Counted from the stretch's first letter, positions 1 to 64,000 are shown. The stretch is 64,000 nucleotides of DNA from Spirochaetaceae bacterium (GCA_031278215.1 JAITKV010000060.1:1-64000); one strand, 5' to 3'. Notes: generated by a model from the sequence alone, not told the origin. Program-made: numbers and translations.

Positions 1-687
1 AATCGCTTCGCTGGTGCGGCCTTTGGACAGGGCTTCCAGGGATTTGCCTAGCAGGATAAGGGCGATAATCACCCCGGCGGTCTCAAAGTACAGCGCGTCG
101 ACGGCGTTAAAATTGCCGTTGGCGATTTCAAATATATTGTAAACGCTGTAAGCAATCGCCGCGGTGGTGCCCACGGCGATAAGACTGTCCATGTTGGGGC
201 TGCGCCGAAACAGGTTTTTAAAGCCCACAATGTAAAACTGGCCCCCCGCGATAATAATGGGAATAACCAGCAGTAATTCCACCAGCGCGTAGATCAGGGG
301 AAAATTCATGGGGGCTAAGGCCTTGGGGAACGGCAGGGAGAACGCCTTTATCATCGGCGCCATAGCGATGTAAAGCAAAGGAATTCCCAGGGCGGCGGCG
401 ACGGTAAATTTTGTCCAGAGGGTTTTGATTTCCTTCTCCTTGCGGAGTTTGTCTTCGTCCACCGTTCCCTTTTTGGAAAGGCCCAGGGCCTTGTACCCCG
501 CCTTCTCAACGGCTTCTTGAAGGGCGGAAATTCGCACCTTGAGGGGATCGTATACCACCGTGGCTTTTTCCGTGGCAAGGTTCACCGAGGCGCTGGCAAC
601 GCCCTCCAGCCTGCCCAGGACCTTTTCTACCCGGGCCGAGCAGGCCGCGCAGGTCATGCCTTCGATACGCAGTGTTTCGCTTTGCAT
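1..687 (-). CDS. copA: Copper-translocating P-type ATPase, N-terminal part (runs off the left edge)
   Basis: The minus strand is open from ATG at 687 to the window edge, 229 codons with no stop. The N-terminus is a heavy-metal-associated domain with the metal-binding motif MTCAAC (about residues 12-17), followed by several membrane segments, including one around LLLVIPIIIAGGQFYIVG, and the family signature NMDSLIAVGTTAA. These match CopA/CcoI-type Cu(+) exporters of the P1B family, which pump Cu(I) out of the cytoplasm. A site AGGAG lies 5 nt before the ATG. The catalytic DKTG and nucleotide-binding domains are outside the window. Two other copper-related genes lie upstream on the same strand. 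Confidence 0.93.
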   Translation of the reverse strand, partial: MQSETLRIEGMTCAACSARVEKVLGRLEGVASASVNLATEKATVVYDPLKVRISALQEAVEKAGYKALGLSKKGTVDEDKLRKEKEIKTLWTKFTVAAALGIPLLYIAMAPMIKAFSLPFPKALAPMNFPLIYALVELLLVIPIIIAGGQFYIVGFKNLFRRSPNMDSLIAVGTTAAIAYSVYNIFEIANGNFNAVDALYFETAGVIIALILLGKSLEALSKGRTSEAI

Positions 688-696
688 GGTTGCTCC

Positions 697-936
697 TAAT
701 TAGTGTCTGTCCACAAAGCCGGTGCACAAACTACCTTTGCGCACAAATTATGTTTGCACGCAAACCACGTTTGCACGCAAACTACGTTTGCGACTTTATA
801 GACAGACCGCGGACTTTAGTCCGATGCATGTGCGCCCGGTTTGTACCAAAACGGTACGCCAATGCCTGTTTTAAGACAGCCGCGGACCTACGGTCCGCGT
901 CCATAATGTGTCTGCATTATGGACAGCCGCTAATTA
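697..936. mobile_element. MITE-like element with 17-nt terminal inverted repeats
   Basis: The left end (697-713) and the reverse complement of the right end (920-936) match at 15 of 17 positions (TAATTAGTGTCTGTCCA against TAATTAGCGGCTGTCCA). The interior is non-coding and packed with short palindromes: GTTTGCACGCAAAC twice (752-765, 769-782), CGGACT/AGTCCG (810-823), GTACC/GGTAC (843-857), CGCGGACC/GGTCCGCG (881-899) and TCCATAATG/CATTATGGA (900-923). The ends start and finish in TA, so a TA target duplication is possible. The element fills the gap between copA and the DUF2318 gene. It has no transposase. The call as a mobile element is inference from structure alone. Confidence 0.6.
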
Positions 937-939
937 CTA

Positions 940-1455
940 TTAACTACGCCGCCACCGGGCAAAGATGATTTTTTCTTTCTTCAAAAATTCTTTTGAAATG
1001 GTAATGGTGGCGTCCGTTACCGTTTTATTTTCCGGGAATATCGGTACGGGATTACAGCCCCCGGCCCGCAGCCCCACCTGGCTCATCCGGAACCGGGTGC
1101 CGCAGTTCTGGCATACCAGCACCGTCCCCTGCTGTTTGTAAAAGCCCCGGCCCGAGTTGTAGCATATCTTGCAGGTGTTAAAGGCCGTGCGGATAGTACC
1201 GTCCGGGGCCCGGACCGCCAATACTTCAATCCTGGTTCCCTCGATGTCCACCGGGTAGAAGACGGCGTTTTCCGTTACTTCGGAAATCCGGATAACCAAA
1301 TCCCGGTCGGCGATAACGGGTTTTAGCACGTTTTGCTCCGCCCTTTGCCCTAAAAGGGCAAACCCCATTACCGGCAAGAGCGCCCGTAAAACCAGGGCTT
1401 TGTGTTTTTTCGTTTTCGTAAAAATACCGCCCAAAACGGCGATCACGTTTTCCAT
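940..1455 (-). CDS. DUF2318-type membrane-anchored protein with CxxC pairs
   Basis: 171 codons starting at ATG 1455, with AGGAGG 7 nt upstream. One N-terminal membrane segment (about residues 22-36) precedes a soluble domain carrying CKIC, then CQNCGTRF, then GGCNP. This cysteine arrangement is typical of the DUF2318 family, found alone or fused to iron/copper membrane transport proteins. The family is thought to bind a metal or a redox cofactor, but its exact role is not established. It sits between copA and the SafE-cupredoxin fusion gene, which suggests a role in copper delivery or redox handling outside the membrane. Confidence 0.75.
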   Translation of the reverse strand: MENVIAVLGGIFTKTKKHKALVLRALLPVMGFALLGQRAEQNVLKPVIADRDLVIRISEVTENAVFYPVDIEGTRIEVLAVRAPDGTIRTAFNTCKICYNSGRGFYKQQGTVLVCQNCGTRFRMSQVGLRAGGCNPVPIFPENKTVTDATITISKEFLKKEKIIFARWRRS

Positions 1456-1498
1456 CGTTAAGCCTCCTCGCAGCTATGGCAACGCTTAGGGATAGGTC

Positions 1499-1531
1499 AA
1501 TACCCAAGAACCCGCTTGCGCGGGGGAGCCT
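1499..1531. repeat. Interspersed hairpin repeat, copy 1
   Basis: 28 identical bases (1499-1526) recur at 28948-28975, followed by one mismatch and GCCT in both copies. The core can fold as CCCGC-TTGC-GCGGG. Both copies are intergenic. No coding function is seen. Confidence 0.7.
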
Positions 1532-1544
1532 GGGTCGGGGAGGT

Positions 1545-3407
1545 TTATTCCCCGGGTCTGCCGGCGCAGCATCCGCCCGGCCCGGCGGCGGCCGCTTCAA
1601 AATAGGCGTCCGGGTAAATTTGGGTTTCAAAGTTTCCGGCTTCCGTCTTTATCGCCTCCATATCCACATTGTCTAAATCGTCCACCACCTTTACATAACC
1701 GTAGAATACATTATCGCCGGTGGAAAAATCAAATGTTTCGGCGGGCATTAACTGAATAAGGTTGTCCCCCTGTTCCAGATCCAACTGTGTGTAATAGGCC
1801 GGGAAGATAAGGCGGCTGTTTCCCGGATCAAGGGAATCGTTGGTGATGGTCAGCAGAGCGGGCATATTGCGCTGCAACACGACAATCGCCGGGTCCATGC
1901 CGTCATCACGAAGATTGATGCTTACGGTCTGGTAGGGAAAGCCGTCTTGTCCCGCGCTTTGAATTTCGGCCGCCACAAGCTTGTCCGTGGGAATGGCTGC
2001 GCCGGCGGATACGGGGTCCAGGCTTGGATCGTCCGCGCCCGCCAGGCCCCGCCCCTCTTCTACCACGGTAATGGAGCTGCGGATCATCCCCATCCAGCAC
2101 GAGTAAGAGAACCGGCCTGTTTTTTCCGGCATGAATTCGATCACGTTCTCTCCGGGCCGGAAGCGGTGTTCGATTTTATATTCCCGGATTATCATCCGGT
2201 TGTTACAGCCGTTAATGCTTCCCTGGGGGGCGGTGATGGTCCACCGGACCGGAACGCCCGCCTGGACGGTGATCGCCGGGTAAGATCCGGAGGCTAATGT
2301 GGAATTGACAATCTGTACGCCGTCTTCGATTATGGGCTCGAAAGCGCCTTCCTCCCCGGCGCCTGTTTTTAGCGCCGGGGCCCGGGGGGTAAAATTAAGG
2401 CTGAACCCCGAAAGTCCCCATCCGTAGCTGAACATGGTCATGCCCATTACCGTTACCAGCACCGCTCCTACTTTCATCGCCCGGCGGGTAAATTTTTTGC
2501 CCGCCATTGAACTTAAGGCGCCGACGCCGAAGATCAGGGGAACCGTGCCCATGCTAAAGAGGAACATCGAGATCCCTCCGGCCGCGGGGCTTCCCGTGGA
2601 AAGCGCGTATAACTGCATGGCCTGTAAGGGGCCGCAGGGCATAAGGCCGTTTAAGAGGCCGATGATGAGAGGATTTTTGCCCCCGCCCCTTTGCCCGTCA
2701 ATTTTTTTTGTAAAGATCTTCGGCATGCTCAGGTTAAAACGGCGGAGGGCCGGGAATATATCAAGCATATTGATCCCCATGATAACCATAATAAGCCCGG
2801 CGATTAACTGTAGGACGCCCTGAAACCGTCCCCCTATGCTGACCACGGAGCCTATGGATCCGGCGATAGCGCCCACGGCGGTATACGAGATAACCCGTCC
2901 GCCATTGTAGAGGATGGAAGGAAGCAGTACCTTCCAGGGTTGTTCTTCCTGCGGCGCGGCCGCGGCGAAGGGTATACATTGGGAAAGATTGATGCCGCCG
3001 CACATGGCGACACAGTGTACCGAGGTGATAAGGCCGATGACCAGGAGCATGCCGTAACCCATGCCGGCCTCTGCCAGAGGAAAGGCCGAACTAAGGGTGC
3101 TTAAGCCCAGGCCCCTTAACAGTACATACAGAGAAATGATTATTACCACCGTCGCGATGATCTTTTTAAGCGGCGGGCCGTCCCTGCCGTCTAATACCCG
3201 GTAGTCCAGTTGTTCTATGACCGCTTTTATTTCGTGAAACGTTACTACCGAAGCGTTCCAGGTAACCGCAGCCGCCCCGGTGCTGAAGTTTACCGCGGCG
3301 TCCTGGACCCCCACGGTGCTTTTTAGCTTCCGTTCAATCCGGGTTTGGCAGTGTATGCAGGTCATGCCGCCTATTCGGAACGAACTTGACTTTATGGCGC
3401 TGTCCAT
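1545..3407 (-). CDS. HMA domain / SafE-type membrane domain / cupredoxin fusion protein
   Basis: About 620 codons. Domains in order: a heavy-metal-associated domain with MTCIHC (residues about 12-17); a six-helix SafE/DsbD-like membrane region (about 80-345) with CVAMCGG and GLMPCGPLQ, whose paired cysteines fit a thiol or metal relay; then two cupredoxin-like beta domains (about 375-460 and 500-590), the first ending in CWMGM, a likely copper ligand set. The architecture is known in copper homeostasis and oxidase assembly clusters, and the neighbouring copA fits. I chose ATG 3407 because TATACT (3420-3415) lies 7 nt upstream, as at other genes here; a TTG at 3428 is the alternative. Confidence 0.85.
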   Translation of the reverse strand: MDSAIKSSSFRIGGMTCIHCQTRIERKLKSTVGVQDAAVNFSTGAAAVTWNASVVTFHEIKAVIEQLDYRVLDGRDGPPLKKIIATVVIIISLYVLLRGLGLSTLSSAFPLAEAGMGYGMLLVIGLITSVHCVAMCGGINLSQCIPFAAAAPQEEQPWKVLLPSILYNGGRVISYTAVGAIAGSIGSVVSIGGRFQGVLQLIAGLIMVIMGINMLDIFPALRRFNLSMPKIFTKKIDGQRGGGKNPLIIGLLNGLMPCGPLQAMQLYALSTGSPAAGGISMFLFSMGTVPLIFGVGALSSMAGKKFTRRAMKVGAVLVTVMGMTMFSYGWGLSGFSLNFTPRAPALKTGAGEEGAFEPIIEDGVQIVNSTLASGSYPAITVQAGVPVRWTITAPQGSINGCNNRMIIREYKIEHRFRPGENVIEFMPEKTGRFSYSCWMGMIRSSITVVEEGRGLAGADDPSLDPVSAGAAIPTDKLVAAEIQSAGQDGFPYQTVSINLRDDGMDPAIVVLQRNMPALLTITNDSLDPGNSRLIFPAYYTQLDLEQGDNLIQLMPAETFDFSTGDNVFYGYVKVVDDLDNVDMEAIKTEAGNFETQIYPDAYFEAAAAGPGGCCAGRPGE

Positions 3408-3468
3408 ACTGCGGAGTATACGATCCAATTGTGTTAAAATTATGATTTTTTTAAAAAATTTGAAAAAC

Positions 3469-3516
3469 CGCCGGCACGTCCGCCGGCACGTCCGCCGGTA
3501 CGCCCGCCGGTACGCC
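3469..3516. repeat. Four tandem 12-bp units
   Basis: Units CGCCGGCACGTC, CGCCGGCACGTC, CGCCGGTACGCC, CGCCGGTACGCC lie head to tail in the non-coding gap 3408-3831. The rest of that gap holds a 9-bp inverted repeat (3668-3676 with 3709-3717) and a promoter-like sequence, but no convincing gene. Confidence 0.85.
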
Positions 3517-3663
3517 CGAGGTATGCAGTAGTTCCCGGATTAAGCGGGAAGCCGCTATAAACTAAACTGCCGGGAAAAGGCGGCCCCGGACTTTATCCCG
3601 TTAGGGGGATGCCGTCCCCGCCGGGGGGCAGGGGTATGGCATTTTTTCTGATTTGTGTTAGAC

Positions 3664-3692
3664 TTGACCATGACGGCGCTATTCTTTTTAAT
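3664..3692 (+). promoter_or_regulatory. Putative promoter for cardiolipin synthase gene
   Basis: TTGACC (3664-3669), a 17-nt spacer and TTTAAT (3687-3692). It would give a leader of about 130 nt before the GTG at 3832. A 9-bp inverted repeat CCATGACGG/CCGTCATGG overlaps the -35 box and the start of the transcript and could be an operator. Confidence 0.45.
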
Positions 3693-3831
3693 GCGGCTGC
3701 GGTAAACACCGTCATGGGGATTTTGCCGTTTGCCCTGCACGGCGCGGCCTTAACCGCTCCGTACAAGGGCTGCAGGGCTGGGCGTTACGCTTCAGGCTGG
3801 GCGGAAGCTGTAAAAAAGGGTAAAAGCGGGC

Positions 3832-5367
3832 GTGAAAAAAAAGTTTGGCTGGGCGGTCTTTAAGCGAAGGGCCTTTGTCATCTTCACCCTCTTCTTTCAA
3901 ATCTGCTTTCTTATTTTTCTTATCATCGGTTCCAGTATGTCCTTTCACTACATCAACTGGGGCCTTAGTGTGTTAAGCATCATCGTATCGATCCACGTGC
4001 TTAACAAAAGAGAAAAGGCCGCCTACAAGCTTACCTGGATTTTCCTTATCATGATGTTCCCCATCTTTGGGGGGCTTATGTACGTCATTTTTTTCTTCCA
4101 GTCCAACCCTCGAAAGCTAAAGCGGTATATCAACCAGACCATCGATCAGACCAGGCCGTTTTTTTCCCTCGCCGGCGACAGCCTCCCCGTGCTGGCCGCC
4201 TCCCTGCCGGAGCATTTTACCCAGGCCCATTACCTCCAGGAATACGCGGGCTTTCCCGTCTATACCCGCACCGGGGCCGAGTATTTTCCTTCCGGGGAGG
4301 CTTTCTTTCCCCGGCTCCTGGAAGAGCTGGAAAAGGCGGAGCGGTATATTTTTATGGAATTTTTTATCCTCCGGGAGGGGGTGATGCTGGACCCGATACT
4401 GGCGGTTATGGAAAAGAAGGCCCAGGCGGGGCTTGATGTCCGGATTATCTACGATGACCTGGGCTGCTTTATGTCCCTGCCCCCCGATTTTTCCCGGCTT
4501 TTGGAACGGCGGGGAATTAGGTGTCTGGTTTTTAATCCCTTTAGGCCTATCTTTTCATCCCTCCAGAACAACCGGGATCACCGGAAGATTATTTCCATTG
4601 ACGGCAAAACGGCCTTTACCGGGGGCATAAACCTGGCGGATGAATACATCAACGCCGTTGAACGCTTTGGCCACTGGAAAGACGCGGCCATTTTAATCAC
4701 CGGGGAAGCGGCCTGGTCCCTAACCCTAATCTTCCTCCAGATGTGGAACCTAAGGCGGAAAGACTTTGACGCCTACGGAAATTTTTACCCGTGGCGGAAC
4801 GGGCTCTGCCCGGCGGAGTCCGACGGCTTTATCCAACCCTACGCGGACAGCCCCGTGGATGATGAAAATGTGGGGGAACACGTGTATATTCAGATTATCA
4901 ACAGCGCCCGGAAGTATGTGTACATCAACACCCCCTACCTGGTGGTGGACGACAATCTGCTTTCCGCCCTGACCCTGGCGGCAAAAAGCGGGGTGGATGT
5001 GCGGATCATCACCCCCCACCGTTGGGACAAGTGGATGGTGGCGATCTGCTCCCGGTCATATTACCGGCAACTGGTGGCCGCGGGGGTCAGGGTCTACGAA
5101 TACAGCTCCGGCTTTAACCATACCAAGACCTTTGTATCCGACGACCGGGTGGCCACCGTGGGCACCACCAATCTGGATTTCCGCAGCCTCTACCTGCATT
5201 TTGAATGCGGCGTCCTGCTTTACGGGAGCCGGGCCGTCGGGGCGGTAAAAAAAGATTTTCTTAACACCGTCCCCGTCTCCCACGAAGTTACCTTGGAAGA
5301 ATGCACCCGGAATGTGTTCCAAAAAATTATCCCCGATGTGCTGCGGATCTTTGCCCCGCTGATGTGA
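3832..5367 (+). CDS. cls: Cardiolipin synthase, phospholipase D family
   Basis: 511 codons from a GTG start. Three hydrophobic segments in the first 95 residues form the PLDc_N membrane anchor. Two HKD catalytic motifs follow: HRKIISIDGKTAFTGGIN (about residue 250) and HTKTFVSDDRVATVGTTN (about residue 430). This is the layout of bacterial ClsA-type enzymes, which condense two phosphatidylglycerol molecules into cardiolipin at the inner membrane. Full length for the family. The GTG is preferred because the membrane anchor begins immediately after it and AAAGGG lies upstream. It appears to be a single-gene transcript, convergent with the chemoreceptor gene. Confidence 0.93.
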   Translation: MKKKFGWAVFKRRAFVIFTLFFQICFLIFLIIGSSMSFHYINWGLSVLSIIVSIHVLNKREKAAYKLTWIFLIMMFPIFGGLMYVIFFFQSNPRKLKRYINQTIDQTRPFFSLAGDSLPVLAASLPEHFTQAHYLQEYAGFPVYTRTGAEYFPSGEAFFPRLLEELEKAERYIFMEFFILREGVMLDPILAVMEKKAQAGLDVRIIYDDLGCFMSLPPDFSRLLERRGIRCLVFNPFRPIFSSLQNNRDHRKIISIDGKTAFTGGINLADEYINAVERFGHWKDAAILITGEAAWSLTLIFLQMWNLRRKDFDAYGNFYPWRNGLCPAESDGFIQPYADSPVDDENVGEHVYIQIINSARKYVYINTPYLVVDDNLLSALTLAAKSGVDVRIITPHRWDKWMVAICSRSYYRQLVAAGVRVYEYSSGFNHTKTFVSDDRVATVGTTNLDFRSLYLHFECGVLLYGSRAVGAVKKDFLNTVPVSHEVTLEECTRNVFQKIIPDVLRIFAPLM

Positions 5368-5405
5368 TCCCCCGCGGACCTTCCGCCGCCCCGCCGGCTC
5401 TGCTC

Positions 5406-7265
5406 CTACACCTCAAAGCTGTCTACAATTTGGGAAATTGACGTAATCGCCGCCTGATTGGTCAAGGCGAGCCGGGAAATTTCCTGGGCCCCGGTGTTGA
5501 CGGTTTGTATATCTTCGGCCATTTGGGAAATGCTGCCTGCTATTTCCCGGGACTGGTCTTGCAGGGCGCCGATCTCCTTAAGCATGGATTCGTTGCCCTC
5601 CCGCATTTCTTTGGAACCGGTGCTTACTTCGGCGGTAACGTCGTTCATCACCTTCAGGGCCTCCATAACCTGAACGGCCCCTTCCTTCTGTTCCCGGACG
5701 GCGTTATTTACCTCCTGCACGAGCCCGCCGGTTTCGTCCACCTTGACGGCGACCTGGCTAAAGGATTCCTCGGAAGCCTTGGCGTTCTTGACGATATGGG
5801 TAATGGTTTCCACGATTTGTTTTAGTTCGACGCTGATCTTCCGGGATTCGGCGGAAGAATTTTCCGCCAGCTTTCGTATTTCGTCGGCCACCACGGAAAA
5901 TCCCCGGCCCGCGTCCCCCGCGTGGGCCGCTTCAATAGCGGCGTTCATGGCCAGGAGGTTGGTCTGGGCGGCAATGGTGGAGATGATCCGGTTCGCCTCC
6001 TGCAGGGCCTGGGACTGCCCCACAATTTCGTTGATTTTAGCGCCGCTTTCCTGTTGTATGGCGCTTCCTGCGGCCGCGGCGTCGCCCACGGTCTTAAACT
6101 GGAGGGCCATTTTTTCCGTCACGGCGCCGATGGACGTAATGTTTCCGATCATTTCTTCCACCGCCGCGGAAGCCTCGCTCACGCTGGCCGCCTGGGTTCT
6201 GATGGAGTTATCCAGGGATTCGATATTTTTGGCGATCTCTTGTACCGCCGCGGAAGATTCCGTGACGCTGCGCGTCTGATCTTCGCTTCGTGTCCGCACC
6301 TGTTCCACCGCGTCGGAAATACGGCCCAGGGATAAAGCCATGCCGGCGGCGTGTTCCTCCAGTTTAAGGCCCGACGCGGACAGATCCCCCTGGCCGGTCT
6401 TGATGTCCCGCATCCCGGCCCCCATATTTTCGCAAAAACTGTTGACCATCCCCGCGATGGTCCCCACCTCGTCCACGGAGCAAATGGAGATCCGCCGGGT
6501 TAGATTTTTTTTGGCGGAGGACAAATTTTCAAGCTGTTCAATTACCGAATCAAAGAGGGCGGAGGTGCTTTTTTTTAGGGTCAGGGCCAGGACAAATACG
6601 AAGAGCACCAAAAAGGCGATAAGGCCCGACAGGACGGCCCGGTCTCCCCCGTCTAAATTTTGGAAGCTGCCCCCCCCTCTGATGAGGATCAGGAAAACGG
6701 AGGAAAGGCTGTAGAGGATGGAGATAACGGTTATGGCCAGGGGGATGATCAGCATCTTGATACTCTGCCGCCCCTCCCGCAAATTCCGGGGATATTTGGA
6801 GAGGGCGGCGGCGATCAGGGTCTTTGACACCAGCCGGTCGGTGAGGACATAGACAAAGGTCCCCACCAGCAGCCCCAGGGACAAACAGACGAGGTACAGG
6901 GTGGGCCCCATTTCCGGAAGGATTCCAATGGAAGGACCCTGCGCAAAGAGGACCGCCAAAAGGGCGTTTTCGAGGACCGCCAGGAGGGCGATCATCTTAA
7001 GGGGCACGGCGCCGATCTTTTTCAGGACCCCGTCATAGGCCCCTCCGGCGGTCTTGAACCGGGCGGAACCAAACAGCCGGCTGCTTATTCCCATGATCAG
7101 GGTGGACAGAAGGACAAAGGCCAGCCCCGGAAGCCCCGCCCGCCGCGGCATGGCGGCCGCGGAAACCTGGGGATCCCGGAATAAATACAAAAGGGCAAAC
7201 ACAACCAGCGCGTTGATAAGATTACCGGCGCCGATAATAATAAAGAAATTGATTTTTTTGTTCAA
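5406..7265 (-). CDS. Methyl-accepting chemotaxis protein with six-helix membrane domain
   Basis: About 620 codons. Six hydrophobic segments occupy the first 270 residues, with no large periplasmic ligand domain, so the signal is probably sensed in or near the membrane. A HAMP-like linker is followed by a long coiled-coil signalling domain with the conserved tip NLLAMNAAIEAAHAGDAGRG and VVADEIRKLAE, which binds CheA/CheW. No ATG starts the frame. TTG 7265 follows an AGGGG site and begins just before the first helix; an upstream TTG at 7346 is possible. Confidence 0.9.
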   Translation of the reverse strand: MNKKINFFIIIGAGNLINALVVFALLYLFRDPQVSAAAMPRRAGLPGLAFVLLSTLIMGISSRLFGSARFKTAGGAYDGVLKKIGAVPLKMIALLAVLENALLAVLFAQGPSIGILPEMGPTLYLVCLSLGLLVGTFVYVLTDRLVSKTLIAAALSKYPRNLREGRQSIKMLIIPLAITVISILYSLSSVFLILIRGGGSFQNLDGGDRAVLSGLIAFLVLFVFVLALTLKKSTSALFDSVIEQLENLSSAKKNLTRRISICSVDEVGTIAGMVNSFCENMGAGMRDIKTGQGDLSASGLKLEEHAAGMALSLGRISDAVEQVRTRSEDQTRSVTESSAAVQEIAKNIESLDNSIRTQAASVSEASAAVEEMIGNITSIGAVTEKMALQFKTVGDAAAAGSAIQQESGAKINEIVGQSQALQEANRIISTIAAQTNLLAMNAAIEAAHAGDAGRGFSVVADEIRKLAENSSAESRKISVELKQIVETITHIVKNAKASEESFSQVAVKVDETGGLVQEVNNAVREQKEGAVQVMEALKVMNDVTAEVSTGSKEMREGNESMLKEIGALQDQSREIAGSISQMAEDIQTVNTGAQEISRLALTNQAAITSISQIVDSFEV

Positions 7266-7296
7266 AACATACGCCCCTAACGGAATACTATTCCCT

Positions 7297-7313
7297 GGCA
7301 ATTTAAAATTGCC
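7297..7313. promoter_or_regulatory. 17-bp palindrome upstream of the chemoreceptor gene
   Basis: GGCAATTT and AAATTGCC flank one central base. A related GGCAA-AGTCC-TTGCC inverted repeat lies nearby at about 7342-7356. The position upstream of the chemoreceptor start suggests an operator or promoter element. No regulator is identified. Confidence 0.35.
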
Positions 7314-7438
7314 GGGGAATTCCGATTGTAATTGTTTGTAAGGCAAAGTCCTTGCCTGGCAAACCAGAATCTATGGTGTATAAAAACGGGGCTGTCCGGA
7401 AAGTTTGTTTCTTCCCGGCCAGCCCTTTTCTTACGTTA

Positions 7439-8485
7439 TTAATTGATCGTAACAAGCTTGTACTGCTGACTGCCAAGTCCAAGGGCCTCTGCGTGATCCA
7501 GGGTGTGAACGCCGTTCCGGGATTCAATGCGCTGCCTAAGGGATGCGCTTCGCCGGGTGTCGGACCCGTATATTTGATCAACGCAGGCCCTGTCCAGGGC
7601 CACCGGATCCAGGGAGGCAAGAATTCCAATATCGTCCATTTCGGGGGGAGCGGGGTTGCTGTTGCAGTCACAGTCAATGGAAAGGTGGTTCATCACGTTG
7701 ATGTATACGATCCGGCCTTCCCTGCTCTCCATCACTGCCCCCGCGGCCTCTGCCATGGACTCAAGAAAGGCGTCCTGGTCCCCTCCCCAGGGCCTGGTTT
7801 TGCTCTTTCCCCCCGAATGTATCCAGGCCTTTCCTTCGGATGACGCGATGCCTATGGATATGTTTTTAAGGGCGCCGCCAAAACCGCCCATGGCGTGGCC
7901 TTTAAAATGGGAAAGGACCAGGTACGAATCGTAATTGCTAAAATGGGACCCCACAAAATCTTCGGTAATGTTCTTTCCCCGGGGAAAGGGCAGACTGAGG
8001 GATCCTTCTTCGTCCAGAATATCCACGGCGGCGATGGCGGCAAAGCCGTGGTCTACGGCTACTTGCCGGTGCATGGCCGTACTGGACCGCCGGCCGCCGT
8101 ACGCGGTATTACTTTCTACAATGACGCCGTTTACCGACCTAACCAGGTCTTTAATAAGATTCGGGTCCAGGAAGTGATGCCCCCCGGGCTCGCCGGTGCT
8201 GATCTTTACCGCGACCTTGCCGGTAACTTTACGGCCCAGGGCTTCGTACACCGCGGCAAGACCTGCGGGGCTGATCCGGCGGGTAAAGTACACCGCCGGA
8301 ATTTCCGGCCCTTCAAGGCTTGCCGGAATTTCCAGGACCCCCTCCGTCCCGGGGGGCGGGGAATGGGCCGCCGGATTATCCCCCGGGGCCCTGTGGACGG
8401 CGCCGTTTATAAAAAAAGCCGCGGGGGCCGCCACAAGCAGCCCCAGGACGCATACGCGCCATACCATATATCGCCGGAATTTCAT
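7439..8485 (-). CDS. DUF362 domain-containing protein, exported
   Basis: 348 residues from ATG 8485, with GGAGG upstream. A positively charged N-terminus and one hydrophobic segment (about residues 9-27) indicate export or a membrane anchor. The body contains the DUF362 signatures VIVESNTAYGGRRSST and HFKGHAMGGFGGALKNISIG. DUF362 proteins are often fused or linked to ferredoxin-like proteins, but their biochemical role is unsettled. No 4Fe-4S motif is visible here. The gene is divergent from the response regulator gene, with a G11 tract between them. Confidence 0.8.
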   Translation of the reverse strand: MKFRRYMVWRVCVLGLLVAAPAAFFINGAVHRAPGDNPAAHSPPPGTEGVLEIPASLEGPEIPAVYFTRRISPAGLAAVYEALGRKVTGKVAVKISTGEPGGHHFLDPNLIKDLVRSVNGVIVESNTAYGGRRSSTAMHRQVAVDHGFAAIAAVDILDEEGSLSLPFPRGKNITEDFVGSHFSNYDSYLVLSHFKGHAMGGFGGALKNISIGIASSEGKAWIHSGGKSKTRPWGGDQDAFLESMAEAAGAVMESREGRIVYINVMNHLSIDCDCNSNPAPPEMDDIGILASLDPVALDRACVDQIYGSDTRRSASLRQRIESRNGVHTLDHAEALGLGSQQYKLVTIN

Positions 8486-8558
8486 AGGAGCCCCCTCCGG
8501 GCGGTGTGATTTTTTCTTCTTAATATACATATACATCCAAAAACTATTCCCGCGTCAA

Positions 8559-8569
8559 GGGGGGGGGGG
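8559..8569 (+). repeat. G11 homopolymer tract between divergent genes
   Basis: Eleven consecutive G residues lie 112 nt upstream of the response regulator start and 74 nt upstream of the DUF362 gene start on the opposite strand. Tracts of this length are prone to slippage. Confidence 0.9.
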
Positions 8570-8668
8570 CTGCGGTCTACGCGGCGCGGCAAAACCACGC
8601 GGAGGGACCGGGGGCCCCCGCCCGGAACATTCGCTGCCGAATACGCTGTATAAATAGTTTGGTCTATG

Positions 8669-8674
8669 TATAAT
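8669..8674 (+). promoter_or_regulatory. TATAAT -10 box 6 nt before the response regulator ATG
   Basis: A perfect TATAAT followed by AGATCC and then ATG 8681. Transcription would start at or beside the start codon, giving a leaderless mRNA. No good -35 box is seen, so an activator may be needed. Confidence 0.6.
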
Positions 8675-8680
8675 AGATCC

Positions 8681-9388
8681 ATGGACGCCCAGCCGGTTTT
8701 GGTGATAGACGACGAGGTAAAGATCCTTGAACTGCTGCGATCCTACCTGGAAATAAACGGATACGCCGTTTTTTGCGCCCGCACCGGCAGGGAAGGGATG
8801 GAACTCTTCGCGAAGAGCCGGCATTCGCCGAATCCGGTTTCTTTAATACTCCTGGATCTGATGCTGCCCGATTTTTCGGGGGAAGAATTCTGCCGGCGGA
8901 TCCGGCAGGTGTCGGATGTTCCCATCATCATGATCACCGCGAAGGTGGACGAAGAAAGTATCGTCCGCGGCCTTAGCGTCGGCGCGGATGATTATGTGAC
9001 AAAACCCTTCAGCCCCCGGCAGCTTATGGCCCGGGTCCGGGCCGCGTTGCGAAGGGGCGGCGGCAAACAGGGGGAGGCGCCCTTTCTTTCGTACCGGGAT
9101 CTAAGGGCCGACGCGGAAAAACATCTTATAAGCCGGAACGGAGAGCCCCTTAATTTAACCCGGGATGAGTACCGTATCCTTACCCTGCTTATGTCGGCGC
9201 AGACAAAAATTTTTACCCGGGAAGAGATCCTCGAGGCCGTTAAGGGGGACGATTACGACGGCTTTGACCGTTCCGTGGACACCCACATAAAAAAGCTCCG
9301 GGCAAAGCTGGGGGACGATCCAAAGACCCCCAGGTATATTCTTACCGTCTACGGCATGGGGTACCGGCTGTGCCCCCGGACTCCTTGA
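8681..9388 (+). CDS. OmpR/PhoB-family response regulator
   Basis: 235 residues. The receiver domain (about 4-118) has the acidic pair DD (10-11), the phosphoacceptor Asp 59 in LILLDLMLPD, and the conserved Lys in DDYVTKPFS. The C-terminal winged-helix DNA-binding domain (about 135-232) ends in RYILTVYGMGYRL, typical of the OmpR type. The longer frame beginning with MYNRS is rejected because TATAAT overlaps it. The histidine kinase gene follows 70 nt downstream with its own promoter. The target genes are unknown. Confidence 0.95.
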   Translation: MDAQPVLVIDDEVKILELLRSYLEINGYAVFCARTGREGMELFAKSRHSPNPVSLILLDLMLPDFSGEEFCRRIRQVSDVPIIMITAKVDEESIVRGLSVGADDYVTKPFSPRQLMARVRAALRRGGGKQGEAPFLSYRDLRADAEKHLISRNGEPLNLTRDEYRILTLLMSAQTKIFTREEILEAVKGDDYDGFDRSVDTHIKKLRAKLGDDPKTPRYILTVYGMGYRLCPRTP

Positions 9389-9423
9389 CAATTTTGCCGG
9401 CTTCGCAGAAGTCCGAATTCCGC

Positions 9424-9452
9424 TTGTCTGCCGCTAAGCCGAAGTCTATGGT
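9424..9452 (+). promoter_or_regulatory. Promoter of the sensor kinase gene (leaderless)
   Basis: TTGTCT (9424-9429), a 17-nt spacer and TATGGT (9447-9452), then 6 nt to ATG 9459. No Shine-Dalgarno sequence is present. Confidence 0.55.
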
Positions 9453-9458
9453 GTATGT

Positions 9459-10922
9459 ATGAAATTTTATTTTACCGTCAGCCTTCAAAAGCGTCTGGCC
9501 CTTACCTACGCCCTGTTTATCGCCGCGGCCCTGGGCGGCCTAAGCCTGGCAATTAATTTTTTTACCTCCGTAACCTTTAACGCGTTGATAAAAGAAAACA
9601 TCAGCAGAAAGAGCGACGAAATAGTCTGGGTCATGGGGGAACTGTACAATCCCCTGATCCGGAATTTTAACGGCCCCGGGGTGGAGGCCCTGGGAATGCA
9701 CTTTGTCCACGAGGGGTACATCGTTACCGTGGAAGACCGGCGGGGGGAGCCGGTATGGGACGCCCGATCCTGCGATATGGAACAGTGCGTGGAAGTAATA
9801 AACGACATCGCCTTCCGGATGGAGCAGGATTTCCGGCTTCGGGGGGGCATAGAAAAACAGCGGCGTCCGGTGCTGTACAATAACAGAACCGTGGGAACGG
9901 TGGTCATAGAAACCTACGGTCCGTTTTTTTACAGCGAAACGGAAACCCGGTTTTTACAATCCCTCCACAGGCTCCTTTTAATTGCCGGCGTTGTCCTTGC
10001 CCTCCTGGGGGCCGGTATTTCCGTACCCCTTTCCCGGAGCATCGCAAAGCCGGTCCGGAAGGCCGGGGAAGCGGCCCGGCGGATAGCCCAGGTCCACAGC
10101 ATCCCGGTGGTTCCCGGCCCCCCTCCGGCCGGAACGGATCCCGGGGGGCTTGTGATTAGAATAAACGACCGGTATAAGACCCGGGAACTACGGGACCTTT
10201 CCCGGTCCATCAACGAACTAGCCCGGGAACTGGAGGAAGGGGAACGGCGCCAAAGGCGGCTTATCGCCGACCTTGCCCACGAATTGCGGACCCCCCTTAC
10301 CTGTCTGCAGGGAAACATGGAGGCCATGATTGACGGGGTGTATACGCCGGACCGGGAACGCCTTGAAAGCTGCTACGAAGAAATAATACGGCTTAGCGCT
10401 CTGGTGGCGGATCTAAATATCCTTGCAAGCCTTGAGGGGTCTTTGCCGGAACCGGCGCCCCTTAACAAAACCACTTTTGATCTTGCGGGGCTGGTACGGG
10501 CCGCGGCGGAACAGTTTGCCCCCGGGGCCCGGGAAAAGGGAATTGGCCTGCGTCTGGACCTGGCGGAAAGCTTCGTTACCGCCGATTACGACCGGCTTAA
10601 GCAGGTATTTATCAACCTCCTTTCCAACGCGGTAAAATACACAGACCGGGGCAGTATATGCATCGCCATAACAAGGGCGAAGGTTCCCGGCGCGGCCTGG
10701 GACGTTACTGTGGCCGATACGGGCATCGGCATACCGGAAAAGGATCTTCCCCATATCTTTGAACGCTTTTACCGTTCCGACAAATCCCGCAGCCGCAGCA
10801 CCGGCGGCGCGGGAATAGGACTTGCCATTGCCGCCGCGATCGTCCACGCCCACGGCGGAACCGTTACCGCGGAAAGTCCCGGCGGGGAAGGGGGAGGGGC
10901 CCTGTTCCGGGTCCGGCTGTAA
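9459..10922 (+). CDS. Two-component sensor histidine kinase
   Basis: 487 residues, an inner membrane protein. TM1 is at about 12-35, followed by an extracytoplasmic region (about 36-165), TM2 (about 172-190) and a HAMP domain. The dimerisation box carries the phosphoacceptor His in LIADLAHELRTPLTCLQG. The ATPase domain shows the N box NLLSNAVKYTD, G1 DTGIGIPEKD, F box FERFYRSDKS and G2 GGAGIGLAIA. All catalytic motifs are present, so it should be active. It is the likely partner of the regulator encoded just upstream. The HAMP region contains an unusual proline-rich insertion near VVPGPPPAGTDPG. Confidence 0.95.
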   Translation: MKFYFTVSLQKRLALTYALFIAAALGGLSLAINFFTSVTFNALIKENISRKSDEIVWVMGELYNPLIRNFNGPGVEALGMHFVHEGYIVTVEDRRGEPVWDARSCDMEQCVEVINDIAFRMEQDFRLRGGIEKQRRPVLYNNRTVGTVVIETYGPFFYSETETRFLQSLHRLLLIAGVVLALLGAGISVPLSRSIAKPVRKAGEAARRIAQVHSIPVVPGPPPAGTDPGGLVIRINDRYKTRELRDLSRSINELARELEEGERRQRRLIADLAHELRTPLTCLQGNMEAMIDGVYTPDRERLESCYEEIIRLSALVADLNILASLEGSLPEPAPLNKTTFDLAGLVRAAAEQFAPGAREKGIGLRLDLAESFVTADYDRLKQVFINLLSNAVKYTDRGSICIAITRAKVPGAAWDVTVADTGIGIPEKDLPHIFERFYRSDKSRSRSTGGAGIGLAIAAAIVHAHGGTVTAESPGGEGGGALFRVRL

Positions 10923-10940
10923 CGCCCCGCGGAAGCCGGA

Positions 10941-11306
10941 TTATGGTAAAACCACCCGGAACCCCACGGCGCCGTATTGGTTGCGCTGTCATTGGTGGAG
11001 ATCCGCAGTACCGCGCCATAGCCGGTACCGGTGTAGTACACCGGCGTTTTCCCGTCCATCTCGCTGTACGCGTTGCACCACGCCACCGCGTCCTGCCAGC
11101 TAATACCCGTTACCGGTTCCGTTTTTGCCGCGGTGGGGGCCGCCGGTTCCATCGTCCCCCTCACGGCCCTCGTTGGCTATGGTGTATACATCCGCACCCC
11201 GGGCGGCAGTATCGGTTGCCCGGGTATACACCTCGTGCCACAGTTCGCAGGTGGTTTCGTATTTCGCAATCCTAAAGGGGCTTAACTTTACCGTGCGGCG
11301 CCCGCG
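10941..11306 (-). pseudogene. Decayed fragment of a formylglycine-generating-enzyme (SUMF1) domain protein
   Basis: Read leftward from 11306, the strand encodes TVKLSPFRIAKYETTCELW, then, after a frame change near 11150, EPVTGISWQDAVAWCNAYSE and GKTPVYYTGTGYGAVLRIST. After a second frame change near 10975 it ends in the canonical family terminus QYGAVGFRVVLP plus TAA (10941-10943). These are the N-terminal, middle and C-terminal pieces of a SUMF1/FGE-sulfatase domain with the central part, usually GYRLPTEAEWEYAARG, deleted. It cannot make a functional protein. It lies between the kinase gene and pyrE, opposite in strand to both. Confidence 0.85.
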
Positions 11307-11335
11307 TTGACAAAGCCGGCGGATGATTTTACCAT
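11307..11335 (+). promoter_or_regulatory. pyrE promoter (leaderless)
   Basis: TTGACA (11307-11312), a 17-nt spacer and TACCAT (11330-11335), then 6 nt to ATG 11342. The near-consensus -35 box and exact spacing support it. No ribosome binding site is seen. Confidence 0.7.
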
Positions 11336-11341
11336 GGGGTC

Positions 11342-11959
11342 ATGAAGGACGCGGCGGACAAGGATCTTTCCCCGGCGCTGGAGCTTTTGCGGGAATCCGG
11401 GGCGCTCCTGGAAGGCCACTTTCTGCTCTCTTCGGGCCGCCATTCGGACAGGTACTTTCAATGCGCCCGGCTCCTGCAGTACCCCGAAAAGGCCGCCGCG
11501 GTTCTTGCCCCGGTGGCGGAGCGGATCCGGGCCGATGCCGCGGCGGGGAATATTGCCGTGGATGCCCTGGCGGGCCCCGCCATAGGGGGGATCCTTGCGG
11601 CCTACGAACTGGGCCGGCAGCTGGGGCTTCCGGCCTTTTTTACCGAGCGGGGCGACGACGGGATCATGACATTGCGCCGGGGTTTTGAGATAAAACCGGG
11701 AAGCCGTATTCTTATTACCGAGGACGTAATTACCACGGGGAAATCCTTCGGCGAATGCGCCGGGGTGCTGGAAGCCCGGGGGGGAATTGTCAGCGCCCTG
11801 GCCTGCGTGGTGGACCGCCGGGCCCCGGGGGTGGAAGTTCCCTGGCCCCTTTACGCCGCCTGCCGGGTGGACGCGCAAAACCTGGACCCCGGGGACTGCG
11901 AACTGTGCAGGCAGGGCCTGCCCCTGGTAAAGCCCGGTTCACGAAAGGTAGGCCAATGA
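11342..11959 (+). CDS. pyrE: Orotate phosphoribosyltransferase
   Basis: 205 residues, normal length. The PRPP-binding loop is RILITEDVITTGKSFGE (about residues 120-136). The N-terminal LLSSGRHSDRYFQC and the central GPAIGGILAAYELGRQLG also fit PyrE. It joins orotate to PRPP to form OMP in the cytoplasm, the fifth step of UMP synthesis. The stop codon overlaps the ATG of the ankyrin gene (ATGA), so the two are probably translated together, although no functional link is obvious. Confidence 0.95.
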   Translation: MKDAADKDLSPALELLRESGALLEGHFLLSSGRHSDRYFQCARLLQYPEKAAAVLAPVAERIRADAAAGNIAVDALAGPAIGGILAAYELGRQLGLPAFFTERGDDGIMTLRRGFEIKPGSRILITEDVITTGKSFGECAGVLEARGGIVSALACVVDRRAPGVEVPWPLYAACRVDAQNLDPGDCELCRQGLPLVKPGSRKVGQ

Positions 11960-12660
11960 AAGGATTCCGCAGGTTTTTCGTGCTTTCCCCCCTTTGTATT
12001 GTCTCCATACTGGTCCTGGGTTCTGGAACTCTTCTTTTTGCCGAAGAAAATCCGGACCGGATAGAAAATCCGGATCAAGCCGAAAATCTAAATCGGGGGG
12101 AAGATCCTGATAAAACAGAAAACCCGGACCGGATAGGACAGGAAGAAAAGGATGCGGCTCTCCTGGCGGAACTGCAGGAAGGGAATATTTCCCGGGTAAA
12201 AGCCCTTTTAAAAGCCGGGGCGGATCCAAACAGGCCCGACCAGAACGGAAGGACCGCCGCCTGGCTTGCGGTGGATATGTATTCGGGGGCCGCTGATCTG
12301 CTGGAGCTTCTGGCGGATGCGGGGCTCCGCTTTGATACCCTTGACCGCCGGGGAATTTCACCCCTTTTCCGGGCCGCCGGATGGGGGAGCAGCAAAGCCG
12401 GGGCCCTTTTGTTTATCCTGAACTGGGAAGAAAAAAACAGTCCCGGTTTTACCGGGGGCAAAACAAGCCGGAGCGCTTACCTTTCTTCCGTGCTGGCTGA
12501 AGTATGCGAAGTTCCGAGGCGCGAAGAGGAAGCCGCGGCCCTGTTTGCCGCGGGGGCGGACCTGTCGGCCTTTGTAAGATCCGGGGAGGGGGGGCCGTTT
12601 TGTCAAATTTTCCGGCCCGTTCGTACTATCCGCTCTTTATACGCCAGGGTCTTCCCGTGA
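11956..12660 (+). CDS. Secreted ankyrin-repeat protein, N-terminal part (frameshifted at a G7 tract)
   Basis: A signal peptide (about residues 1-30, ending LLFAEE) precedes a charged stretch of repeated EN/DPDR-type units and then ankyrin repeats such as VKALLKAGADPNRPDQNGRT. The frame is good up to FVRSGEGG at G7 (12588-12594) and then runs into an unrelated tail that stops at 12660. One extra G would join it to the next frame and give a protein of about 597 residues. It is coupled to pyrE by an ATGA overlap. Either the gene is broken, it is switched by tract length, or the tract is a sequencing error. Confidence 0.8.
   Translation: MKGFRRFFVLSPLCIVSILVLGSGTLLFAEENPDRIENPDQAENLNRGEDPDKTENPDRIGQEEKDAALLAELQEGNISRVKALLKAGADPNRPDQNGRTAAWLAVDMYSGAADLLELLADAGLRFDTLDRRGISPLFRAAGWGSSKAGALLFILNWEEKNSPGFTGGKTSRSAYLSSVLAEVCEVPRREEEAAALFAAGADLSAFVRSGEGGPFCQIFRPVRTIRSLYARVFP
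12588..12594 (+). repeat. G7 tract at the ankyrin frameshift
   Basis: Seven G residues sit exactly where the two ankyrin frames should meet. A G8 tract restores one continuous frame. Confidence 0.85.
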
Positions 12661-13748
12661 ACATCCAGGACCGCCAGGGCGAAACCCTTCTGATGAAGGC
12701 CCTGAACTTCGGCGATGAAGATTTTGCCAAAGTCCTGCTTGAGGCGGGGGCGGATCCGAATATCAGGGACGCCTCGGGCCGCAGCGCCCTGATGAACGCC
12801 CGCAGCGCCCCCATGATCCGGCTGCTGCTGGATCGGGGGGCCGACGCCGCGGCCCTGGATATGAATGGCAGGGGGTTGATTCACTATGCCTATCCCCATA
12901 CTAAAGATACCCTGCAGGCCCTGTTTGCCGCGGGGGCCGGGCTTGATCGTCCCGACAATGAAGGATATACGCCGCTGATGCGGACGGCGATGAAAACAAG
13001 ATGGTACTACGGCGTTACCCAGCCGCAGGAATATATAGAGGCCCTGCTTGAACTGGGGGCGGATCCTCTTAAAAAGGGACCCCAGGGCGAAACGCTGCTG
13101 CTTTTGTATCTAAATGCCGAGCGGTATGATGCCCCGTCGGTTTCACTGGTACAGCTCTTTTTGAACGAGGGGATAGATCCCGCCGAAGCGGATGATTCGG
13201 GAAATTCTCCCCTTTCCCTGATCCTTAAAAGAGACGACCGTCTGAAGAGTACCTTGGAAATTCGCAGGATCCTCACGGCCGCAGTGGACAAGAAGACCCT
13301 GTCCGACGTCAAAGCCCGGCTGCGCCGGGAACGCCGGGAGGAATTTGCCGGGGAAATTCCAGATAAGCTTTCTGTATCGGCCCTGCTTCTTTCGCTTCCG
13401 GCCTATGCGGGTCTTTCGGTCTGGGCCAGGGAAGGATTATACCGGGATAACAGGGAAGCAAACTGGATGGCCCCGGTTAACGCCGCTTTTACCGGTTTTG
13501 TTTCCGGCGCCGCGTTAAGTTATTTTCTGTTTGGTTTTTCCCCCTGGACCCAGAAAACATTTAATCCCTTTCAACGGGTTGTTCTATCCTTTATTATCTG
13601 TCCCCTGGCGGGGGCGATTACCGGGGGCGTCTTCGCCGGCGTACCCCAGATCCGCGAAGCCTTTGCCCATAACCGGATACTGTATTATCTTCCCTCCGCC
13701 GCGGCGGGCGCGTGGTTTACCGTAAGCATTATCATGATCTGGATCTAG
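12594..13748 (+). CDS. Ankyrin-repeat protein, C-terminal part with membrane helices
   Basis: This continues the protein above in the next frame, starting AVLSNFPARSYYPLF. At least five ankyrin units are visible (AKVLLEAGADPNIRDASGRS, ALLELGADPLKKGPQGET and others). After residue about 290 of this part come three hydrophobic segments (near VSGAALSYFLFGF, LSFIICPLAGAITGGVF and AAAGAWFTVSIIMIWI), so the full protein would carry its repeats outside the membrane and anchor at the C-terminus. The start given is the frame junction, not a start codon. The first in-frame ATG is at about 12693. Confidence 0.8.
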   Translation, partial: AVLSNFPARSYYPLFIRQGLPVNIQDRQGETLLMKALNFGDEDFAKVLLEAGADPNIRDASGRSALMNARSAPMIRLLLDRGADAAALDMNGRGLIHYAYPHTKDTLQALFAAGAGLDRPDNEGYTPLMRTAMKTRWYYGVTQPQEYIEALLELGADPLKKGPQGETLLLLYLNAERYDAPSVSLVQLFLNEGIDPAEADDSGNSPLSLILKRDDRLKSTLEIRRILTAAVDKKTLSDVKARLRRERREEFAGEIPDKLSVSALLLSLPAYAGLSVWAREGLYRDNREANWMAPVNAAFTGFVSGAALSYFLFGFSPWTQKTFNPFQRVVLSFIICPLAGAITGGVFAGVPQIREAFAHNRILYYLPSAAAGAWFTVSIIMIWI

Positions 13749-13849
13749 GGAAGTTCCGAAAACCCCGGTTTGCTTCCCGGTGTTTTGGCCAAACAGGTTC
13801 CGGAAAAAATGGTTTTCCAGGCGCCCTTTAGCCGTCTTTGGACTCTGCC

Positions 13850-13855
13850 GATAAT
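13850..13855 (+). promoter_or_regulatory. Possible -10 box for the VWA gene
   Basis: GATAAT lies 7 nt before ATG 13863, the same spacing as at other genes here. No convincing -35 is seen. Confidence 0.35.
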
Positions 13856-13862
13856 TAAAACG

Positions 13863-14984
13863 ATGGGCCGTCGTTTTTTTCATCTTTTTTTCCTCTTTTG
13901 TCCCCTTTTGCTTGCGGCTCAGAATGGATCCTTTCAGGAACTGGGCATTACACCGGAAGACATACGCATCGAGCAGCATGCAGACGGGGGTTTTCATCTT
14001 TATATCCGCAAGAAGCCGGGGATGGGTTCCGTCCTGCTTACCGAATCCACCAGGGATCCGGCCCTTCGGGCCGCCAACTACGCGTACCGGGCCCCCCAAT
14101 GGAACCCCGTAAACGGCGACGAAATCCGGCTGCTGGACGGACGGCCTATCCCCAAGTCGTCCCAAATCTGGTCTTTGATAGATTCCACCCCGGAACATCA
14201 CCCCGAACTGGGGACGGCTTTTCATATTTACATACCCTACATCTTGCACTACGGATACGAAAATTCCCGGTCCGGGGAAGTATACGTGGTGGACGGGACC
14301 TACCTTAACATCCGGGCCTTTGCGCTTCCCTACGGGGATTACCGGGGCGGCTTTAGGGATAATCCCTTTACCCTGGAAGTAAGCCAACAGCCCCTGCCGG
14401 GCCCCCCGGCGGCTAATTTTATGCGGGAAACAGAAGAAAGTTTTTCCGTGATCAGCGCGTGGGGCCGGGGCGAACTGGTTCGCTCCCAGGGTCCCGCGGA
14501 TCTGGTGGATAAGATCCGGAGCATCTTAGATCCGGAACGGGGAAAGCCGCTGGACCTGGTTGTCTGTCTGGATACCACCGGTTCCATGAAAGACGATATA
14601 GAGGCAATAAAAAAGGGCCTGGCCCCCATGCTTGGGGAATTTTTAAACGGTTCCCCGCGATTCCGCATCGGTTTGACGCTGTATAAAGATTATTACGAGG
14701 AATACCTAACCAGGATTATTCCTTTTACCGGGGATATTAATGAATTGCAGCGGAACCTTGACGGCATATCTCCCCGGGGGGGAAAGGATATACCCGAGGC
14801 GGTTTACGAGGCGCTCTATGACGCGGTCCTTAAATACCCCTGGGAGGCGGAATCCAGGCTGATCATCCTTATCGGGGACGCCCCCCCCCATCTTCGGCAG
14901 CGGGGAAAAATTTCCGGGGACGCCGTTCGGCAGGCCGCGGAAGAACGGAACCTCAAGGTCCACGCGATTATTCTTCCCCAGTAG
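13863..14984 (+). CDS. Secreted von Willebrand factor A domain protein
   Basis: 373 residues. ATG 13863 begins a signal peptide (FFHLFFLFCPLLLAAQ). The middle region (about 25-210) is not recognised. A VWA domain fills the C-terminal half, starting DLVVCLDTTGSMKDDIEAIK. The metal-site motif DTTGS departs from the usual DxSxS only at the first Ser. The later GLTLYKDYYEEY and LIILIGDAPPH also fit the VWA fold. VWA domains mediate metal-dependent protein contacts, and the export signal suggests a periplasmic or surface role. The frame extends upstream to 13770, but that part lacks a signal sequence. A G10 tract follows the stop. Confidence 0.85.
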   Translation: MGRRFFHLFFLFCPLLLAAQNGSFQELGITPEDIRIEQHADGGFHLYIRKKPGMGSVLLTESTRDPALRAANYAYRAPQWNPVNGDEIRLLDGRPIPKSSQIWSLIDSTPEHHPELGTAFHIYIPYILHYGYENSRSGEVYVVDGTYLNIRAFALPYGDYRGGFRDNPFTLEVSQQPLPGPPAANFMRETEESFSVISAWGRGELVRSQGPADLVDKIRSILDPERGKPLDLVVCLDTTGSMKDDIEAIKKGLAPMLGEFLNGSPRFRIGLTLYKDYYEEYLTRIIPFTGDINELQRNLDGISPRGGKDIPEAVYEALYDAVLKYPWEAESRLIILIGDAPPHLRQRGKISGDAVRQAAEERNLKVHAIILPQ

Positions 14985-14985
14985 A

Positions 14986-14995
14986 GGGGGGGGGG
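14986..14995 (+). repeat. G10 homopolymer tract
   Basis: Ten G residues begin one base after the stop codon of the VWA gene and lie about 60 nt before the next promoter. Confidence 0.9.
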
Positions 14996-15055
14996 CGGAC
15001 GCGCCGGCAGGGCGGCCCTTCCCGCAGATCCGCAACAGCGGCCCGTTCCCGTGGT

Positions 15056-15084
15056 TGACAGAATATTCGGAATGTGAAATACTC
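15056..15084 (+). promoter_or_regulatory. Promoter of the 15.1-kb secreted protein gene
   Basis: TTGACA (15056-15061), a 17-nt spacer and AATACT (15079-15084). Transcription would start near 15091, just before the GGGAGGG ribosome site at 15094-15100. Confidence 0.65.
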
Positions 15085-15107
15085 TTAATTATACCGGGAG
15101 GGTACCC

Positions 15108-15674
15108 ATGCGATATAATTTTCCCCGAAACCGTATTATGCGGGCGGTTTTTTTTGCCCTGTTCTTTTTTAGTCTCTGCGCCGCCGGGAGCGCCCAGGAC
15201 GGGTCCTGGCGGACCGTAGATTCCGCCGCCGATCTGCTGGGATCCTGGGAGGGAACCGAAAACCTGCAGATCCCCGAGAATCAAGAAGGACTTATTCCCG
15301 CTTCTTTTTTAAAACTTGTGGTAAAACTGATATGTACCAAGGACGATGCAACGATTTTGCTGGAGATGGACTTTACCCAGTTCTTTACGGACCTGACGGC
15401 CCTGCCCCAGGTTAAAGAAACGGGCATTAGCAAAGAGGCGCTTTGGGAATTTGTGGCTTCCCAATTTCTGGAGATGTATCCGGGAATGTCAATCCAGGGT
15501 TATTCCATAACCTACCAGCAGGTCGAGACGGTGGAAACGTTTTTAAACGATGATTCTTTAATGATTAACAACCGCCGGAACAGGCTTAAAATTGTATTTC
15601 CCGTGCCGGTAAACCTGGGCTTGGGGGATGCAGGTTTGCCGGAAATTGTACTGGTTAAAAAACGCGGACCCTAG
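15108..15674 (+). CDS. Small exported protein of unknown function
   Basis: 188 residues. A signal peptide (about 12-30, cleavage after AAGSAQ) is followed by a domain with LLGSWEGTENLQIPENQEG, reminiscent of small lipocalin-like periplasmic proteins, where GxW near the N-terminus opens a beta barrel. That resemblance is weak and no family is claimed. It has its own promoter, a strong GGGAGGG ribosome site and a terminator 14 nt after its stop, so it is a single-gene unit. Confidence 0.75.
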   Translation: MRYNFPRNRIMRAVFFALFFFSLCAAGSAQDGSWRTVDSAADLLGSWEGTENLQIPENQEGLIPASFLKLVVKLICTKDDATILLEMDFTQFFTDLTALPQVKETGISKEALWEFVASQFLEMYPGMSIQGYSITYQQVETVETFLNDDSLMINNRRNRLKIVFPVPVNLGLGDAGLPEIVLVKKRGP

Positions 15675-15687
15675 GAGCTTGCAGGGT

Positions 15688-15714
15688 AAAAAACCGCCCC
15701 ATCGGCGGTTTTTT
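15688..15714. terminator. Bidirectional intrinsic terminator
   Basis: AAAAAACCGCC, loop CCATC, GGCGGTTTTTT: a perfect 11-bp stem with A and T runs on both sides. It serves the plus-strand gene ending at 15674 and the minus-strand lipoprotein gene ending at 15745. Confidence 0.93.
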
Positions 15715-15744
15715 AGATTTTTATGCACGAAGCGCAGCAGGCCC

Positions 15745-16125
15745 CTAGCGTCCCTGTTCGGCAAGCCGGGACAGCATCTTTTCCGAAAGTACCCTAAACT
15801 GGGCCGGGAGCGATTCTCCCCCCGGTTCGGCATAGAGGGCTAAAAGATTTTCAAAACCCTGCCTGGCCTCCGCGTATTTTTTCTGCTTGTACTTGATAAA
15901 GGCAATTTCGTACTCTCCGGTACAAAGGTGTTCTCCCACATTGCCGTAGCGCTCCAAAAGGGCCTGGTAGTACTGCAGGGCCCCCTTGTAGTTATTAACG
16001 TCCGTAGCCTTCTGGGCATTTTGGATGATCTTTGCCGGGGTCATATCCTCCGGAATATCTATGGGGCCCGAAACGCATGAAACCGGCAGCAAAAGGGCCC
16101 ACAGGATGCCGAATTGGATTTTCAT
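15745..16125 (-). CDS. Small TPR-type lipoprotein
   Basis: 126 residues from ATG 16125. The N-terminus has a lipobox (LLPVSC), so it is predicted to be lipid-anchored. The rest is two or three helical hairpins of TPR character (KGALQYYQALLERYGN, YAEARQGFENLLALYAE), as in short relatives of BamD/YfiO or YbgF. The function is not identified. TATAGT (16137-16132) lies 6 nt before the ATG with no ribosome site, predicting a leaderless transcript. The longer frame starting at 16233 would displace the lipobox and is rejected. Confidence 0.8.
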   Translation of the reverse strand: MKIQFGILWALLLPVSCVSGPIDIPEDMTPAKIIQNAQKATDVNNYKGALQYYQALLERYGNVGEHLCTGEYEIAFIKYKQKKYAEARQGFENLLALYAEPGGESLPAQFRVLSEKMLSRLAEQGR

Positions 16126-16131
16126 ACCCGA

Positions 16132-16137
16132 ACTATA
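16132..16137 (-). promoter_or_regulatory. TATAGT -10 box of the lipoprotein gene
   Basis: TATAGT on the minus strand, 6 nt before ATG 16125. The -35 region is weak (TTTTCT at 17-nt spacing). Confidence 0.45.
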
Positions 16138-16226
16138 CTCCAAAATCCCCGGGAAGAAAAGGGGTGCAAGCCCGATCTGCCGAAAATTCACGGGTCCGCA
16201 GCCGTAAACATGTACCCGGGGCGGAA

Positions 16227-16255
16227 TTGACAAGGGCGGGTTTTTTCTGTAACAC
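16227..16255 (+). promoter_or_regulatory. argC promoter (leaderless)
   Basis: TTGACA (16227-16232), a 17-nt spacer and TAACAC (16250-16255), then 7 nt to ATG 16263. It probably drives the whole arg cluster. Confidence 0.65.
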
Positions 16256-16262
16256 CTTGAGT

Positions 16263-17276
16263 ATGGTCGTTGGCATCATCGGCGCCGCAGGATACGCGGG
16301 GGTGGAACTTGTCCGGATCCTTTCATCCCATCCGGCGGTGGACGCCCTGGTTTTGGCTTCCGTAAGCCGCCGGGGGCAGAATATACACGAACTTTACCCC
16401 AATCTTCTTGAAACCCTCCGGGTGCGGGGAAAATTCGGCGCGGGGGCCATGGAGGGTCCCGAAGAAACCATAGGCAGATCCGACATAGTTTTCGGCGCGC
16501 TGCCCGCGGGAGCCGGGGAGCCCTATGCCAAGGCCTGCGTGGACCGGGGAATTTCCTACATAGATCTTTCCGCGGACTTTCGCTTTGACAAAGACCAGGA
16601 AACCTATACCGCATGGTACGGCCTGCCGTGGCGGTATCCGGCGCTCCATGACCGTTCGGTCTACGGCCTGCCGGAACTTAACCGGGATCTTATAAAAACC
16701 CTGGCCGCCCGGGGGCCGGTGATTATCGGGAATCCGGGCTGTTTTCCCACCGTGATCTCCCTGGCTTCGTATCCAGCGCTGTATAATCCGGCGGGGGGGA
16801 AGGATCCCCCCCGGGCCCTGGAGGGTAACGGCGCAGTCCCTGCCGGGGAAAGGCCTTCCCCCCCGTGCCCTCCGGTCCTGGCGCCGGATTTTACGCTTAT
16901 TGCCGATGCGGTTTCGGGAGTTACCGGCGCGGGCAGGGAGCCGGCCAGAGCCTACCATTTCCCCGAATGTTCCGATTCCGTAAGCGCCTACAAGGTAGGG
17001 GGCCACCGCCACACCCCCGAAATAAGCCGGAATCTTATGAAGATGGCGGGAAAGGCCGTACCGGTGGTTTTTACCCCCCACCTGGGCCCCCTAAACCGGG
17101 GCATCCTTGCCACGGTTTACATTCCCCTTGGGGCCCCGGCGGCGCCGGGTTTTCCCGGCGCCGAATTGCCCGGCCCGTCCCGCCCGAAAGAACCGGCCAA
17201 GGGGCGGGATGAAGAGGGGCGGGCGGAAAAAGAAAGGGCCCTGCAGAAATGGTACGCGGAATTTTACCGGGACTAG
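16263..17276 (+). CDS. argC: N-acetyl-gamma-glutamyl-phosphate reductase, up to an in-frame TAG
   Basis: 337 codons. The N-terminal Rossmann motif is GIIGAAGYAGVELVRIL, and the active-site Cys lies in IIGNPGCFPTVISLA (about residue 160). The enzyme reduces N-acetylglutamyl phosphate to the semialdehyde, step three of arginine synthesis. The frame ends at TAG 17274-17276, immediately before the normal C-terminal part of ArgC, which continues in the same frame (next entry). Two low-complexity insertions (around GNGAVPAGERPSPPCPP and AAPGFPGAELPGPSRPKEP) are unusual. The true product depends on whether the TAG is real. Confidence 0.9.
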   Translation: MVVGIIGAAGYAGVELVRILSSHPAVDALVLASVSRRGQNIHELYPNLLETLRVRGKFGAGAMEGPEETIGRSDIVFGALPAGAGEPYAKACVDRGISYIDLSADFRFDKDQETYTAWYGLPWRYPALHDRSVYGLPELNRDLIKTLAARGPVIIGNPGCFPTVISLASYPALYNPAGGKDPPRALEGNGAVPAGERPSPPCPPVLAPDFTLIADAVSGVTGAGREPARAYHFPECSDSVSAYKVGGHRHTPEISRNLMKMAGKAVPVVFTPHLGPLNRGILATVYIPLGAPAAPGFPGAELPGPSRPKEPAKGRDEEGRAEKERALQKWYAEFYRD

Positions 17277-17507
17277 CCCTTTGTGCGGATCCTTCCCCCG
17301 GGCCTAAGCGCCGCGACCGGCAGGGTGCGGCAGTCAAATTTTTGCGATATCTCTGTCCATCTGGATCAAACCGGCGCCGTGTTGATCCTTGAATCGGCCA
17401 TCGACAATATGGTAAAGGGCGCCGCAGGACAGGCGGTGCAGAATATGAACATTGTCTGCGGTTTTGAAGAAACCCAGGGTCTTGAAGCCCTGCCCGCGTT
17501 GTTTTAG
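17277..17507 (+). pseudogene. argC: C-terminal part of argC after the in-frame TAG
   Basis: 76 sense codons in the same frame as argC, beginning [10 protein letters not shown] and containing [20 protein letters not shown] and the family terminus [19 protein letters not shown]. These residues are part of the conserved ArgC core and dimer interface, so a protein ending at the TAG would probably be inactive. Homologous proteins commonly have a Glu before PFVR, so a single change GAG to TAG would explain it. The downstream codons show no decay, which suggests a very recent event, suppression or a sequencing error. Confidence 0.85.
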
Positions 17508-17546
17508 GGGAACCTGCTTCGGGAATGCGCCCCATATAAGGAAACC

Positions 17547-18851
17547 ATGGAAAAACTAAAAGAACTGCCCGGCGGAATCTGCGCCCCCCGGGGATTTAAA
17601 GCCGGGGGCGTTCGGGCCGGCATCAAGGCCGGCGCCTCCAAACGGGATTTGGCCCTGGTATATTCGGACCGTCCCTGTAGTTCCGCGGCGGTGTTTACCC
17701 GCAACCGGGTGCAGGCGGCGAGCGTCATTGTAAGCCGGGAACACCTAAAAAAAAGCGGGGGCCGGATCCGGGCCCTAATCGCCAATTCGGGAAACGCCAA
17801 CGCCTGTACCGGCGAAACGGGGCTGGCCGCGGCCCGGCGCATGGCGGCCCTGGGGGCGGAAAAACTTGCCCTTAGGCCCGAAGAATGCGCCGTGGCCTCC
17901 ACCGGGGTCATCGGCGTGCCCCTGCCCCTGCCGCTTATCGAAGCGGCCATGGACGAACTGGCGGCAAGCCTCTGTACCGGTGCGGACGGGGCCCTGGCGG
18001 CCCTGGAGGCGATTATGACCACCGACACCAGAAAAAAACAGGGGGCCCTTCAATGTACGCTGCCGCGGGCCCATGATATCCGCATAGGGGCCATGACAAA
18101 GGGATCGGGGATGATTCATCCCAGTATGGCCACCATGATCTGCCTTATTACCACCGACGCGGCCCTTTCGCCCGCGATGCTGGACCGGGCCCTGCGCCGG
18201 GCCGTGGACCGTTCCTTTAACCGCCTTACGGTGGACGGGGATATGTCCACCAACGACATGGTCCTGATCATGGCCGGCGGGGCCGCGGAAAATGAACCCA
18301 TAGAAACCGAAGGGGAAGCCTATGAAGTCTTTGCCGGGGCCTTGGAAACCCTGTGCGTTAAACTTGCCCGGGCCATGGCCCGGGACGGGGAGGGGGCTTC
18401 CCGGCTTATAACCGTTACCGTTGCGGGGGCCGCATCGGAGGCGGACGCCGCGGTCCTGGCCCGTTCCGTGGCCGGCTCCAGCCTGGTCAAGGCGGCCTGC
18501 TTCGGCGCCGATGCAAACTGGGGCCGGGTCCTCTGCGCCCTGGGCTATGCGGGGATCCCCTTTGATCCCGCCGCGGCGGCGATCTCGTTTAAAAGCGCCG
18601 AAGGATCGATCCCCGTATGCAGGGACGGCGCGTCCCTGCCCTTTTCCGAGGCGGAGGCAAAAAAGATTTTATCCCGGGATGAAATTGAAATCCTTATCGA
18701 TCTGAATGGACGGCGCGCCGGACAGGCGGAGTCCTTCTCCGGCGGTTCCGAAGGGGCCGGCTCCGGAAGCGCCGGCCCCGGAAGCGCCTCGGCCTGGGGC
18801 TGTGATCTTAGCTTCGAGTATGTCAAAATAAACGGGGATTACCGTTCTTAA
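17547..18851 (+). CDS. argJ: Glutamate N-acetyltransferase / amino-acid acetyltransferase
   Basis: 434 residues, with AAGGA before ATG 17547. The self-cleavage site is in KGSGMIHPSMATMI, where the chain is cut before the Thr that becomes the nucleophile. The N-terminal GGVRAGIKAGASKRDLALV and the C-terminus EYVKINGDYRS fit ArgJ. It transfers the acetyl group from N-acetylornithine to glutamate, recycling it in arginine synthesis. A Gly/Ser/Ala-rich insertion lies just before the C-terminal strand. It follows argC in the same transcript. Confidence 0.95.
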   Translation: MEKLKELPGGICAPRGFKAGGVRAGIKAGASKRDLALVYSDRPCSSAAVFTRNRVQAASVIVSREHLKKSGGRIRALIANSGNANACTGETGLAAARRMAALGAEKLALRPEECAVASTGVIGVPLPLPLIEAAMDELAASLCTGADGALAALEAIMTTDTRKKQGALQCTLPRAHDIRIGAMTKGSGMIHPSMATMICLITTDAALSPAMLDRALRRAVDRSFNRLTVDGDMSTNDMVLIMAGGAAENEPIETEGEAYEVFAGALETLCVKLARAMARDGEGASRLITVTVAGAASEADAAVLARSVAGSSLVKAACFGADANWGRVLCALGYAGIPFDPAAAAISFKSAEGSIPVCRDGASLPFSEAEAKKILSRDEIEILIDLNGRRAGQAESFSGGSEGAGSGSAGPGSASAWGCDLSFEYVKINGDYRS

Positions 18852-18880
18852 ATTTGTAACAAGTCCAGGGAGGAAAAATC

Positions 18881-19192
18881 ATGGTACATCTGGTCGTAAG
18901 CTTTATGATCAAGGAAGGCAAAATGGAGGAATACCTTGGGGAGCTTAAAAAACTGCGCCCCCTGGTGCTGGCCGAAAAGGGCTGCGTGGAGTACACCTTT
19001 GTCCGGGAATATCAATCCCCCATCGCCATCCAGGAAACCCCTAACCCAAACCGTCTTACCCTGATTGAAAAATGGGAAACCCCGGAAGCCTTGGCGGTCC
19101 ACGGGGAAGCCCCCCACATGAAGGAATTTGAAGCCCGGCTTGCCCCCCTGCGGGCGGGCGCATCCGCCAGGGTTATGGAAGCCGCCCTATGA
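18881..19192 (+). CDS. Antibiotic-biosynthesis-monooxygenase (ABM) fold protein
   Basis: 103 residues with a strong GGAGGA site. The sequence MVHLVVSFMIKEGKMEEYL, then AEKGCVEYTF and LTLIEKWETPEALAVH, matches the small ferredoxin-like ABM/YgiN family, which forms dimers and includes quinol monooxygenases and haem-degrading enzymes. The substrate cannot be told from sequence. It lies between argJ and argB and its stop overlaps the argB start, so it is co-translated with arginine enzymes. No known step of that pathway needs it. Confidence 0.85.
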   Translation: MVHLVVSFMIKEGKMEEYLGELKKLRPLVLAEKGCVEYTFVREYQSPIAIQETPNPNRLTLIEKWETPEALAVHGEAPHMKEFEARLAPLRAGASARVMEAAL

Positions 19193-20055
19193 ACGACCGG
19201 GCGGAAGTGTTAATCCACGCCCTGCCCTATATCAAAGAGTTCCGGGGAAAAACCCTGGTGGTCAAATACGGCGGGAATGCGATGATCAACCGGGAAATTA
19301 AAAAGGCGGTGATCGAAGATCTAATCCTAATGAACTACGTGGGGATCCGGATAGTCCTGGTCCACGGCGGGGGGCCCGAAATCGAGGGGATGCTTAACGC
19401 CCTGGGAAGGGGGACCCGCTTTGTCCAGGGACTTCGCTATACCGGCGAAGAAACCATGGAAGTGGTCCAGATGGTCCTGTGCGGCAAGGTTAACAAGGAT
19501 ATTACCGCCCTTATCGAGAATGCCGGAGGCCGGGCCCTGGGGCTCTGCGGCATAGACGGAGCCATGCTGCAGGCCCGGCAGTACCGGCCCGGCGGTGAAG
19601 ACCTGGGTCTGGTGGGAGAGATCGTTTCGGTGAATACCCAGATCCTGGAAAACATCCTTTCCATTGGGGCCATTCCCGTGGTATCCTCCGTGGCGCTGGG
19701 AACAGGGGAAGATACCGGCAGGGTCTTTAACGTCAACGCCGATACCGTTGCGGCCAGGATCGCCTGGGCCCTGGGGGCGGAAAAACTGATCCTGATGACC
19801 GATGTCCGGGGCATCCTGCAGGATCTGCGCGATGACAATTCCCTTATCAAGACCGTTTCCCGTTCCGGCCTGGAGGAACTTAAAAAAGACGGAACCGTCA
19901 GCAAGGGAATGATTCCCAAGGTAGACTGCTGCGCCCTGGCCATCGACGGAGGGGTCGCCAAGGCCCACATCATAGACGGCCGGCTTCCCCACGCGTTGCT
20001 AATAGAACTGTTTACCGATGAAGGCGTCGGCACCATGATTGTGAAGGATCCCTAA
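19189..20055 (+). CDS. argB: Acetylglutamate kinase
   Basis: 288 residues, typical length. Key motifs are TLVVKYGGNAMIN, IVLVHGGGPEI, the N-acetylglutamate site VFNVNADTVAARIA and the nucleotide region GMIPKVDCCALAI. It phosphorylates N-acetylglutamate, the second and usually controlled step of arginine synthesis. The start overlaps the ABM gene (ATGA). The N-terminal segment of about 20 residues before the core resembles the helix found in arginine-inhibited forms, but inhibition cannot be confirmed by eye. Confidence 0.96.
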   Translation: MNDRAEVLIHALPYIKEFRGKTLVVKYGGNAMINREIKKAVIEDLILMNYVGIRIVLVHGGGPEIEGMLNALGRGTRFVQGLRYTGEETMEVVQMVLCGKVNKDITALIENAGGRALGLCGIDGAMLQARQYRPGGEDLGLVGEIVSVNTQILENILSIGAIPVVSSVALGTGEDTGRVFNVNADTVAARIAWALGAEKLILMTDVRGILQDLRDDNSLIKTVSRSGLEELKKDGTVSKGMIPKVDCCALAIDGGVAKAHIIDGRLPHALLIELFTDEGVGTMIVKDP

Positions 20056-20081
20056 TCTGCGCCGGGAAGGGGCCGCAGATT
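20054..20081 (+). terminator. Possible terminator hairpin after argB
   Basis: AATCTGCG and CGCAGATT form a perfect 8-bp stem around a 12-nt loop, starting in the argB stop codon. There is no T run, so termination is uncertain. Confidence 0.35.
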
Positions 20082-20142
20082 GGTACGCCTGCGGGGGCGG
20101 TAATAAGCGCCGCCGGGGCTTCATTGAATCTTATGGCAAAAA

Positions 20143-20213
20143 AGCGGCCGACGGGAGTCGAACCCGCGTCACGAGCTTGGGAAGCTAGGGTAATGCCGTT
20201 ATACGACGGCCGC
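20143..20213 (-). tRNA. tRNA-Gly (anticodon CCC)
   Basis: 71 nt. The acceptor stem GCGGCCG/CGGCCGC is perfect, with discriminator T. The anticodon loop is TTCCCAA, giving CCC, and the T-arm carries GGGTTCGACTCCC. The anticodon stem has one mismatch (T-C). CCA is not encoded. A good promoter lies upstream on the minus strand. Confidence 0.92.
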
Positions 20214-20223
20214 ATGTAAGAAT

Positions 20224-20252
20224 ATAATAGTGAAAACCCGGATCCACGTCAA
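20224..20252 (-). promoter_or_regulatory. Promoter of tRNA-Gly(CCC)
   Basis: On the minus strand TTGACG (20252-20247), a 17-nt spacer and TATTAT (20229-20224), with the tRNA starting 10 nt further on at 20213. Confidence 0.75.
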
Positions 20253-20329
20253 TAGAATAGTGAAAGGGCCTTCGTAATATCGCCGGTACTATGGCGATTT
20301 CCCGGATTTTTCATTATACTAAATAGGAT

Positions 20330-22054
20330 ATGGACGCAGCTAAGCCTCTTATCGTACAAAGCGACCATACTTTGCTTCTGGATATTCATGCTTCGGAGGC
20401 GGAGAATGCCCGGGCGGCCATACTGCCCTTCGCGGAGTTGGAAAAATCGCCGGAACATATTCACACCTACCGTATTAGCCCCCTTTCACTGTGGAACGCC
20501 GCCAGCGCCGGTATGAACCCCCGGGATGTGATACGGGTCCTTAACCGCTACAGCCGTTACGAGGTTCCCGAAAGCATCAGCGAGGGCTTTGCGGACATCA
20601 TGGGCCGGTATGGGCGGATCCGGCTTCGGGAAAAACCGGGAACGGAAGAGCTGATCCTAAGCGCCGGCGGCGAAGAAGTGCAGCGGGAAATTGCCGCGGC
20701 CAGGGTTTTGGCCGATTATCTAACAAAAACCAAAGAAGGGTTTTGCCTTAAACTTACCAACCGGGGCACGGTTAAGCGGGAGCTTATTAAACTGGGGTGG
20801 CCCGTACAGGACGAGGCGCCGCTCCGGGCCGGCAGGCCCCTGGAACTTTCCCTGCGGCCCTTTGTCCTGCGGGACTACCAGAACGAGGCGGCCCGGGCCT
20901 TTCTTGGACAAGGCGGTCCGGGAACGGGCTTTGGGGTGGTGGTTCTTCCCTGTGGATCCGGAAAAACCATCGTGGGCATGGCGGTGATGGCCCGTCTTAA
21001 AACCAATACCCTTATTTTATCCGCCAACGTCGCGGCGGTTCACCAGTGGATCGACGAATTGCTGGACAAGACTACCTTGAGCCGGAAACAGATAGCGGAG
21101 TACAGCGGCAGCGCAAAATCCGTCGCGCCGGTAACCATCGCCACCTACCAGATCCTTACCTGGCGGCCCGGCAGGGGCGAAAACTTTCCCCACTTTTCCC
21201 TGTTCCGCGGCCATCCCTGGGGGCTGATTATCTACGACGAGGTGCACCTTTTACCCGCTCCGGTTTTTAGGGTTACCGCGGAACTCCAGGCGGTGCGGCG
21301 TTTGGGGCTTACCGCCACCCTGGTCCGGGAAGACGGGGCGGAAGACGCGGTGTTTAGCCTGGTGGGCCCCAAGCGCTACGATGTACCCTGGAAGGAACTG
21401 GAGCATAAGGGCTGGATCGCCGAGGCCCTTTGCATTGAGGTTAGGCTGGATCTTCCCGATTCCCACAGGGTTCCCTATGCGGTGGCGGGAAAACGGGAAA
21501 AATACCGTATCGCGGCGGAAAATCCCCGGAAGGAAGAGGCGGCGGTAGAACTAATTGCCAACCACCGGGAAGATCATATTTTGGTGATAGGCCAGTATAT
21601 TTCCCAGCTTGAAGCTATAGCCCGGCGGCTTCAGGTTCCTCTGGTAACGGGAAAAACCCCCAACGCGGAGCGGGAGCGAATCTACCGGGAATTTAAAAAA
21701 GGGGAACTGCGGATCATGGTGGTTTCCAAGGTGGCAAACTTCGCCCTGGATTTGCCCGACGCCTCCATGGCGATCCAGATATCCGGCGCCTTCGGTTCCC
21801 GGCAGGAAGAAGCCCAGCGTCTGGGGCGGATCCTGCGGCCCAAAAAAAATAAAAATTCCTACTTCTACACGATTGTTTCCCGGTCCACGGTAGAAGAAGA
21901 CTTCGCCGCCAATAGGCAGAAATTTCTTGCCGAACAGGGCTACCATTATTCCATCCAATACTGGGCAGAGTTACAGATGGATCTTCCCGGAACCAGGCCC
22001 GGAACCGGGGAGGACGTTTCTGCGCCGCCGGAAAAAAGGAAGGCGCCCCGGTGA
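20330..22054 (+). CDS. XPB/ERCC3-type DNA helicase
   Basis: 574 residues. The helicase core begins around residue 180 with LRPFVLRDYQNEAARAFL. Motif I is VVLPCGSGKTIVGMAVM, motif II is IIYDEVHLLP (DEVH), motif III is LGLTATLVREDG, and motif VI ends QEEAQRLGRILRPK. The N-terminal part (LIVQSDHTLLLDIHASEAE) matches the damage-recognition-like domain of bacterial XPB proteins, which are 3'-5' helicases thought to act in repair or transcription. The stop overlaps the next gene, a helicase-associated protein, so they form a pair. TATACT at 20315-20320 may be its -10 box. Confidence 0.93.
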   Translation: MDAAKPLIVQSDHTLLLDIHASEAENARAAILPFAELEKSPEHIHTYRISPLSLWNAASAGMNPRDVIRVLNRYSRYEVPESISEGFADIMGRYGRIRLREKPGTEELILSAGGEEVQREIAAARVLADYLTKTKEGFCLKLTNRGTVKRELIKLGWPVQDEAPLRAGRPLELSLRPFVLRDYQNEAARAFLGQGGPGTGFGVVVLPCGSGKTIVGMAVMARLKTNTLILSANVAAVHQWIDELLDKTTLSRKQIAEYSGSAKSVAPVTIATYQILTWRPGRGENFPHFSLFRGHPWGLIIYDEVHLLPAPVFRVTAELQAVRRLGLTATLVREDGAEDAVFSLVGPKRYDVPWKELEHKGWIAEALCIEVRLDLPDSHRVPYAVAGKREKYRIAAENPRKEEAAVELIANHREDHILVIGQYISQLEAIARRLQVPLVTGKTPNAERERIYREFKKGELRIMVVSKVANFALDLPDASMAIQISGAFGSRQEEAQRLGRILRPKKNKNSYFYTIVSRSTVEEDFAANRQKFLAEQGYHYSIQYWAELQMDLPGTRPGTGEDVSAPPEKRKAPR

Positions 22055-24234
22055 AGCGCCCTCCGGTATTCCGGCCTGTGTCGTTTTGGAAATCCGCCCT
22101 CATGACCCTGCCGGATAAAACCTTTTTTGAACTTATGCGAAGCATCCTGGGGGCCGTAAAAACTCCCTTTAACAAACAAACTTTGCTGGAAGAACTTTCC
22201 CTCTTTGTGGCCAACCCCGGAATCCAGGAAATCATAGCCGCCTACATTGACGACAATGACCGGCGGATCATTGCGGCGGTGGCCCTGTTGGGAGAACCCC
22301 TGCCGAAGGAACTGGAATGTATCTTTAGGGGGGAATTTTCCTATGCGGAGCTTCAGGGAATGATCCTTAACCTGGAAGAACGGCTTATTTTATACCGCTT
22401 TCGGGACGAGGGCAAACTGCATCTTGCCCTGAATCCCCGGCTGGAAAAAATTTTAGGCCCCGCGGCCGGGGACGGTTCTATCCTGTTTCCCTCTGTACCC
22501 GTTCCCCGGGGGATTACCCTTCCGCCGCCTTCCATGGACGACCGGATCCTCGCCGCCCTTTGCGCTTTTTTAAGCGGCAAAGAGATCCTAAAGGGCGAAG
22601 AGGCCGGGGAGCTTTCCATACGGAAAAAAATCCTGGAAGAGGGGGCCCGGCTTTTTCCGGACCTTGACATAGAAGGAATTACCGGGGGATGTATAAGCCT
22701 GGGGCTCTTTAACCTCCGGGGGGAATGGCTGGAATGGGACGGAGCAAAGCTTGAAGCCTTTAAGGCCCTGTCTTCCCGGCATAGGTTTGAATATCTTGCC
22801 GCGGGGATCACCCTGTTCCTGCGGCCCGGCGCGGTCTATCCCGGCCGGGGGCGCCTTAGAAACACCGCCCGGTTGATCCACGCCCTGGTAAACCGCACGG
22901 AAGAAACCGGAAGGCTTTTTCCGGAAACCACGCTTATTAAGTTTTTGGAAGTGCTGCGCAGGGAAGAGGAACAAAGCTGGGGTTTTGCCGGTGAACTTCC
23001 TCCTTCGTCCCTGATCCTTCATTCGATGGTTATGGCGGGGCTTCTTATTCCCCTTAAACCGGGGGCCGGGGTTCTTTACCTTTCCCCCCGGTTTAAAGAG
23101 GCCGCTGCGGAGGAGCCGGCGGAGGAGCCGGCGGAAGGACCGGCGGAGGAGCCGGCGGAAGGACCGGCGGAAGGACCGGCGGAAACCGCGGATATAAAAG
23201 CCCCGGGACCCCGGATGGTGATGGATTCAGGATTTTCATGCATCCTCTATCCCGAAGTAAGCTTTGGCGACGCGATAGATTTGGCGGCCTTTTCCGATCT
23301 GGAAGAGATGGGGACGACGGTCCGCTTTGTCCTTTCCCGGGAATCGGTGGTCCGGGGCTTTGATCGGGCTTATACGGCGGACCGGATGTGGGAATTATTG
23401 GAACGGCTTTCGGGAAACCGGGTAGAGGATACCCTTAAATGGACCCTCACCGATTGGGAAAAACGGTACCGGGAAGTTTCTCTGGTCCAGGGACTTGTGC
23501 TTACCCTGGAAGGGGGGCGGAGCTATCTTGCACAAACCGGGCCTATTGCATCTATGATTAAACGAACCCTGGCGCCGGGGGTGTACCTTCTTTCCGGGGA
23601 CGCGGAAGAGGCCGTCGCGGCCCTGAACGGCGCCGGGGTGGATATTGTGGCCCGGCCGGGGAGGGAAACCGCCGGGGGGCCCGGATCCTTTCCGTCCCTG
23701 GAATCCCCGGCGGAGGCGCCGCCAAAGACGGCGCCGGAAGCTGCTGCGGCGCCGGGAGCGGCGGCGCCGGGAGCGGCGGCGGGGCCGGAAGCTGCGGCGC
23801 CGGGAGCGGCGGCGCCGGAGGAAAAGGCGGAACGGATCAAGGCGCAATTCAGGGCCCTGCTGCGGGAGATAAAGCTAAGCGGTCAGGAACTGGAAGAAAT
23901 GGAGGGCCGCATAGAACGGAAGGTGGTGGTCAGCGAAAAACAGCTGCGGGATCCTTCCCTGCGCTACGAAAAGCTGGAAGCCCGTTCTTTGGACTATGTG
24001 GGAAAGGCCGGTATCGCCAGGCAGGCCATTGTTTCCCGGGAGGTTTTAGAGTTAACCTGGACTATCCCCGGAAACGGGGAGCAAAAACTGCTGGGGGTTC
24101 CGGAGAATCTGGAAAAAAAAGGCGGCGAGATGATTCTGACCGTGCAGCCCCGGGAGGGCGGAGAACCTCTTAAGATTCCCTTGGGAAAGATTAGTCTTTT
24201 GCGGCGGATAAAACAGTCTATTTTTGGAGAGTAA
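22051..24234 (+). CDS. Helicase-associated protein (XPB/Ssl2-like N-terminal domain type)
   Basis: 727 residues with an ATGA overlap with the XPB gene. The first 200 residues read as winged-helix-like segments (TFFELMRSILGAVKTPFNKQ, RIIAAVALLGEPLPKEL). A Helicase_C_3-like domain (about 390-550, from FSCILYPEVSFGDAIDLAAF) resembles proteins encoded beside bacterial XPB helicases. Two low-complexity linkers, one Glu/Pro/Ala/Gly and one Ala/Pro/Gly, separate the domains. The C-terminus (about 600-725) is a WYL-like or small beta region containing LEARSLDYVGKAGIARQAIV. It probably works with the helicase; its biochemical role is unknown. Confidence 0.8.
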   Translation: MKRPPVFRPVSFWKSALMTLPDKTFFELMRSILGAVKTPFNKQTLLEELSLFVANPGIQEIIAAYIDDNDRRIIAAVALLGEPLPKELECIFRGEFSYAELQGMILNLEERLILYRFRDEGKLHLALNPRLEKILGPAAGDGSILFPSVPVPRGITLPPPSMDDRILAALCAFLSGKEILKGEEAGELSIRKKILEEGARLFPDLDIEGITGGCISLGLFNLRGEWLEWDGAKLEAFKALSSRHRFEYLAAGITLFLRPGAVYPGRGRLRNTARLIHALVNRTEETGRLFPETTLIKFLEVLRREEEQSWGFAGELPPSSLILHSMVMAGLLIPLKPGAGVLYLSPRFKEAAAEEPAEEPAEGPAEEPAEGPAEGPAETADIKAPGPRMVMDSGFSCILYPEVSFGDAIDLAAFSDLEEMGTTVRFVLSRESVVRGFDRAYTADRMWELLERLSGNRVEDTLKWTLTDWEKRYREVSLVQGLVLTLEGGRSYLAQTGPIASMIKRTLAPGVYLLSGDAEEAVAALNGAGVDIVARPGRETAGGPGSFPSLESPAEAPPKTAPEAAAAPGAAAPGAAAGPEAAAPGAAAPEEKAERIKAQFRALLREIKLSGQELEEMEGRIERKVVVSEKQLRDPSLRYEKLEARSLDYVGKAGIARQAIVSREVLELTWTIPGNGEQKLLGVPENLEKKGGEMILTVQPREGGEPLKIPLGKISLLRRIKQSIFGE
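23110..23181. repeat. Six 12-bp units encoding an EPAE/GPAE linker
   Basis: Head-to-tail units GAGGAGCCGGCG or GAAGGACCGGCG encode alternating EEPA and EGPA in the helicase-associated protein. A second, less regular Ala/Pro/Gly-coding repeat of 9-bp type lies at about 23739-23820. Both preserve the frame in any copy number. Confidence 0.85.
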
Positions 24235-24262
24235 CGGGTTCGTATACCCGTAAGGAGCTGTT

Positions 24263-25039
24263 ATGCCATTGTTACCCTTTTCTGTCTCGCAGGAGGATGT
24301 TAAACAGGACAAGCTGGCGGTGCTTATCGACGCCGATAATACCCAGGCCCCCATTATCGAAGGCCTTCTGGCGGAGGTAGCCAAATACGGAGTGGCCAGC
24401 GTAAAGCGAATCTACGGCGACTGGACCAGCAGCAACCTTCGATCCTGGAAGGACAAGCTGCTGGATTACGCAATCCACCCCATACAGCAATTTTCCTATA
24501 CCACGGGAAAAAACGCCACCGATTCGGCGCTGATCATAGACGCGATGGATCTTCTGTACAGCGAAAAACTCGACGGCTTTTGCATTGTGTCCAGCGATTC
24601 AGATTTTACCCGCCTGGCCTCCCGGATCCGGGAGAGCGGCCGTAAAGTCTACGGCTTTGGGGAAAAAAAGACCCCCCGGGCCTTTGTTTCGGTCTGCGAT
24701 AAATTTATCTACACCGAGATACTCAGGGACAGGGAAGATGACGAGGATGATACACGGCCCGCGATAAAAACCCGCAGGGACTTTAAGGGGGACCGGCGGC
24801 TTATCAACCTGCTGCGGGATACGGTGGAAGATCAGGCCGACGATTCCGGCTGGGCCTACCTGGGCGGAGTGGGCCAGAAAATCACCCTCCGGTCCAGTGA
24901 ATTCGATCCCCGGAATTACGGCTTCCGCAAGCTCGCGGATTTATTCCGGACCCTTCCGCAATTTGAAGTTGAAGAAAGACCCCAGGAAAACGGCACGGGC
25001 CGGCAAATTTATATCCGGTGGAAACGAAAATCCCGGTAG
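24263..25039 (+). CDS. NYN-domain nuclease with LOTUS (OST-HTH) domain
   Basis: 258 residues with TAAGGAG before ATG 24263. The NYN (PIN-like) domain covers about 15-150, with acidic residues in VLIDADNTQ, TDSALIIDAMDLLY and IVSSDSDFTRLA, the expected Mg2+ site of a ribonuclease. A LOTUS/OST-HTH domain follows (about 175-255, RRLINLLRDTVEDQADDSGW then NYGFRKLADLFRTLPQFEV), which binds RNA, often G-rich or structured. The combination matches LabA/DUF88-type proteins. The target RNA is unknown. It follows the helicase pair and may share their transcript. Confidence 0.9.
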   Translation: MPLLPFSVSQEDVKQDKLAVLIDADNTQAPIIEGLLAEVAKYGVASVKRIYGDWTSSNLRSWKDKLLDYAIHPIQQFSYTTGKNATDSALIIDAMDLLYSEKLDGFCIVSSDSDFTRLASRIRESGRKVYGFGEKKTPRAFVSVCDKFIYTEILRDREDDEDDTRPAIKTRRDFKGDRRLINLLRDTVEDQADDSGWAYLGGVGQKITLRSSEFDPRNYGFRKLADLFRTLPQFEVEERPQENGTGRQIYIRWKRKSR

Positions 25040-25148
25040 GACGGCGGACCGGCGGGGTTCTGCGGTCTCTTTTAAAACAAGGCCGGGATACAGGCGTCTT
25101 GAAAAGGATTTTAAAAGGATGGACAATGTCCGTGGGAGCGTATAATCC

Positions 25149-25439
25149 ATGTGCTGGTATTGCGGGGAACCCGTAAGGGAACCGGAACCCATAGGCCGGT
25201 CCGCCCGCTGTTCCTGCGGGAAGGATCTTCGTTGCTGCCGCGGCTGCCGGTTTTATCTGCCCGGTTCCCGGGGGGACTGTTCGGAGCCCGGGGCGGATCC
25301 GGTGTCCGATAAAGAGCGGGGAAATTTTTGCGACTGGTTTTCTCTGGATCCGCGTTTGCGTTCCGCTTCTCCGGGGGAACAGAAGGACCGTAGCGCCAAA
25401 GAAAAGGCCATAGCCGGCTTTAATAAGCTTTTTTCATAA
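25149..25439 (+). CDS. Small zinc-ribbon-like protein
   Basis: 96 residues containing CWYCGEPV, CSCGKDLRCCRGC, DCSEP and FCDWF, at least ten cysteines in all, enough for two zinc sites. The second half is charged and probably flexible. No function is assigned. TATAAT lies only 2 nt before the ATG (25141-25146), so that box cannot serve this start unless translation begins elsewhere. The stop is one base before the rsgA start. Confidence 0.7.
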   Translation: MCWYCGEPVREPEPIGRSARCSCGKDLRCCRGCRFYLPGSRGDCSEPGADPVSDKERGNFCDWFSLDPRLRSASPGEQKDRSAKEKAIAGFNKLFS

Positions 25440-25440
25440 G

Positions 25441-26397
25441 ATGGACGGCGTTAGGGCTTTGGTGGTACGGGGGTCCCGAAATATTTTTACGGTCCGCGGG
25501 GAAACCGGCGCCGCGGACGGCGCGGAGATGGAATGCAGAATCAAGGGTAAGATCCTTAAAGAGATAGAGGGTTACTATAACCCCCTGGCGCCGGGGGACC
25601 GGGTCAGGGTGGACACGGATCCCCTTCAGCCCCGGCGGGGCCGGATCCTGGGGGTGGAAAAACGCCGTAACTTCCTTACCCGGTTTAATCAGAAGGGTCA
25701 AAGGCCCCAGATCCTGGGGGCAAATCTGGATACGGTGTTTTGCGTTACCAGCCCCCTTTCCCCTCCCTTTAGGCCCCGGTTCCTCGACCGTCTTCTTGTG
25801 CAGGCCGAGATTGCCCGTATCAAGGCGGTGATTATCTGCAATAAATACGATCTGTACCGGGGGGAAGATCCGGACACGGAAGAACGGCTTGAAGATTTTT
25901 GCCGCATAGGCTACGAGGTGTTACGGGTTTCGGCAAAGACGGGCCTGGGCGTGGATCGACTGCGGCTTTTAGGAATGGGTAAAACTTCGATTCTGCTGGG
26001 ACAGTCCGGGGTGGGGAAATCCAGCTTGATTAACGCGCTGAACCCCCCGGTTCATGCAAAGACCGGCGCGCTGAACGAAAAGTACGACCGGGGAAGCCAC
26101 ACCACAAGCCTTTCACAGCTTATAGAACTGCCCGCCCCTGCGGGGGCCCTAAGCCCCACGTACATTATCGACACCCCCGGAATTCGCCGGATGGTTCCCG
26201 ACGGAATTAAGGCGGAGGAATTGGTACTGTATATGAAGGAATTCGCGGGGCTTGCGGGTCTTTGTACCTACGGCCTTTCCTGCTCCCACCGCAGCGAACC
26301 GGGGTGTAAAATCATGGAAGCGGTGGCCGCGGGAAAAATTCACGAAGGCCGGTACGAAAGTTTTTTAAGGATCTCCGATGAACTTGCCGCATTGTGA
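25441..26397 (+). CDS. rsgA: Ribosome small-subunit-dependent GTPase A
   Basis: 318 residues. An OB-fold N-terminus (about 1-70) is followed by a circularly permuted GTPase: G4 (IICNKYDLY) comes before G1 (GQSGVGKSSLIN) and G3 (IDTPGIRRM). The C-terminal zinc knuckle is CTYGLSCSHRSEPGCKI. RsgA checks late 30S ribosome assembly by GTP hydrolysis on the subunit. All motifs are intact. It overlaps mutS2 by 20 nt. Confidence 0.95.
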   Translation: MDGVRALVVRGSRNIFTVRGETGAADGAEMECRIKGKILKEIEGYYNPLAPGDRVRVDTDPLQPRRGRILGVEKRRNFLTRFNQKGQRPQILGANLDTVFCVTSPLSPPFRPRFLDRLLVQAEIARIKAVIICNKYDLYRGEDPDTEERLEDFCRIGYEVLRVSAKTGLGVDRLRLLGMGKTSILLGQSGVGKSSLINALNPPVHAKTGALNEKYDRGSHTTSLSQLIELPAPAGALSPTYIIDTPGIRRMVPDGIKAEELVLYMKEFAGLAGLCTYGLSCSHRSEPGCKIMEAVAAGKIHEGRYESFLRISDELAAL

Positions 26398-28870
26398 AAA
26401 AGCTATGGCCCTTCTGGAATTCGACCGCATTAAGGAGGCCGCCGCTGCCTGCGCCGTCAGCGCCGAGGCCGCGGCGCTGATTCGGGAAGAGGCCCCCCTC
26501 TTTGACCGGGAAGAAATCAAGAGCCGGAAGGAACAGGTTCTTTCGTTCTGTACGCTGCTTGAACAGTCAGGGGATCAGGGCCCCGTGGAATTGCCTGACA
26601 TTGCGGCCCTGTTCGCCCCCCTGGCGGTGGAAGGGTCTATGCTGGGGCCGGAAGAAAATTTAGCCCTGGGAATTTTTATCGAAGGGGGGGAGGGTCTGCG
26701 GCGGCTGATCCTGGACGGCCAGGGGGCGGGGGAAAGGCTTCGGGAAAGGGCCGGGGCCGCGCCGGACTGTTCCTTCCTGGCCCGGGAAATATTCCGCGTT
26801 ATTGACCGGGACGCCAGGGTTCGGGATCTGCCGGCCCTTAAGCAGATCCGGACCCGGATCCAGGGCTTAACAAAGGAACTGGAACAGGTCGCTTCCGCTT
26901 ACGGCGCCGGAGAAAACACCCGGCACATGCTTCAGTCGCCTCTTCCTTCCCAGCGGGACGGCAGGACGGTGCTGGCGGTAAAGGCTAATTTCCGGGGGCG
27001 GATCCGGGGGATAATTCACGAGGCGTCCTCCACCGGTCAAACGATCTTTGTGGAGCCGGAAGAGGCGGTAAGATTAAACAACCGGATCCTTATGGAAAAG
27101 GCTAATCTTGAAGCGGAGATACGGCGGATCCTTCGGGACTTAACCGGGCGCATTGCCCGGAACCGGGAGGACCTTAAAGAGTTTCACCGGATCATTGTGG
27201 ACCTTGAAAGCCTTCGGGCCCGGGCCCGGTTTTCCCGGGAAACCGGCGCCTGCTTTGCCCTGGATACGGGGGCCCTGGCCTTACAACAGGCCCGCCATCC
27301 CCTGCTGGGAAGGGGCGCGGTTCCCATTGACTTGGTTATGGCGCCCCGGACCAATATGGTGATCATCACCGGCCCCAATACGGGGGGAAAGACGGTTGCT
27401 TTAAAAACCCTGGGGATCTTTGCGCTGATGAACCAGACGGGTCTGGCCGTTCCCGCGGCGGCCGCGGAGCTTCCGGTTTTTGACGGGATCTACGCCGACA
27501 TAGGGGACGAGCAGTCCCTTAGCCAGTCCCTTTCAACTTTTTCCGCCCACATGACCAATATTGCGGGGATCATTGAAAATGCCACGGACCGCTCTCTGGT
27601 GCTGCTGGATGAACTGGGAGCGGGGACGGATCCTGAAGAGGGCAGCGCCATTGCCATGGCGATTCTGGATCACTTTATTGAAAAAAAAAGCACCGTGATC
27701 CTTACAACCCACCACGGGCTCCTGAAAAACTACGGCTACAGCCGTCAGGGGGTGGAAAACGCGTCGGTAGAATTTGACCGCCGGACCCTGTCCCCCACGT
27801 ACCGGATCATCATGGGGATCCCCGGAGAAAGCAGGGCGGTGGATATTGCCGCCCGGAACGGACTGCCCCCGGCCCTGGTGGATTCCGCCAGGGCCTACCT
27901 TGCAGGGGAACGTTCCGACATTTCCGCGCTGATCAGGGGGCTTAAAGAAAAGCACCGGGAACTGGACGAGGCCGCCCGGTCGGTCCGGGAAAAAGAAACC
28001 CGGATCCGGGAAGACCGGCGGCGGACGGATTTAAAAGAACTTACCCTGCGGCAGAAAGAATACCTTTTAAAAAAAGAAGGGGCCCGGGAATTCCGGCGGC
28101 TCCTTCTGGAAAGCCGGAAAACCCTTGAAAACCTGGTTCGGGAAATCAGGGAAGGGGAGCTTACCAGGGATAAAAATCTGCGGGTAAAAGAATTTATCCG
28201 GGAACTGGAAGCCGGTTCTGCGGCCATGGATGCGGCCCTGGCCGTAGAAGAAAAAAACTTACGCGCCCTGGCCGCGGAGGGGGAAGCCCCCTTCGGAACA
28301 GCCGCGGGGGCCGGAACGGGGGCCAAAGCCCGGGCGTCCGCCGGGACGGGGGCCATAGGCCCCGGCACGGAAGTCCTCGCGGGCCCTTCCCGGCGGCGGG
28401 GTACGGTGATCCGCGGGGGCCGGAAAAGCAGGGCCGGTTCCGCCGCTTCCCCGCAAGGCGGGGCGGGCCCGGGGGAACCGGCGTGGATTGTAGAGATTGG
28501 CTCGGTACGGATGAGCTTTCCCGAAGAAGATCTGGTTCCGGTGCAGGGGCCTTTGGATTCCGGCGTTTCTGCCCGGAATTCCCCGGGCTGGTCCGCGGAA
28601 CTTGCCCCGGATCAGGACAGGGCGGCCAAACCGGAGTTAAGTCTTTTAGGCATGAAGCTTGAAGAGGCGCTGGAAGCCCTGCGCCGCCAGATGGATGCGG
28701 CGATCCTGGCGGGGCTGCGGGAATTTTCGGTGATCCACGGCAAGGGGGACGGGATACTGCAAAGGGGGGTGCAAAATTATCTAAAAAAGGATCCGGCGGT
28801 GGCGGATTACTATTTTTCCCGGCCCGAGTTCGGAGGTTTTGGCAGAACCGAGGTGGTGCTAAAGGGCTAA
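26378..28870 (+). CDS. mutS2: Endonuclease MutS2
   Basis: 830 residues. The N-terminal ALLEFDRIKEAAAA is typical. The MutS-type ATPase has Walker A GPNTGGKTVALKTL and Walker B VLLDELGAGTDPEEGSA. A long coiled coil (about 520-640) follows, then an Ala/Gly-rich linker and a C-terminal Smr nuclease domain (about 755-830) with LSLLGMKLEEALEALRR and the HGKGDG loop. MutS2 acts on branched DNA or on collided ribosomes rather than in mismatch repair. The overlap with rsgA fits a link to ribosome quality control. An ATG at 26405 is an alternative start. Confidence 0.95.
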   Translation: MNLPHCEKAMALLEFDRIKEAAAACAVSAEAAALIREEAPLFDREEIKSRKEQVLSFCTLLEQSGDQGPVELPDIAALFAPLAVEGSMLGPEENLALGIFIEGGEGLRRLILDGQGAGERLRERAGAAPDCSFLAREIFRVIDRDARVRDLPALKQIRTRIQGLTKELEQVASAYGAGENTRHMLQSPLPSQRDGRTVLAVKANFRGRIRGIIHEASSTGQTIFVEPEEAVRLNNRILMEKANLEAEIRRILRDLTGRIARNREDLKEFHRIIVDLESLRARARFSRETGACFALDTGALALQQARHPLLGRGAVPIDLVMAPRTNMVIITGPNTGGKTVALKTLGIFALMNQTGLAVPAAAAELPVFDGIYADIGDEQSLSQSLSTFSAHMTNIAGIIENATDRSLVLLDELGAGTDPEEGSAIAMAILDHFIEKKSTVILTTHHGLLKNYGYSRQGVENASVEFDRRTLSPTYRIIMGIPGESRAVDIAARNGLPPALVDSARAYLAGERSDISALIRGLKEKHRELDEAARSVREKETRIREDRRRTDLKELTLRQKEYLLKKEGAREFRRLLLESRKTLENLVREIREGELTRDKNLRVKEFIRELEAGSAAMDAALAVEEKNLRALAAEGEAPFGTAAGAGTGAKARASAGTGAIGPGTEVLAGPSRRRGTVIRGGRKSRAGSAASPQGGAGPGEPAWIVEIGSVRMSFPEEDLVPVQGPLDSGVSARNSPGWSAELAPDQDRAAKPELSLLGMKLEEALEALRRQMDAAILAGLREFSVIHGKGDGILQRGVQNYLKKDPAVADYYFSRPEFGGFGRTEVVLKG

Positions 28871-28906
28871 GGAAACGCTGCGTGGCCTTATGTAATCAGC
28901 GTTTCC
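28871..28906 (+). terminator. Hairpin after mutS2
   Basis: GGAAACGCTG and CAGCGTTTCC form a perfect 10-bp stem around a 16-nt loop, directly after the stop. A second inverted repeat, AAAGGG/CCCTTT, follows at 28915-28931. Neither ends in a T run, so the role as terminator is tentative. Confidence 0.45.
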
Positions 28907-28947
28907 CTTGTACAAAAGGGGCGGCCCCTTTATTCGCAGTGGGGTCT

Positions 28948-28980
28948 AATACCCAAGAACCCGCTTGCGCGGGGGCGCCT
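28948..28980. repeat. Interspersed hairpin repeat, copy 2
   Basis: It carries the same 28-base core as at 1499-1526, again between genes. It lies about 70 nt before the MATE gene start. Confidence 0.7.
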
Positions 28981-29048
28981 TGGGGCGGTTAGGTTCATTT
29001 TTACGGTCCCTATATCTAAAGGGGCAATCTATACTATACTTTGTCTAT

Positions 29049-30491
29049 ATGTCAGTTACAGCACAGCCTAACGCCGCAAACCGGCTGGGAACAGATCCGG
29101 TGGGCCGGCTTTTACTTCAGTTTTCTATTCCCGCGATTACCGGAATGATCGTTAACGCCCTGTACAATCTGGTAGACCGGGTCTGGGTTGGCCGGGGGGT
29201 GAACGCCGCCGCCCTGGGGGGGCTTTCCCTGGTACTGCCCTTGATGACGATCAGCATGGCCTTTTCCATGCTCTTCGGCATCGGCGCCGCCAACTTAATC
29301 TCCATGCGTCTGGGCCAGGGCCGCAAGGCCGAGGCCCAGAATGCCCTGAACCACTGTTTTTTTCTTTTGACCGGCGCGGGGATTTTTCTGATGATCCTGG
29401 AACTTATCTGGCTGGATCCGATCCTGCTGCGCATGGGGGCGGAGGCAGGAAGCGCCGCGCTGGGCTACGCCCGCAACTATTACCGGATTATCCTCTACGG
29501 CCAGGTTTTTCTTATGGTGGGTTTTGGTTTTTCCCACTGTACCCGGGCCCAGGGTTTTCCCACCATTACCATGCTAAGCATGTTTATCGGCGCGGGGCTA
29601 AACATGATTCTGGATCCGATTTTTATTTTTTGCTTTAAACTGGGGGTAGAGGGGGCCGCCTGGGCTACCATTATTTCTCAGTTTGCCGCGATGGCATGGA
29701 TCCTGTCTTTTAATTTTAGCAAGAAGGCGGTTATCAGGCTGACTTTTTTTTCTTCCTTCAAAGCCCTGCGGAATTTTCGCCCTTCGGCAAAAATTGTTCT
29801 GGATATTATGAGCTTCGGGTCTTCCCAGTTTTTGCTTCAATTTGCCATGTCCATGGTGCAGCTTCTTTTTAACATGAGTCTGGGCTGGTACGGCGCCGGC
29901 GCGCTGGGGGAAAACGGGGGGGACATCGCCCTGGCGGGGCTTAACATCAACCTGTCCGTAACAATGCTGATCCTGATGCCGATATTCGGGATCAACCAGG
30001 GCGCCCAGCCCATCCTGGGCTTTAACTACGGGGCAAAGCAGTATGGCCGGGTCCGAAAGGCATTTTTGCTGGCCATTGCGGGGGCCACGGCGATTTGTGT
30101 GGCGGGGTTTATTCTGGGAGAACTGTTTCCCCATTTTCTGGTAAGCTTTTTTACCCCCCCCGAGGGAGATTCCGTTCTGCTTGCCTTTGCCCCCGTGGCC
30201 ATGCGGATAATCATGATTGCCCTTCCGGTAAACGGCTTTACCATAGTGGCCACTAATTTTTTTGTGGTAACCGGAAGGCCCAGGACGTCGATCTTTCTTT
30301 CCATGCTGCGCCAGTGTCTTGTGCTTATTCCCTGCCTTCTTATCTTTGGAAAACTCTGGGGCCTCTGGGGGGTGGTGGCCGCGACCCCCGTGGCGGACGC
30401 CGCGGCTTTTATTTGTACCGGAACGATGATACTGATGGAACTGCGAAAACTTAAGGCGGATCACGATCGCCGCAACGGAGGGCACAGGTAG
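29049..30491 (+). CDS. MATE-family multidrug efflux transporter
   Basis: 480 residues from ATG 29049, which begins MSVTAQPNAANRLG. About twelve membrane segments are visible in two similar halves, the first beginning LLLQFSIPAITGMIVNALYN and RVWVGRGVNAAALGGLSL and the second SFGSSQFLLQFAMSMVQLLF. This is the NorM/DinF superfamily, which exports cationic drugs or metabolites in exchange for Na+ or H+. Two TATACT boxes (29030-29035, 29035-29040) lie just before the ATG. The frame is open upstream to 28965, but that part runs through the intergenic repeat and is rejected. Confidence 0.93.
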   Translation: MSVTAQPNAANRLGTDPVGRLLLQFSIPAITGMIVNALYNLVDRVWVGRGVNAAALGGLSLVLPLMTISMAFSMLFGIGAANLISMRLGQGRKAEAQNALNHCFFLLTGAGIFLMILELIWLDPILLRMGAEAGSAALGYARNYYRIILYGQVFLMVGFGFSHCTRAQGFPTITMLSMFIGAGLNMILDPIFIFCFKLGVEGAAWATIISQFAAMAWILSFNFSKKAVIRLTFFSSFKALRNFRPSAKIVLDIMSFGSSQFLLQFAMSMVQLLFNMSLGWYGAGALGENGGDIALAGLNINLSVTMLILMPIFGINQGAQPILGFNYGAKQYGRVRKAFLLAIAGATAICVAGFILGELFPHFLVSFFTPPEGDSVLLAFAPVAMRIIMIALPVNGFTIVATNFFVVTGRPRTSIFLSMLRQCLVLIPCLLIFGKLWGLWGVVAATPVADAAAFICTGTMILMELRKLKADHDRRNGGHR

Positions 30492-30494
30492 AAT

Positions 30495-32099
30495 ATGGGC
30501 CGGATAACCTTATGGGTCTGTCTTTTTTTGATCCTCCCCGGCGGACCGGGTTTTGCCGACACCTACGCCGAAGTAGAAGGGTCGGGGCTTTTTATTGGCA
30601 GCGATCCGCCGGGGGCCAGGGTTTTTATCAACGGCATAGAACGGGGCCTTACCCCCTTTTCCGTCCAGTCCATGCAGAACGGGGAATACAGTATCCGGCT
30701 TAGTAAGGACGGCTATGTGGACCGCCGCTTTAGGGTGGTGATCCGCAAACAAAGCCGGGTTGAAGTTTCGGTAAGCCTGGAGGTATCCCGGGGGCAGGTG
30801 CTGGTAGAAATACGCAGGGATCCCGCCGCGCCCCCCTTTCTGGCCCTGTCTCCCCGGATCCTGGTGGACGGCGTGGGGGTCGTCGCTGAAGGCGCCGTAT
30901 CCGGAACGGAGCAGAGCCTTAGCCTGCCCGTAGGATGGAGGACCCTTACCGTGGAAGCCTTTGGCTGGGAGCGGATCGGCAAGAGTATCTATATCAGGGA
31001 AGACCTGGTCCAAAGACTCGAATTCGTGCTTAAACCCGCGGTATTTACCCTGGACAGCCCGGCGCTCAAGAAAAACCGCGTTAACCCGGGAAATCCGGGG
31101 AAGCTGGGGATCGTGGAATTGAATTTTACCGTTACCGGTCCCGGCCGGGGAACCCTGGAAGTAGCGGACTCCGGCGGAACGGTGGTATATACCCAGGCCC
31201 TGGGCCCCTTTACCGCCAGGGGGCAGCAGGCCCTGTGGAACGGCCGGGACGCTTACGCCGCCCGGGTTCCCGACGGAGAGTACCGGATCCATCTGATCGT
31301 CTGGGGGGAGGAAGGCGAAGACCGGCAGACCGCGGAACTGCCGGTACAGATCGATTCGTTTTTAGAGCTGCGGCCCCTAAGCCTGGGCGCCGGTTCGCCG
31401 GGCCTGCTGTGGGCTTCCGTTCCGGAACTGCTGCCGGTTTCTTCGTTTCAAATCAACGGAAGCATCCTGGGGGGCAAACCCCTGGGCCAGGAAACCTGGG
31501 AAGGCGTATTCTTTACCGGAGGCTTTCGTGTTTCTTTTACCGATACGCTGGGGGGGGCCTTTGTCTTTAATCTGGATCCTGAATTTTCAGGCGGCCTCAA
31601 GGGGGGGGTGGGGGCGTCGCTTAGATGGGTTTTTAAACCCCCGCGGCGGAGGGCTTCGTTTTTCGAAGACGCCGGCGCGGCGGTGGAACTGTCCTACGGC
31701 TGGGCCCAGTCCGGACCTTATACGGCCTTTGGCATGGGAACCGGCGCGGCCCTCCGCCTTCCCGTTTCGTACCGGGTTTTGGATCTTCCGGTCCTTGATC
31801 TGTTCCTTAGCCCCCGGTTCCTGTGGGCCGGGGATCGGGGATATCCCGACAGCATCGCCCCCCGGCTGGGGGCGGAGGGGGGAATCTACCTGGCCCGGGG
31901 AATTTTTGCCGGCGGCCTTTCTTTGCGCTGGGACTACGCCCTTCCGGGGGCCGAAAACCCGGGACCGGGCCCCCTGGTGTCCGCCGTGGAGCTTAAATTT
32001 TTTCCCTCCCACCAGGTCCTGTCCGTGCTGGGAGGATTCTGGTTTTGGAACGGAGAAAGGGGGGCTTTCTTTGGGCTGGGAATAGATTACATATACTAA
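30495..32099 (+). CDS. Exported PEGA-domain protein
   Basis: 534 residues. A signal peptide (about 1-22, ending GFAD) leads to a PEGA domain (GSDPPGARVFINGIERGLTP, about 34-100) and further beta-rich repeats. A FlgD-Ig-like segment follows near LWNGRDAYAARVPDGEYRIH. The last third looks like beta strands and ends in GLGIDYIY, an aromatic terminus typical of outer-membrane barrels. So it may combine periplasmic PEGA/Ig domains with a C-terminal barrel. PEGA domains occur in S-layer or cell-wall proteins. The start is 4 nt after the MATE stop, so the genes share a transcript. Confidence 0.78.
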   Translation: MGRITLWVCLFLILPGGPGFADTYAEVEGSGLFIGSDPPGARVFINGIERGLTPFSVQSMQNGEYSIRLSKDGYVDRRFRVVIRKQSRVEVSVSLEVSRGQVLVEIRRDPAAPPFLALSPRILVDGVGVVAEGAVSGTEQSLSLPVGWRTLTVEAFGWERIGKSIYIREDLVQRLEFVLKPAVFTLDSPALKKNRVNPGNPGKLGIVELNFTVTGPGRGTLEVADSGGTVVYTQALGPFTARGQQALWNGRDAYAARVPDGEYRIHLIVWGEEGEDRQTAELPVQIDSFLELRPLSLGAGSPGLLWASVPELLPVSSFQINGSILGGKPLGQETWEGVFFTGGFRVSFTDTLGGAFVFNLDPEFSGGLKGGVGASLRWVFKPPRRRASFFEDAGAAVELSYGWAQSGPYTAFGMGTGAALRLPVSYRVLDLPVLDLFLSPRFLWAGDRGYPDSIAPRLGAEGGIYLARGIFAGGLSLRWDYALPGAENPGPGPLVSAVELKFFPSHQVLSVLGGFWFWNGERGAFFGLGIDYIY

Positions 32100-32106
32100 G
32101 CGCTCC

Positions 32107-32135
32107 TTGACAGGACGGGGGGAGGGGTTTAGTAT
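32107..32135 (+). promoter_or_regulatory. Promoter of the binding protein/transporter cassette
   Basis: TTGACA (32107-32112), a 17-nt spacer and TAGTAT (32130-32135). The -35 box begins 8 nt after the PEGA stop. The predicted start near 32142 leaves about 13 nt before ATG 32155. Confidence 0.7.
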
Positions 32136-32154
32136 GACCCCATTGGTTTGTCCT

Positions 32155-33096
32155 ATGAAACGAAGTGTTTGGCGCCTTGTTTTTATCGCCCTTGCCTTTG
32201 TATCCTGCGGCAAGGGGGCCGAAATAGAACCCTGGGCGGAAACGGGGGTCCCTACTCCCCTGGAAACGGTGGAACGCCTGGGGACCCTGAATAAAGAGGC
32301 CGCGGCGGTTCCCCTGACAGATTTTGCCGACTACCCGGCAGAAATACAGAAGATCCTCCGGCGGGGCAGCATTATTTTTGGCATGACCGCGGCGGACCAA
32401 AAGCCGTTTTTTTACACCGATGAAAAAACGGGGACGCTTATCGGCCTTGATGTGGAGATAGGCTGCGAAATCGCCAACCAGCTGGGGGTACAGGCGGTTT
32501 TTAACCGCGACGCGGCCAGCTTTGACGGCGTTGTGTTGAACGTGGTAAATAAGAATGTCGATGTGGCCCTGAGCAAATTAAGCCGCACGCCGCGGCGCGG
32601 CGCGCTGGTGCGGTTTACCGCGCCCTACATCACTTTTCGCCAGGCTCTTTTAATAAACCGGCTGGAACTGGCCAAGGTTAGTTCCGAAGAAAACCTGCCC
32701 CTCTACATGAAGCAGTTTCGGGGCGGTCTGGCTATTATCAAAAATTCCTCCTATGTGGGCTACGCGGAAAGCAATTTTCCCCTGGCCCTTAAAAAGACCT
32801 ACGACACATGGCCGGAATGCATCGACGCGCTTTTTGCGGGGGAAGTGCTTGCCGCATACCGGGACGAAGGGGAAATCCTTATCATTAACGAAACCCGCAA
32901 GGATTCAGGCATCATGATGAAGCCGGTCTTTATTAACGACAAGCAGGATCCCATAGCCATGGCGGTGTCCCACGACGCCCCCCATTTGCAGGAATGGCTT
33001 AACACCTTTCTGGAAGATTATATTCTGCAGCACGGCAGCGAGCTTACGCCGGCCCGGCTGATAAAACGGCATTATGCTCCGGACGGCGCCAAATGA
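32155..33096 (+). CDS. Solute-binding lipoprotein, SBP_bac_3 type
   Basis: 313 residues. ATG 32155 begins a lipoprotein signal with lipobox FVSC, so the mature protein is lipid-anchored in the periplasm. The fold is that of amino-acid-binding proteins: IIFGMTAADQKPFFYTDEKT, LIGLDVEIGCEIANQLGV, then VDVALSKLSRTPRRGALV and FTAPYITFRQALLINR. Asp and Arg in these motifs normally grip the alpha-amino and carboxyl groups of an amino acid. There is no ABC permease or ATPase beside it. The next gene, overlapping by ATGA, encodes an SDF carrier. The longer frame from 32107 starts inside the -35 box and is rejected. Confidence 0.9.
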   Translation: MKRSVWRLVFIALAFVSCGKGAEIEPWAETGVPTPLETVERLGTLNKEAAAVPLTDFADYPAEIQKILRRGSIIFGMTAADQKPFFYTDEKTGTLIGLDVEIGCEIANQLGVQAVFNRDAASFDGVVLNVVNKNVDVALSKLSRTPRRGALVRFTAPYITFRQALLINRLELAKVSSEENLPLYMKQFRGGLAIIKNSSYVGYAESNFPLALKKTYDTWPECIDALFAGEVLAAYRDEGEILIINETRKDSGIMMKPVFINDKQDPIAMAVSHDAPHLQEWLNTFLEDYILQHGSELTPARLIKRHYAPDGAK

Positions 33097-34784
33097 CGGT
33101 GGGGGTATTAAAACATCCGCTGGTAATTTTAGCTTCCGTCTTTATCGGCATTGTAATAGGATTATGCAATGGGCCCATTTCGGCCTTTTTCGGAGTCCGG
33201 AGTTTTGCGCAGATTATTTCCATGCCCGGACAGGTATATCTTTTTTACCTGCAAATGACCGTGATCCCAATCATTGTTACCGCCATCTCCTCGAGCATCG
33301 GCAGGCTCATGCGGAACAGAAGCAGCCATGGGCTTATAAGAAAAATGTGCTTTGTGTTTTTGGCGGGCCTTGCCGTAACCGCGCTGATCGGCATGGCGGT
33401 GGGGATCCTGGGCCGGCCCGGCGCCGGTCTGGACGAGGATACCCGCTCCCTTTTAACCCGCCTTATATCCTCCCAGACCGCCGGCGAAGAACCGGAAATC
33501 CTGGAAGTTACTCTTTTGAACACCCAGAGTACGGAACCGGAGCTTAGATCGGGGCTTGCGGTTTTTCTTACGAGTCTTATTCCTTCCAACATATTCTCTG
33601 CCCTGGCCTTTGGAAGCACCATGGCGATAGTGTTTTTTTCCATCGTTTTTGGAATTGCCATAGGTTTTGTCAATGATCAGCCGGCGGATATGCTGATAAA
33701 ATTTTTAAGCGCGGTTTTTGAAGCCTTTCAAAAACTCGTCAGCGCGTCCTTGTACCTGCTGCCCTTTGGACTTATCTGTCTTATGGCCGGGCAGATAGCC
33801 CAGGTGGGCATCCTTGTTTTTATGGCCATGTCAAAGTTTATAATCCTTTATTGTGCGGGAACGGCGCTGTTATTTATCGTAACGACGGCGGTGATCTGGA
33901 CGCGCTCGGGAATCGCCAACCCCTTCAAGGTGCTTTCGCTTTTGTTTGAACCTATCATGCTGGCCTTTGCCACACGAAACTCCATGGCGACATTGCCCAG
34001 CGCCATTTCCTGCCTGGATGACAAAATGAGCTTCGACAGAACCACGGTCAACCTTACCCTGCCGCTGGGAATGACCCTGGGGCGCTTTGGCAATGTCTTT
34101 TATTTTGCCGTGGCGGTATTCTTTGTGGTGCAAATCTACGGCATGGATCTGGCCGCGGCCCAGTACGCCGCGGTTTTTCTCGGCGTTATTTTTGCCGGCG
34201 CCGCCACGGCGGGGGCTTCCGGCATTGTAACGCTGTCGGTGATCGGCATGGTCCTTTCTCCCCTTAATCTGCCCGTGGAGGCGGTGTTGATTATCTTTAT
34301 GGCCATCGACCCCATCATCGATCCCTTTAGGACCTTTTTGCTGGTTTACGGAAACATCGGCGCCACAACCCTGATTGCGGGAAAACAAAAAATCTACGGC
34401 GCCGACTTCCTTTCCGTGAGCATGCGGAAAAACTCAGGCCGGCGCCCGGTTCTTTACCGCGGCCCCGACGGCGGCCTGGAAGGAATTGAAATTGACCTGC
34501 TGCGGGAAATAGCCCGGCGGCTGGATAAAAAACTTGTGATCCATGAAGGAAGCCCCCCGGAAGGGCTTAGGACGGATATTATCGGCGGCAGCGTCATAAA
34601 AACCGAGGCCCCGCCGCCGGGTTTAATCTTCTCGCAAAGTTACGGCGCCATAACGGAACGGGATGTCCGAATGGAACTATGCCTGCTGCTTTCTCCTTTC
34701 AGCGTCGACTCGGTGGCGATCAACGGAATTATAAAAAAAATCACCGCCGAAAATTTTTTAAAAACCAAGGGCGGAGAGAATTAG
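33093..34784 (+). CDS. SDF (dicarboxylate/amino-acid:cation symporter)-type transporter with SBP-like C-terminal tail
   Basis: 563 residues. Residues 1-445 have the glutamate-transporter fold: hydrophobic helices, HP1 region ATRNSMATLPS and HP2 region AGASGIVTLSVIGM. The TM7 motif, normally NMDGT, reads GRFGN (PLGMTLGRFGNVFYF). In TM8 the substrate Arg and the first Asp are kept (DPIIDPFRTFLLVYGN), but the residues at the Asn and last Asp positions are Leu and Asn. After residue 450 the chain resembles a shortened SBP_bac_3 domain (LEGIEIDLLREIARRLDKK then FSQSYGAITE). The carrier is probably for an acidic amino acid, perhaps without Na+ coupling, or it may act as a sensor. Confidence 0.85.
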   Translation: MTVGVLKHPLVILASVFIGIVIGLCNGPISAFFGVRSFAQIISMPGQVYLFYLQMTVIPIIVTAISSSIGRLMRNRSSHGLIRKMCFVFLAGLAVTALIGMAVGILGRPGAGLDEDTRSLLTRLISSQTAGEEPEILEVTLLNTQSTEPELRSGLAVFLTSLIPSNIFSALAFGSTMAIVFFSIVFGIAIGFVNDQPADMLIKFLSAVFEAFQKLVSASLYLLPFGLICLMAGQIAQVGILVFMAMSKFIILYCAGTALLFIVTTAVIWTRSGIANPFKVLSLLFEPIMLAFATRNSMATLPSAISCLDDKMSFDRTTVNLTLPLGMTLGRFGNVFYFAVAVFFVVQIYGMDLAAAQYAAVFLGVIFAGAATAGASGIVTLSVIGMVLSPLNLPVEAVLIIFMAIDPIIDPFRTFLLVYGNIGATTLIAGKQKIYGADFLSVSMRKNSGRRPVLYRGPDGGLEGIEIDLLREIARRLDKKLVIHEGSPPEGLRTDIIGGSVIKTEAPPPGLIFSQSYGAITERDVRMELCLLLSPFSVDSVAINGIIKKITAENFLKTKGGEN

Positions 34785-34884
34785 AATCCGGCGGTTCCCA
34801 ATCACGGATAGAGCGAAGGCCCATGGAAACGCTAAAACGGGCCGGCGGTTTTTTATCCGATCCCTATAAGGGGCAGGAGTTTTT

Positions 34885-37029
34885 ATGGTAAAGAACTGGC
34901 TTCAACGCATACGAATTTTTAAGGTTAAACAGGTTATTATTTCCATTAACGTGATTTCCCTGGTTTTTTCCACCGCCATTATTTTGATTTCCCTCTGGGT
35001 AAGCTCGTCAAAAAACGCGCAGGAATTATCGGGCGCCCTGATCAGCGAAATACAGGAATCCATTACCAACAGGCTTATAAATTATTTCGAGCCCGTCGCG
35101 GAGATAAACAACAGAACAAGTTATTTAATCAACACGGTTTTTACGGATCCCCTGGAACGCAGGGAAGGCGAAGATGGTCTTTTTGCCTATTACGGCGAGC
35201 TTTTGCGGACCAACTCCATGGTAAAACTGGCCTATTTTTCGGATATCCACGGCAATTTAATGATGCTGAACAGGATGGACGACGGCTCTTTTTCAAAACG
35301 GATGGTCCACAATGACGGGGAAACCATTACCACCACCTGGGACCACGCCAATGTCGTGTACTTCGGAAATTACAGCAATTCCGTATTAGACGCCGCGGAC
35401 GGGTATGACCCCAGAAAGCGGGGCTGGTATGTGATTGCCCAGGAGCAGCGCAGGCCCTCCTGGACGCCGGTGTATCTTTTTGCCACCGATCATCTGCCGG
35501 GTTTTACCAGTGTGGTCCCCCTGTACGACAACAACGGCGTTCTTTCCGGCATCAGCGCCCTGGATATAACCGTGGACGAGCTTTCCCGCTTTCTGGCGAC
35601 CATACGGCCCACGCCGGGGACAAAAATCGCCCTGGTGGACGGCGCGTATAACCTGGTAGCTTTTCAGGCGGCCGGCAGCGAGGATTTGAAGAAGCTCTTT
35701 ACCGAAACCGTGGACGCAAACGGGGTTACCGTCTTTGACATACGAAAATTTGACATGTTCCCCGAAGAAGACATGCGCTACATATTGGGCGAAACGGTCC
35801 GGCAGGGCGGCGGATCCAGGACCGTCAAATACAGGGGCGGGTCGTACCGTTCCGTGCTGGCCCCCGCCACCATCGGAAGCGGCCTGGACCTTTTTATTGC
35901 CATCATCATACCCGAAGACGATATTATCGGGAACGTAAAACGGAACCTTATTTACGTTACCTGTTTCTCGGTTATTGTTCTGGTGATCATCATTATTATC
36001 AGTTCCCTGTTTTCCAATTCCATCGCAAAGCCCATGCAAAAGCTTTCTGAGGAAATGGCCAAGGTGCGGGACTTTCAACTGGACTCCCATGTGGTTATCC
36101 CCAGCACCCTTATCGAAATTGTCCGGATCCATGAAGCCTTTGAAGGGATGCGGACGGGCTTACGGAATTTTAAGCGCTATGTTCCCTCGGATTTGGTGGC
36201 CCAGTTAATCAACCAGGACATTGAGGCCAAAATCGGGGGAGAAAGACGGGAGCTTTCCATATTTTTCAGCGATATTGCCAATTTTACGTCCATCTCCGAA
36301 AAGATCAGCCCCGAAGAACTGGTGCAGCAGCTTGGCATCTATTTTAAAAATGTTTCCAAGACAATCCTCGATTACAAGGGGACCATTGACAAGTATATAG
36401 GCGATTCGGTAATGGCCTTTTGGGGGGCCCCCGTTCAAAGCAAGAACCACGCGGAAATGGCCTGCCGAAGCGCCGTGAATATTCAAGTGGTCCTCCACTC
36501 GATTTTTCGTAAATGGAGCAATACGGGAAAAGAACCCTTTTATACCCGCGTCGGCATCCATACCGGAGAGGTCATTGTGGGGAACATGGGTTATGAAGAA
36601 CGGCTGAATTATACGGTGCTGGGAGATTCGGTCAATCTGGCCAGCCGGCTTGAAGGGGTCAATAAGGTATACGGTACCAGAATACTGGTTAGTCAAAACA
36701 CCTGGGAACAATGCCGCGATTTATTTGAATTCCGCAAGGTGGACAAGATCACCGTAAAGGGCCGCCACGAAGGCGTCATGATATACGAACTTTACTCCGA
36801 GAAGGACGAAATAGAAAAACCCCTGCGGAAATTTTTTCTCTATTATGAAAGGGGCCTGGAATATTACTTTAACCGTAATTTCGAAGAAGCTCTTAAGTAT
36901 TTTAACACGGTGCTCAAGTACCGCCATTCTGACGGGCCCAGCAAAGTAATGCGGGAACGTTGTTTGTATTACATAAACAAGCCCCCTTCGGAGGATTGGG
37001 ACGGCGCTTTCGCCTTAACGGCTAAATAG
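34885..37029 (+). CDS. Membrane adenylate/guanylate cyclase, class III, with extracellular Cache domain
   Basis: 714 residues with CAGGAG before ATG 34885. TM1 (about 18-38) and TM2 (about 355-377) bracket a periplasmic dCache-like sensor (KRGWYVIAQEQRRPSWTPVY). A HAMP-type segment precedes the cyclase domain. Catalytic residues look complete: metal Asp in FFSDIANFTS and YIGDSVMAFW, adenine-selecting Lys in GTIDKYIGD, and Asp, Asn and Arg in TVLGDSVNLASRLEG. It should therefore make cAMP. A TPR-like tail follows (YYERGLEYYFNRNFEEALKY). Its place between the transporter and racemase genes suggests it senses the same amino acid; this is inference. Confidence 0.92.
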   Translation: MVKNWLQRIRIFKVKQVIISINVISLVFSTAIILISLWVSSSKNAQELSGALISEIQESITNRLINYFEPVAEINNRTSYLINTVFTDPLERREGEDGLFAYYGELLRTNSMVKLAYFSDIHGNLMMLNRMDDGSFSKRMVHNDGETITTTWDHANVVYFGNYSNSVLDAADGYDPRKRGWYVIAQEQRRPSWTPVYLFATDHLPGFTSVVPLYDNNGVLSGISALDITVDELSRFLATIRPTPGTKIALVDGAYNLVAFQAAGSEDLKKLFTETVDANGVTVFDIRKFDMFPEEDMRYILGETVRQGGGSRTVKYRGGSYRSVLAPATIGSGLDLFIAIIIPEDDIIGNVKRNLIYVTCFSVIVLVIIIIISSLFSNSIAKPMQKLSEEMAKVRDFQLDSHVVIPSTLIEIVRIHEAFEGMRTGLRNFKRYVPSDLVAQLINQDIEAKIGGERRELSIFFSDIANFTSISEKISPEELVQQLGIYFKNVSKTILDYKGTIDKYIGDSVMAFWGAPVQSKNHAEMACRSAVNIQVVLHSIFRKWSNTGKEPFYTRVGIHTGEVIVGNMGYEERLNYTVLGDSVNLASRLEGVNKVYGTRILVSQNTWEQCRDLFEFRKVDKITVKGRHEGVMIYELYSEKDEIEKPLRKFFLYYERGLEYYFNRNFEEALKYFNTVLKYRHSDGPSKVMRERCLYYINKPPSEDWDGAFALTAK

Positions 37030-37044
37030 CAAAGGAGTCCTGTT

Positions 37045-37815
37045 TTGGAAGAACGGTACAAACCCTTAATCGGCGTCATAGGCGGCGTGGGGCCCTACGC
37101 GGGCCTTGATTTTGTCCGTAATATTTTTAGCAACACCCGGGCCTTGAAAGACCAGGAACATCTTAATACGCTTCTGGTCTCCTGCCCCAGTATTATCCCC
37201 GACAGGACAAAATACCTGCTTGATGAAGAGCCGGTGAATCCTTCCGGCGGTTTGTTTGAATCTGCGAAAATTCTTTACGCCGCCGGAGCGCGCCACGCGG
37301 TGGTGGCCTGCAACACCGCCCATTCGGACCGGATCTTTGCGCCCTTTTGCGGCATGGTAAAAGAAGCTATGCCGGATATGGTTATTGTCAATATGCTCCG
37401 CGCCTGCGTGGATTTTATAAAAAAGAAACACCCCGAGATTAAGACCCTGGGACTTTTGGCCACCCGGGGAACCTACAAAAGCCGGGTTTACGGCGACTAT
37501 TTTAAGGCCGCCGAAGGCTTTTCGATTATCGAACCGGAGCCGCCCGGACAAGACCGGATTGGCCAGGCCATTTATTCGCTTGATTTCGGCATCAAGGCCC
37601 ATTCCAATCCGGTAAAGGCCAAGGCCTGCAATATTTTGCTCTACGAAGGCTTTCGCCTGCTTGACCGGGGCGCCCGGGGCTTGATCCTGGGCTGTACCGA
37701 ACTGCCCCTGGCAATGGACCAGGAGGATTTTTCCGCCCCGGTATTCAACCCCGGCTTCCTCGCCGCCCGGGAGCTTATCCGATTAACGGCCCCTTCCTCC
37801 CTGACCGAAGTATAG
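37045..37815 (+). CDS. Aspartate/glutamate racemase family protein
   Basis: 256 residues. A TTG start is chosen because AAAGGAG lies 7 nt upstream and no ATG fits. The N-terminus GVIGGVGPYAGLDFV and both catalytic cysteines, in VVACNTAHS and LILGCTELPLA, match the PLP-independent Asp/Glu racemase family, where one Cys removes and the other adds the alpha proton. The exact substrate (Asp, Glu or a hydantoin) is not determined. The gene closes the cassette of binding protein, carrier and cyclase, which points to D- or L-acidic amino acids. Confidence 0.9.
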   Translation: MEERYKPLIGVIGGVGPYAGLDFVRNIFSNTRALKDQEHLNTLLVSCPSIIPDRTKYLLDEEPVNPSGGLFESAKILYAAGARHAVVACNTAHSDRIFAPFCGMVKEAMPDMVIVNMLRACVDFIKKKHPEIKTLGLLATRGTYKSRVYGDYFKAAEGFSIIEPEPPGQDRIGQAIYSLDFGIKAHSNPVKAKACNILLYEGFRLLDRGARGLILGCTELPLAMDQEDFSAPVFNPGFLAARELIRLTAPSSLTEV

Positions 37816-37906
37816 GGGGGCCATGGAGTATGCGGAAGGGGCCGGGGACAGCCCCCCCCGCGCCGGTCCTGTGGACGGCGTTTTGCCGGACCGTGGTTTT
37901 AACAGG

Positions 37907-39175
37907 TCATTTTGAAAACAGTTTTTTAAAAAACAATGCGATGTTGTCCCAGACCACCCTAAAAAAATTTCCCCGGTAGACCGGCCGTTCCAGGACCAGG
38001 GGAATGCGTTTTAGTTCCCCGAATTCATCCCTTATAATAAGAACCCCCGCGGCGGCGCCCGCGGCCAGGGGGGCTTTTAAGTCGTCGATTAATTTTACTT
38101 CCTGCTCCAGTACTCCGGCCCGTTTATTGGACGCCGTAAGGCTTGTGCTTTCTCCGGGTTTAACGGGAATGTATTTTTCCCCGCCCCCCCAGATCCGTAC
38201 GGAGGGAAGATACCCGGCGTTGATATCGATGGTAATAAAATTGTCAAAACCCCAGTTAAGCAGGGTTTCTCCGTCCCGGTCCCGGTCTTCTTCGGTTTCT
38301 TCTCCCAGGAGTACGGCGATAAGCCTGGTGTTGCCCCGAAGGGCGCTTAGGGCGATGTTATACCCCGCTTCGGTAATGTGGCCGGTTTTAAGGCCGTCTA
38401 CGCCGGGAACAAAGCCCAGAAGGGCATTGTGGTTGTACTGCACTATGGTGGGGGGCTTGGCGGTACCGGTATTTACCGATCCGGGGTAGGCAAAGACCGG
38501 AACCGAATGGAGCAGGCCGGTGCTGGAAGGGTGTTCCTGCAGGTAGGCCTTACAGAACAGGGCAAAGTCCATGGCGGTGGTGGTGTTTTCCGAGGATATT
38601 CCTGCGGGTTCAAAGAAACGGGTGGAAACCAGACCCAGCCGGCCGGCTTCGGTGTTCATCATGGTTACAAAGGCTTCCATGGTGGGAGCCGCGTGCAGGG
38701 CCACCGCCACCGCCGCATCGTTCCCCGAAGAAACCGCCAAGCCTAAAAGAAGCTCCCCCAGACTTACCCGGTGCCCCCGATCCAAAAACATCAGGCTTGA
38801 ACGGGGAGGCTGGTTTTCTGCCCAGCTTTCCGGGGGCAGTTCCACAATATCATCCACCGATATCCTGCCCTGGGCCACCTGCCGCAGGGCTAGATGTATG
38901 GTCATTAGTTTCGTCAGCGACGCGGGGGATATAACTAAAGAAGGGTTGAAAGAGTAAAGCAGGGTTCCGGTCTTTCCGTCGATCAGCACCGCCGAAGGAG
39001 AACGGATCTGCGGGGGCTCCGAAGAAGGAAACAAGGGATTGCCGCTGTAGGTTTCCGCCGCCGCGGTTTTAAACCGGAAGAAAAATCCCGAAGTACAAAA
39101 AAGGGCCGCAAGAATACAGAGAGGAAGGCCATACCGGCGGAACCGGGCGGTTCTTTTTACCGTGGGTTTGTTCAT
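37907..39175 (-). CDS. dacA: D-alanyl-D-alanine carboxypeptidase, PBP5 family
   Basis: 422 residues with GGAGG before ATG 39175. An N-terminal hydrophobic segment (about 17-38) serves as signal. Active-site motifs are SPASLTKL (SxxK, about residue 84), SSGNDAAV (SxN) and LKTGHIT (KTG). The C-terminal beta domain typical of PBP5 follows (about 320-400), with a final hydrophobic or amphipathic segment NFFRVVWDNIALFFKKLF to hold it on the membrane. It trims the terminal D-Ala of peptidoglycan side chains. Convergent with the racemase gene. Confidence 0.94.
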   Translation of the reverse strand: MNKPTVKRTARFRRYGLPLCILAALFCTSGFFFRFKTAAAETYSGNPLFPSSEPPQIRSPSAVLIDGKTGTLLYSFNPSLVISPASLTKLMTIHLALRQVAQGRISVDDIVELPPESWAENQPPRSSLMFLDRGHRVSLGELLLGLAVSSGNDAAVAVALHAAPTMEAFVTMMNTEAGRLGLVSTRFFEPAGISSENTTTAMDFALFCKAYLQEHPSSTGLLHSVPVFAYPGSVNTGTAKPPTIVQYNHNALLGFVPGVDGLKTGHITEAGYNIALSALRGNTRLIAVLLGEETEEDRDRDGETLLNWGFDNFITIDINAGYLPSVRIWGGGEKYIPVKPGESTSLTASNKRAGVLEQEVKLIDDLKAPLAAGAAAGVLIIRDEFGELKRIPLVLERPVYRGNFFRVVWDNIALFFKKLFSK

Positions 39176-39239
39176 TCGATATCACCCCTCCTAATAGCGC
39201 GTTCTGTCTAATGCACCGGCCCAGTTACCCTTGGCTTTC

Positions 39240-40634
39240 CTAGTACAGTTGTCCCGCCGCCCGGGGGTAGGGGATCACGTCCCGGATATTGGCCATGCCC
39301 GTTATATACTGAATAAGCCGCTCAAAGCCCAGGCCAAAGCCCGAATGGGGTACGGATCCGTAACGGCGCAGATCCAGGTACCAGTTGTACCGTTCCTTGT
39401 TTATCCCCAGTTCGTCCATCCGTCTGCTTAGGGCTTCCAGGTTTTCTTCCCGTTCCGAACCGCCGATAATTTCTCCCAGCCGGGGGACCAGCACGTCCAT
39501 GGCCCGGACGGTTTTGCCGTCTTCGTTTAACTTCATGTAAAACGCCTTAATTTCTTTTGGGTAGCCGGTAAGGATCACCGGGCCCCGGATTACTTCTTCC
39601 GTTAAAAATTTTTCGTGTTCGCTTTGAAGATCGCAGCCCCAGTGTGGTTTAAATTCAAAGGACCCGTGGCGGGCCCAGGCCCTTTCCAGTTCCCCCATGG
39701 CGTCGGTGTAGGTCATGCGGAAAAACCGGGAGGCCGCGATTGATTGAAGGGCGCCGATAAGCCCCGGTTCGACGCGGCGATCAAAGAATTCAAGGTCTTC
39801 GGCGCACTGGTCCAGGGCCGTTTTAAGGCAGTAGTGAAGGAAGTCTTCCGCCAAATCCATGTTGTCTTCAAGGTGGAAAAAAGCGGTCTCCGGCTCTATC
39901 ATCCAGAATTCCGCCAGGTGCCGGGGGGTAAAGGAGTTTTCCGCCCGAAAGGCGGGGCCAAAGGTATAAACCCTGGAAAGGGCGGCGGCATAGGCTTCCG
40001 CCTCCAACTGGCCCGAGACGGTTAAAAAACTTTCCCTTCCAAAAAAATCCTTCGTATAGTCCAAAGCCCCGGCCGTGTCCAGGGTAGTAACCCTGAACAT
40101 GGCCCCGGCCCCCTCGGCGTCGCTGCCGGTGATAACCGGGGTATGAAGGTACTGGTAACCCCGGTCCTGAAAAAAGCGGTGCACCGCGAAGGCCAGGGCG
40201 CTGCGGACCCGCATCACCGCCCCCAGGGTATTGGTCCTGCCCCGAAGCTGGGGTATTTCCCGGAGGAATTCCAGGGAATGCCGCTTTTTTTGCAGGGGGT
40301 AGGGGGCGGCGCCGTTTTTTTCTTCCCCCGGCGCATCTCCCACAAGGCGCAGGGACGACGCGGTAATTTCCACCTCCTGGCCCCGGGCGGGGGAGGGGAC
40401 AAGTTTTCCGCAAATCTCCACCGATGCGCCGGTCCCCAGGGTGGAAAGGATCGCGGCGGTATCCGGCGCCAAAGACAGGTCAAAGGTACACTGGATGTTC
40501 CTAAGGCAGGAACCGTCGTTAAGGTCCACGAAGACCATATTCTTCATGTCCCGTTTTGTCTTAACCCAGCCCCGAACCTGGAGTTCTCTACAGTCGCCGG
40601 ACATGGACAGGATCTCCTTGATTAAAGGAAACAT
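39240..40634 (-). CDS. asnS: Asparagine--tRNA ligase
   Basis: 464 residues from ATG 40634, which gives the usual start MFPLIKEIL. An OB-fold anticodon-binding domain (about 10-110, VRGWVKTKRDMKNMVFVDLN) precedes a class II catalytic core with motif 2 FRAENSFTPRHLAEFWMIEP and motif 3 SGFGLGFERLIQYI. It charges tRNA-Asn with asparagine. The open frame extends far upstream to 40889 but overlaps the divergent flagellar gene. TATGAT 6 nt before the ATG fixes the start and predicts a leaderless mRNA. Confidence 0.96.
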   Translation of the reverse strand: MFPLIKEILSMSGDCRELQVRGWVKTKRDMKNMVFVDLNDGSCLRNIQCTFDLSLAPDTAAILSTLGTGASVEICGKLVPSPARGQEVEITASSLRLVGDAPGEEKNGAAPYPLQKKRHSLEFLREIPQLRGRTNTLGAVMRVRSALAFAVHRFFQDRGYQYLHTPVITGSDAEGAGAMFRVTTLDTAGALDYTKDFFGRESFLTVSGQLEAEAYAAALSRVYTFGPAFRAENSFTPRHLAEFWMIEPETAFFHLEDNMDLAEDFLHYCLKTALDQCAEDLEFFDRRVEPGLIGALQSIAASRFFRMTYTDAMGELERAWARHGSFEFKPHWGCDLQSEHEKFLTEEVIRGPVILTGYPKEIKAFYMKLNEDGKTVRAMDVLVPRLGEIIGGSEREENLEALSRRMDELGINKERYNWYLDLRRYGSVPHSGFGLGFERLIQYITGMANIRDVIPYPRAAGQLY

Positions 40635-40640
40635 GGTTTT

Positions 40641-40669
40641 ATCATATCTAAATTTTCCGGCTAAAACAA
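40641..40669 (-). promoter_or_regulatory. asnS promoter (leaderless)
   Basis: On the minus strand TTGTTT (40669-40664), a 17-nt spacer and TATGAT (40646-40641), then 6 nt to ATG 40634. Confidence 0.6.
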
Positions 40670-40676
40670 CCGATAC
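40649..40676 (+). promoter_or_regulatory. Possible sigma-28 type promoter for the flagellar rod genes
   Basis: TAAA (40649-40652), a 16-nt gap and ACCGATAC (40669-40676), close to the flagellar sigma-28 pattern TAAA-N15-GCCGATAA. It overlaps the divergent asnS promoter and lies just upstream of the GTG at 40695. Spacing is one base longer than ideal. Confidence 0.4.
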
Positions 40677-40694
40677 TAGGAACAGGAGCGTGAA

Positions 40695-41549
40695 GTGGTA
40701 AGAGGTATATATACCGCCGCCAGCGGCATGCGGGCCCAGCAGTGGCGGCTTGATTCGACCGCGAATAATCTGGCTAATATAAACACCGACTCGTACAAGC
40801 GGGAACAGGCGTCTTTTAAGGCCAACCCCGAGCTGCTTCTGCGCCGGGTTAATGACGACGGGGTATTCCGCAACCCCTTTGGCTCCCACGATAACGCCCC
40901 CATCATCGGAAAGATGGGGACGGGGGTGGAATTAAACGAGCTTTTTTTAGATTTTTCCCAGGGGGCGTTTAAGGAAACGGACAACGACTATGACCTGGCC
41001 CTCTATGGCAAGGGATTTTTTGTCATTGCCACCCCCTATGGCGAACGGTATACCCGGAACGGCAGTTTTCAATTAGGAAAAGAAGGGTATTTGGAAACCA
41101 AGGAAGGGTACCCGGTGCTGGGGCAGGACGGCCCCATACGGATACAGGCGAATAATTTTAAAATCGACAAGGAAGGAAATGTCTGGATTAACGCGGAATT
41201 TGCGGATAATCCTGAACAGCTGATCGGCCGGGAAGATAATGAATGGGGCGAGGTGGTGCGTCTTTCCACCCTTAGAATTGTAGGTTTTGAAGGGGACCGG
41301 TATCTAAAGAAACAAGGTTCCAGTCTGTACCGGGCCACTGAATTTTCCGGGGAAGCCGTAGAGCTGGATGCGGAGGAACGGCCCGAGGTGTACCAGGGCT
41401 TTAACGAAGCCGCCAATGTGAATCCGGTAACAGAGATGGTACAGATGATCGAAGTAAACCGTTCCTACGAAGCAAATCAGAAGGTAATTCAGACCCATGA
41501 CGCCATGCTGGGAACCCTGATCAATCAATATGTACGGTACAATGGATAG
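40695..41549 (+). CDS. flgF: Flagellar basal-body rod protein, FlgF/FlhO-like
   Basis: 284 residues. The GTG start has CAGGAG 7 nt upstream. The N-terminal rod signature is GIYTAASGMRAQQWRLDSTA plus NNLANINT, and the C-terminal signature is EVNRSYEANQKVIQTHDAML. These two coiled ends are shared by rod and hook proteins, while the central FALYGKGFFVIATPYGERYTR region fits FlgF/FlgG. In spirochaetes it builds the rod of the periplasmic flagella. The next gene, flgG, follows after 19 nt. FlgF and FlgG are hard to tell apart by eye; the order of genes supports this call. Confidence 0.88.
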   Translation: MVRGIYTAASGMRAQQWRLDSTANNLANINTDSYKREQASFKANPELLLRRVNDDGVFRNPFGSHDNAPIIGKMGTGVELNELFLDFSQGAFKETDNDYDLALYGKGFFVIATPYGERYTRNGSFQLGKEGYLETKEGYPVLGQDGPIRIQANNFKIDKEGNVWINAEFADNPEQLIGREDNEWGEVVRLSTLRIVGFEGDRYLKKQGSSLYRATEFSGEAVELDAEERPEVYQGFNEAANVNPVTEMVQMIEVNRSYEANQKVIQTHDAMLGTLINQYVRYNG

Positions 41550-41568
41550 AAAGTAAGGGGGCGGTAAA

Positions 41569-42369
41569 ATGGTAAGAAGTTTATGGACCGGCGCGTCCGG
41601 CATGATTGGACAGCAATCCAATATCGACACAATTTCCAATAACCTGGCCAACGTTAACACCTTTGGGTATAAAAAAGTCAGGGCCGATTTTGAAGATCTT
41701 ATCTATCAAACCATCAGAACCGCCGGAACGCCGGCCACGGAAGAAACGGTGGTTCCCGTGGGAACCCAGATGGGCCACGGGGTTAAGCTGGCCGATACCC
41801 AGCGGATATTTACCCAGGGTTCGATTCAAGAAACGCAGGTTCCCACGGATATGGCCATCAGCGGAGAAGGGTTTTTCCGGGTGCAGCTGCAGGACGGTAC
41901 CTATGCCTATACCCGCAACGGGTCCTTTAAAATTGACGAAAACGGCCGGATGGTAAGCGCCCAGGGCTACTGGCTGCTTCCGGACATTGTGATGCCCCCG
42001 AATTATCTGCCCGACAGCGTTAATATATCCAAGGACGGCCGGGTGGAAGTAAAGGTTCCGGAGATCAACGGCAACGAGCCCATTCCGGTGGGACAGATAG
42101 AACTGTACCGTTTCCCCAATCCCGTGGGGCTTACCGCGGTAGGGGAAAACCTGTTTAAAGTAAGCAACGCCTCCGGAGAAGCCATTCCCGGCAGGCCCAA
42201 CGATCTGGGGATGGGCGAAATTGCCCACCGGTTTTTGGAAATGTCCAATGTGGCGGTGGTTAGTGAAATGGTCAATCTTATTGTGGCCCAGCGGGCCTAT
42301 GAATTTAATTCCCGGACCATCCAAACCACCGATAATATGCTCGGTACGGCCACGACCCTTAAGAGGTAG
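41569..42369 (+). CDS. flgG: Flagellar basal-body rod protein FlgG
   Basis: 266 residues. The N-terminus LWTGASGMIGQQSNIDTISN with NLANVNTFGYKK, the central MAISGEGFFRVQLQDGTYAY and the C-terminal VVSEMVNLIVAQRAYEFNSR are characteristic of FlgG, the distal rod protein. Length is normal. A GGGGGCGG stretch precedes the ATG. It shares a transcript with the FlgF-like gene upstream and the rod-binding gene 3 nt downstream. Confidence 0.94.
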   Translation: MVRSLWTGASGMIGQQSNIDTISNNLANVNTFGYKKVRADFEDLIYQTIRTAGTPATEETVVPVGTQMGHGVKLADTQRIFTQGSIQETQVPTDMAISGEGFFRVQLQDGTYAYTRNGSFKIDENGRMVSAQGYWLLPDIVMPPNYLPDSVNISKDGRVEVKVPEINGNEPIPVGQIELYRFPNPVGLTAVGENLFKVSNASGEAIPGRPNDLGMGEIAHRFLEMSNVAVVSEMVNLIVAQRAYEFNSRTIQTTDNMLGTATTLKR

Positions 42370-42372
42370 TCC

Positions 42373-42819
42373 ATGACAGGTATAGACACGGGCATCCGGG
42401 CGCTTGACCTAGGGTACATTCCCTTTAGCGGAGGAACGGCGGAACGGAACCTTCCCCGGGAAGATTTTACCGCAGAGATGAACAGGGCCCTGGAGCGGGC
42501 AAAGGGATCCCCGGAAGCAGCGGGGCCCGGATCCGGGGGCTCCCCCTCCGGGGGCATCCGCATTGACAAGACGGACAAGCTTTATGAACAGTGCGTGGCC
42601 CTGGAAACTTTTTTGGTAAAGAATATTCTTTCGGGGATGCGGAAGAATGTGTTAAAGTCCGATCTAATCGATCCCGGCTACGCGGGAGAAGTCTACGAGG
42701 ATATGCTTTGGGATGAATATGCCAAGGAATATACCAAAAACGGCGGTTTCGGCCTGGCGGAACTGGCTTACCTGGAGCTGACCAATCAGCGGGGTAAACA
42801 AATCCTTGGTCATTTCTAA
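42373..42819 (+). CDS. flgJ: Rod-binding protein, FlgJ N-terminal domain type
   Basis: 148 residues. The conserved core is KLYEQCVALETFLVKNILSG followed by MRKNV, the rod-binding domain of FlgJ, and YAGEVYEDMLWDEYAKE. The muramidase domain of enterobacterial FlgJ is absent, as usual in spirochaetes. It helps polymerise the rod in the periplasm. The first 55 residues are Gly/Ser/Pro-rich and poorly conserved in appearance. Its stop shares bases with the ATG of the following glycosidase gene (TAATG). Confidence 0.88.
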   Translation: MTGIDTGIRALDLGYIPFSGGTAERNLPREDFTAEMNRALERAKGSPEAAGPGSGGSPSGGIRIDKTDKLYEQCVALETFLVKNILSGMRKNVLKSDLIDPGYAGEVYEDMLWDEYAKEYTKNGGFGLAELAYLELTNQRGKQILGHF

Positions 42820-44699
42820 TGCCCCCCTTTACCGAACTTTTGGAATTTATCTACGGCCCCGAAACCGCCGAAGGTCTTGCCCTCCGGATCCTGGAGCTTT
42901 GCGAAAAAAAGAAATTCCTGGGGGCGCCGGGGGATCGAAGGGCGCCTCCCTTTGACTGTACCGACGCGTTTCTTATCAGCTACGGTAACATGCTTTCGCC
43001 CCCGGACCGGTCCGGCGAAGGCGGCGCCCCGAAGGATAACACGCATCCGCCGGGGCTGGCAATTTTAAAAAACTTTCTGGAAAAGTGGAACCATGGCGCC
43101 TTTAGCTTCCTGCATATACTTCCCTTTCACCCCTATTCCTCCGACGACGGATTTTCCGTCATCGACTACCGGCAGGTGGATGCGCGCATGGGGTCCTGGG
43201 AAGACCTGGGGGCCCTAAAAAATCTGCGGATCCCGCAGGGCCGGTTAAAGCTGGCCTTTGATTTTGTGATAAACCACGGCAGCGTTCACAGCGACTGGTT
43301 TAGGTGGTTTTTGGAGGGTAAAGAAAGGTACCGGGCCTGGTATCTTAGCAGACCCAGAGATTACGACTACAGTTCCGTGGTCCGGCCCAGGACCCATCCC
43401 CTGCTGACGGCTTTTGAGCGAAAAAACCCCGGCGGAACCCCGGCCGCGGCGGAGGCCGCGGGAACTACGGGGGCCGCGGAAAAGGTGTATGTATGGACCA
43501 CCTTTAGCGCCGACCAGGGGGACTATAACTTTTCGGATCCCGAGGTGCTTTTTGAATTTATCACGATCCTTCTGGAATACGCCGAACGGGGGGCGGGGAT
43601 CATACGGCTTGACGCCATTGCCTATCTTTGGAAGGAAGACGGGGATTCCTGCCTCCACCACCCCAAGACCCATGCGGTGGTTAAACTTTTTCGGGAGATC
43701 ATCGACTATCTTAATCTGCCGCTGCTGATCCTTACGGAAACCAACGTACCCCACCGCGAGAATGTTTCGTACTTTGGGGCGGCGCTGGGAAGGCCGGCGC
43801 TTGATTCGCTGCCCGAGGCCCACATGGTATACAACTTTGCCCTTCCCCCCTTAACCCTGTACGCGGCCCTGATGGAAGACTCAAGCCCCCTTAGGGACTG
43901 GGCAAAAACCCTGCCGGGACCGGCGCCGGGGCGTTATTTTCTTAATTTTTTGGCAAGCCACGACGGGGTAGGTCTAAGCCCCGCCCGGGGCCTGATCCCG
44001 GAAGACGCCCTGGCCGCGATGATCGAAAAGGCCAAGGACCGGGGCGCCCTGGTTTCCTATAAATCCACCCCCGCCGGGGACCTTCCCTATGAACTAAACT
44101 GCTCCTACGCGTCGGTAAGCGCCCCTCCCTCCCTGGGGAAGCTGCGGGCCCGGGCCTTTCTTGCCGCCCACGGAGTGCTTTTTTCCCTGTCGGGGCTTCC
44201 CGCGGTGTATTTTCACAGTTGGATAGGTTCCGAAGCCTGGACCGCCGGACCGGCCCTGCTGGGCTATAATCGGGCCGTGAACCGGGAAAAACCTCCGGTG
44301 AACCGGGTAGAAGAGGGCCTGGAAGATCCGGCGTCCTTTCGCGGCCGGGTCTACCGGGGAATCAACAGGATGCTGGCGTTCCGGCAGGAGGAGGGGGCTT
44401 TTAACCCCGACGTACCCCAGTATGTACTGGATCCGGGAAAGGACGGGAACAGCCTCTTCGTGCTTCTTCGGGGGCCCTCAAAGGACGGACGCCGGGCCTT
44501 GTGTATAATGAACCTGGGAGGCCGGGAGGCGGTGTGGAATTTTGCAGACGGCGCCGCAGCCGCCGCAGCGGCTGTAAAGGAATGGACCCCGCCAAAGGAA
44601 TGGACCCGCCTTAGCTTGGAGCCCTGGGAAACCCTGTGGCTGACGGCGGATAAGAAGGGTCCGGTCCGCCGCCTGTCTACCGCAGAAACGCGGCCATAA
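42819..44699 (+). CDS. GH13_18 sugar phosphorylase (sucrose/glucosylglycerate phosphorylase type)
   Basis: 626 residues. Family 13 motifs are visible: LHILPFHPYSSDDGFSVIDY, the nucleophile Asp in GIIRLDAIAYLWKEDGDSC, the acid/base Glu in LILTETNVPH and the late HD in FLASHDGVGLSPARG. The spacing and the DAIAYLWK context match subfamily 18, whose members split sucrose, glucosylglycerate or related glucosides with phosphate to give glucose 1-phosphate in the cytoplasm. The exact acceptor is not settled by sequence reading. It is joined to the flagellar operon by a TAATG overlap, although no functional link is evident. The 3' end overlaps the convergent CPBP gene by 23 nt. Confidence 0.88.
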   Translation: MPPFTELLEFIYGPETAEGLALRILELCEKKKFLGAPGDRRAPPFDCTDAFLISYGNMLSPPDRSGEGGAPKDNTHPPGLAILKNFLEKWNHGAFSFLHILPFHPYSSDDGFSVIDYRQVDARMGSWEDLGALKNLRIPQGRLKLAFDFVINHGSVHSDWFRWFLEGKERYRAWYLSRPRDYDYSSVVRPRTHPLLTAFERKNPGGTPAAAEAAGTTGAAEKVYVWTTFSADQGDYNFSDPEVLFEFITILLEYAERGAGIIRLDAIAYLWKEDGDSCLHHPKTHAVVKLFREIIDYLNLPLLILTETNVPHRENVSYFGAALGRPALDSLPEAHMVYNFALPPLTLYAALMEDSSPLRDWAKTLPGPAPGRYFLNFLASHDGVGLSPARGLIPEDALAAMIEKAKDRGALVSYKSTPAGDLPYELNCSYASVSAPPSLGKLRARAFLAAHGVLFSLSGLPAVYFHSWIGSEAWTAGPALLGYNRAVNREKPPVNRVEEGLEDPASFRGRVYRGINRMLAFRQEEGAFNPDVPQYVLDPGKDGNSLFVLLRGPSKDGRRALCIMNLGGREAVWNFADGAAAAAAAVKEWTPPKEWTRLSLEPWETLWLTADKKGPVRRLSTAETRP

Positions 44700-45270
44700 G
44701 ATATACCAGGATATTGTAGATTCCGTGGGCCAGGGCGATGCCGTGGAAGCCCGGAATTTTGCGGTACCCCAGGGAAAGAATAGTCCCCGCCGCCAGGGCG
44801 TTGACGAAACCCCCGGGGCCTTCGTAGGCATGGCACAGGGCAAATATAAGTACGGGAAGGATAAAGCTTTTTAGGGGGCCCATGGCGGCGCTTCGCAGCC
44901 GTTCGGGCAGGTAGAGCCGGAAATAGCCCTCTTCCAGGTACCCCGTGGTCAGGGAACTGCAAACCACGGTAACCCAGGCAAGGGCTCCGGAAGGAAGGAT
45001 AAGTTTTGGGACGGGAAAAACATTCCACCGGGAAACCGCCAGGGCGATAAGGGATCCGCTTATGCAAAGCCCCGGCAGGCAGACGCAGAGTACGGAAAGG
45101 TCTTTTTTGCAAAGGGGAACCGGTTTTTTACGGAGCATCAGCACCAGTACCGCCGCGGGGATCCTCCAAAAAAAAGACAGGGCCAGTTCCCCGGCGAAGG
45201 AAAAGCTCCCCCCGGGGCGGGGGAAGAAAAAAACGAAAAAAAGAACCAGGGCTTCTAAAAGACCTTTAAT
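44677..45270 (-). CDS. CPBP-family intramembrane metalloprotease, probable ATT start
   Basis: About 197 residues. The CPBP (Abi) motifs are EEGYFRLYL (EExxxR), CHAYEGPGG and AHGIYNILVYL, set in several membrane helices. The frame continues upstream of the GTG at 45144 with a full hydrophobic helix (LLEALVLFFVFFF), so that start would lose the first membrane segment. No ATG, GTG or TTG lies further up before the stop, but AAGGAG is 5 nt before ATT 45270. I therefore propose ATT as start codon. CPBP proteases cut membrane proteins or prenylated peptides; the target is unknown. Confidence 0.75.
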   Translation of the reverse strand: MKGLLEALVLFFVFFFPRPGGSFSFAGELALSFFWRIPAAVLVLMLRKKPVPLCKKDLSVLCVCLPGLCISGSLIALAVSRWNVFPVPKLILPSGALAWVTVVCSSLTTGYLEEGYFRLYLPERLRSAAMGPLKSFILPVLIFALCHAYEGPGGFVNALAAGTILSLGYRKIPGFHGIALAHGIYNILVYLMAAFLR

Positions 45271-45363
45271 AGCCGCTCCTTGTAAGGCGGCCCGGGCGGG
45301 CCGCGGATACCCGGACCGCCTTAGGGGCGCGGTTGGCGGGTCCGGAAAAGATTTTTTCCGCGC

Positions 45364-45392
45364 CTGACAAACTCAGGTCGATAATTTATAGT
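45364..45392 (+). promoter_or_regulatory. Promoter of the PilZ gene
   Basis: CTGACA (45364-45369), a 17-nt spacer and TATAGT (45387-45392). The -35 box overlaps a small inverted repeat CCTGA/TCAGG. Imperfect GTATAGTA repeats follow up to 45420. Confidence 0.55.
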
Positions 45393-45442
45393 GTATAGTA
45401 GTGTATAGTCATAGTAGTATATCATAACGAAAGGATCCTGTA

Positions 45443-46525
45443 ATGATCTTTACGGTTTTAGCCATCATTATCGTAGTTTCGGCCTCTTTGATGTTTTTTC
45501 TTTCCCTGTCAAACCGGGACAAGAAAAAATCCTGGGTCCAGTTCTTTGCCAGAGGCAAGGACGCCGGATTTAGCTTTAAAGAAATAGAACTGCTTCGCCG
45601 GCTGGCGATGAAAAGCGCCCTGGAAGATCCTTCTTCCTTGTTCTGGTCCCAATCCCAGCTTGATATGTGTATCCGTAATATGGTCCGCAGCACCCGTCTG
45701 GCAGGGGGGGGAGACCGGGGGACCCAGGATTTTCTTTCCAAGCTCTACGATTACCGGAAAAAAATAGAGATGGAAAAACCCAGAATTAAAAACGGCATTG
45801 CCGGCACCCGGCAGATCGAAGAAGGCCAGCCCCTGCGGATCCTTGTTGACGGCCAGGGCGTTTTTAATTCCACGGTGGTAAAAAATATAGGCCAGTACCT
45901 TACAATTGCCCGGCCCAACAATCCTAAGCTTCCCCTTAGTTTTTCCTGGACCGGATTAAAGCTTTCGGTTTATTTTTGGCGGGAGGATGATGCAGGGTAT
46001 GTCTTTGATACTAACGTCCAGGACGAGGTTTTTTCCAAGGGGACCGCGTCGCTTAAGGTAAGCCACGGAGAATCCCTCTTTAGGACCCAGAAACGCCGGT
46101 CGGTGCGGATTAAAACCCATAAAGCGGCGTTTCTGTATATCCTGGGGGGGGGCGAGGTTTCGGACAACATAGAGACGCATCCGGGGTTAAAATGCTTTGT
46201 GGAGGATCTGTCTGATTCGGGCTGCGCGGTGCTCATCGGAGGCAGGGCCGCCGTGGGGCTTAGAATCAAGGTCCAGTTTCTCCTCAATAATGCGCCGATT
46301 TGCATCTCCGGCGCCGTCCGCTCCCTGGAGTACAACGACGCCGCGAACCGTTCCCTTATCCATATCGAAGCGGATCCCATGGCCATCGAAACCCGCAATC
46401 ATATTCTGGGGGAGGTCTTCGGCATGCTTCCGGAGGAGGACGACGAACTTCCCTTCCGAATTTTGGGCGAAGAAGCGGAAAATGCCGAAGACGATACAAG
46501 CGCCGTTTCGGACGCCGCCGTATAA
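45443..46525 (+). CDS. Membrane-anchored PilZ domain protein
   Basis: 360 residues with AAAGG before ATG 45443. One N-terminal membrane helix (about 3-23) is followed by a cytoplasmic helical region and a YcgR-N-like beta domain (about 125-215). The PilZ domain comes last: RRSVRIKTHKA, then VEDLSDSGCAVLIGG, the c-di-GMP-binding signature (RxxxR with D/NxSxxG). It probably couples c-di-GMP to motility or surface behaviour, as PilZ proteins do in other treponemes. A G9 tract (46144-46152) lies within the gene in frame. The next gene starts 17 nt downstream. Confidence 0.9.
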   Translation: MIFTVLAIIIVVSASLMFFLSLSNRDKKKSWVQFFARGKDAGFSFKEIELLRRLAMKSALEDPSSLFWSQSQLDMCIRNMVRSTRLAGGGDRGTQDFLSKLYDYRKKIEMEKPRIKNGIAGTRQIEEGQPLRILVDGQGVFNSTVVKNIGQYLTIARPNNPKLPLSFSWTGLKLSVYFWREDDAGYVFDTNVQDEVFSKGTASLKVSHGESLFRTQKRRSVRIKTHKAAFLYILGGGEVSDNIETHPGLKCFVEDLSDSGCAVLIGGRAAVGLRIKVQFLLNNAPICISGAVRSLEYNDAANRSLIHIEADPMAIETRNHILGEVFGMLPEEDDELPFRILGEEAENAEDDTSAVSDAAV

Positions 46526-46542
46526 GAAGGAAGGGGGATGCT

Positions 46543-47856
46543 ATGACTTTTTCCAAACACCTGGGCCGTTTCCTAAACCCGGTTGCTTGTGGGAACGGCT
46601 TTGGGAAAAGCGGCCAAAAGTCCGCTTTTTCCTCTAAATCTAAGGCTGCTTTCCCAAAAACTAAAGTGTTGGGAAAGCCCCGGCTTAAGCCGGGGCTTCC
46701 TATGGTCTTTGTTTTTATGACGGCCCTGTCCCTGCACGGACAGATTACGGAGCCCATATTGCAGTCCTACGAGCGGACTTTTATCCGGTCCGGCCTGGGC
46801 ACCAAGGCGAATGTGCTGCAGGACGCGGCCACCGACGATCAGGCGGCGGAATTTTACGGGCCCCTGTGCAGCCTGGCCCTGGACTTTGTGCTGGAAAACG
46901 CCGCGCTGTTCCGGGAGGATCCGGACATGATCCAGGTTGCGGTTATTGCGGTCCGGGGGCTGGGGACAAGTTTTTACAGCCCCGGGGCGGAAAAAATCTG
47001 GCAGGTTTTTTTGCAATTTCCCGACAACGTAATCCGGCTTGAGATACTGCGCATCCTGCCGGCCCTGGACGCGTCGGAGGTGCTTGAAAGCATGAACCGG
47101 TTTTTGGCGGATCAAAACGCCCTGTATGCCTCCGCGCTAAGCCCGGACCCCCAGCTGCTCAGCGCCCTCTTAAGCGCCCTGGGGGATGCGGGAGACCGCC
47201 GCTCTTATCCGGTGCTGTTTAACTCCGGGCTTCTTTATCCCGGCGCCCTGGGCGAAGAAGCGGTCCAGGCCATGTATGCGATACAGGATGATCTGTGCGC
47301 CTTTTTTGCCCAGGTTATCGTAAGAAATCCTCCCGCGGAAAAACTGGAAGCCCTTAAACTGGCCCTGGCCTGGGAAGACCTAAGCGGGGAGGAGCGGGGG
47401 GAACTCGCGGAAACGGCCCTGGAAACGGCCCTGGGCTACCAGGCCGGCGGCGGTCCGGCGGAGATAACGGAACTCCGCCGGACCGCCCTGGCCCTGATCC
47501 GGGAAACCCGGTGGGCCCGGGCCTTTCCCCAGGTCTTTACCTACTACACCCGGGCCATGGAAGATTTTAGACGGGATTCCTCCCGCAAAGAAGAGCTTCT
47601 TGACTCCATCGCCTGTCTTTCGGCCTTAGAAAGTTCAGACGCCGCCCAGGTATTAAGCCTGCAGCTGGGGCTGTACAATTCCCGGGCCCCCTCGTTAAGC
47701 CAGGATGAATATGAGCTGGTCTTTGCCCTGGTCCGGGCCCTGGGGGATCTGGGTTTTAAAGCCTCCTACGATGTCGTAAGCCGGATCTCTTCCCTTTCCT
47801 ATCCCGAGAATATTATCCAGGCGGCCCGGGAAACCCTGGACAAGCTTACATGGTAA
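46543..47856 (+). CDS. Exported HEAT-like repeat protein
   Basis: 437 residues from ATG 46543 with GGAAGGGGG upstream. The true secretion signal appears to begin only at MVFVFMTALSLHGQ (residue about 54). The preceding 50 residues are basic and low in complexity and coincide with inverted repeats in the DNA. An internal start at ATG 46702 is therefore possible. The remainder is alpha-helical with HEAT-like units (ALDFVLENAALFREDPDMIQ, VIAVRGLGTSFYSPGAEKIW). The family and function are not identified. It overlaps comEC by 7 nt. Confidence 0.75.
   Translation: MTFSKHLGRFLNPVACGNGFGKSGQKSAFSSKSKAAFPKTKVLGKPRLKPGLPMVFVFMTALSLHGQITEPILQSYERTFIRSGLGTKANVLQDAATDDQAAEFYGPLCSLALDFVLENAALFREDPDMIQVAVIAVRGLGTSFYSPGAEKIWQVFLQFPDNVIRLEILRILPALDASEVLESMNRFLADQNALYASALSPDPQLLSALLSALGDAGDRRSYPVLFNSGLLYPGALGEEAVQAMYAIQDDLCAFFAQVIVRNPPAEKLEALKLALAWEDLSGEERGELAETALETALGYQAGGGPAEITELRRTALALIRETRWARAFPQVFTYYTRAMEDFRRDSSRKEELLDSIACLSALESSDAAQVLSLQLGLYNSRAPSLSQDEYELVFALVRALGDLGFKASYDVVSRISSLSYPENIIQAARETLDKLTW
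46604..46698. repeat. Inverted repeats inside the 5' end of the HEAT-like gene
   Basis: A perfect 24-nt palindrome (46675-46698: AAGCCCCGGC, TTAA, GCCGGGGCTT) and a second hairpin, GGAAAAGCGG (46604-46613) with CCGCTTTTTCC (46622-46632), lie where the protein has an atypical N-terminal extension. Confidence 0.8.
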
Positions 47857-49472
47857 GCCCCCTCTGCGTTGCCGCCCTGGCCGCGGCGGCGGTTTTTTAT
47901 ACCCGATCTTTTTGGATAGCCGTCTTCCTCGCCGCCGCGGCCTTGGCGCTGCGCGTCGGGCTCTGCCTTGGCACGGGTTCCGGGCCGCGTTGCCGAACGC
48001 GCCGCGAAAAGGAGGGGCCCCTCCGAAAACTCCGGCTTTTCCGGGAAGACCGGGATTTTCCCTGGCTTGCCCTGCCCCTGGGTTTATGCGCCGCCTTGAT
48101 TGCCCTGTCCCGGCTGGCCTCCTTTGAACCGGGGGCGCCGGTGGAACGCATTGTTTCCCTCCGGGGAACCCTGCTGGACGATCCCCGGATCCTTTCCGAA
48201 GGATTCTCCGGTTCCCCCGGACAGGACCGGGGCATGGCCTATCTGGACCTGGAAGAAACGGGATCTGTGCTGCCCGGAACAAACGGGGCCCGCAGTTCCG
48301 CCCGGGGGAGGGCGCGGGTGTTTTTTCCTCCGGGGACCATGGACCGGGTTAAGGATTTTGGCAGGGGGGCGGAATTGTATGTGGAGGGCCGTTTTTTGCC
48401 GGATCCTTCCGGTTCTGGGGAAACTCGTTCCTTCGAAACTCGTTCCTTCGAAACTCGTTCCTTCGAAACTCGTTCCTTCGAAACTCGTTCCTTCGAAACT
48501 CGTTCCTTTGGAACTCGTTCCTTCGGAACGGCCCGCTTTACGGCCCGGGCGGTCCATCTGATAAAGGCCCCCCCGGCGCCGGAGATGCTTCGTACCGCCG
48601 TTCGGGGCGCCATGCTCCGAAGGCTGGGGGAAAAATCCTGGGGCGGCCTGGCCGCGGCTTTGCTCCTGGGAAGCCGGGAAAACCTTGAGGGGGATCTGGC
48701 CCGGGCGTACCGGGACGCGGGGCTTTCCCATATTCTTGCCCTTTCGGGGATGCATCTAAGTTTTCTTTCCGTCCTGCTGACCCTGATCCTTAAAAAACCC
48801 CTGGGAAAACAAGGGGCCCTGGCGGCGGGCTTGGGGTTTATGGTTTTGTATGTTTTACTGGTGGGGCCCCAGCCAAGCCTGGTCCGTTCGGCGATCATGT
48901 ACGCCCTGGGAAGCTGTCTGGTTTTTACCGGAACGGTCCGGCAGCCCCTGGCTCTGCTGGGCGCCGCATTTTTAATCCAGCTTCTGGCGGATCCTCCTGG
49001 GGCCCTAAGTATTTCGTTTATCCTTTCATACCTTGCCCTGGGGGGTATTTTGATCTTGGCCCCTCCCCTGGAAAGTCTTTTCCGGGGCTCCCTGCCTTCC
49101 CCCGTCTCCGGGGGCTTAGCCGTCTCCCTGGGGGCCTTTATCGCCACCGCCCCGGCGGTAACAGCCTTCTTTGGGGTCCTGCGGCCCCTGGGAATTATCG
49201 CGGGCTTTATCGCCGTGCCCCTGTCCACGGGGTTTATGGCCCTTTCAATTCCCGGGGCCCTGAACCTTCCCCTGGCGGGTTTTTTCCTGGACCGCCTCCT
49301 GGACCTGTGGTACCTGGTTTTAAAGGGGGCCATGTTTTTCTTTTCACAGCTTCCCGCTTTTAAGCCGGGGCTCCGGGGGGCGGGGTTTTTTTCCGTGATA
49401 CTTTTTACCGGTATCCTTGTCTGGGCGCGTAAAACGGTCCGGCGGAGGGCGTACCTTGCCCCCTTTGCCTAA
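47850..49472 (+). CDS. comEC: ComEC/Rec2-type DNA uptake channel
   Basis: 540 residues. The N-terminal helices and OB-like DUF4131 region (about 1-230) precede the competence domain with ILALSGMHLSFLSVLLTL, VGPQPSLVRSAIMYALG and LADPPGALSISFILSYLALG, the hallmark of ComEC. The C-terminal metallo-beta-lactamase domain of longer relatives is absent. ComEC passes single-stranded DNA across the inner membrane during transformation. A 15-bp tandem repeat encodes seven five-residue units near residue 190-225. Confidence 0.9.
   Translation: MVSPLCVAALAAAAVFYTRSFWIAVFLAAAALALRVGLCLGTGSGPRCRTRREKEGPLRKLRLFREDRDFPWLALPLGLCAALIALSRLASFEPGAPVERIVSLRGTLLDDPRILSEGFSGSPGQDRGMAYLDLEETGSVLPGTNGARSSARGRARVFFPPGTMDRVKDFGRGAELYVEGRFLPDPSGSGETRSFETRSFETRSFETRSFETRSFETRSFGTRSFGTARFTARAVHLIKAPPAPEMLRTAVRGAMLRRLGEKSWGGLAAALLLGSRENLEGDLARAYRDAGLSHILALSGMHLSFLSVLLTLILKKPLGKQGALAAGLGFMVLYVLLVGPQPSLVRSAIMYALGSCLVFTGTVRQPLALLGAAFLIQLLADPPGALSISFILSYLALGGILILAPPLESLFRGSLPSPVSGGLAVSLGAFIATAPAVTAFFGVLRPLGIIAGFIAVPLSTGFMALSIPGALNLPLAGFFLDRLLDLWYLVLKGAMFFFSQLPAFKPGLRGAGFFSVILFTGILVWARKTVRRRAYLAPFA
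48420..48524 (+). repeat. Seven tandem 15-bp units inside comEC
   Basis: Unit GAAACTCGTTCCTTC repeated seven times, the last two with single changes, encoding ETRSF (then GTRSF). Copy-number changes stay in frame. Confidence 0.95.
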
Positions 49473-49473
49473 G

Positions 49474-50358
49474 ATGCCGGACTATAATTCGACTTCCGCG
49501 ATTCGGGAATATTTGCGGGGCCGGGGTCTGGGGATCCGCAAACAGTGGGGGCAGAATTTTTTAATTAATCCTTCGGCCCGAAGGGCCCTGGCGGAAAAGT
49601 TAGGGGCCGAACCGGGCCAGGGGGTCTGGGAAATAGGAAGCGGCATGGGCGCCATGACCAGGGAACTTCTGGACCGGGGTTTACGGGTAAAGGCCTTCGA
49701 GGTGGATCCCGGCCTGTGCTCGATCCTGACCGATCTGTTTGCCCCCTCCCCCGCCTTTGTGCTGATACGGGGCAATGTCCTGGACACCTGGAAGGATCTT
49801 GAGGATCCCAGCCCCTATCTGCTGGGAAATCTGCCCTATAATATCGCCGCCCCGCTTCTGGGCCGCTTTATTGAGGGGGGCCGCTTTTTTACCCGGATGA
49901 TCGTTACGGTCCAAAAGGAAGTGGCCCTGCGCATGGCCGCGGATCCCGGATCCCCCTACTATTCGTCCATATCCGCGCTTTGCGCCTCCGCGTATACCGT
50001 AAAGATTTTTATGACCCTTCGGGGCCCTTCGTTTTTTCCCGTTCCCCGGGTGGATTCTGCCGCGGTGTGCTTTGAACTAAAGCCCCGGCCGCCCAATCCT
50101 CCGGCCCTCCTGTACCCCCTTATCCGGGGGCTTTTTGCCTTTCGCCGCAAGACCATCGCCAACAATCTGGCGCATTTTCTTGCCAATTCCGGTATACTCA
50201 AAGGGAACCGGGGCCGGGATATTTTAAAGACGGCGCTGGATCAGGGCGGCCTTGGGGGAGGGGAGCGGGCGGAACAACTGGGGCTTAAAGAATTTACCGC
50301 CCTGGCCGCGGCCCTGGAGCGGATCCTGGGGTCCCCGGATCCGGTTAATGTGGAGTAG
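49474..50358 (+). CDS. rsmA: 16S rRNA (adenine1518/1519-N6) dimethyltransferase
   Basis: 294 residues from ATG 49474, one base after the comEC stop. KQWGQNFLINPSARRAL opens the enzyme, the SAM-binding loop is WEIGSGMGAMTRELL, and the catalytic motif is LLGNLPYNIAAPLL. The C-terminal helical domain (AFRRKTIANNLAHFL) also fits. It dimethylates two adenines near the 3' end of 16S rRNA late in 30S assembly. The frame is open upstream inside comEC, but homologues begin close to the start chosen here. Confidence 0.95.
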   Translation: MPDYNSTSAIREYLRGRGLGIRKQWGQNFLINPSARRALAEKLGAEPGQGVWEIGSGMGAMTRELLDRGLRVKAFEVDPGLCSILTDLFAPSPAFVLIRGNVLDTWKDLEDPSPYLLGNLPYNIAAPLLGRFIEGGRFFTRMIVTVQKEVALRMAADPGSPYYSSISALCASAYTVKIFMTLRGPSFFPVPRVDSAAVCFELKPRPPNPPALLYPLIRGLFAFRRKTIANNLAHFLANSGILKGNRGRDILKTALDQGGLGGGERAEQLGLKEFTALAAALERILGSPDPVNVE

Positions 50359-50362
50359 ACGT

Positions 50363-51055
50363 ATGAGTATCCGTGAGCGAATAGAAGAGGTAAAGGAACG
50401 GATAGAAAAGGCCTGCCTGCGGTCGGGAAGAAAGCCCGAAGAGGTCCGGCTGATGGGGGTCTCGAAATTTCACGGGCCCGCGGCGGTGGAAGAGGCGATC
50501 CGGGGGGGCCTTAGCCTGTTCGGAGAAAACCGGGTGCAGGAGGCCCGGGAAAAATTTCCCTCCCTTAGGGCCGCGTACAAAGACCTGGAACTCCACATGA
50601 TCGGCGCCCTTCAGCGGAACAAGGCAAAGAACGCCGTGGCGGTGTTCGACGGCGTCCAGTCTTTGGACCGGGATGAGCTTATCAGCGCCCTGGGAACCCT
50701 TAGCGCCCCCAGGGAAAAGCCCCTGGGGGTTCTTCTGGAACTTCACACGGGGGAAGAATCCAAGTCCGGGTACGCCGGCCCGGATCTGCTTTTCCGGGCC
50801 GCGGAGCTTGTTCTGTCTTTTCCCGGCCTTAGGCTTTTCGGGCTTATGACCATGGCCCCGTATACCCGGGACCAGGGACCTATCCGGAGTTCCTTTAGGG
50901 CTCTGGTTAAAGCCCGGGATCTGTTACAAAACCGGTTTCCCGGTGCGGATCTGTCCTGCCTTTCCATGGGCATGTCCAATGATTTTGAGATCGCGGTGGA
51001 AGAAGGATCCACCCTGCTTAGGATAGGAACCTTGATTTTTGGAGAACGGCAATGA
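50363..51055 (+). CDS. YggS-family pyridoxal-phosphate homeostasis protein
   Basis: 230 residues from ATG 50363. RLMGVSKFHGPAAVEEAI holds the PLP-binding Lys. The core continues with LFGENRVQEAREKF and HMIGALQRNKAKNAV, and ends with LSMGMSNDFEIAVEEGSTLL and RIGTLIFGER, the standard YggS/PLPBP pattern. It is an alanine-racemase-like single-domain barrel that holds PLP and balances vitamin B6 and amino acid pools; it has no clear enzymatic activity. It is part of a tight operon from rsmA to the second pseudouridine synthase. Confidence 0.94.
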   Translation: MSIRERIEEVKERIEKACLRSGRKPEEVRLMGVSKFHGPAAVEEAIRGGLSLFGENRVQEAREKFPSLRAAYKDLELHMIGALQRNKAKNAVAVFDGVQSLDRDELISALGTLSAPREKPLGVLLELHTGEESKSGYAGPDLLFRAAELVLSFPGLRLFGLMTMAPYTRDQGPIRSSFRALVKARDLLQNRFPGADLSCLSMGMSNDFEIAVEEGSTLLRIGTLIFGERQ

Positions 51056-51516
51056 AACTAAGCCATACGGCGCCGGGGCTTTTTTTTGTATTTTTCTTTT
51101 TCGGCCTGGGGGCGCCGCTTTTCGCGGAGCCCCCCTTTCTGCCCGGCGCCCTGGACTTTCCCCTGTCCTTTGCCTCCTTTCGCCCCCGGCTCCTGGCGGA
51201 GGACGCCCTGCTTGACGCCCCCGGCAGCCAGGAAAAACCCCAGTGGGCAAAGAATCTGCGAAGGGCGGAAATCGTAGCCTTTGGGTCCTTTCCCTTTACG
51301 GTGTTTCTTACCGCGACCTTTGTGGACCTGTACCGCTGCGCAAGCCACGGCTGGGACAGGCGTTACGCGCCCTGGCCTGTAAAATCCGCCGGGGCGGTTT
51401 CCATGACCGACGGCGAGCTGCGGCTGATGTTCGGCATCGCCGTCTCCACATCCCTGCTTATTGCCCTGGCGGATTACTGTATCGTCCGGTACAGACGGAC
51501 CCGGGCCGCGGACTAG
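51052..51516 (+). CDS. Small exported membrane protein of unknown function
   Basis: 154 residues, overlapping the YggS gene by ATGA. A signal peptide or first membrane helix (about 8-25, ending LFAEPP) is followed by two further hydrophobic segments, FGSFPFTVFLTATFVDLY and LMFGIAVSTSLLIALADYCI. The C-terminus is basic (RYRRTRAAD). No family is recognised. Its fixed place among housekeeping RNA-modification genes suggests a conserved spirochaetal protein. Confidence 0.72.
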   Translation: MKLSHTAPGLFFVFFFFGLGAPLFAEPPFLPGALDFPLSFASFRPRLLAEDALLDAPGSQEKPQWAKNLRRAEIVAFGSFPFTVFLTATFVDLYRCASHGWDRRYAPWPVKSAGAVSMTDGELRLMFGIAVSTSLLIALADYCIVRYRRTRAAD

Positions 51517-51518
51517 CC

Positions 51519-52559
51519 ATGGAACCGCTGCGCTATTCGGGGCTGGTGGAGGACCTTCCCGGAGAAATCCGGCTTGACCGGTATGTGGCGGAACGCCTGC
51601 GGCTTCTAAGCCGGTCCCAGATAAAAAGCCGGATCCTGGAAGCCCGGGTGAACGGCAAACCGGTAAAAGTTTCCCGGCTGCTTAGGGCGGGGGACGCCCT
51701 GACCCTGTCCTGGCTTCCCCAGGCGCCGGTGCATCTGGAACCGGAACATATTCCCCTAAAGATTCTGTACGAGGACCGGCGCTGCGTGGTAATCAACAAA
51801 GACCAGGGCATGGTGGTGCATCCCGGAGCGGGGAACCATTCGGGAACCCTGGCCAACGCCCTGCTGTGGCGGAAACTCTTTTGCCGGGCCGGCGCCGCCG
51901 GCGCCCGGGAAGTCCCGGCGGCGGCCGCGGCGGCCGGCCTGCGGAGCGGCATTGTCCACCGGCTGGATAAGGATACCTCGGGGGTGCTTATCGCCGCCTA
52001 TGACGACGAGGCCCTGGCCATGCTTTCCGCCCAGTTCAAGGCCAGAACCGTAAAAAAACGCTACAGGGCCCTGGTTCAGGGAAGCTTTCGGGAGGAGGGG
52101 GGGAGGATTTACACCAGGCTGATACGGGACCCCCGGGACCGCCGGCGCTTTAGGGTCCTGCCGGTAGAAGCCTCTTCCCCAAGTTCCGTCCCGTCCGCTT
52201 CCGCCGGATCCGTATTGGCAGGGGCGGCGCCCGCGGGTTTTCCGGGAAAAAAGCTCCGGGGAAAGCTCGCCCTAAGCTATTACCGGGTCCTGCACTCCTG
52301 GGGGGATTATTCCCTGGTATCCCTGGCGCCCAGAACCGGAAGAACCCATCAACTGCGGGTGCATTTAAAGTACCTGGGACACCCCATCCTGGGAGATCCC
52401 CTCTACGGTTCCAGGGACCGGTCCTTTCCCGGGGTTCCCCTGCTGCTCCATGCCCGGCGCCTGGGAATCGTATTGCCCGGCGCTTCTGGAATGTCCTGTT
52501 TTACGGCCCCCCTTCCCGGGGTTTTTAAAAATACCCTGGGGACCCTTATGCGCCGATGA
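51519..52559 (+). CDS. rluD: RluD-type 23S rRNA pseudouridine synthase with S4 domain
   Basis: 346 residues from ATG 51519. An S4 RNA-binding domain (about 18-75, IRLDRYVAERLRLLSRSQIK) precedes the catalytic core with the nucleophile Asp in GIVHRLDKDTSGVLIAAYD. The sequence continues with KKRYRALVQG and GRTHQLRVHLKYLGHPILGD, typical of the RluA/RluD family. Two Ala/Gly/Ser-rich insertions are seen near residues 120-140 and 225-245. RluD modifies helix 69 of 23S rRNA; the exact target here is inferred from domain layout only. Confidence 0.9.
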   Translation: MEPLRYSGLVEDLPGEIRLDRYVAERLRLLSRSQIKSRILEARVNGKPVKVSRLLRAGDALTLSWLPQAPVHLEPEHIPLKILYEDRRCVVINKDQGMVVHPGAGNHSGTLANALLWRKLFCRAGAAGAREVPAAAAAAGLRSGIVHRLDKDTSGVLIAAYDDEALAMLSAQFKARTVKKRYRALVQGSFREEGGRIYTRLIRDPRDRRRFRVLPVEASSPSSVPSASAGSVLAGAAPAGFPGKKLRGKLALSYYRVLHSWGDYSLVSLAPRTGRTHQLRVHLKYLGHPILGDPLYGSRDRSFPGVPLLLHARRLGIVLPGASGMSCFTAPLPGVFKNTLGTLMRR

Positions 52560-53356
52560 ACAGTTTCCTGAATTCCCCTTCCCCGGCGCCCAAAATTATC
52601 GCGGAAACTCCTTTATACCTGGTGGTGTATAAGCCCCCGGGGATTCATACCGCTCCGCTGGCCGGGAAGGCCGGGGAAACCCTTTTAAGCTGGGCCGCGG
52701 CCCGGTACCCCGATGTCCTTAGCCCCCGGGGAAGCCTGGACCGCGAAGGGGGGCTTCTGCACCGGCTGGATTATGAAACCCGGGGGCTGGTGCTTATCGC
52801 CCGGACCCAGGCGGCCCTGGACGCCCTGCTTTGGCAGCAGAAAGAGGACCGGATCATCAAGGAATATACGGCGCTTTCCGCCGGAAGGAAAGAAGACCTT
52901 CCCGGTTTTCCGCCCTTCCCCGGCGGAGGCCCCTCTTCCGCTGAAGCCGGAACGGGGGGGCCGCGGGGGCTTATTGAAAGCGCCTTTAGGCCCTACGGAA
53001 AGGGCCGGAAAGCCGTGCGGCCCGTTTTGCCGGCGCCGGGCCAAACCCTGTACCGGACAGAGATCCTCTCCTGGACCGCAGACAATCCGGTTCCGCCCCG
53101 GGCGCCCGGCCTTCCGGGGGCTTCAAGCGGCCCGGCCCGGATGTTCCGGCTGCGGATCAGCCGCGGGTACCGCCACCAGATCAGAAGCCACCTGGCCTGG
53201 GCGGGATGGCCCATCGTAAACGACGCCCTTTACGGCGGCGTTGAAAACGCCGTTGAAAACGCCGTTCCGGGCCTTGCCCTCTGCGCCGGGGCGGTTTCGT
53301 TTATCGATCCCGAAACGGGGCGGCCCCTTAGGTACCGCCTGGATGATTTATCTTAA
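52556..53356 (+). CDS. RluA-family pseudouridine synthase without S4 domain
   Basis: 266 residues, overlapping the preceding synthase by ATGA. Core motifs are YLVVYKPPGIHTAP, the catalytic Asp in LLHRLDYETRGLVLIA, and GYRHQIRSHLAWAGWPIVND. It lacks the S4 domain and carries Pro/Gly-rich insertions near residues 120-150 and 180-195. It probably modifies a different rRNA or tRNA uridine from its neighbour. The two adjacent paralogues are likely the product of an old duplication. Confidence 0.9.
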   Translation: MNSFLNSPSPAPKIIAETPLYLVVYKPPGIHTAPLAGKAGETLLSWAAARYPDVLSPRGSLDREGGLLHRLDYETRGLVLIARTQAALDALLWQQKEDRIIKEYTALSAGRKEDLPGFPPFPGGGPSSAEAGTGGPRGLIESAFRPYGKGRKAVRPVLPAPGQTLYRTEILSWTADNPVPPRAPGLPGASSGPARMFRLRISRGYRHQIRSHLAWAGWPIVNDALYGGVENAVENAVPGLALCAGAVSFIDPETGRPLRYRLDDLS

Positions 53357-53476
53357 TAGAGTACATGCAAGGGCTGGCTGCCGTGAACGCCGGCCCGCCG
53401 TTCGTTCACCGGATCCATTGCCTCCAGGGGCAATGCGCCAAGTAAGACGTCCACCGCTTCCGGTACGGTTTTACTA

Positions 53477-53505
53477 TTGACAATATTAACAGAGGCAGGT
53501 AGAAT
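53477..53505 (+). promoter_or_regulatory. Strong promoter upstream of the lipoprotein pair
   Basis: TTGACA (53477-53482), a 17-nt spacer and TAGAAT (53500-53505), then 7 nt to an ATG at 53513. The transcript would read on to the lipoprotein gene at 53794. Confidence 0.65.
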
Positions 53506-53512
53506 GTTTTCC

Positions 53513-53599
53513 ATGCAGGCTTTGGAGGCCGTTTTTTCACCGTATACCCGCCCCGTAGCAGCTTTTAAACGCCTGTTACCCCCCCCCCCATATATGTAG
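53513..53599 (+). CDS. Short leader ORF ending in a C11 tract
   Basis: 28 codons starting 7 nt after a -10 box, reading MQALEAVFSPYTRPVAAFKR and then LL, four prolines from the C11 tract (53579-53589), YM and TAG. If the tract were C10 or C13 the frame would continue without a stop to TAA 53772-53774, just before the AAAGGAG of the lipoprotein gene, giving about 86 residues. No family is recognised in either version. It may be a regulatory leader, a slippage-controlled small protein or a remnant. Apart from this the gap 53357-53793 holds no gene I can support. Confidence 0.4.
   Translation: MQALEAVFSPYTRPVAAFKRLLPPPPYM
53579..53589 (+). repeat. C11 homopolymer tract
   Basis: Eleven consecutive C residues in the short leader ORF, 205 nt upstream of the lipoprotein start. 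Confidence 0.92.
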
Positions 53600-53793
53600 C
53601 GTAATTTCCTTTGTTTACACAAATACACGACCGTATATAGCGTGCAATACCAAGGCCGCTTCTTTCCCGGTAAAATCGGCAGCTGCCGCCGTGAATGTCC
53701 CGCACGCTTCCTCCGGTCGCGCTGTTCGAGTGCTTATTTTAATGCGTGGTTATTCATGCAAAGTATGCGGATAAAACCGCAAAGGAGTTTTTT

Positions 53794-54660
53794 ATGAATA
53801 AAATTTTGAACCTTGGCATGGCGGGGTTGATCCTCGCGGCCGTTTTTGCGATGACCGGGTGCAGCACCACCCCTGCATATAATTCATTGCCGGAAGAAAA
53901 CCCGAACGCGGCCTTTTTTGTCGGTTCCTGGCAGTCGAATGACGCGATGGTAGCAGGATCAACAGGACAGCAGTCATACCATTTTTATGCTGACGGAGTC
54001 GGAGAAGTAACCGACCTTTACGACGGTAAGTTTGGACGACGAAGGGTATTTAGGTACCGCGTGTCCGATGAGTTCATCGGGTTTCAATTTTTGCAGGGTA
54101 CCGTATTTACCGACGGGGGCAGCTTTTCACGGCCCTATGTCTTTTCCGCCGACAAGCGGAAAATCACGCTTCCGCAGGCGGATTATATGATAGGGTATTT
54201 TGCTGAATTTACGTTAACGAAAACGACCCCTGTTCCAACCCCGCCGCCCATTCCCCAGCCCCGGCCGCAGGAACCGGAACCAAAATATGCCAATGCGGGA
54301 AAAGTCTATTACGACTACAATGGAACGGGCTATGTACATCTGGATAATTCCGTCTTTTACCTTTGTTCCAACGGAAAACCCGTGGGCTATCTGGAAGGCG
54401 GTGTTATTTATGCGTTTACCGGCAGGGTTTTAGGGTACTCCGATGGTTCGTTCCTTTATAAGCAGGACGGAGACGCCGTGGGTTGTCCCTATGAAGGATC
54501 ATTGGGGGTGGGAGATAATGTGCCGGTGAAAAAGCAAATTTCCAGGGTAGCCCCCAAACAGGCCCTGCCGGAAAAAATGCCCAAGGCCGCCGTTAATAAT
54601 AAACCAAGGCTGAGGAACAGGTACATGGGCGGCGTTCTGTCGGATGTATTCGGACGCTAG
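53794..54660 (+). CDS. Lipoprotein of unknown function
   Basis: 288 residues with AAAGGAG before ATG 53794. The lipobox AMTGC marks a lipid-anchored protein. A first domain (about 40-150) is beta-rich, with FFVGSWQSNDAMVAGSTGQQ, and looks like a small lipocalin-type barrel. A Pro-rich linker (TPPPIPQPRPQEPEP) leads to a domain with repeated aromatic/Gly strands (GKPVGYLEGGVIYAFTGRVL, YSDGSFLYKQDGDAVG) similar to short beta-repeat surface proteins. Base composition is visibly more AT-rich than in neighbours. It shares a transcript with the transglutaminase-like gene. Confidence 0.8.
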   Translation: MNKILNLGMAGLILAAVFAMTGCSTTPAYNSLPEENPNAAFFVGSWQSNDAMVAGSTGQQSYHFYADGVGEVTDLYDGKFGRRRVFRYRVSDEFIGFQFLQGTVFTDGGSFSRPYVFSADKRKITLPQADYMIGYFAEFTLTKTTPVPTPPPIPQPRPQEPEPKYANAGKVYYDYNGTGYVHLDNSVFYLCSNGKPVGYLEGGVIYAFTGRVLGYSDGSFLYKQDGDAVGCPYEGSLGVGDNVPVKKQISRVAPKQALPEKMPKAAVNNKPRLRNRYMGGVLSDVFGR

Positions 54661-54669
54661 GGATTTTGC

Positions 54670-55479
54670 ATGAATAGACTTCGCATTACACTTACGGCAG
54701 GCATCCTCGTGCTGCTGGCAGGCTTCCTTTATTTTGTGTTCCCCGGATTCCGCAACAATGACAGCGGCCCCGTAACCGTTCTCCCCGAATACGATCCCAT
54801 GAGCGTCCTTCCCGCCGTCGTCGACGACGAGACCGACGCTAAAATCTACGAGGTGCCCACCCCCGAACCCCTTGTCCGGGGCAAAGAAACGCTGTACCCC
54901 CTGTACTACGGGGGCGAGGTGGCCCTTACAAAAAGCAGGGCGGAATGGGAAAGCTGGCTGCGGGACCCTTCCCTTGCGCCGCTTCCCGCCCTCCACAACG
55001 ACCGGGATTTTGTGTTAGCCTGGCGCCGTCAGTTTGCACAGTACGAACCGGAAGACGTGGGGCTTATCCTTATGAATTATTTTGAATACGACCTCACTTA
55101 TACAAGGCCGTCAAATCCGTGGGGCTATACGCATGATCCCAGGGTTGTTTTTTTTTATTGGGCGGGATTACGGAAGTGCATTGAAGACAGAAAAATAGTA
55201 TGCGCCGGGTACGCCCAGCTTTTTTATCTTATCGTCAAGGAAAAGTATCCCGATGTCACATATATCGTAAGCGATGAGATAAACCACGCCCGCAACTATT
55301 TTGAAGGGGACCATTGGGATCTTACCTGGCTTGACGATCGCTGGGTGGATTACAACCCGGACAAAATAAAGTTTGATTTTGTCGGTATGCAAAAAAGAAT
55401 CGCCGGCGGCATTGACGGAAATGTTGGCTCCGACTGGCGTGTGGTAAAGCTCGTTGAGGGCAATGGGGGGTCTTGGTAG
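54670..55479 (+). CDS. Exported transglutaminase-like protein
   Basis: 269 residues. An N-terminal hydrophobic segment (about 6-26) is a signal or anchor. The C-terminal half carries a Cys-His-Asp arrangement of the transglutaminase-like cysteine protease fold: Cys in KIVCAGYAQLFYLIV, His in DEINHARNYFEGDHWDLTW and Asp in that same strand. Such domains cut or crosslink proteins or peptidoglycan outside the cytoplasm. The triad assignment is by pattern only. It starts 9 nt after the lipoprotein stop, suggesting a functional pair. Confidence 0.78.
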   Translation: MNRLRITLTAGILVLLAGFLYFVFPGFRNNDSGPVTVLPEYDPMSVLPAVVDDETDAKIYEVPTPEPLVRGKETLYPLYYGGEVALTKSRAEWESWLRDPSLAPLPALHNDRDFVLAWRRQFAQYEPEDVGLILMNYFEYDLTYTRPSNPWGYTHDPRVVFFYWAGLRKCIEDRKIVCAGYAQLFYLIVKEKYPDVTYIVSDEINHARNYFEGDHWDLTWLDDRWVDYNPDKIKFDFVGMQKRIAGGIDGNVGSDWRVVKLVEGNGGSW

Positions 55480-55635
55480 GGGGAAGAGGTTATTCAGACT
55501 GGAAAATAAAAAACCTCAACCCTGGAGAAAAATAGTATTGCAATACTGCCGGGCCCCAGTTCGGGGATAGGACGGGTCAACTCCTTGTCCAGGGCGCCCG
55601 CTTCTTCCGCCGGCAGGAATATCCGCCCGGCAGAT

Positions 55636-57066
55636 TCACCCCCGGGCGCTGTACCGCATTACTTCCCCGGCAAGGTAAAACGAACCGCAGGCCAGAACGG
55701 GAAGTTTTTTTTCTTTTGCCGCCCGGACGGTTTTTTCCAGCGCGCTTTTTGTATCGGGGACAAGGCTGACGGAAGGCCGGAAAGCGCCGGGGCCGCCGGC
55801 GGCCTCCGTTCCGGCGGCCCCCGTTCCGGCGGCCCGGCAAAACGCGTCGTACACGGCTTGTGGATCGCTTTCCCGGAATGTTCCGGGAGACGTAATGATC
55901 ACTTCCGAAAAACGGGGCCGCAGGACTTCTGCCATTCCGTCGGGGTCTTTTCCTTTGGCGCAGCCGAAAAGAAGGATCCCCCCGGCGCCGTATAGCTTAC
56001 AGAACGTTTCCGCGCAGAGCGCGGCGCTTTGGGGAGTATGGGCGCCGTCTACGATAAAGGGCCCCCCCGTACCCGCGTTACGGGCTTCAAAGCGGGCGGG
56101 AAGCGAAGCGGCGCCCAGCCCTTCCCGCAGCGCCTTTTCCCCGACGCCGGGAAAGGCGGATACGGCCGCCAGGGCCGCCAGGGCCGCATTGGAAGCATGG
56201 ACGCTTCCGGGGATCGGGACAAAAAGCCGCATCTTAGGAAAAGACCCCTCCCCCCCCGGGGGGGGCTTGTTCCGGGGCGGTCCGGGGGGATCCTTCATGC
56301 AAAGCGTAAAGTCCGTTCCGTTCCGGCGCGCCGTTACCGCGGTAATTTTTATCCGCCGGGGAAGATACAAAAAGGGGGACCCCCGGTCCCCGGCAATTTT
56401 TTCAAACAGCCCTTCAAGTTCCCCGGGCTGCTTCGCCAAGACCAGGGGGCGGCCCGGTTTAACGATCCCCCCCTTTTCCGCGGCAATCTCCGCCAGGGTG
56501 GCGCCCAGGTATTCGGTATGCTCTTTCTCGATCACCGTAATCACCGAAACCAGGGGATCCACAATGTTGGTGGCGTCAAGCCTTCCCCCCAGACCGGTTT
56601 CCACCGCCATGACATCGCAGCGGCCGGATCGGGCGCAGAGAAAAAAAAGCAGGGTAAGCAGTTCAAAAAATGTCGGCGCCCCCAGGCTTTTTTTTCCGGC
56701 CCCGCAGAAGTCCCGGTAAACCCCGTACAGTTCCGATCCCCCCCGGCAGTATATGTCTTCGGAAAAAAAACCGCCGTTGCAGCATATCCGCTCGCGCCAG
56801 TCGCTTACATGGGGAGAAAAATAGCTCCCTGTTTTTTTTCCCGCGGCCCGGAGGATCCCGGCAATCATGGCGGTAACGGTCCCCTTTCCCTTGGTTCCCG
56901 CGATGTGGATCACCGGCGCGGCGGCTTCGGGATGTCCGGACAGTTCCGCTAACAGCTTCATGCGGTCCAGCTTAAAATGTTCCGCGGCCCCCGGCGCCCC
57001 GCCCTTTTCCAGGTTCAAAAACGAACAAAGCCAGGCATACAGATCCTTGGAGGAATAAAAGCTCAT
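55636..57066 (-). CDS. folC: Folylpolyglutamate / dihydrofolate synthase
   Basis: 476 residues from ATG 57066 (MSFYSSKDLYAWL); an upstream ATG at 57105 would overlap the murC promoter. The ATP-binding loop is VIHIAGTKGKGTVTAMIAGI, followed by GSYFSPHVSDWRERICCNGG, and the mid-domain signature is VETGLGGRLDATNI. The final domain has FIVDGAHTPQSAALCAE. FolC adds glutamates to folates and may also make dihydrofolate. An AATACT box lies within 4 nt of the start. It is divergent from murC. Confidence 0.94.
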   Translation of the reverse strand: MSFYSSKDLYAWLCSFLNLEKGGAPGAAEHFKLDRMKLLAELSGHPEAAAPVIHIAGTKGKGTVTAMIAGILRAAGKKTGSYFSPHVSDWRERICCNGGFFSEDIYCRGGSELYGVYRDFCGAGKKSLGAPTFFELLTLLFFLCARSGRCDVMAVETGLGGRLDATNIVDPLVSVITVIEKEHTEYLGATLAEIAAEKGGIVKPGRPLVLAKQPGELEGLFEKIAGDRGSPFLYLPRRIKITAVTARRNGTDFTLCMKDPPGPPRNKPPPGGEGSFPKMRLFVPIPGSVHASNAALAALAAVSAFPGVGEKALREGLGAASLPARFEARNAGTGGPFIVDGAHTPQSAALCAETFCKLYGAGGILLFGCAKGKDPDGMAEVLRPRFSEVIITSPGTFRESDPQAVYDAFCRAAGTGAAGTEAAGGPGAFRPSVSLVPDTKSALEKTVRAAKEKKLPVLACGSFYLAGEVMRYSARG

Positions 57067-57076
57067 CCTAGTATTA

Positions 57077-57105
57077 TTGAAAAAAATATCCCCATGGTCT
57101 ACCAT
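57077..57105 (+). promoter_or_regulatory. murC promoter (leaderless)
   Basis: TTGAAA (57077-57082), a 17-nt spacer and TACCAT (57100-57105), 8 nt before ATG 57114. A 16-nt inverted repeat CCATGG-TCTA-CCATGG covers the -10 box and could be an operator shared with divergent folC. Confidence 0.6.
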
Positions 57106-57113
57106 GGGAGTGT

Positions 57114-58577
57114 ATGAATTTGGGCGAGCTTATTGTAAAGCACGGGCCGGTATATTTTATCGGCATTAAGGGAACGGGCATGTGCGCCCTGGCGGAGCTT
57201 TTTCATGATTCGGGGATCGCCGTTTCCGGCTCCGACCAGATGGAAACATTTTATACCGACGGGATCCTTCGGGAACTGCGGATCCCCTATTACGAAGGCT
57301 TTGATCCCGCCCATGTTCCTGCGGGGGCCGTCCTGGCGATCCATTCCGCGGCCTACAGCGCCGAAACCAATCCCGAAATGGCCGAAGTCCAAAGACGGGG
57401 AATTCCCCTGGTAAAGTATCCCGACGCCCTGGGGGCCTATTCGGCCCTCTTTGACTCTTCCGGCGTCGCCGGGGTCCACGGTAAAACCACCACCACCGCC
57501 ATGGCCGGCGTTCTGTTCCGGGCCGCGGGAATTCCCGGAAAGATCCTGACGGGAAGCGCCGTTTCGGCCTTCGGGGGCCGTTCCACCCTAAGTCTGGGGG
57601 AAAAATATTTTACCGCCGAAACCTGCGAATACCGGCGGCACTTTCTGGCCTTTCATCCCCGGCGCATTGTGCTTACCAGCGTGGAAAGCGATCACCAGGA
57701 TTACTTTCCCCGGTACGAGGACATCCGGGACGCCTTTGTGGAGTACGCGGCAAAGCTGCCCCCCGGGGGGGAGCTTATCTACTGCGCCGATGATCCGGGG
57801 GCCTGTGAGGTTGCGGCAAAGGCCCTAGGGGGCCGCCCGGATATTAGGGCCCTGCCCTACGGATTTACCGCGCAGGGGAAGTACCGGATCGATTCCTACG
57901 ATGTACGCGAAGAGCGGGTACATTTTACCCTGGGGGGGTTCTACAAACCCCGGGGGGCGCCGGGAGAAAAACAGGTCTTTGCGCTTCGGGCGCCGGGAAG
58001 GCACTGTGTCCTTGACGCCGCCGCGGCCCTGGCCCTGACGGATCGGGTGGCCCGGCAGGAATTTGGGGAACAGGGCCCGGCCCCGGACCGGGCCGCGGAG
58101 GCCCTGGAGGAATTCCGGGGTTCCCGGCGGCGTTCGGAAATTCTTGGCGAAGCCGGGGGAATACTGTTTATGGACGATTACGGCCATCATCCCACGGCGA
58201 TCCGGGCCACCCTGCAGGGCCTTAGGGAATTTTACCCTTCCCGGCGGATAGTTTTGAGCTTCATGAGCCACACGTACACAAGAACCGCCGCCATGCTGGA
58301 TGAATTTGCGGCCTCTGTTCTTTCCGCGGATATTATTTTTCTTCATAAAATTTACGCCTCCGCCCGGGAATCCCGGCCCGGCGGCGTCACCGGCCTAAGC
58401 CTCTATAAAAAGGTCCGGGAACTGCGGGACGGGGTGTACTATACCGAAGAGCCCGAAGACGCCGCGGAGGAACTAAAACGCATACTGCGGGGGGGGGATC
58501 TTTTTATCACCATGGGCGCGGGGGACAACTGGCGTTTGGGGAAAGAGCTTTTTGATTCGTGGGGAAGGGCCGGATGA
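57114..58577 (+). CDS. murC: UDP-N-acetylmuramate--L-alanine ligase
   Basis: 487 residues. The N-terminal UDP-binding loop is FIGIKGTGMCALAELF, the ATP loop is GVHGKTTTTAMAGVL, the central residues lie in LTSVESDHQDYF, and the C-terminal domain begins near MDDYGHHPTAIRATL. These identify MurC, which adds the first amino acid to the peptidoglycan precursor in the cytoplasm. A G9 tract (58489-58497) lies in frame near the 3' end. The stop overlaps the yicC start by ATGA. Confidence 0.94.
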   Translation: MNLGELIVKHGPVYFIGIKGTGMCALAELFHDSGIAVSGSDQMETFYTDGILRELRIPYYEGFDPAHVPAGAVLAIHSAAYSAETNPEMAEVQRRGIPLVKYPDALGAYSALFDSSGVAGVHGKTTTTAMAGVLFRAAGIPGKILTGSAVSAFGGRSTLSLGEKYFTAETCEYRRHFLAFHPRRIVLTSVESDHQDYFPRYEDIRDAFVEYAAKLPPGGELIYCADDPGACEVAAKALGGRPDIRALPYGFTAQGKYRIDSYDVREERVHFTLGGFYKPRGAPGEKQVFALRAPGRHCVLDAAAALALTDRVARQEFGEQGPAPDRAAEALEEFRGSRRRSEILGEAGGILFMDDYGHHPTAIRATLQGLREFYPSRRIVLSFMSHTYTRTAAMLDEFAASVLSADIIFLHKIYASARESRPGGVTGLSLYKKVRELRDGVYYTEEPEDAAEELKRILRGGDLFITMGAGDNWRLGKELFDSWGRAG

Positions 58578-59440
58578 AAAGCATGACCGGTTACGGCGGG
58601 GCGGAGGAGCAGGATCAGGAGGCGTCCCTGTGGGTGGAAATTAAGGGCTACAACAACCGCTTTCTTGATATAAGCGTTAGCCTGCCTTCGTACCTTGCGG
58701 CCCTGGAAATACCGCTGCGGGAATATCTGGCCGGACGCTGCCGCCGGGGTAAAATCGAAGTTTCCCTGCGGTACAGGGAATTACACGAAGCCCTGGACGT
58801 ATCCCTTAACCGGAACGCGCTGCTGTCGTATTGGGACGCGGCCTGCGAGGCCGCGAAGATTTTGGGCCTGGGGGAACAGCCGGGTCTTGCCCTGGTGCTG
58901 GGCATGGAGGGGGTGCTGGAAACGGACCGGAAACGGAATCCCCGGCAGTTCATGGACCGGATCATGCCCCTGCTGGAAAAAGCGGCCGCGGATTTTGAGG
59001 AAAGCCGGCTTCGGGAGGGGGCCCACACCCGCGCCGATATTCTTTCGTATCTGGAATGCCTGGAAAGATCCCGGGCCTTTGTTCTTTCCCGCAGCGCCGA
59101 AATGGAAGAAATTGTAAAGAACAATATTCGGTCCCGGTTTATGGAACTTCTGGGAGAGGGAATGGATGAAAACCGGGTTTATACCGAAACCGCGGCGCAG
59201 TTGGTAAAGTACACGATCTCGGAGGAACTTTCCCGCATGGACGCCCATATACGGGAATTCCGGGCCGAGGCGGACAGGGATTCCTGTTCGGGAAAAAAAC
59301 TGGATTTTCTGTGCCAGGAAATTAACCGGGAGGTTAATACCCTGGGCTCCAAGGCCCTGATCCTGGAGGTAAGCAGAGAAGTGGTGAACATGAAAGAGGC
59401 CCTGGAAAATATCCGGGAACAAGTGCGGAATGTGGAGTAG
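58574..59440 (+). CDS. yicC: YicC-family endoribonuclease
   Basis: 288 residues. The family start MKSMTGYGGAE, the central VSLRYRELHEALDVSLNRNA and the C-terminal SGKKLDFLCQEINREVNTLG followed by SKA are diagnostic. YicC proteins are oligomeric endoribonucleases linked to small-RNA decay and stress. ATG 58574 is preferred because it begins the family N-terminus and overlaps the murC stop. An upstream start at 58559 would add only five residues. Confidence 0.94.
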   Translation: MKSMTGYGGAEEQDQEASLWVEIKGYNNRFLDISVSLPSYLAALEIPLREYLAGRCRRGKIEVSLRYRELHEALDVSLNRNALLSYWDAACEAAKILGLGEQPGLALVLGMEGVLETDRKRNPRQFMDRIMPLLEKAAADFEESRLREGAHTRADILSYLECLERSRAFVLSRSAEMEEIVKNNIRSRFMELLGEGMDENRVYTETAAQLVKYTISEELSRMDAHIREFRAEADRDSCSGKKLDFLCQEINREVNTLGSKALILEVSREVVNMKEALENIREQVRNVE

Positions 59441-59457
59441 GCGCAGGGCGGATCGAA

Positions 59458-60003
59458 ATGGCTGGAAATATGGGGAAAAAAGAACTACAGATAGCGGTTT
59501 CCGGTAAGAGCGGCTGCGGCAACACCACCGTAAGCCGTATGGTTGCACAGCGGCTGGGCTTACGGTTTATTAATTATACCTTTCGCAGCCTCGCGGAAGA
59601 GAAGGGCCTAAGCCTGGAAGAAGTTCTTGACCGGGCGGCAAAGGAAGACTGGTGGGACAGGGAAGTAGACAGCCGCCAGATCGCCCTGGCCAGGGCGTCC
59701 GGGGGCTGTGTCCTTGGATCCCGGCTTGCCATCTGGATGCTAAGGGAGGCGGACCTTAAGGTGTATCTTAGGGCTTCGCCGGAAACCAGGGCGGGGCGGA
59801 TAGCCAGGCGGGAAGGGGGCGCGCTGGAGAATATTGCGGCCTTTACCCGGGAACGGGACAAACAGGACCGGGAACGGTACTTAAAAATTTACAATATCGA
59901 CAACGACGATTATTCCCTTGCCGATTTAATCATCGATACCGACAATATGACGGCGGAAGAAATTTCCCATGCAATTATCGAAGCGGCAAATACTCGAATT
60001 TAG
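59458..60003 (+). CDS. cmk: Cytidylate-kinase-like P-loop kinase
   Basis: 181 residues. The P-loop IAVSGKSGCGNTTVSRMVAQ carries Asn where Lys-Ser/Thr is usual (GKSGCGNTT), a form seen in the short archaeal-type cytidylate kinases of spirochaetes. Later motifs are WDREVDSRQIALARASGGCV, LKVYLRASPETRAGRIARRE and ERDKQDRERYLKIYNID. It probably phosphorylates CMP/dCMP. A start at ATG 59470 (MGKKELQ) is also possible. It overlaps the mutY-like gene by 35 nt. Confidence 0.85.
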   Translation: MAGNMGKKELQIAVSGKSGCGNTTVSRMVAQRLGLRFINYTFRSLAEEKGLSLEEVLDRAAKEDWWDREVDSRQIALARASGGCVLGSRLAIWMLREADLKVYLRASPETRAGRIARREGGALENIAAFTRERDKQDRERYLKIYNIDNDDYSLADLIIDTDNMTAEEISHAIIEAANTRI

Positions 60004-60847
60004 AAAAACTATTCTTCACCACTACGAGAATTGGGGCCGGTCTTTTCCCTGGCGCGGTCCGGGAAAACCGGCGGCTTTGTTTCCGGCGCCCAGGGCCGCG
60101 GAGGAACAGCGCGCCTGGGGAGTGCTGGTGTCGGAATACATGCTTCAGCAGACCCAGACCCGGCGGGTTGTTCCGTATTGGGAGCGGTGGATGCGGCGGT
60201 GGCCCCGCCCCGAAGATCTTGCCGCCGCGTCCCTGGAAGGGGTGCTGCGGGAATGGAGCGGCCTGGGCTATAACCGCCGGGCAAAAATGCTTTTGGAATG
60301 TGCAAAAATAATTACGGAAAAATACCAGGGCAGGGTTCCGGCGGTCCCGGAGGAACTTATTACCCTGCCTGGTATAGGCCCCTACAGTTCCGGCGCCATT
60401 GCCTGCTTTGCCTGGAACTATCCTGCGGTTTTTATTGAAACCAATATACGGTCGGTGATCCTGCATTTCTTTTTTCAGGATCAGGGGAGGGTGGAGGACC
60501 GGGAAATTTTTCCCCTGCTGGTTCAGACCCTGGATCGTTCCAATCCCCGGGTTTGGTACTGGGCCCTGATGGACTACGGAGCGGAACTAAAAAAACTTGC
60601 GGAAAATCCCGGCCGCCGGAGCGCCCACTATGTCAGGCAGAATTCCTTTAAAGGATCCCTTAGGCAGATCCGGGGGGCGCTAATCCGGGCCCTTGCCGAA
60701 GGGGGAAGCCGGGACGCCGCCGGACTTAAAGAAGAAATCGCCGGATCCCTAAAAAATCTTGCGGAAGAAGATTATTACAGGGCCCTGGAGGCGCTGGAAA
60801 AAGAAATGCTTGTGGCCGAAGAAGGGGGGCTGTACCGGATTCGATAA
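59969..60847 (+). CDS. mutY: A/G-specific adenine glycosylase-like protein without Fe-S cluster
   Basis: 292 residues of the HhH-GPD superfamily. The catalytic Glu lies in SEYMLQQTQTRRVVPYW and the hairpin is in ITLPGIGPYSSGAIACFAWN. The usual catalytic Asp (VDGNV/VDTNV) is Glu here: VFIETNIRSVILHFFF. The four cysteines of the 4Fe-4S loop are absent after MDYGAELKKLAENPG, and there is no C-terminal NUDIX-like domain. Cluster-free MutY relatives are known in anaerobes. It probably removes adenine mispaired with 8-oxoguanine, but altered activity is possible. Confidence 0.85.
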   Translation: MQLSKRQILEFRKTILHHYENWGRSFPWRGPGKPAALFPAPRAAEEQRAWGVLVSEYMLQQTQTRRVVPYWERWMRRWPRPEDLAAASLEGVLREWSGLGYNRRAKMLLECAKIITEKYQGRVPAVPEELITLPGIGPYSSGAIACFAWNYPAVFIETNIRSVILHFFFQDQGRVEDREIFPLLVQTLDRSNPRVWYWALMDYGAELKKLAENPGRRSAHYVRQNSFKGSLRQIRGALIRALAEGGSRDAAGLKEEIAGSLKNLAEEDYYRALEALEKEMLVAEEGGLYRIR

Positions 60848-60874
60848 GCCAAAGGATGCCATGGGCCCGGTGGA

Positions 60875-60903
60875 TTGACAAGGCCCTTCTTTTTTGGTAT
60901 TTT
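60875..60903 (+). promoter_or_regulatory. Promoter of tRNA-Gly(TCC)
   Basis: TTGACA (60875-60880), a 17-nt spacer and TATTTT (60898-60903), 8 nt before the tRNA start at 60912. Confidence 0.75.
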
Positions 60904-60904
60904 T

Positions 60905-62218
60905 TTACGGTGCGGCTGTCGTATAACGGCTATTACCCCAGCCTTCCAAGCTGGAGACGTGGGTTCGACTCCCATCAGCCGCTTTTGACAGCATAAAATC
61001 CGCCATCCGTTTTCCCGCTTCTCCCCGGTGCTGCCAGGCTTCGTTTTTTACCGCGATGCGGGCCTGCTCCGGGGACGTACCGGCGGCGCGTAATATTTCG
61101 CCGATTCTTGTAAAATCTTTTTCCGGCAGTTCAATTCCTATTTTTCGAATCGCGGCGGTCTGCCACAGTTCATGATCCAGGTCCGATGCGTCATAGGGCC
61201 GCGTGTCCATGGACGCCCCCGCGTATACAACCGGTTTATTGCACAGAAAGACAAAGTCAAAGATAACCCCCGAAAAATCCGAGATCATAATATCCGCCCG
61301 GGCCAGGGAAACAATGTTTTCCCGTTCATAATCCCATTCCAGGTTGGGCCGCTCCCGGTAACGGTCCGCCAGCCGCTCCAGCACCGCCCCCTCGCTTTTT
61401 TTTGACTGGGGATGGGGGCGGATAATGATATGATGGACCGTTTCGAGCAGGGGGTCCAGCAGGGCCTCTCCGTAGCGGCGGAGGATCCCCCCTGCTCCCC
61501 AGGAAGGGGAAACCAGCACCGTAAGCCGCTGCGTCCCGGCCCCGGCTTGTCCGGCGCCGGGATCCCGGGTATGCCGGATCGGGTCCGGCAGGACCCGGAT
61601 CTTTTCGGCGTATATGTCCAGGTAACTGCAGCCCACCACCACAAGTTCCTTGGGCGGAAGGTTCCGTTTTTTTTCCAGTTCCCGAATTTCTTCTTCCTGG
61701 TATTGTCCGGTAAGCAGGACCGAGTCAAAATAGTCAAGGTTAAAGAGCCGGTAGGAGGCAGGATCCCCCGTCATGTGGAGTACGTGGCAGTAATGGCCCA
61801 CGGTTTTGGTCCGTTTCATCTGGTACACGTCCAGCCCCGGGGTGGTCATAAGCAAAATTCCCGCGTTAAGGAAGTTAAGCCTGGCAAAGGCCTTGTTTCC
61901 TTCGCCGATATATTCGGCATGGATAAACCGGTAGTTTTCGCCGAATACCGGATCATCCCTGGCGGAGGTAAAAAAGCTAAGGGAAATTTCCCGTTTTTCA
62001 AATTCGTCCACCAGGGGCTTAAAAACATTCCAGTACTGGCTCCCTTCACTGTATATGACGCGGGGGATATAATTTTTGCTTCCCCCGGAGGCGCCGGAAA
62101 ACAATACCTTAAGCCGGATAATAAAATTCCGGGCCAGAAAGTACAGCGTGGCAGACGCTCCTATAAGAATAGAAAAGAGCATGCTTCCCGTACCGGGATC
62201 GATATACAGAACCGTCAT
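60905..62218 (-). CDS. CDP-glycerol glycerophosphotransferase family protein
   Basis: 437 residues. An N-terminal membrane segment (SMLFSILIGASATLYFLARN) precedes a Glyphos_transf domain with LHMTGDPASYRLFNLDYFDS, HHIIIRPHPQSKKSEG and DIMISDFSGVIFDFVFLCNK. The family polymerises glycerol phosphate or transfers similar groups onto cell-surface polymers from the CDP donor. The last 24 residues (from ADGSRTHVSSLEGWGNSRYT) are read from the antisense strand of tRNA-Gly, as there is no earlier stop. It overlaps the upstream glycosyltransferase gene by ATGA. Confidence 0.88.
   Translation of the reverse strand: MTVLYIDPGTGSMLFSILIGASATLYFLARNFIIRLKVLFSGASGGSKNYIPRVIYSEGSQYWNVFKPLVDEFEKREISLSFFTSARDDPVFGENYRFIHAEYIGEGNKAFARLNFLNAGILLMTTPGLDVYQMKRTKTVGHYCHVLHMTGDPASYRLFNLDYFDSVLLTGQYQEEEIRELEKKRNLPPKELVVVGCSYLDIYAEKIRVLPDPIRHTRDPGAGQAGAGTQRLTVLVSPSWGAGGILRRYGEALLDPLLETVHHIIIRPHPQSKKSEGAVLERLADRYRERPNLEWDYERENIVSLARADIMISDFSGVIFDFVFLCNKPVVYAGASMDTRPYDASDLDHELWQTAAIRKIGIELPEKDFTRIGEILRAAGTSPEQARIAVKNEAWQHRGEAGKRMADFMLSKAADGSRTHVSSLEGWGNSRYTTAAP
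60912..60983 (+). tRNA. tRNA-Gly (anticodon TCC)
   Basis: 72 nt. Acceptor stem GCGGCTG/CAGCCGC, anticodon stem CCAGC/GCTGG around loop CTTCCAA, and T-arm GTGGGTTCGACTCCCAT. CCA is not encoded. The gene lies antisense to the 3' end of the neighbouring glycerophosphotransferase reading frame. Confidence 0.96.
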
Positions 62219-63318
62219 AAAAAATATACCCCTAAAAGATTTTTAAACCGTTCCGTCAAACCGGAAAGCTCCCGGCGGTACTGTTCATACGCGTTGGACG
62301 CGATGCGCCGCCTTTCGGTTTCGTTGCCAAGATATTTTTCCGCTTCTTCCACAAGATCGCTGCCGTCCCATTTAAGGGGCACAAAGGTTTCGTAGGGTAT
62401 GTACACATCGGGCCAGGTTTTTATATGGGACATGCGGGGCTTAAACAAAAGGGCGCCGGAAAGGATCGCTTCAAAATCCCGGAAGCATACTTCGCCCCAG
62501 CCAAAGGGCGAAAGGACAATCTTTGAATCCTTTAGTTCCCGGTAGTACCGATCCTGGGAAACAAGGCCGGTAAGAAAAAGGTCCCTGCGTTTATGGCCGG
62601 CGATTACATCCAAAAAAAGCCTGCGCTGGTACGCGATGGAAGGGCAGCTTACCGGATCGATCCGGGCGTGGACGCCGATACTCCGCCGGGGGCCGGAAAA
62701 ATCTTCCGGCGCCCCGGACCTTGAAGTTCCTATGCGCCGGCCAAGCCGCGGAAGCCCCAGCCGGGCCAGGACTGTTCCCGCCCGCTGCGGCCAGTGACGC
62801 CGGGGATAGGACCCCATGCCGATATTCCAGGAAAGTTCCGGCCTTTCCGCGGCCCCCGGGGGCAAAGAACCGGCGCCGGTGTACGAAGGAGTATCGCAGA
62901 TCCCGTAGGTTTTATGGTAGTAGTCCGCGAACAGATTTTTTCCGTAGAGGTTTTTTAAATAATTGTTCCGGTCGGAAAAAACCGATTTATAAAACAGCCG
63001 GTCCACGCAGGGAAGCAGGTCCAGCCGGTTTGTTCCCGCTTCGCTTTGGCCGCAGAAAAAAACAATAGTTTTGTACTTGTCCCGGAGTTTTTGCATCAAC
63101 CCCCGTTCTTCCGGCGTCAGGTCCAGGGGTTCCCGGTGCTGGAAGCACCGTTCCATAAAAAGGATATTGTTTTTGTCGCGCCCTAAACACCAGGACGCGG
63201 ACCGGGTAAGGCGGAAAATCTTCTTCCCCCCCGGGGTCCTGGCGGACAGGTATTGAAAAAAGGGTTCCATGGTATGAAAAAGAGATATCCGTTCATAGTG
63301 GGCTAAAATTGTAATCAT
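62215..63318 (-). CDS. Probable glycosyltransferase
   Basis: 367 residues beginning MITILAHYERISLFHTMEPF. The C-terminal part, KIVLSPFGWGEVCFRDFEAI followed by LSGALLFKPRMSHIKTWPDV and YIPYETFVPLKWDGSDLVEE, matches the nucleotide-sugar-binding end of exostosin-like or GT1-like transferases. The N-terminal half is less clear and has a Gly/Arg/Pro-rich insertion near residues 165-205. It overlaps both neighbours by ATGA, so it belongs to one operon for a surface glycan or teichoic-acid-like polymer. Donor and acceptor are unknown. Confidence 0.78.
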   Translation of the reverse strand: MITILAHYERISLFHTMEPFFQYLSARTPGGKKIFRLTRSASWCLGRDKNNILFMERCFQHREPLDLTPEERGLMQKLRDKYKTIVFFCGQSEAGTNRLDLLPCVDRLFYKSVFSDRNNYLKNLYGKNLFADYYHKTYGICDTPSYTGAGSLPPGAAERPELSWNIGMGSYPRRHWPQRAGTVLARLGLPRLGRRIGTSRSGAPEDFSGPRRSIGVHARIDPVSCPSIAYQRRLFLDVIAGHKRRDLFLTGLVSQDRYYRELKDSKIVLSPFGWGEVCFRDFEAILSGALLFKPRMSHIKTWPDVYIPYETFVPLKWDGSDLVEEAEKYLGNETERRRIASNAYEQYRRELSGLTERFKNLLGVYFL

Positions 63319-64000
63319 AACAGTCCGTCGAGGATCCAGGCGATGATCACGTCCATGCGCTTTCGTAACGCCGAAGAGATATTTACATGTTTGGCGATAA
63401 AATCAGAAACCTCCGCCCCCGCCAGACAGTATACCATCAGCCCCTCGTTAACCGGTTCAATATACAGAAAGGCCGCAAAGGCGTTTTCCTTTATTACCGG
63501 AATGGGGCCAAAGGTTACGGATTTAAAATTATTGATCCTGCACAGTACGGCCCGGGTGTTTGTGGAAAGTTGAATACGGTAGTAACAATGGCCAAAGTTC
63601 GCGTCCGTAAAACGGACGTACATTAACTGCCGGAAAGGGGCCTGCGCCGCCGGAGGGGGATCGGGAAGAAAGGACCGCAGGCGGCCGGGCCCTTCGATAC
63701 GGACCGCGTCCGGAAAAAGGGGTATGTACCGGTTCCTGGTGGCCGAATGGTATAGTTGTTCCTTTAAGGAGCGGATCCGCTGCAGGGCGTTGTAGATCCG
63801 CAAAGGACTGGCCCCCCCGCGGGGCGCTACCCGCAGGGCTTCCACAAAAAAGGCCGGATTCCCCAGGGCGGTTTTTGTTATTCCCAGGGTTTCGCCGGTT
63901 TCGGGAGTAAGGGTCAGGCGTTCCGCCGCGGCGCCGTAATGGAGATAGCCGTCGGCAGAGAGGGCCTCGTTAAGCTGCGCGGCCGTGATGGAAGGAAAAA
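63315..64000 (-). CDS. Protein of unknown function, C-terminal part (runs off the right edge)
   Basis: 228 codons, open through the window end, so the true start lies beyond 64000. Visible features are a mixed alpha/beta sequence with RQLMYVRFTDANFGHCYYRI, NFKSVTFGPIPVIKENAFAA and VNEGLMVYCLAGAEVSDFIA. No membrane segment or known motif is recognised. The stop overlaps the start of the glycosyltransferase gene by ATGA, so it is the upstream gene of the same surface-polymer operon. Confidence 0.75.
   Translation of the reverse strand, partial: FPSITAAQLNEALSADGYLHYGAAAERLTLTPETGETLGITKTALGNPAFFVEALRVAPRGGASPLRIYNALQRIRSLKEQLYHSATRNRYIPLFPDAVRIEGPGRLRSFLPDPPPAAQAPFRQLMYVRFTDANFGHCYYRIQLSTNTRAVLCRINNFKSVTFGPIPVIKENAFAAFLYIEPVNEGLMVYCLAGAEVSDFIAKHVNISSALRKRMDVIIAWILDGLL

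Follow-up and report, generated by a model that had tools for sequence, protein, structure and literature searches.

A binding protein-linked SDF carrier with a Cache adenylate cyclase and an amino-acid racemase: a candidate sensory transporter of spirochaetes

Binding proteins of the SBP_bac_3 family normally serve ABC importers. In the DNA analysed here (the window, 64 kb within one contig of a Spirochaetaceae genome of 2.1 Mb, 62 contigs and 80% completeness), the gene for such a protein adjoins that of an SDF (glutamate-type) carrier, followed by an adenylate cyclase and a racemase. What does this combination of genes do? A preliminary description, made from the sequence alone, had taken the four genes as one cassette that senses, imports and converts acidic amino acids (Asp/Glu, possibly D-forms from peptidoglycan) with cAMP as output.

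Gene order and conservation of the set

All four ORFs were recovered on the plus strand where the preliminary description had placed them, each with a Pfam match: an amino-acid-binding lipoprotein (SBP; 32155–33096, E=1e-17, with a lipobox-like AFVSC), the SDF carrier (33093–34784, E=4e-68), an adenylate cyclase with an extracellular Cache sensor, HAMP and TPR (34885–37029), and an Asp/Glu-type amino-acid racemase (37045–37815, E=7e-27). The ATGA coupling of SBP and carrier was likewise found, the SBP stop overlapping the carrier start (33096/33093). Directly 5' of the cassette lies a weak promoter-like site, TTGACA-17-TAGTAT (32107–32135, plus strand), with 10 of 12 consensus matches; six such sites were found, as against 5.1 expected in shuffles. 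The flanking genes (MutS2, MATE, PEGA, D,D-carboxypeptidase, AsnS and FlgF/G) were considered as further members and rejected; they are not conserved near relatives, and thus only the four genes travel together.

A carrier search of 393 genomes of the phylum returned eight close relatives (39–45% identity), followed by a sharp fall to about 25%. The SBP gene directly adjoined the carrier in all eight, a cyclase was fused or nearby in seven (one locus is cut by a contig end), and a racemase was present in six. A scan of one genome per species gave 80 additional carrier loci, including termite-gut and rumen Treponema, Desulfobacterales, Cyanobacteria, Omnitrophota, Chloroflexota and Lachnospiraceae. 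Removal of duplicate records left 73 loci of the SBP-linked SDF carrier clade, 71 of them with sequence allowing the SBP to be judged. An SBP gene was located directly upstream on the same strand in 70 of these 71 loci, across several phyla (the exception is L107), and none was found beside other SDF carriers at the 28 loci checked. Among spirochaetes, a Cache adenylate cyclase was fused or near in 47 of 51 loci, with a Cache chemoreceptor adjoining the set in three of the four that lack it, and the racemase was present in 40 of about 43 loci not interrupted by a contig end. The cassette of the preliminary description is therefore strongly upheld by co-occurrence in other genomes, to which the fusions described below are added.

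In the tree, a fully supported branch separates the SBP-linked carriers from the other SDF carriers, while long branches leave the inner order unsure; the nearest relatives of the window are Treponema/Spirochaetaceae MAGs. Of 200 genomes in the family of the window, 22 had the carrier, most of these MAGs being incomplete. Gene order varies, the cyclase gene of some relatives (L050, L060) lying 5' of that of the SBP. In members from Cyanobacteria, Omnitrophota and Proteobacteria, SBP and SDF are a pair in whose neighbourhood no sensor was found; a sensor is therefore not required for the pair to work. Three plasmid loci (L155, L156 and L157), from cultivated hosts in Paraburkholderia (P. phymatum), Cupriavidus and Gemmobacter (G. 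aquarius), carry SBP, SDF, racemase and a second SDF in a row, with no cyclase. In Omnitrophota, several SDF carriers of the same clade stand in tandem beside one SBP (L104:531–10224 and L103:6390–8910). Near relatives of the termite Treponema carrier were also found in MAGs labelled Chitinispirillales and Candidatus Adiutrix (L061, L063), possibly by transfer or mis-binning. A search of phages gave weak SDF homologues only (25–28% identity).

The carrier: ion sites, tail and fusion to signalling enzymes

What goes beyond the preliminary description is an SBP-lobe tail on the carrier, the replacement of its Na+-site residues, and its fusion to the cyclase in relatives. The carrier scored 230.7 bits against SDF/DAACS (PF00375; cut-off 27.9), and its core (residues 1–433; 33093–34391) is defined by Pfam, alignments and a predicted model that matched GltPh and ASCT2 in Foldseek. 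In GltPh, Na+ is coordinated by residues 92/93, N310, D312 and D405, and the Na+-coupling side chains of SDF carriers are S/T at 92–93, N310, M/S at 311, D/E at 312 and D/E at 405 (PMC12668577). The window carrier has G, L, G, R, F and N at these positions and thus lacks the Na+-coupled signature: GRFGN takes the place of NMDGT (R331, codon 34083–34085) and N421 that of D405, with D410 and R413 kept. Both D312 and D405 are replaced in 75 of 75 clade sequences (by Asn at 405 in 73), position 311, Met in the NMDGT motif, is Arg in 63 of the 75, spirochaetes included, and positions 92/93 and 310 are also largely replaced across the clade. The 17 NMDGT-type SDF proteins aligned with them retain that motif, apart from an Asn at 312 in one. 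Another group of SDF proteins, without an SBP and with a GQNGC motif, is also devoid of NMDGT, so this loss does not by itself set the SBP-linked clade apart.

The H+-coupling signature of SDF carriers consists of a hydrophobic residue at 92, L311 and N405 (PMC12668577), and it is present only in part: beside the prevalent N405, a hydrophobic residue at 92 occurs in some members, but position 311 is occupied by Arg, Pro, Ala or Gln and in no member by Leu. By analogy with Lys/Arg in some other Na+-independent carriers, Arg at 311 may act as a cation stand-in. Import is one possibility only: with its Na+ side chains lost, the carrier might run on protons, lack coupling altogether or act purely as a receptor. 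The substrate residues D394 and R397 and the hairpin 1 Arg are invariant or nearly so in Spirochaetota.

The C-terminal part of the window carrier (about residues 434–563; 34392–34784) is a tail of about 130 extra residues, common to 16 termite-gut relatives, which profiles and the predicted model identify as a single-lobe SBP domain. SBP_bac_3 was matched by all 17 tails, profile-profile comparison of the tail with SBP lobe 1 gave 96%, and the best PDB matches were domain-1-only TmArgBP constructs; a chance match, as might be suspected from E=0.003 in one protein, is ruled out by the 17 tails and the profile comparison. In the predicted model the tail forms one beta-alpha-beta lobe (pLDDT mostly 73–88). 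Given that lobe 2 and the carboxylate Arg are missing, the tail probably does not bind an amino acid, and by the topology of the SDF family it is presumed to be cytoplasmic. It occupies the place of the cyclase in other clade members.

In 25 loci, carrier and Cache cyclase form a single open frame, of about 1,190–1,250 aa where complete (some frames are incomplete at contig ends). Of these, 23 fall in a rumen-dominated group and two (L047, L058) within the termite-gut group, in most members of which the two genes are unfused. Two Lachnospiraceae loci (L111:7871–11293 and L112:8845–12339) encode a carrier-Cache-HAMP-SpoIIE phosphatase chain with an SBP gene upstream, and the fused state needs at least three changes on the tree. 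Assembly artefact is ruled out as a source of the fusions, which many independent assemblies contain; a search of 250 genomes from the L112 family gave no further SDF-SpoIIE fusion at E≤1e-40. The neighbour of an unfused SBP-SDF pair can be a Cache-SpoIIE gene (L093, L094; in L095 a HAMP-SpoIIE with its start cut off), a Cache-cyclase gene (L092, L102) or a Cache-MCP gene (L052, L055, L059). The output thus varies between SpoIIE, cyclase and MCP, while SBP, carrier and Cache stay together. No other observation speaks as strongly for the carrier being part of the sensor.

Two single loci are worth recording. At L040:2775–6479 (minus strand), an intact SDF and an SBP are accompanied by a Cache cyclase that carries a second, degenerate SDF-like domain in fusion, apparently a carrier domain turned pure sensor part. 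At L053:8452–10191, the carrier ends in part of a cyclase catalytic domain (91 bits to a profile built for this analysis, none in Pfam), a possible remnant of a lost fusion.

Sensor, binding protein and racemase

The cyclase catalytic domain (36250–36774; Guanylate_cyc E=4e-27) aligns with a complete catalytic set: two metal Asp, the Lys of DKYIGD and the Thr of LNYT (class IIIb-type), and the Asn and Arg of VNLASR. We take the Asp pair to bind metal, the Lys/Thr pair to set specificity, and the Asn and Arg to have their customary roles. An extracellular Cache sensor and a full set of catalytic residues, as well as cAMP as the output, had been proposed for this protein; alignment and a dCache_1 match (35344–35676; E=1e-11) agree with the former, and the class IIIb residues support the latter. 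A HAMP-like linker at 36007–36165 is weak (E=0.05). The amino-acid motif of dCache_1AA domains was defined in PctA as Y121, R126, W128, Y129, Y144 and D173 (PMC10104139). The window Cache contains it complete as Y-R-W-Y-Y-D (GYDPRKRGWY...WTPVY...ALD, from the Tyr codon at 35404), as do all cyclase members with a readable Cache. The genome has cAMP effectors, with six cNMP-binding domains; it also encodes 10 cyclase domains, so cAMP is not specific to input from the cassette. The only other SDF-like carrier of the genome (L041, G000:C7:6104–11798) shares its contig with two cNMP-binding proteins, encoded about 3–5 kb away.

The SBP (SBP_bac_3, 64.6 bits) has invariant R148 and D237, which by analogy with LAOBP are the carboxylate-binding Arg and the amine-binding Asp; K141 (codon 32575–32577, plus strand) is presumably in the binding pocket, by the same analogy. 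This Lys was present in 49 of 49 loci whose carrier has R413, the Arg for acidic side chains, and in 0 of 17 without it (one has Arg), and the racemase was found at 41 R413 loci as against 0 of 18 loci lacking R413, with the limit that the R413/K141 covariation comprises only two independent changes on the tree. The plasmid SBP-SDF-racemase sets keep both R413 and the Lys in the SBP. The association of R413, K141 and racemase is suggestive of an acidic ligand. The racemase scored 123.6 bits against TIGR00035 (cut-off 93.1) and has both catalytic Cys (C89 and C217, invariant), and its invariant R54 and K184 align with residues of PhAspR that we take to contact substrate. Linkage, the Cache amino-acid motif and R413/K141 all favour the acidic amino acid named in the preliminary description as the likely ligand.

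A proposed sensory transporter and its rivals

We consider it fairly probable that the cassette encodes a sensory transporter ('transceptor') complex for acidic amino acids, with cAMP output and a binding protein of its own. The lipid-anchored SBP would catch the ligand in the periplasm and either hand it to the SDF carrier or dock it there; this elevator protein, which has lost the usual Na+ side chains, would change shape with the ligand and probably move it. Carrier and Cache cyclase would be physically joined, as one polypeptide in relatives and as a complex in the window, such that the state of the carrier and the occupancy of the Cache jointly set whether cAMP synthesis switches on. The racemase would convert the amino acid, once imported, between its D and L forms. 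A broader proposal is more tentative, and we give it somewhat less than even credence: the clade may be a fourth class of SBP-dependent transporter, of the SDF (EAAT/GltPh) fold and Na+-independent, in which the carrier itself is permanently wired as a receptor to signalling outputs that can be swapped (adenylate cyclase, SpoIIE phosphatase, chemoreceptor).

Several known systems resemble parts of this arrangement. In E. coli C4-dicarboxylate sensing, it is the SDF carrier DctA that puts the sensor kinase DcuS into its responsive state (PMC5703999). As proposed for the cassette, a carrier of the SDF family governs a membrane sensor whose sensing domain is extracellular, but the two are separate proteins with a histidine-kinase output and neither SBP nor racemase, whereas the present carrier is without the Na+ motif and is paired with a cyclase, fused to it in some relatives. 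CbrA (SLC5-STAC-histidine kinase) and Ks-Amt5 (Amt-histidine kinase) combine transporter and signalling enzyme in one polypeptide (PMC13022988, PMC5764959), as do 25 relatives of the window, in which the two are neighbouring genes; their transporter folds differ, their output is a kinase, and they have no Cache between and no binding protein. Transporter-sensor fusions as such are thus already known, while SBP-dependent SDF flux, if shown, would be new in kind. The families of SBP-dependent transporters named in 2018 were only ABC, TRAP and TTT (PMC5812351). Like TRAP and TTT, the cassette pairs a binding protein with a secondary carrier, but the SDF is its only membrane carrier, its binding protein is of SBP_bac_3 type, and there are no Q/M (DctQM) or TctA/B subunits. 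GltPh, GltTk, EAAT and a reconstructed uncoupled aspartate transporter (9bgy, 9bh0) share the fold, D394 and R397 with the window carrier, which differs in its identity of about 25%, replaced Na+ side chains, SBP partner, and SBP-lobe tail or sensor fusion. PctA-type dCache_1AA receptors have the same complete motif, yet in the present set signalling runs through a cyclase, and the receptor is linked to a carrier. No description of an SDF carrier with an SBP, or of an SDF-cyclase or SDF-SpoIIE fusion, was found in the open-access literature searched. EAAT/GltPh-fold proteins are the model elevator carriers, and a receptor role has so far been argued mostly from DctA/DcuS; the carrier-enzyme fusions are single chains in which carrier state and second-messenger output could be read together. 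If the proposal is true, an SBP-dependent secondary carrier is added beyond TRAP and TTT, and a natural SDF clade without the Na+ site becomes material for studying the loss of ion coupling.

The SDF part might instead be a ligand-gated receptor and no transporter, with SBP and SDF as a sensing head and the racemase substrates entering otherwise. Such a reading is rather unlikely: it fits the replacement of Na+ ligands, at 312 and 405 in every clade member, and the degenerate SDF-like domain fused to a cyclase in L040, but the substrate-site residues are preserved in Spirochaetota, L040 retains a second, intact SDF, and SDF carriers that need no Na+, being uncoupled or proton-coupled, are known (PMC12668577). 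At the other extreme, the genes could be a plain uptake-and-racemisation operon, the cyclase being an independent, co-transcribed sensor and the fusions merely fixing expression. The cyclase-free plasmid sets and the unfused genes of most termite-gut members are in keeping with this; we nevertheless think it unlikely, as fusion to one or the other of two output enzymes is seen on three or more separate branches, and outputs were swapped while SBP, SDF and Cache were retained.

The sensory transporter reading also has to be set against the idea that the SBP serves an ABC importer encoded elsewhere and was placed here by chance. Its closest solved relatives are indeed ABC SBPs, but the near-constant same-strand adjacency to this SDF clade in several phyla, and its absence at other SDF loci, make such a coincidence highly improbable. 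Compatible with the sensory transporter, finally, is the somewhat unlikely case that the ligand is another acidic amino acid, e.g. cysteate, rather than Asp/Glu. The best NCBIfam match of the racemase is the cysteate racemase CuyB (NF052483, 140.2 bits), although this score is below the equivalog cut-off of 190, that for TIGR00035 is above its own, and the nearest solved relative is the aspartate racemase 1jfl.
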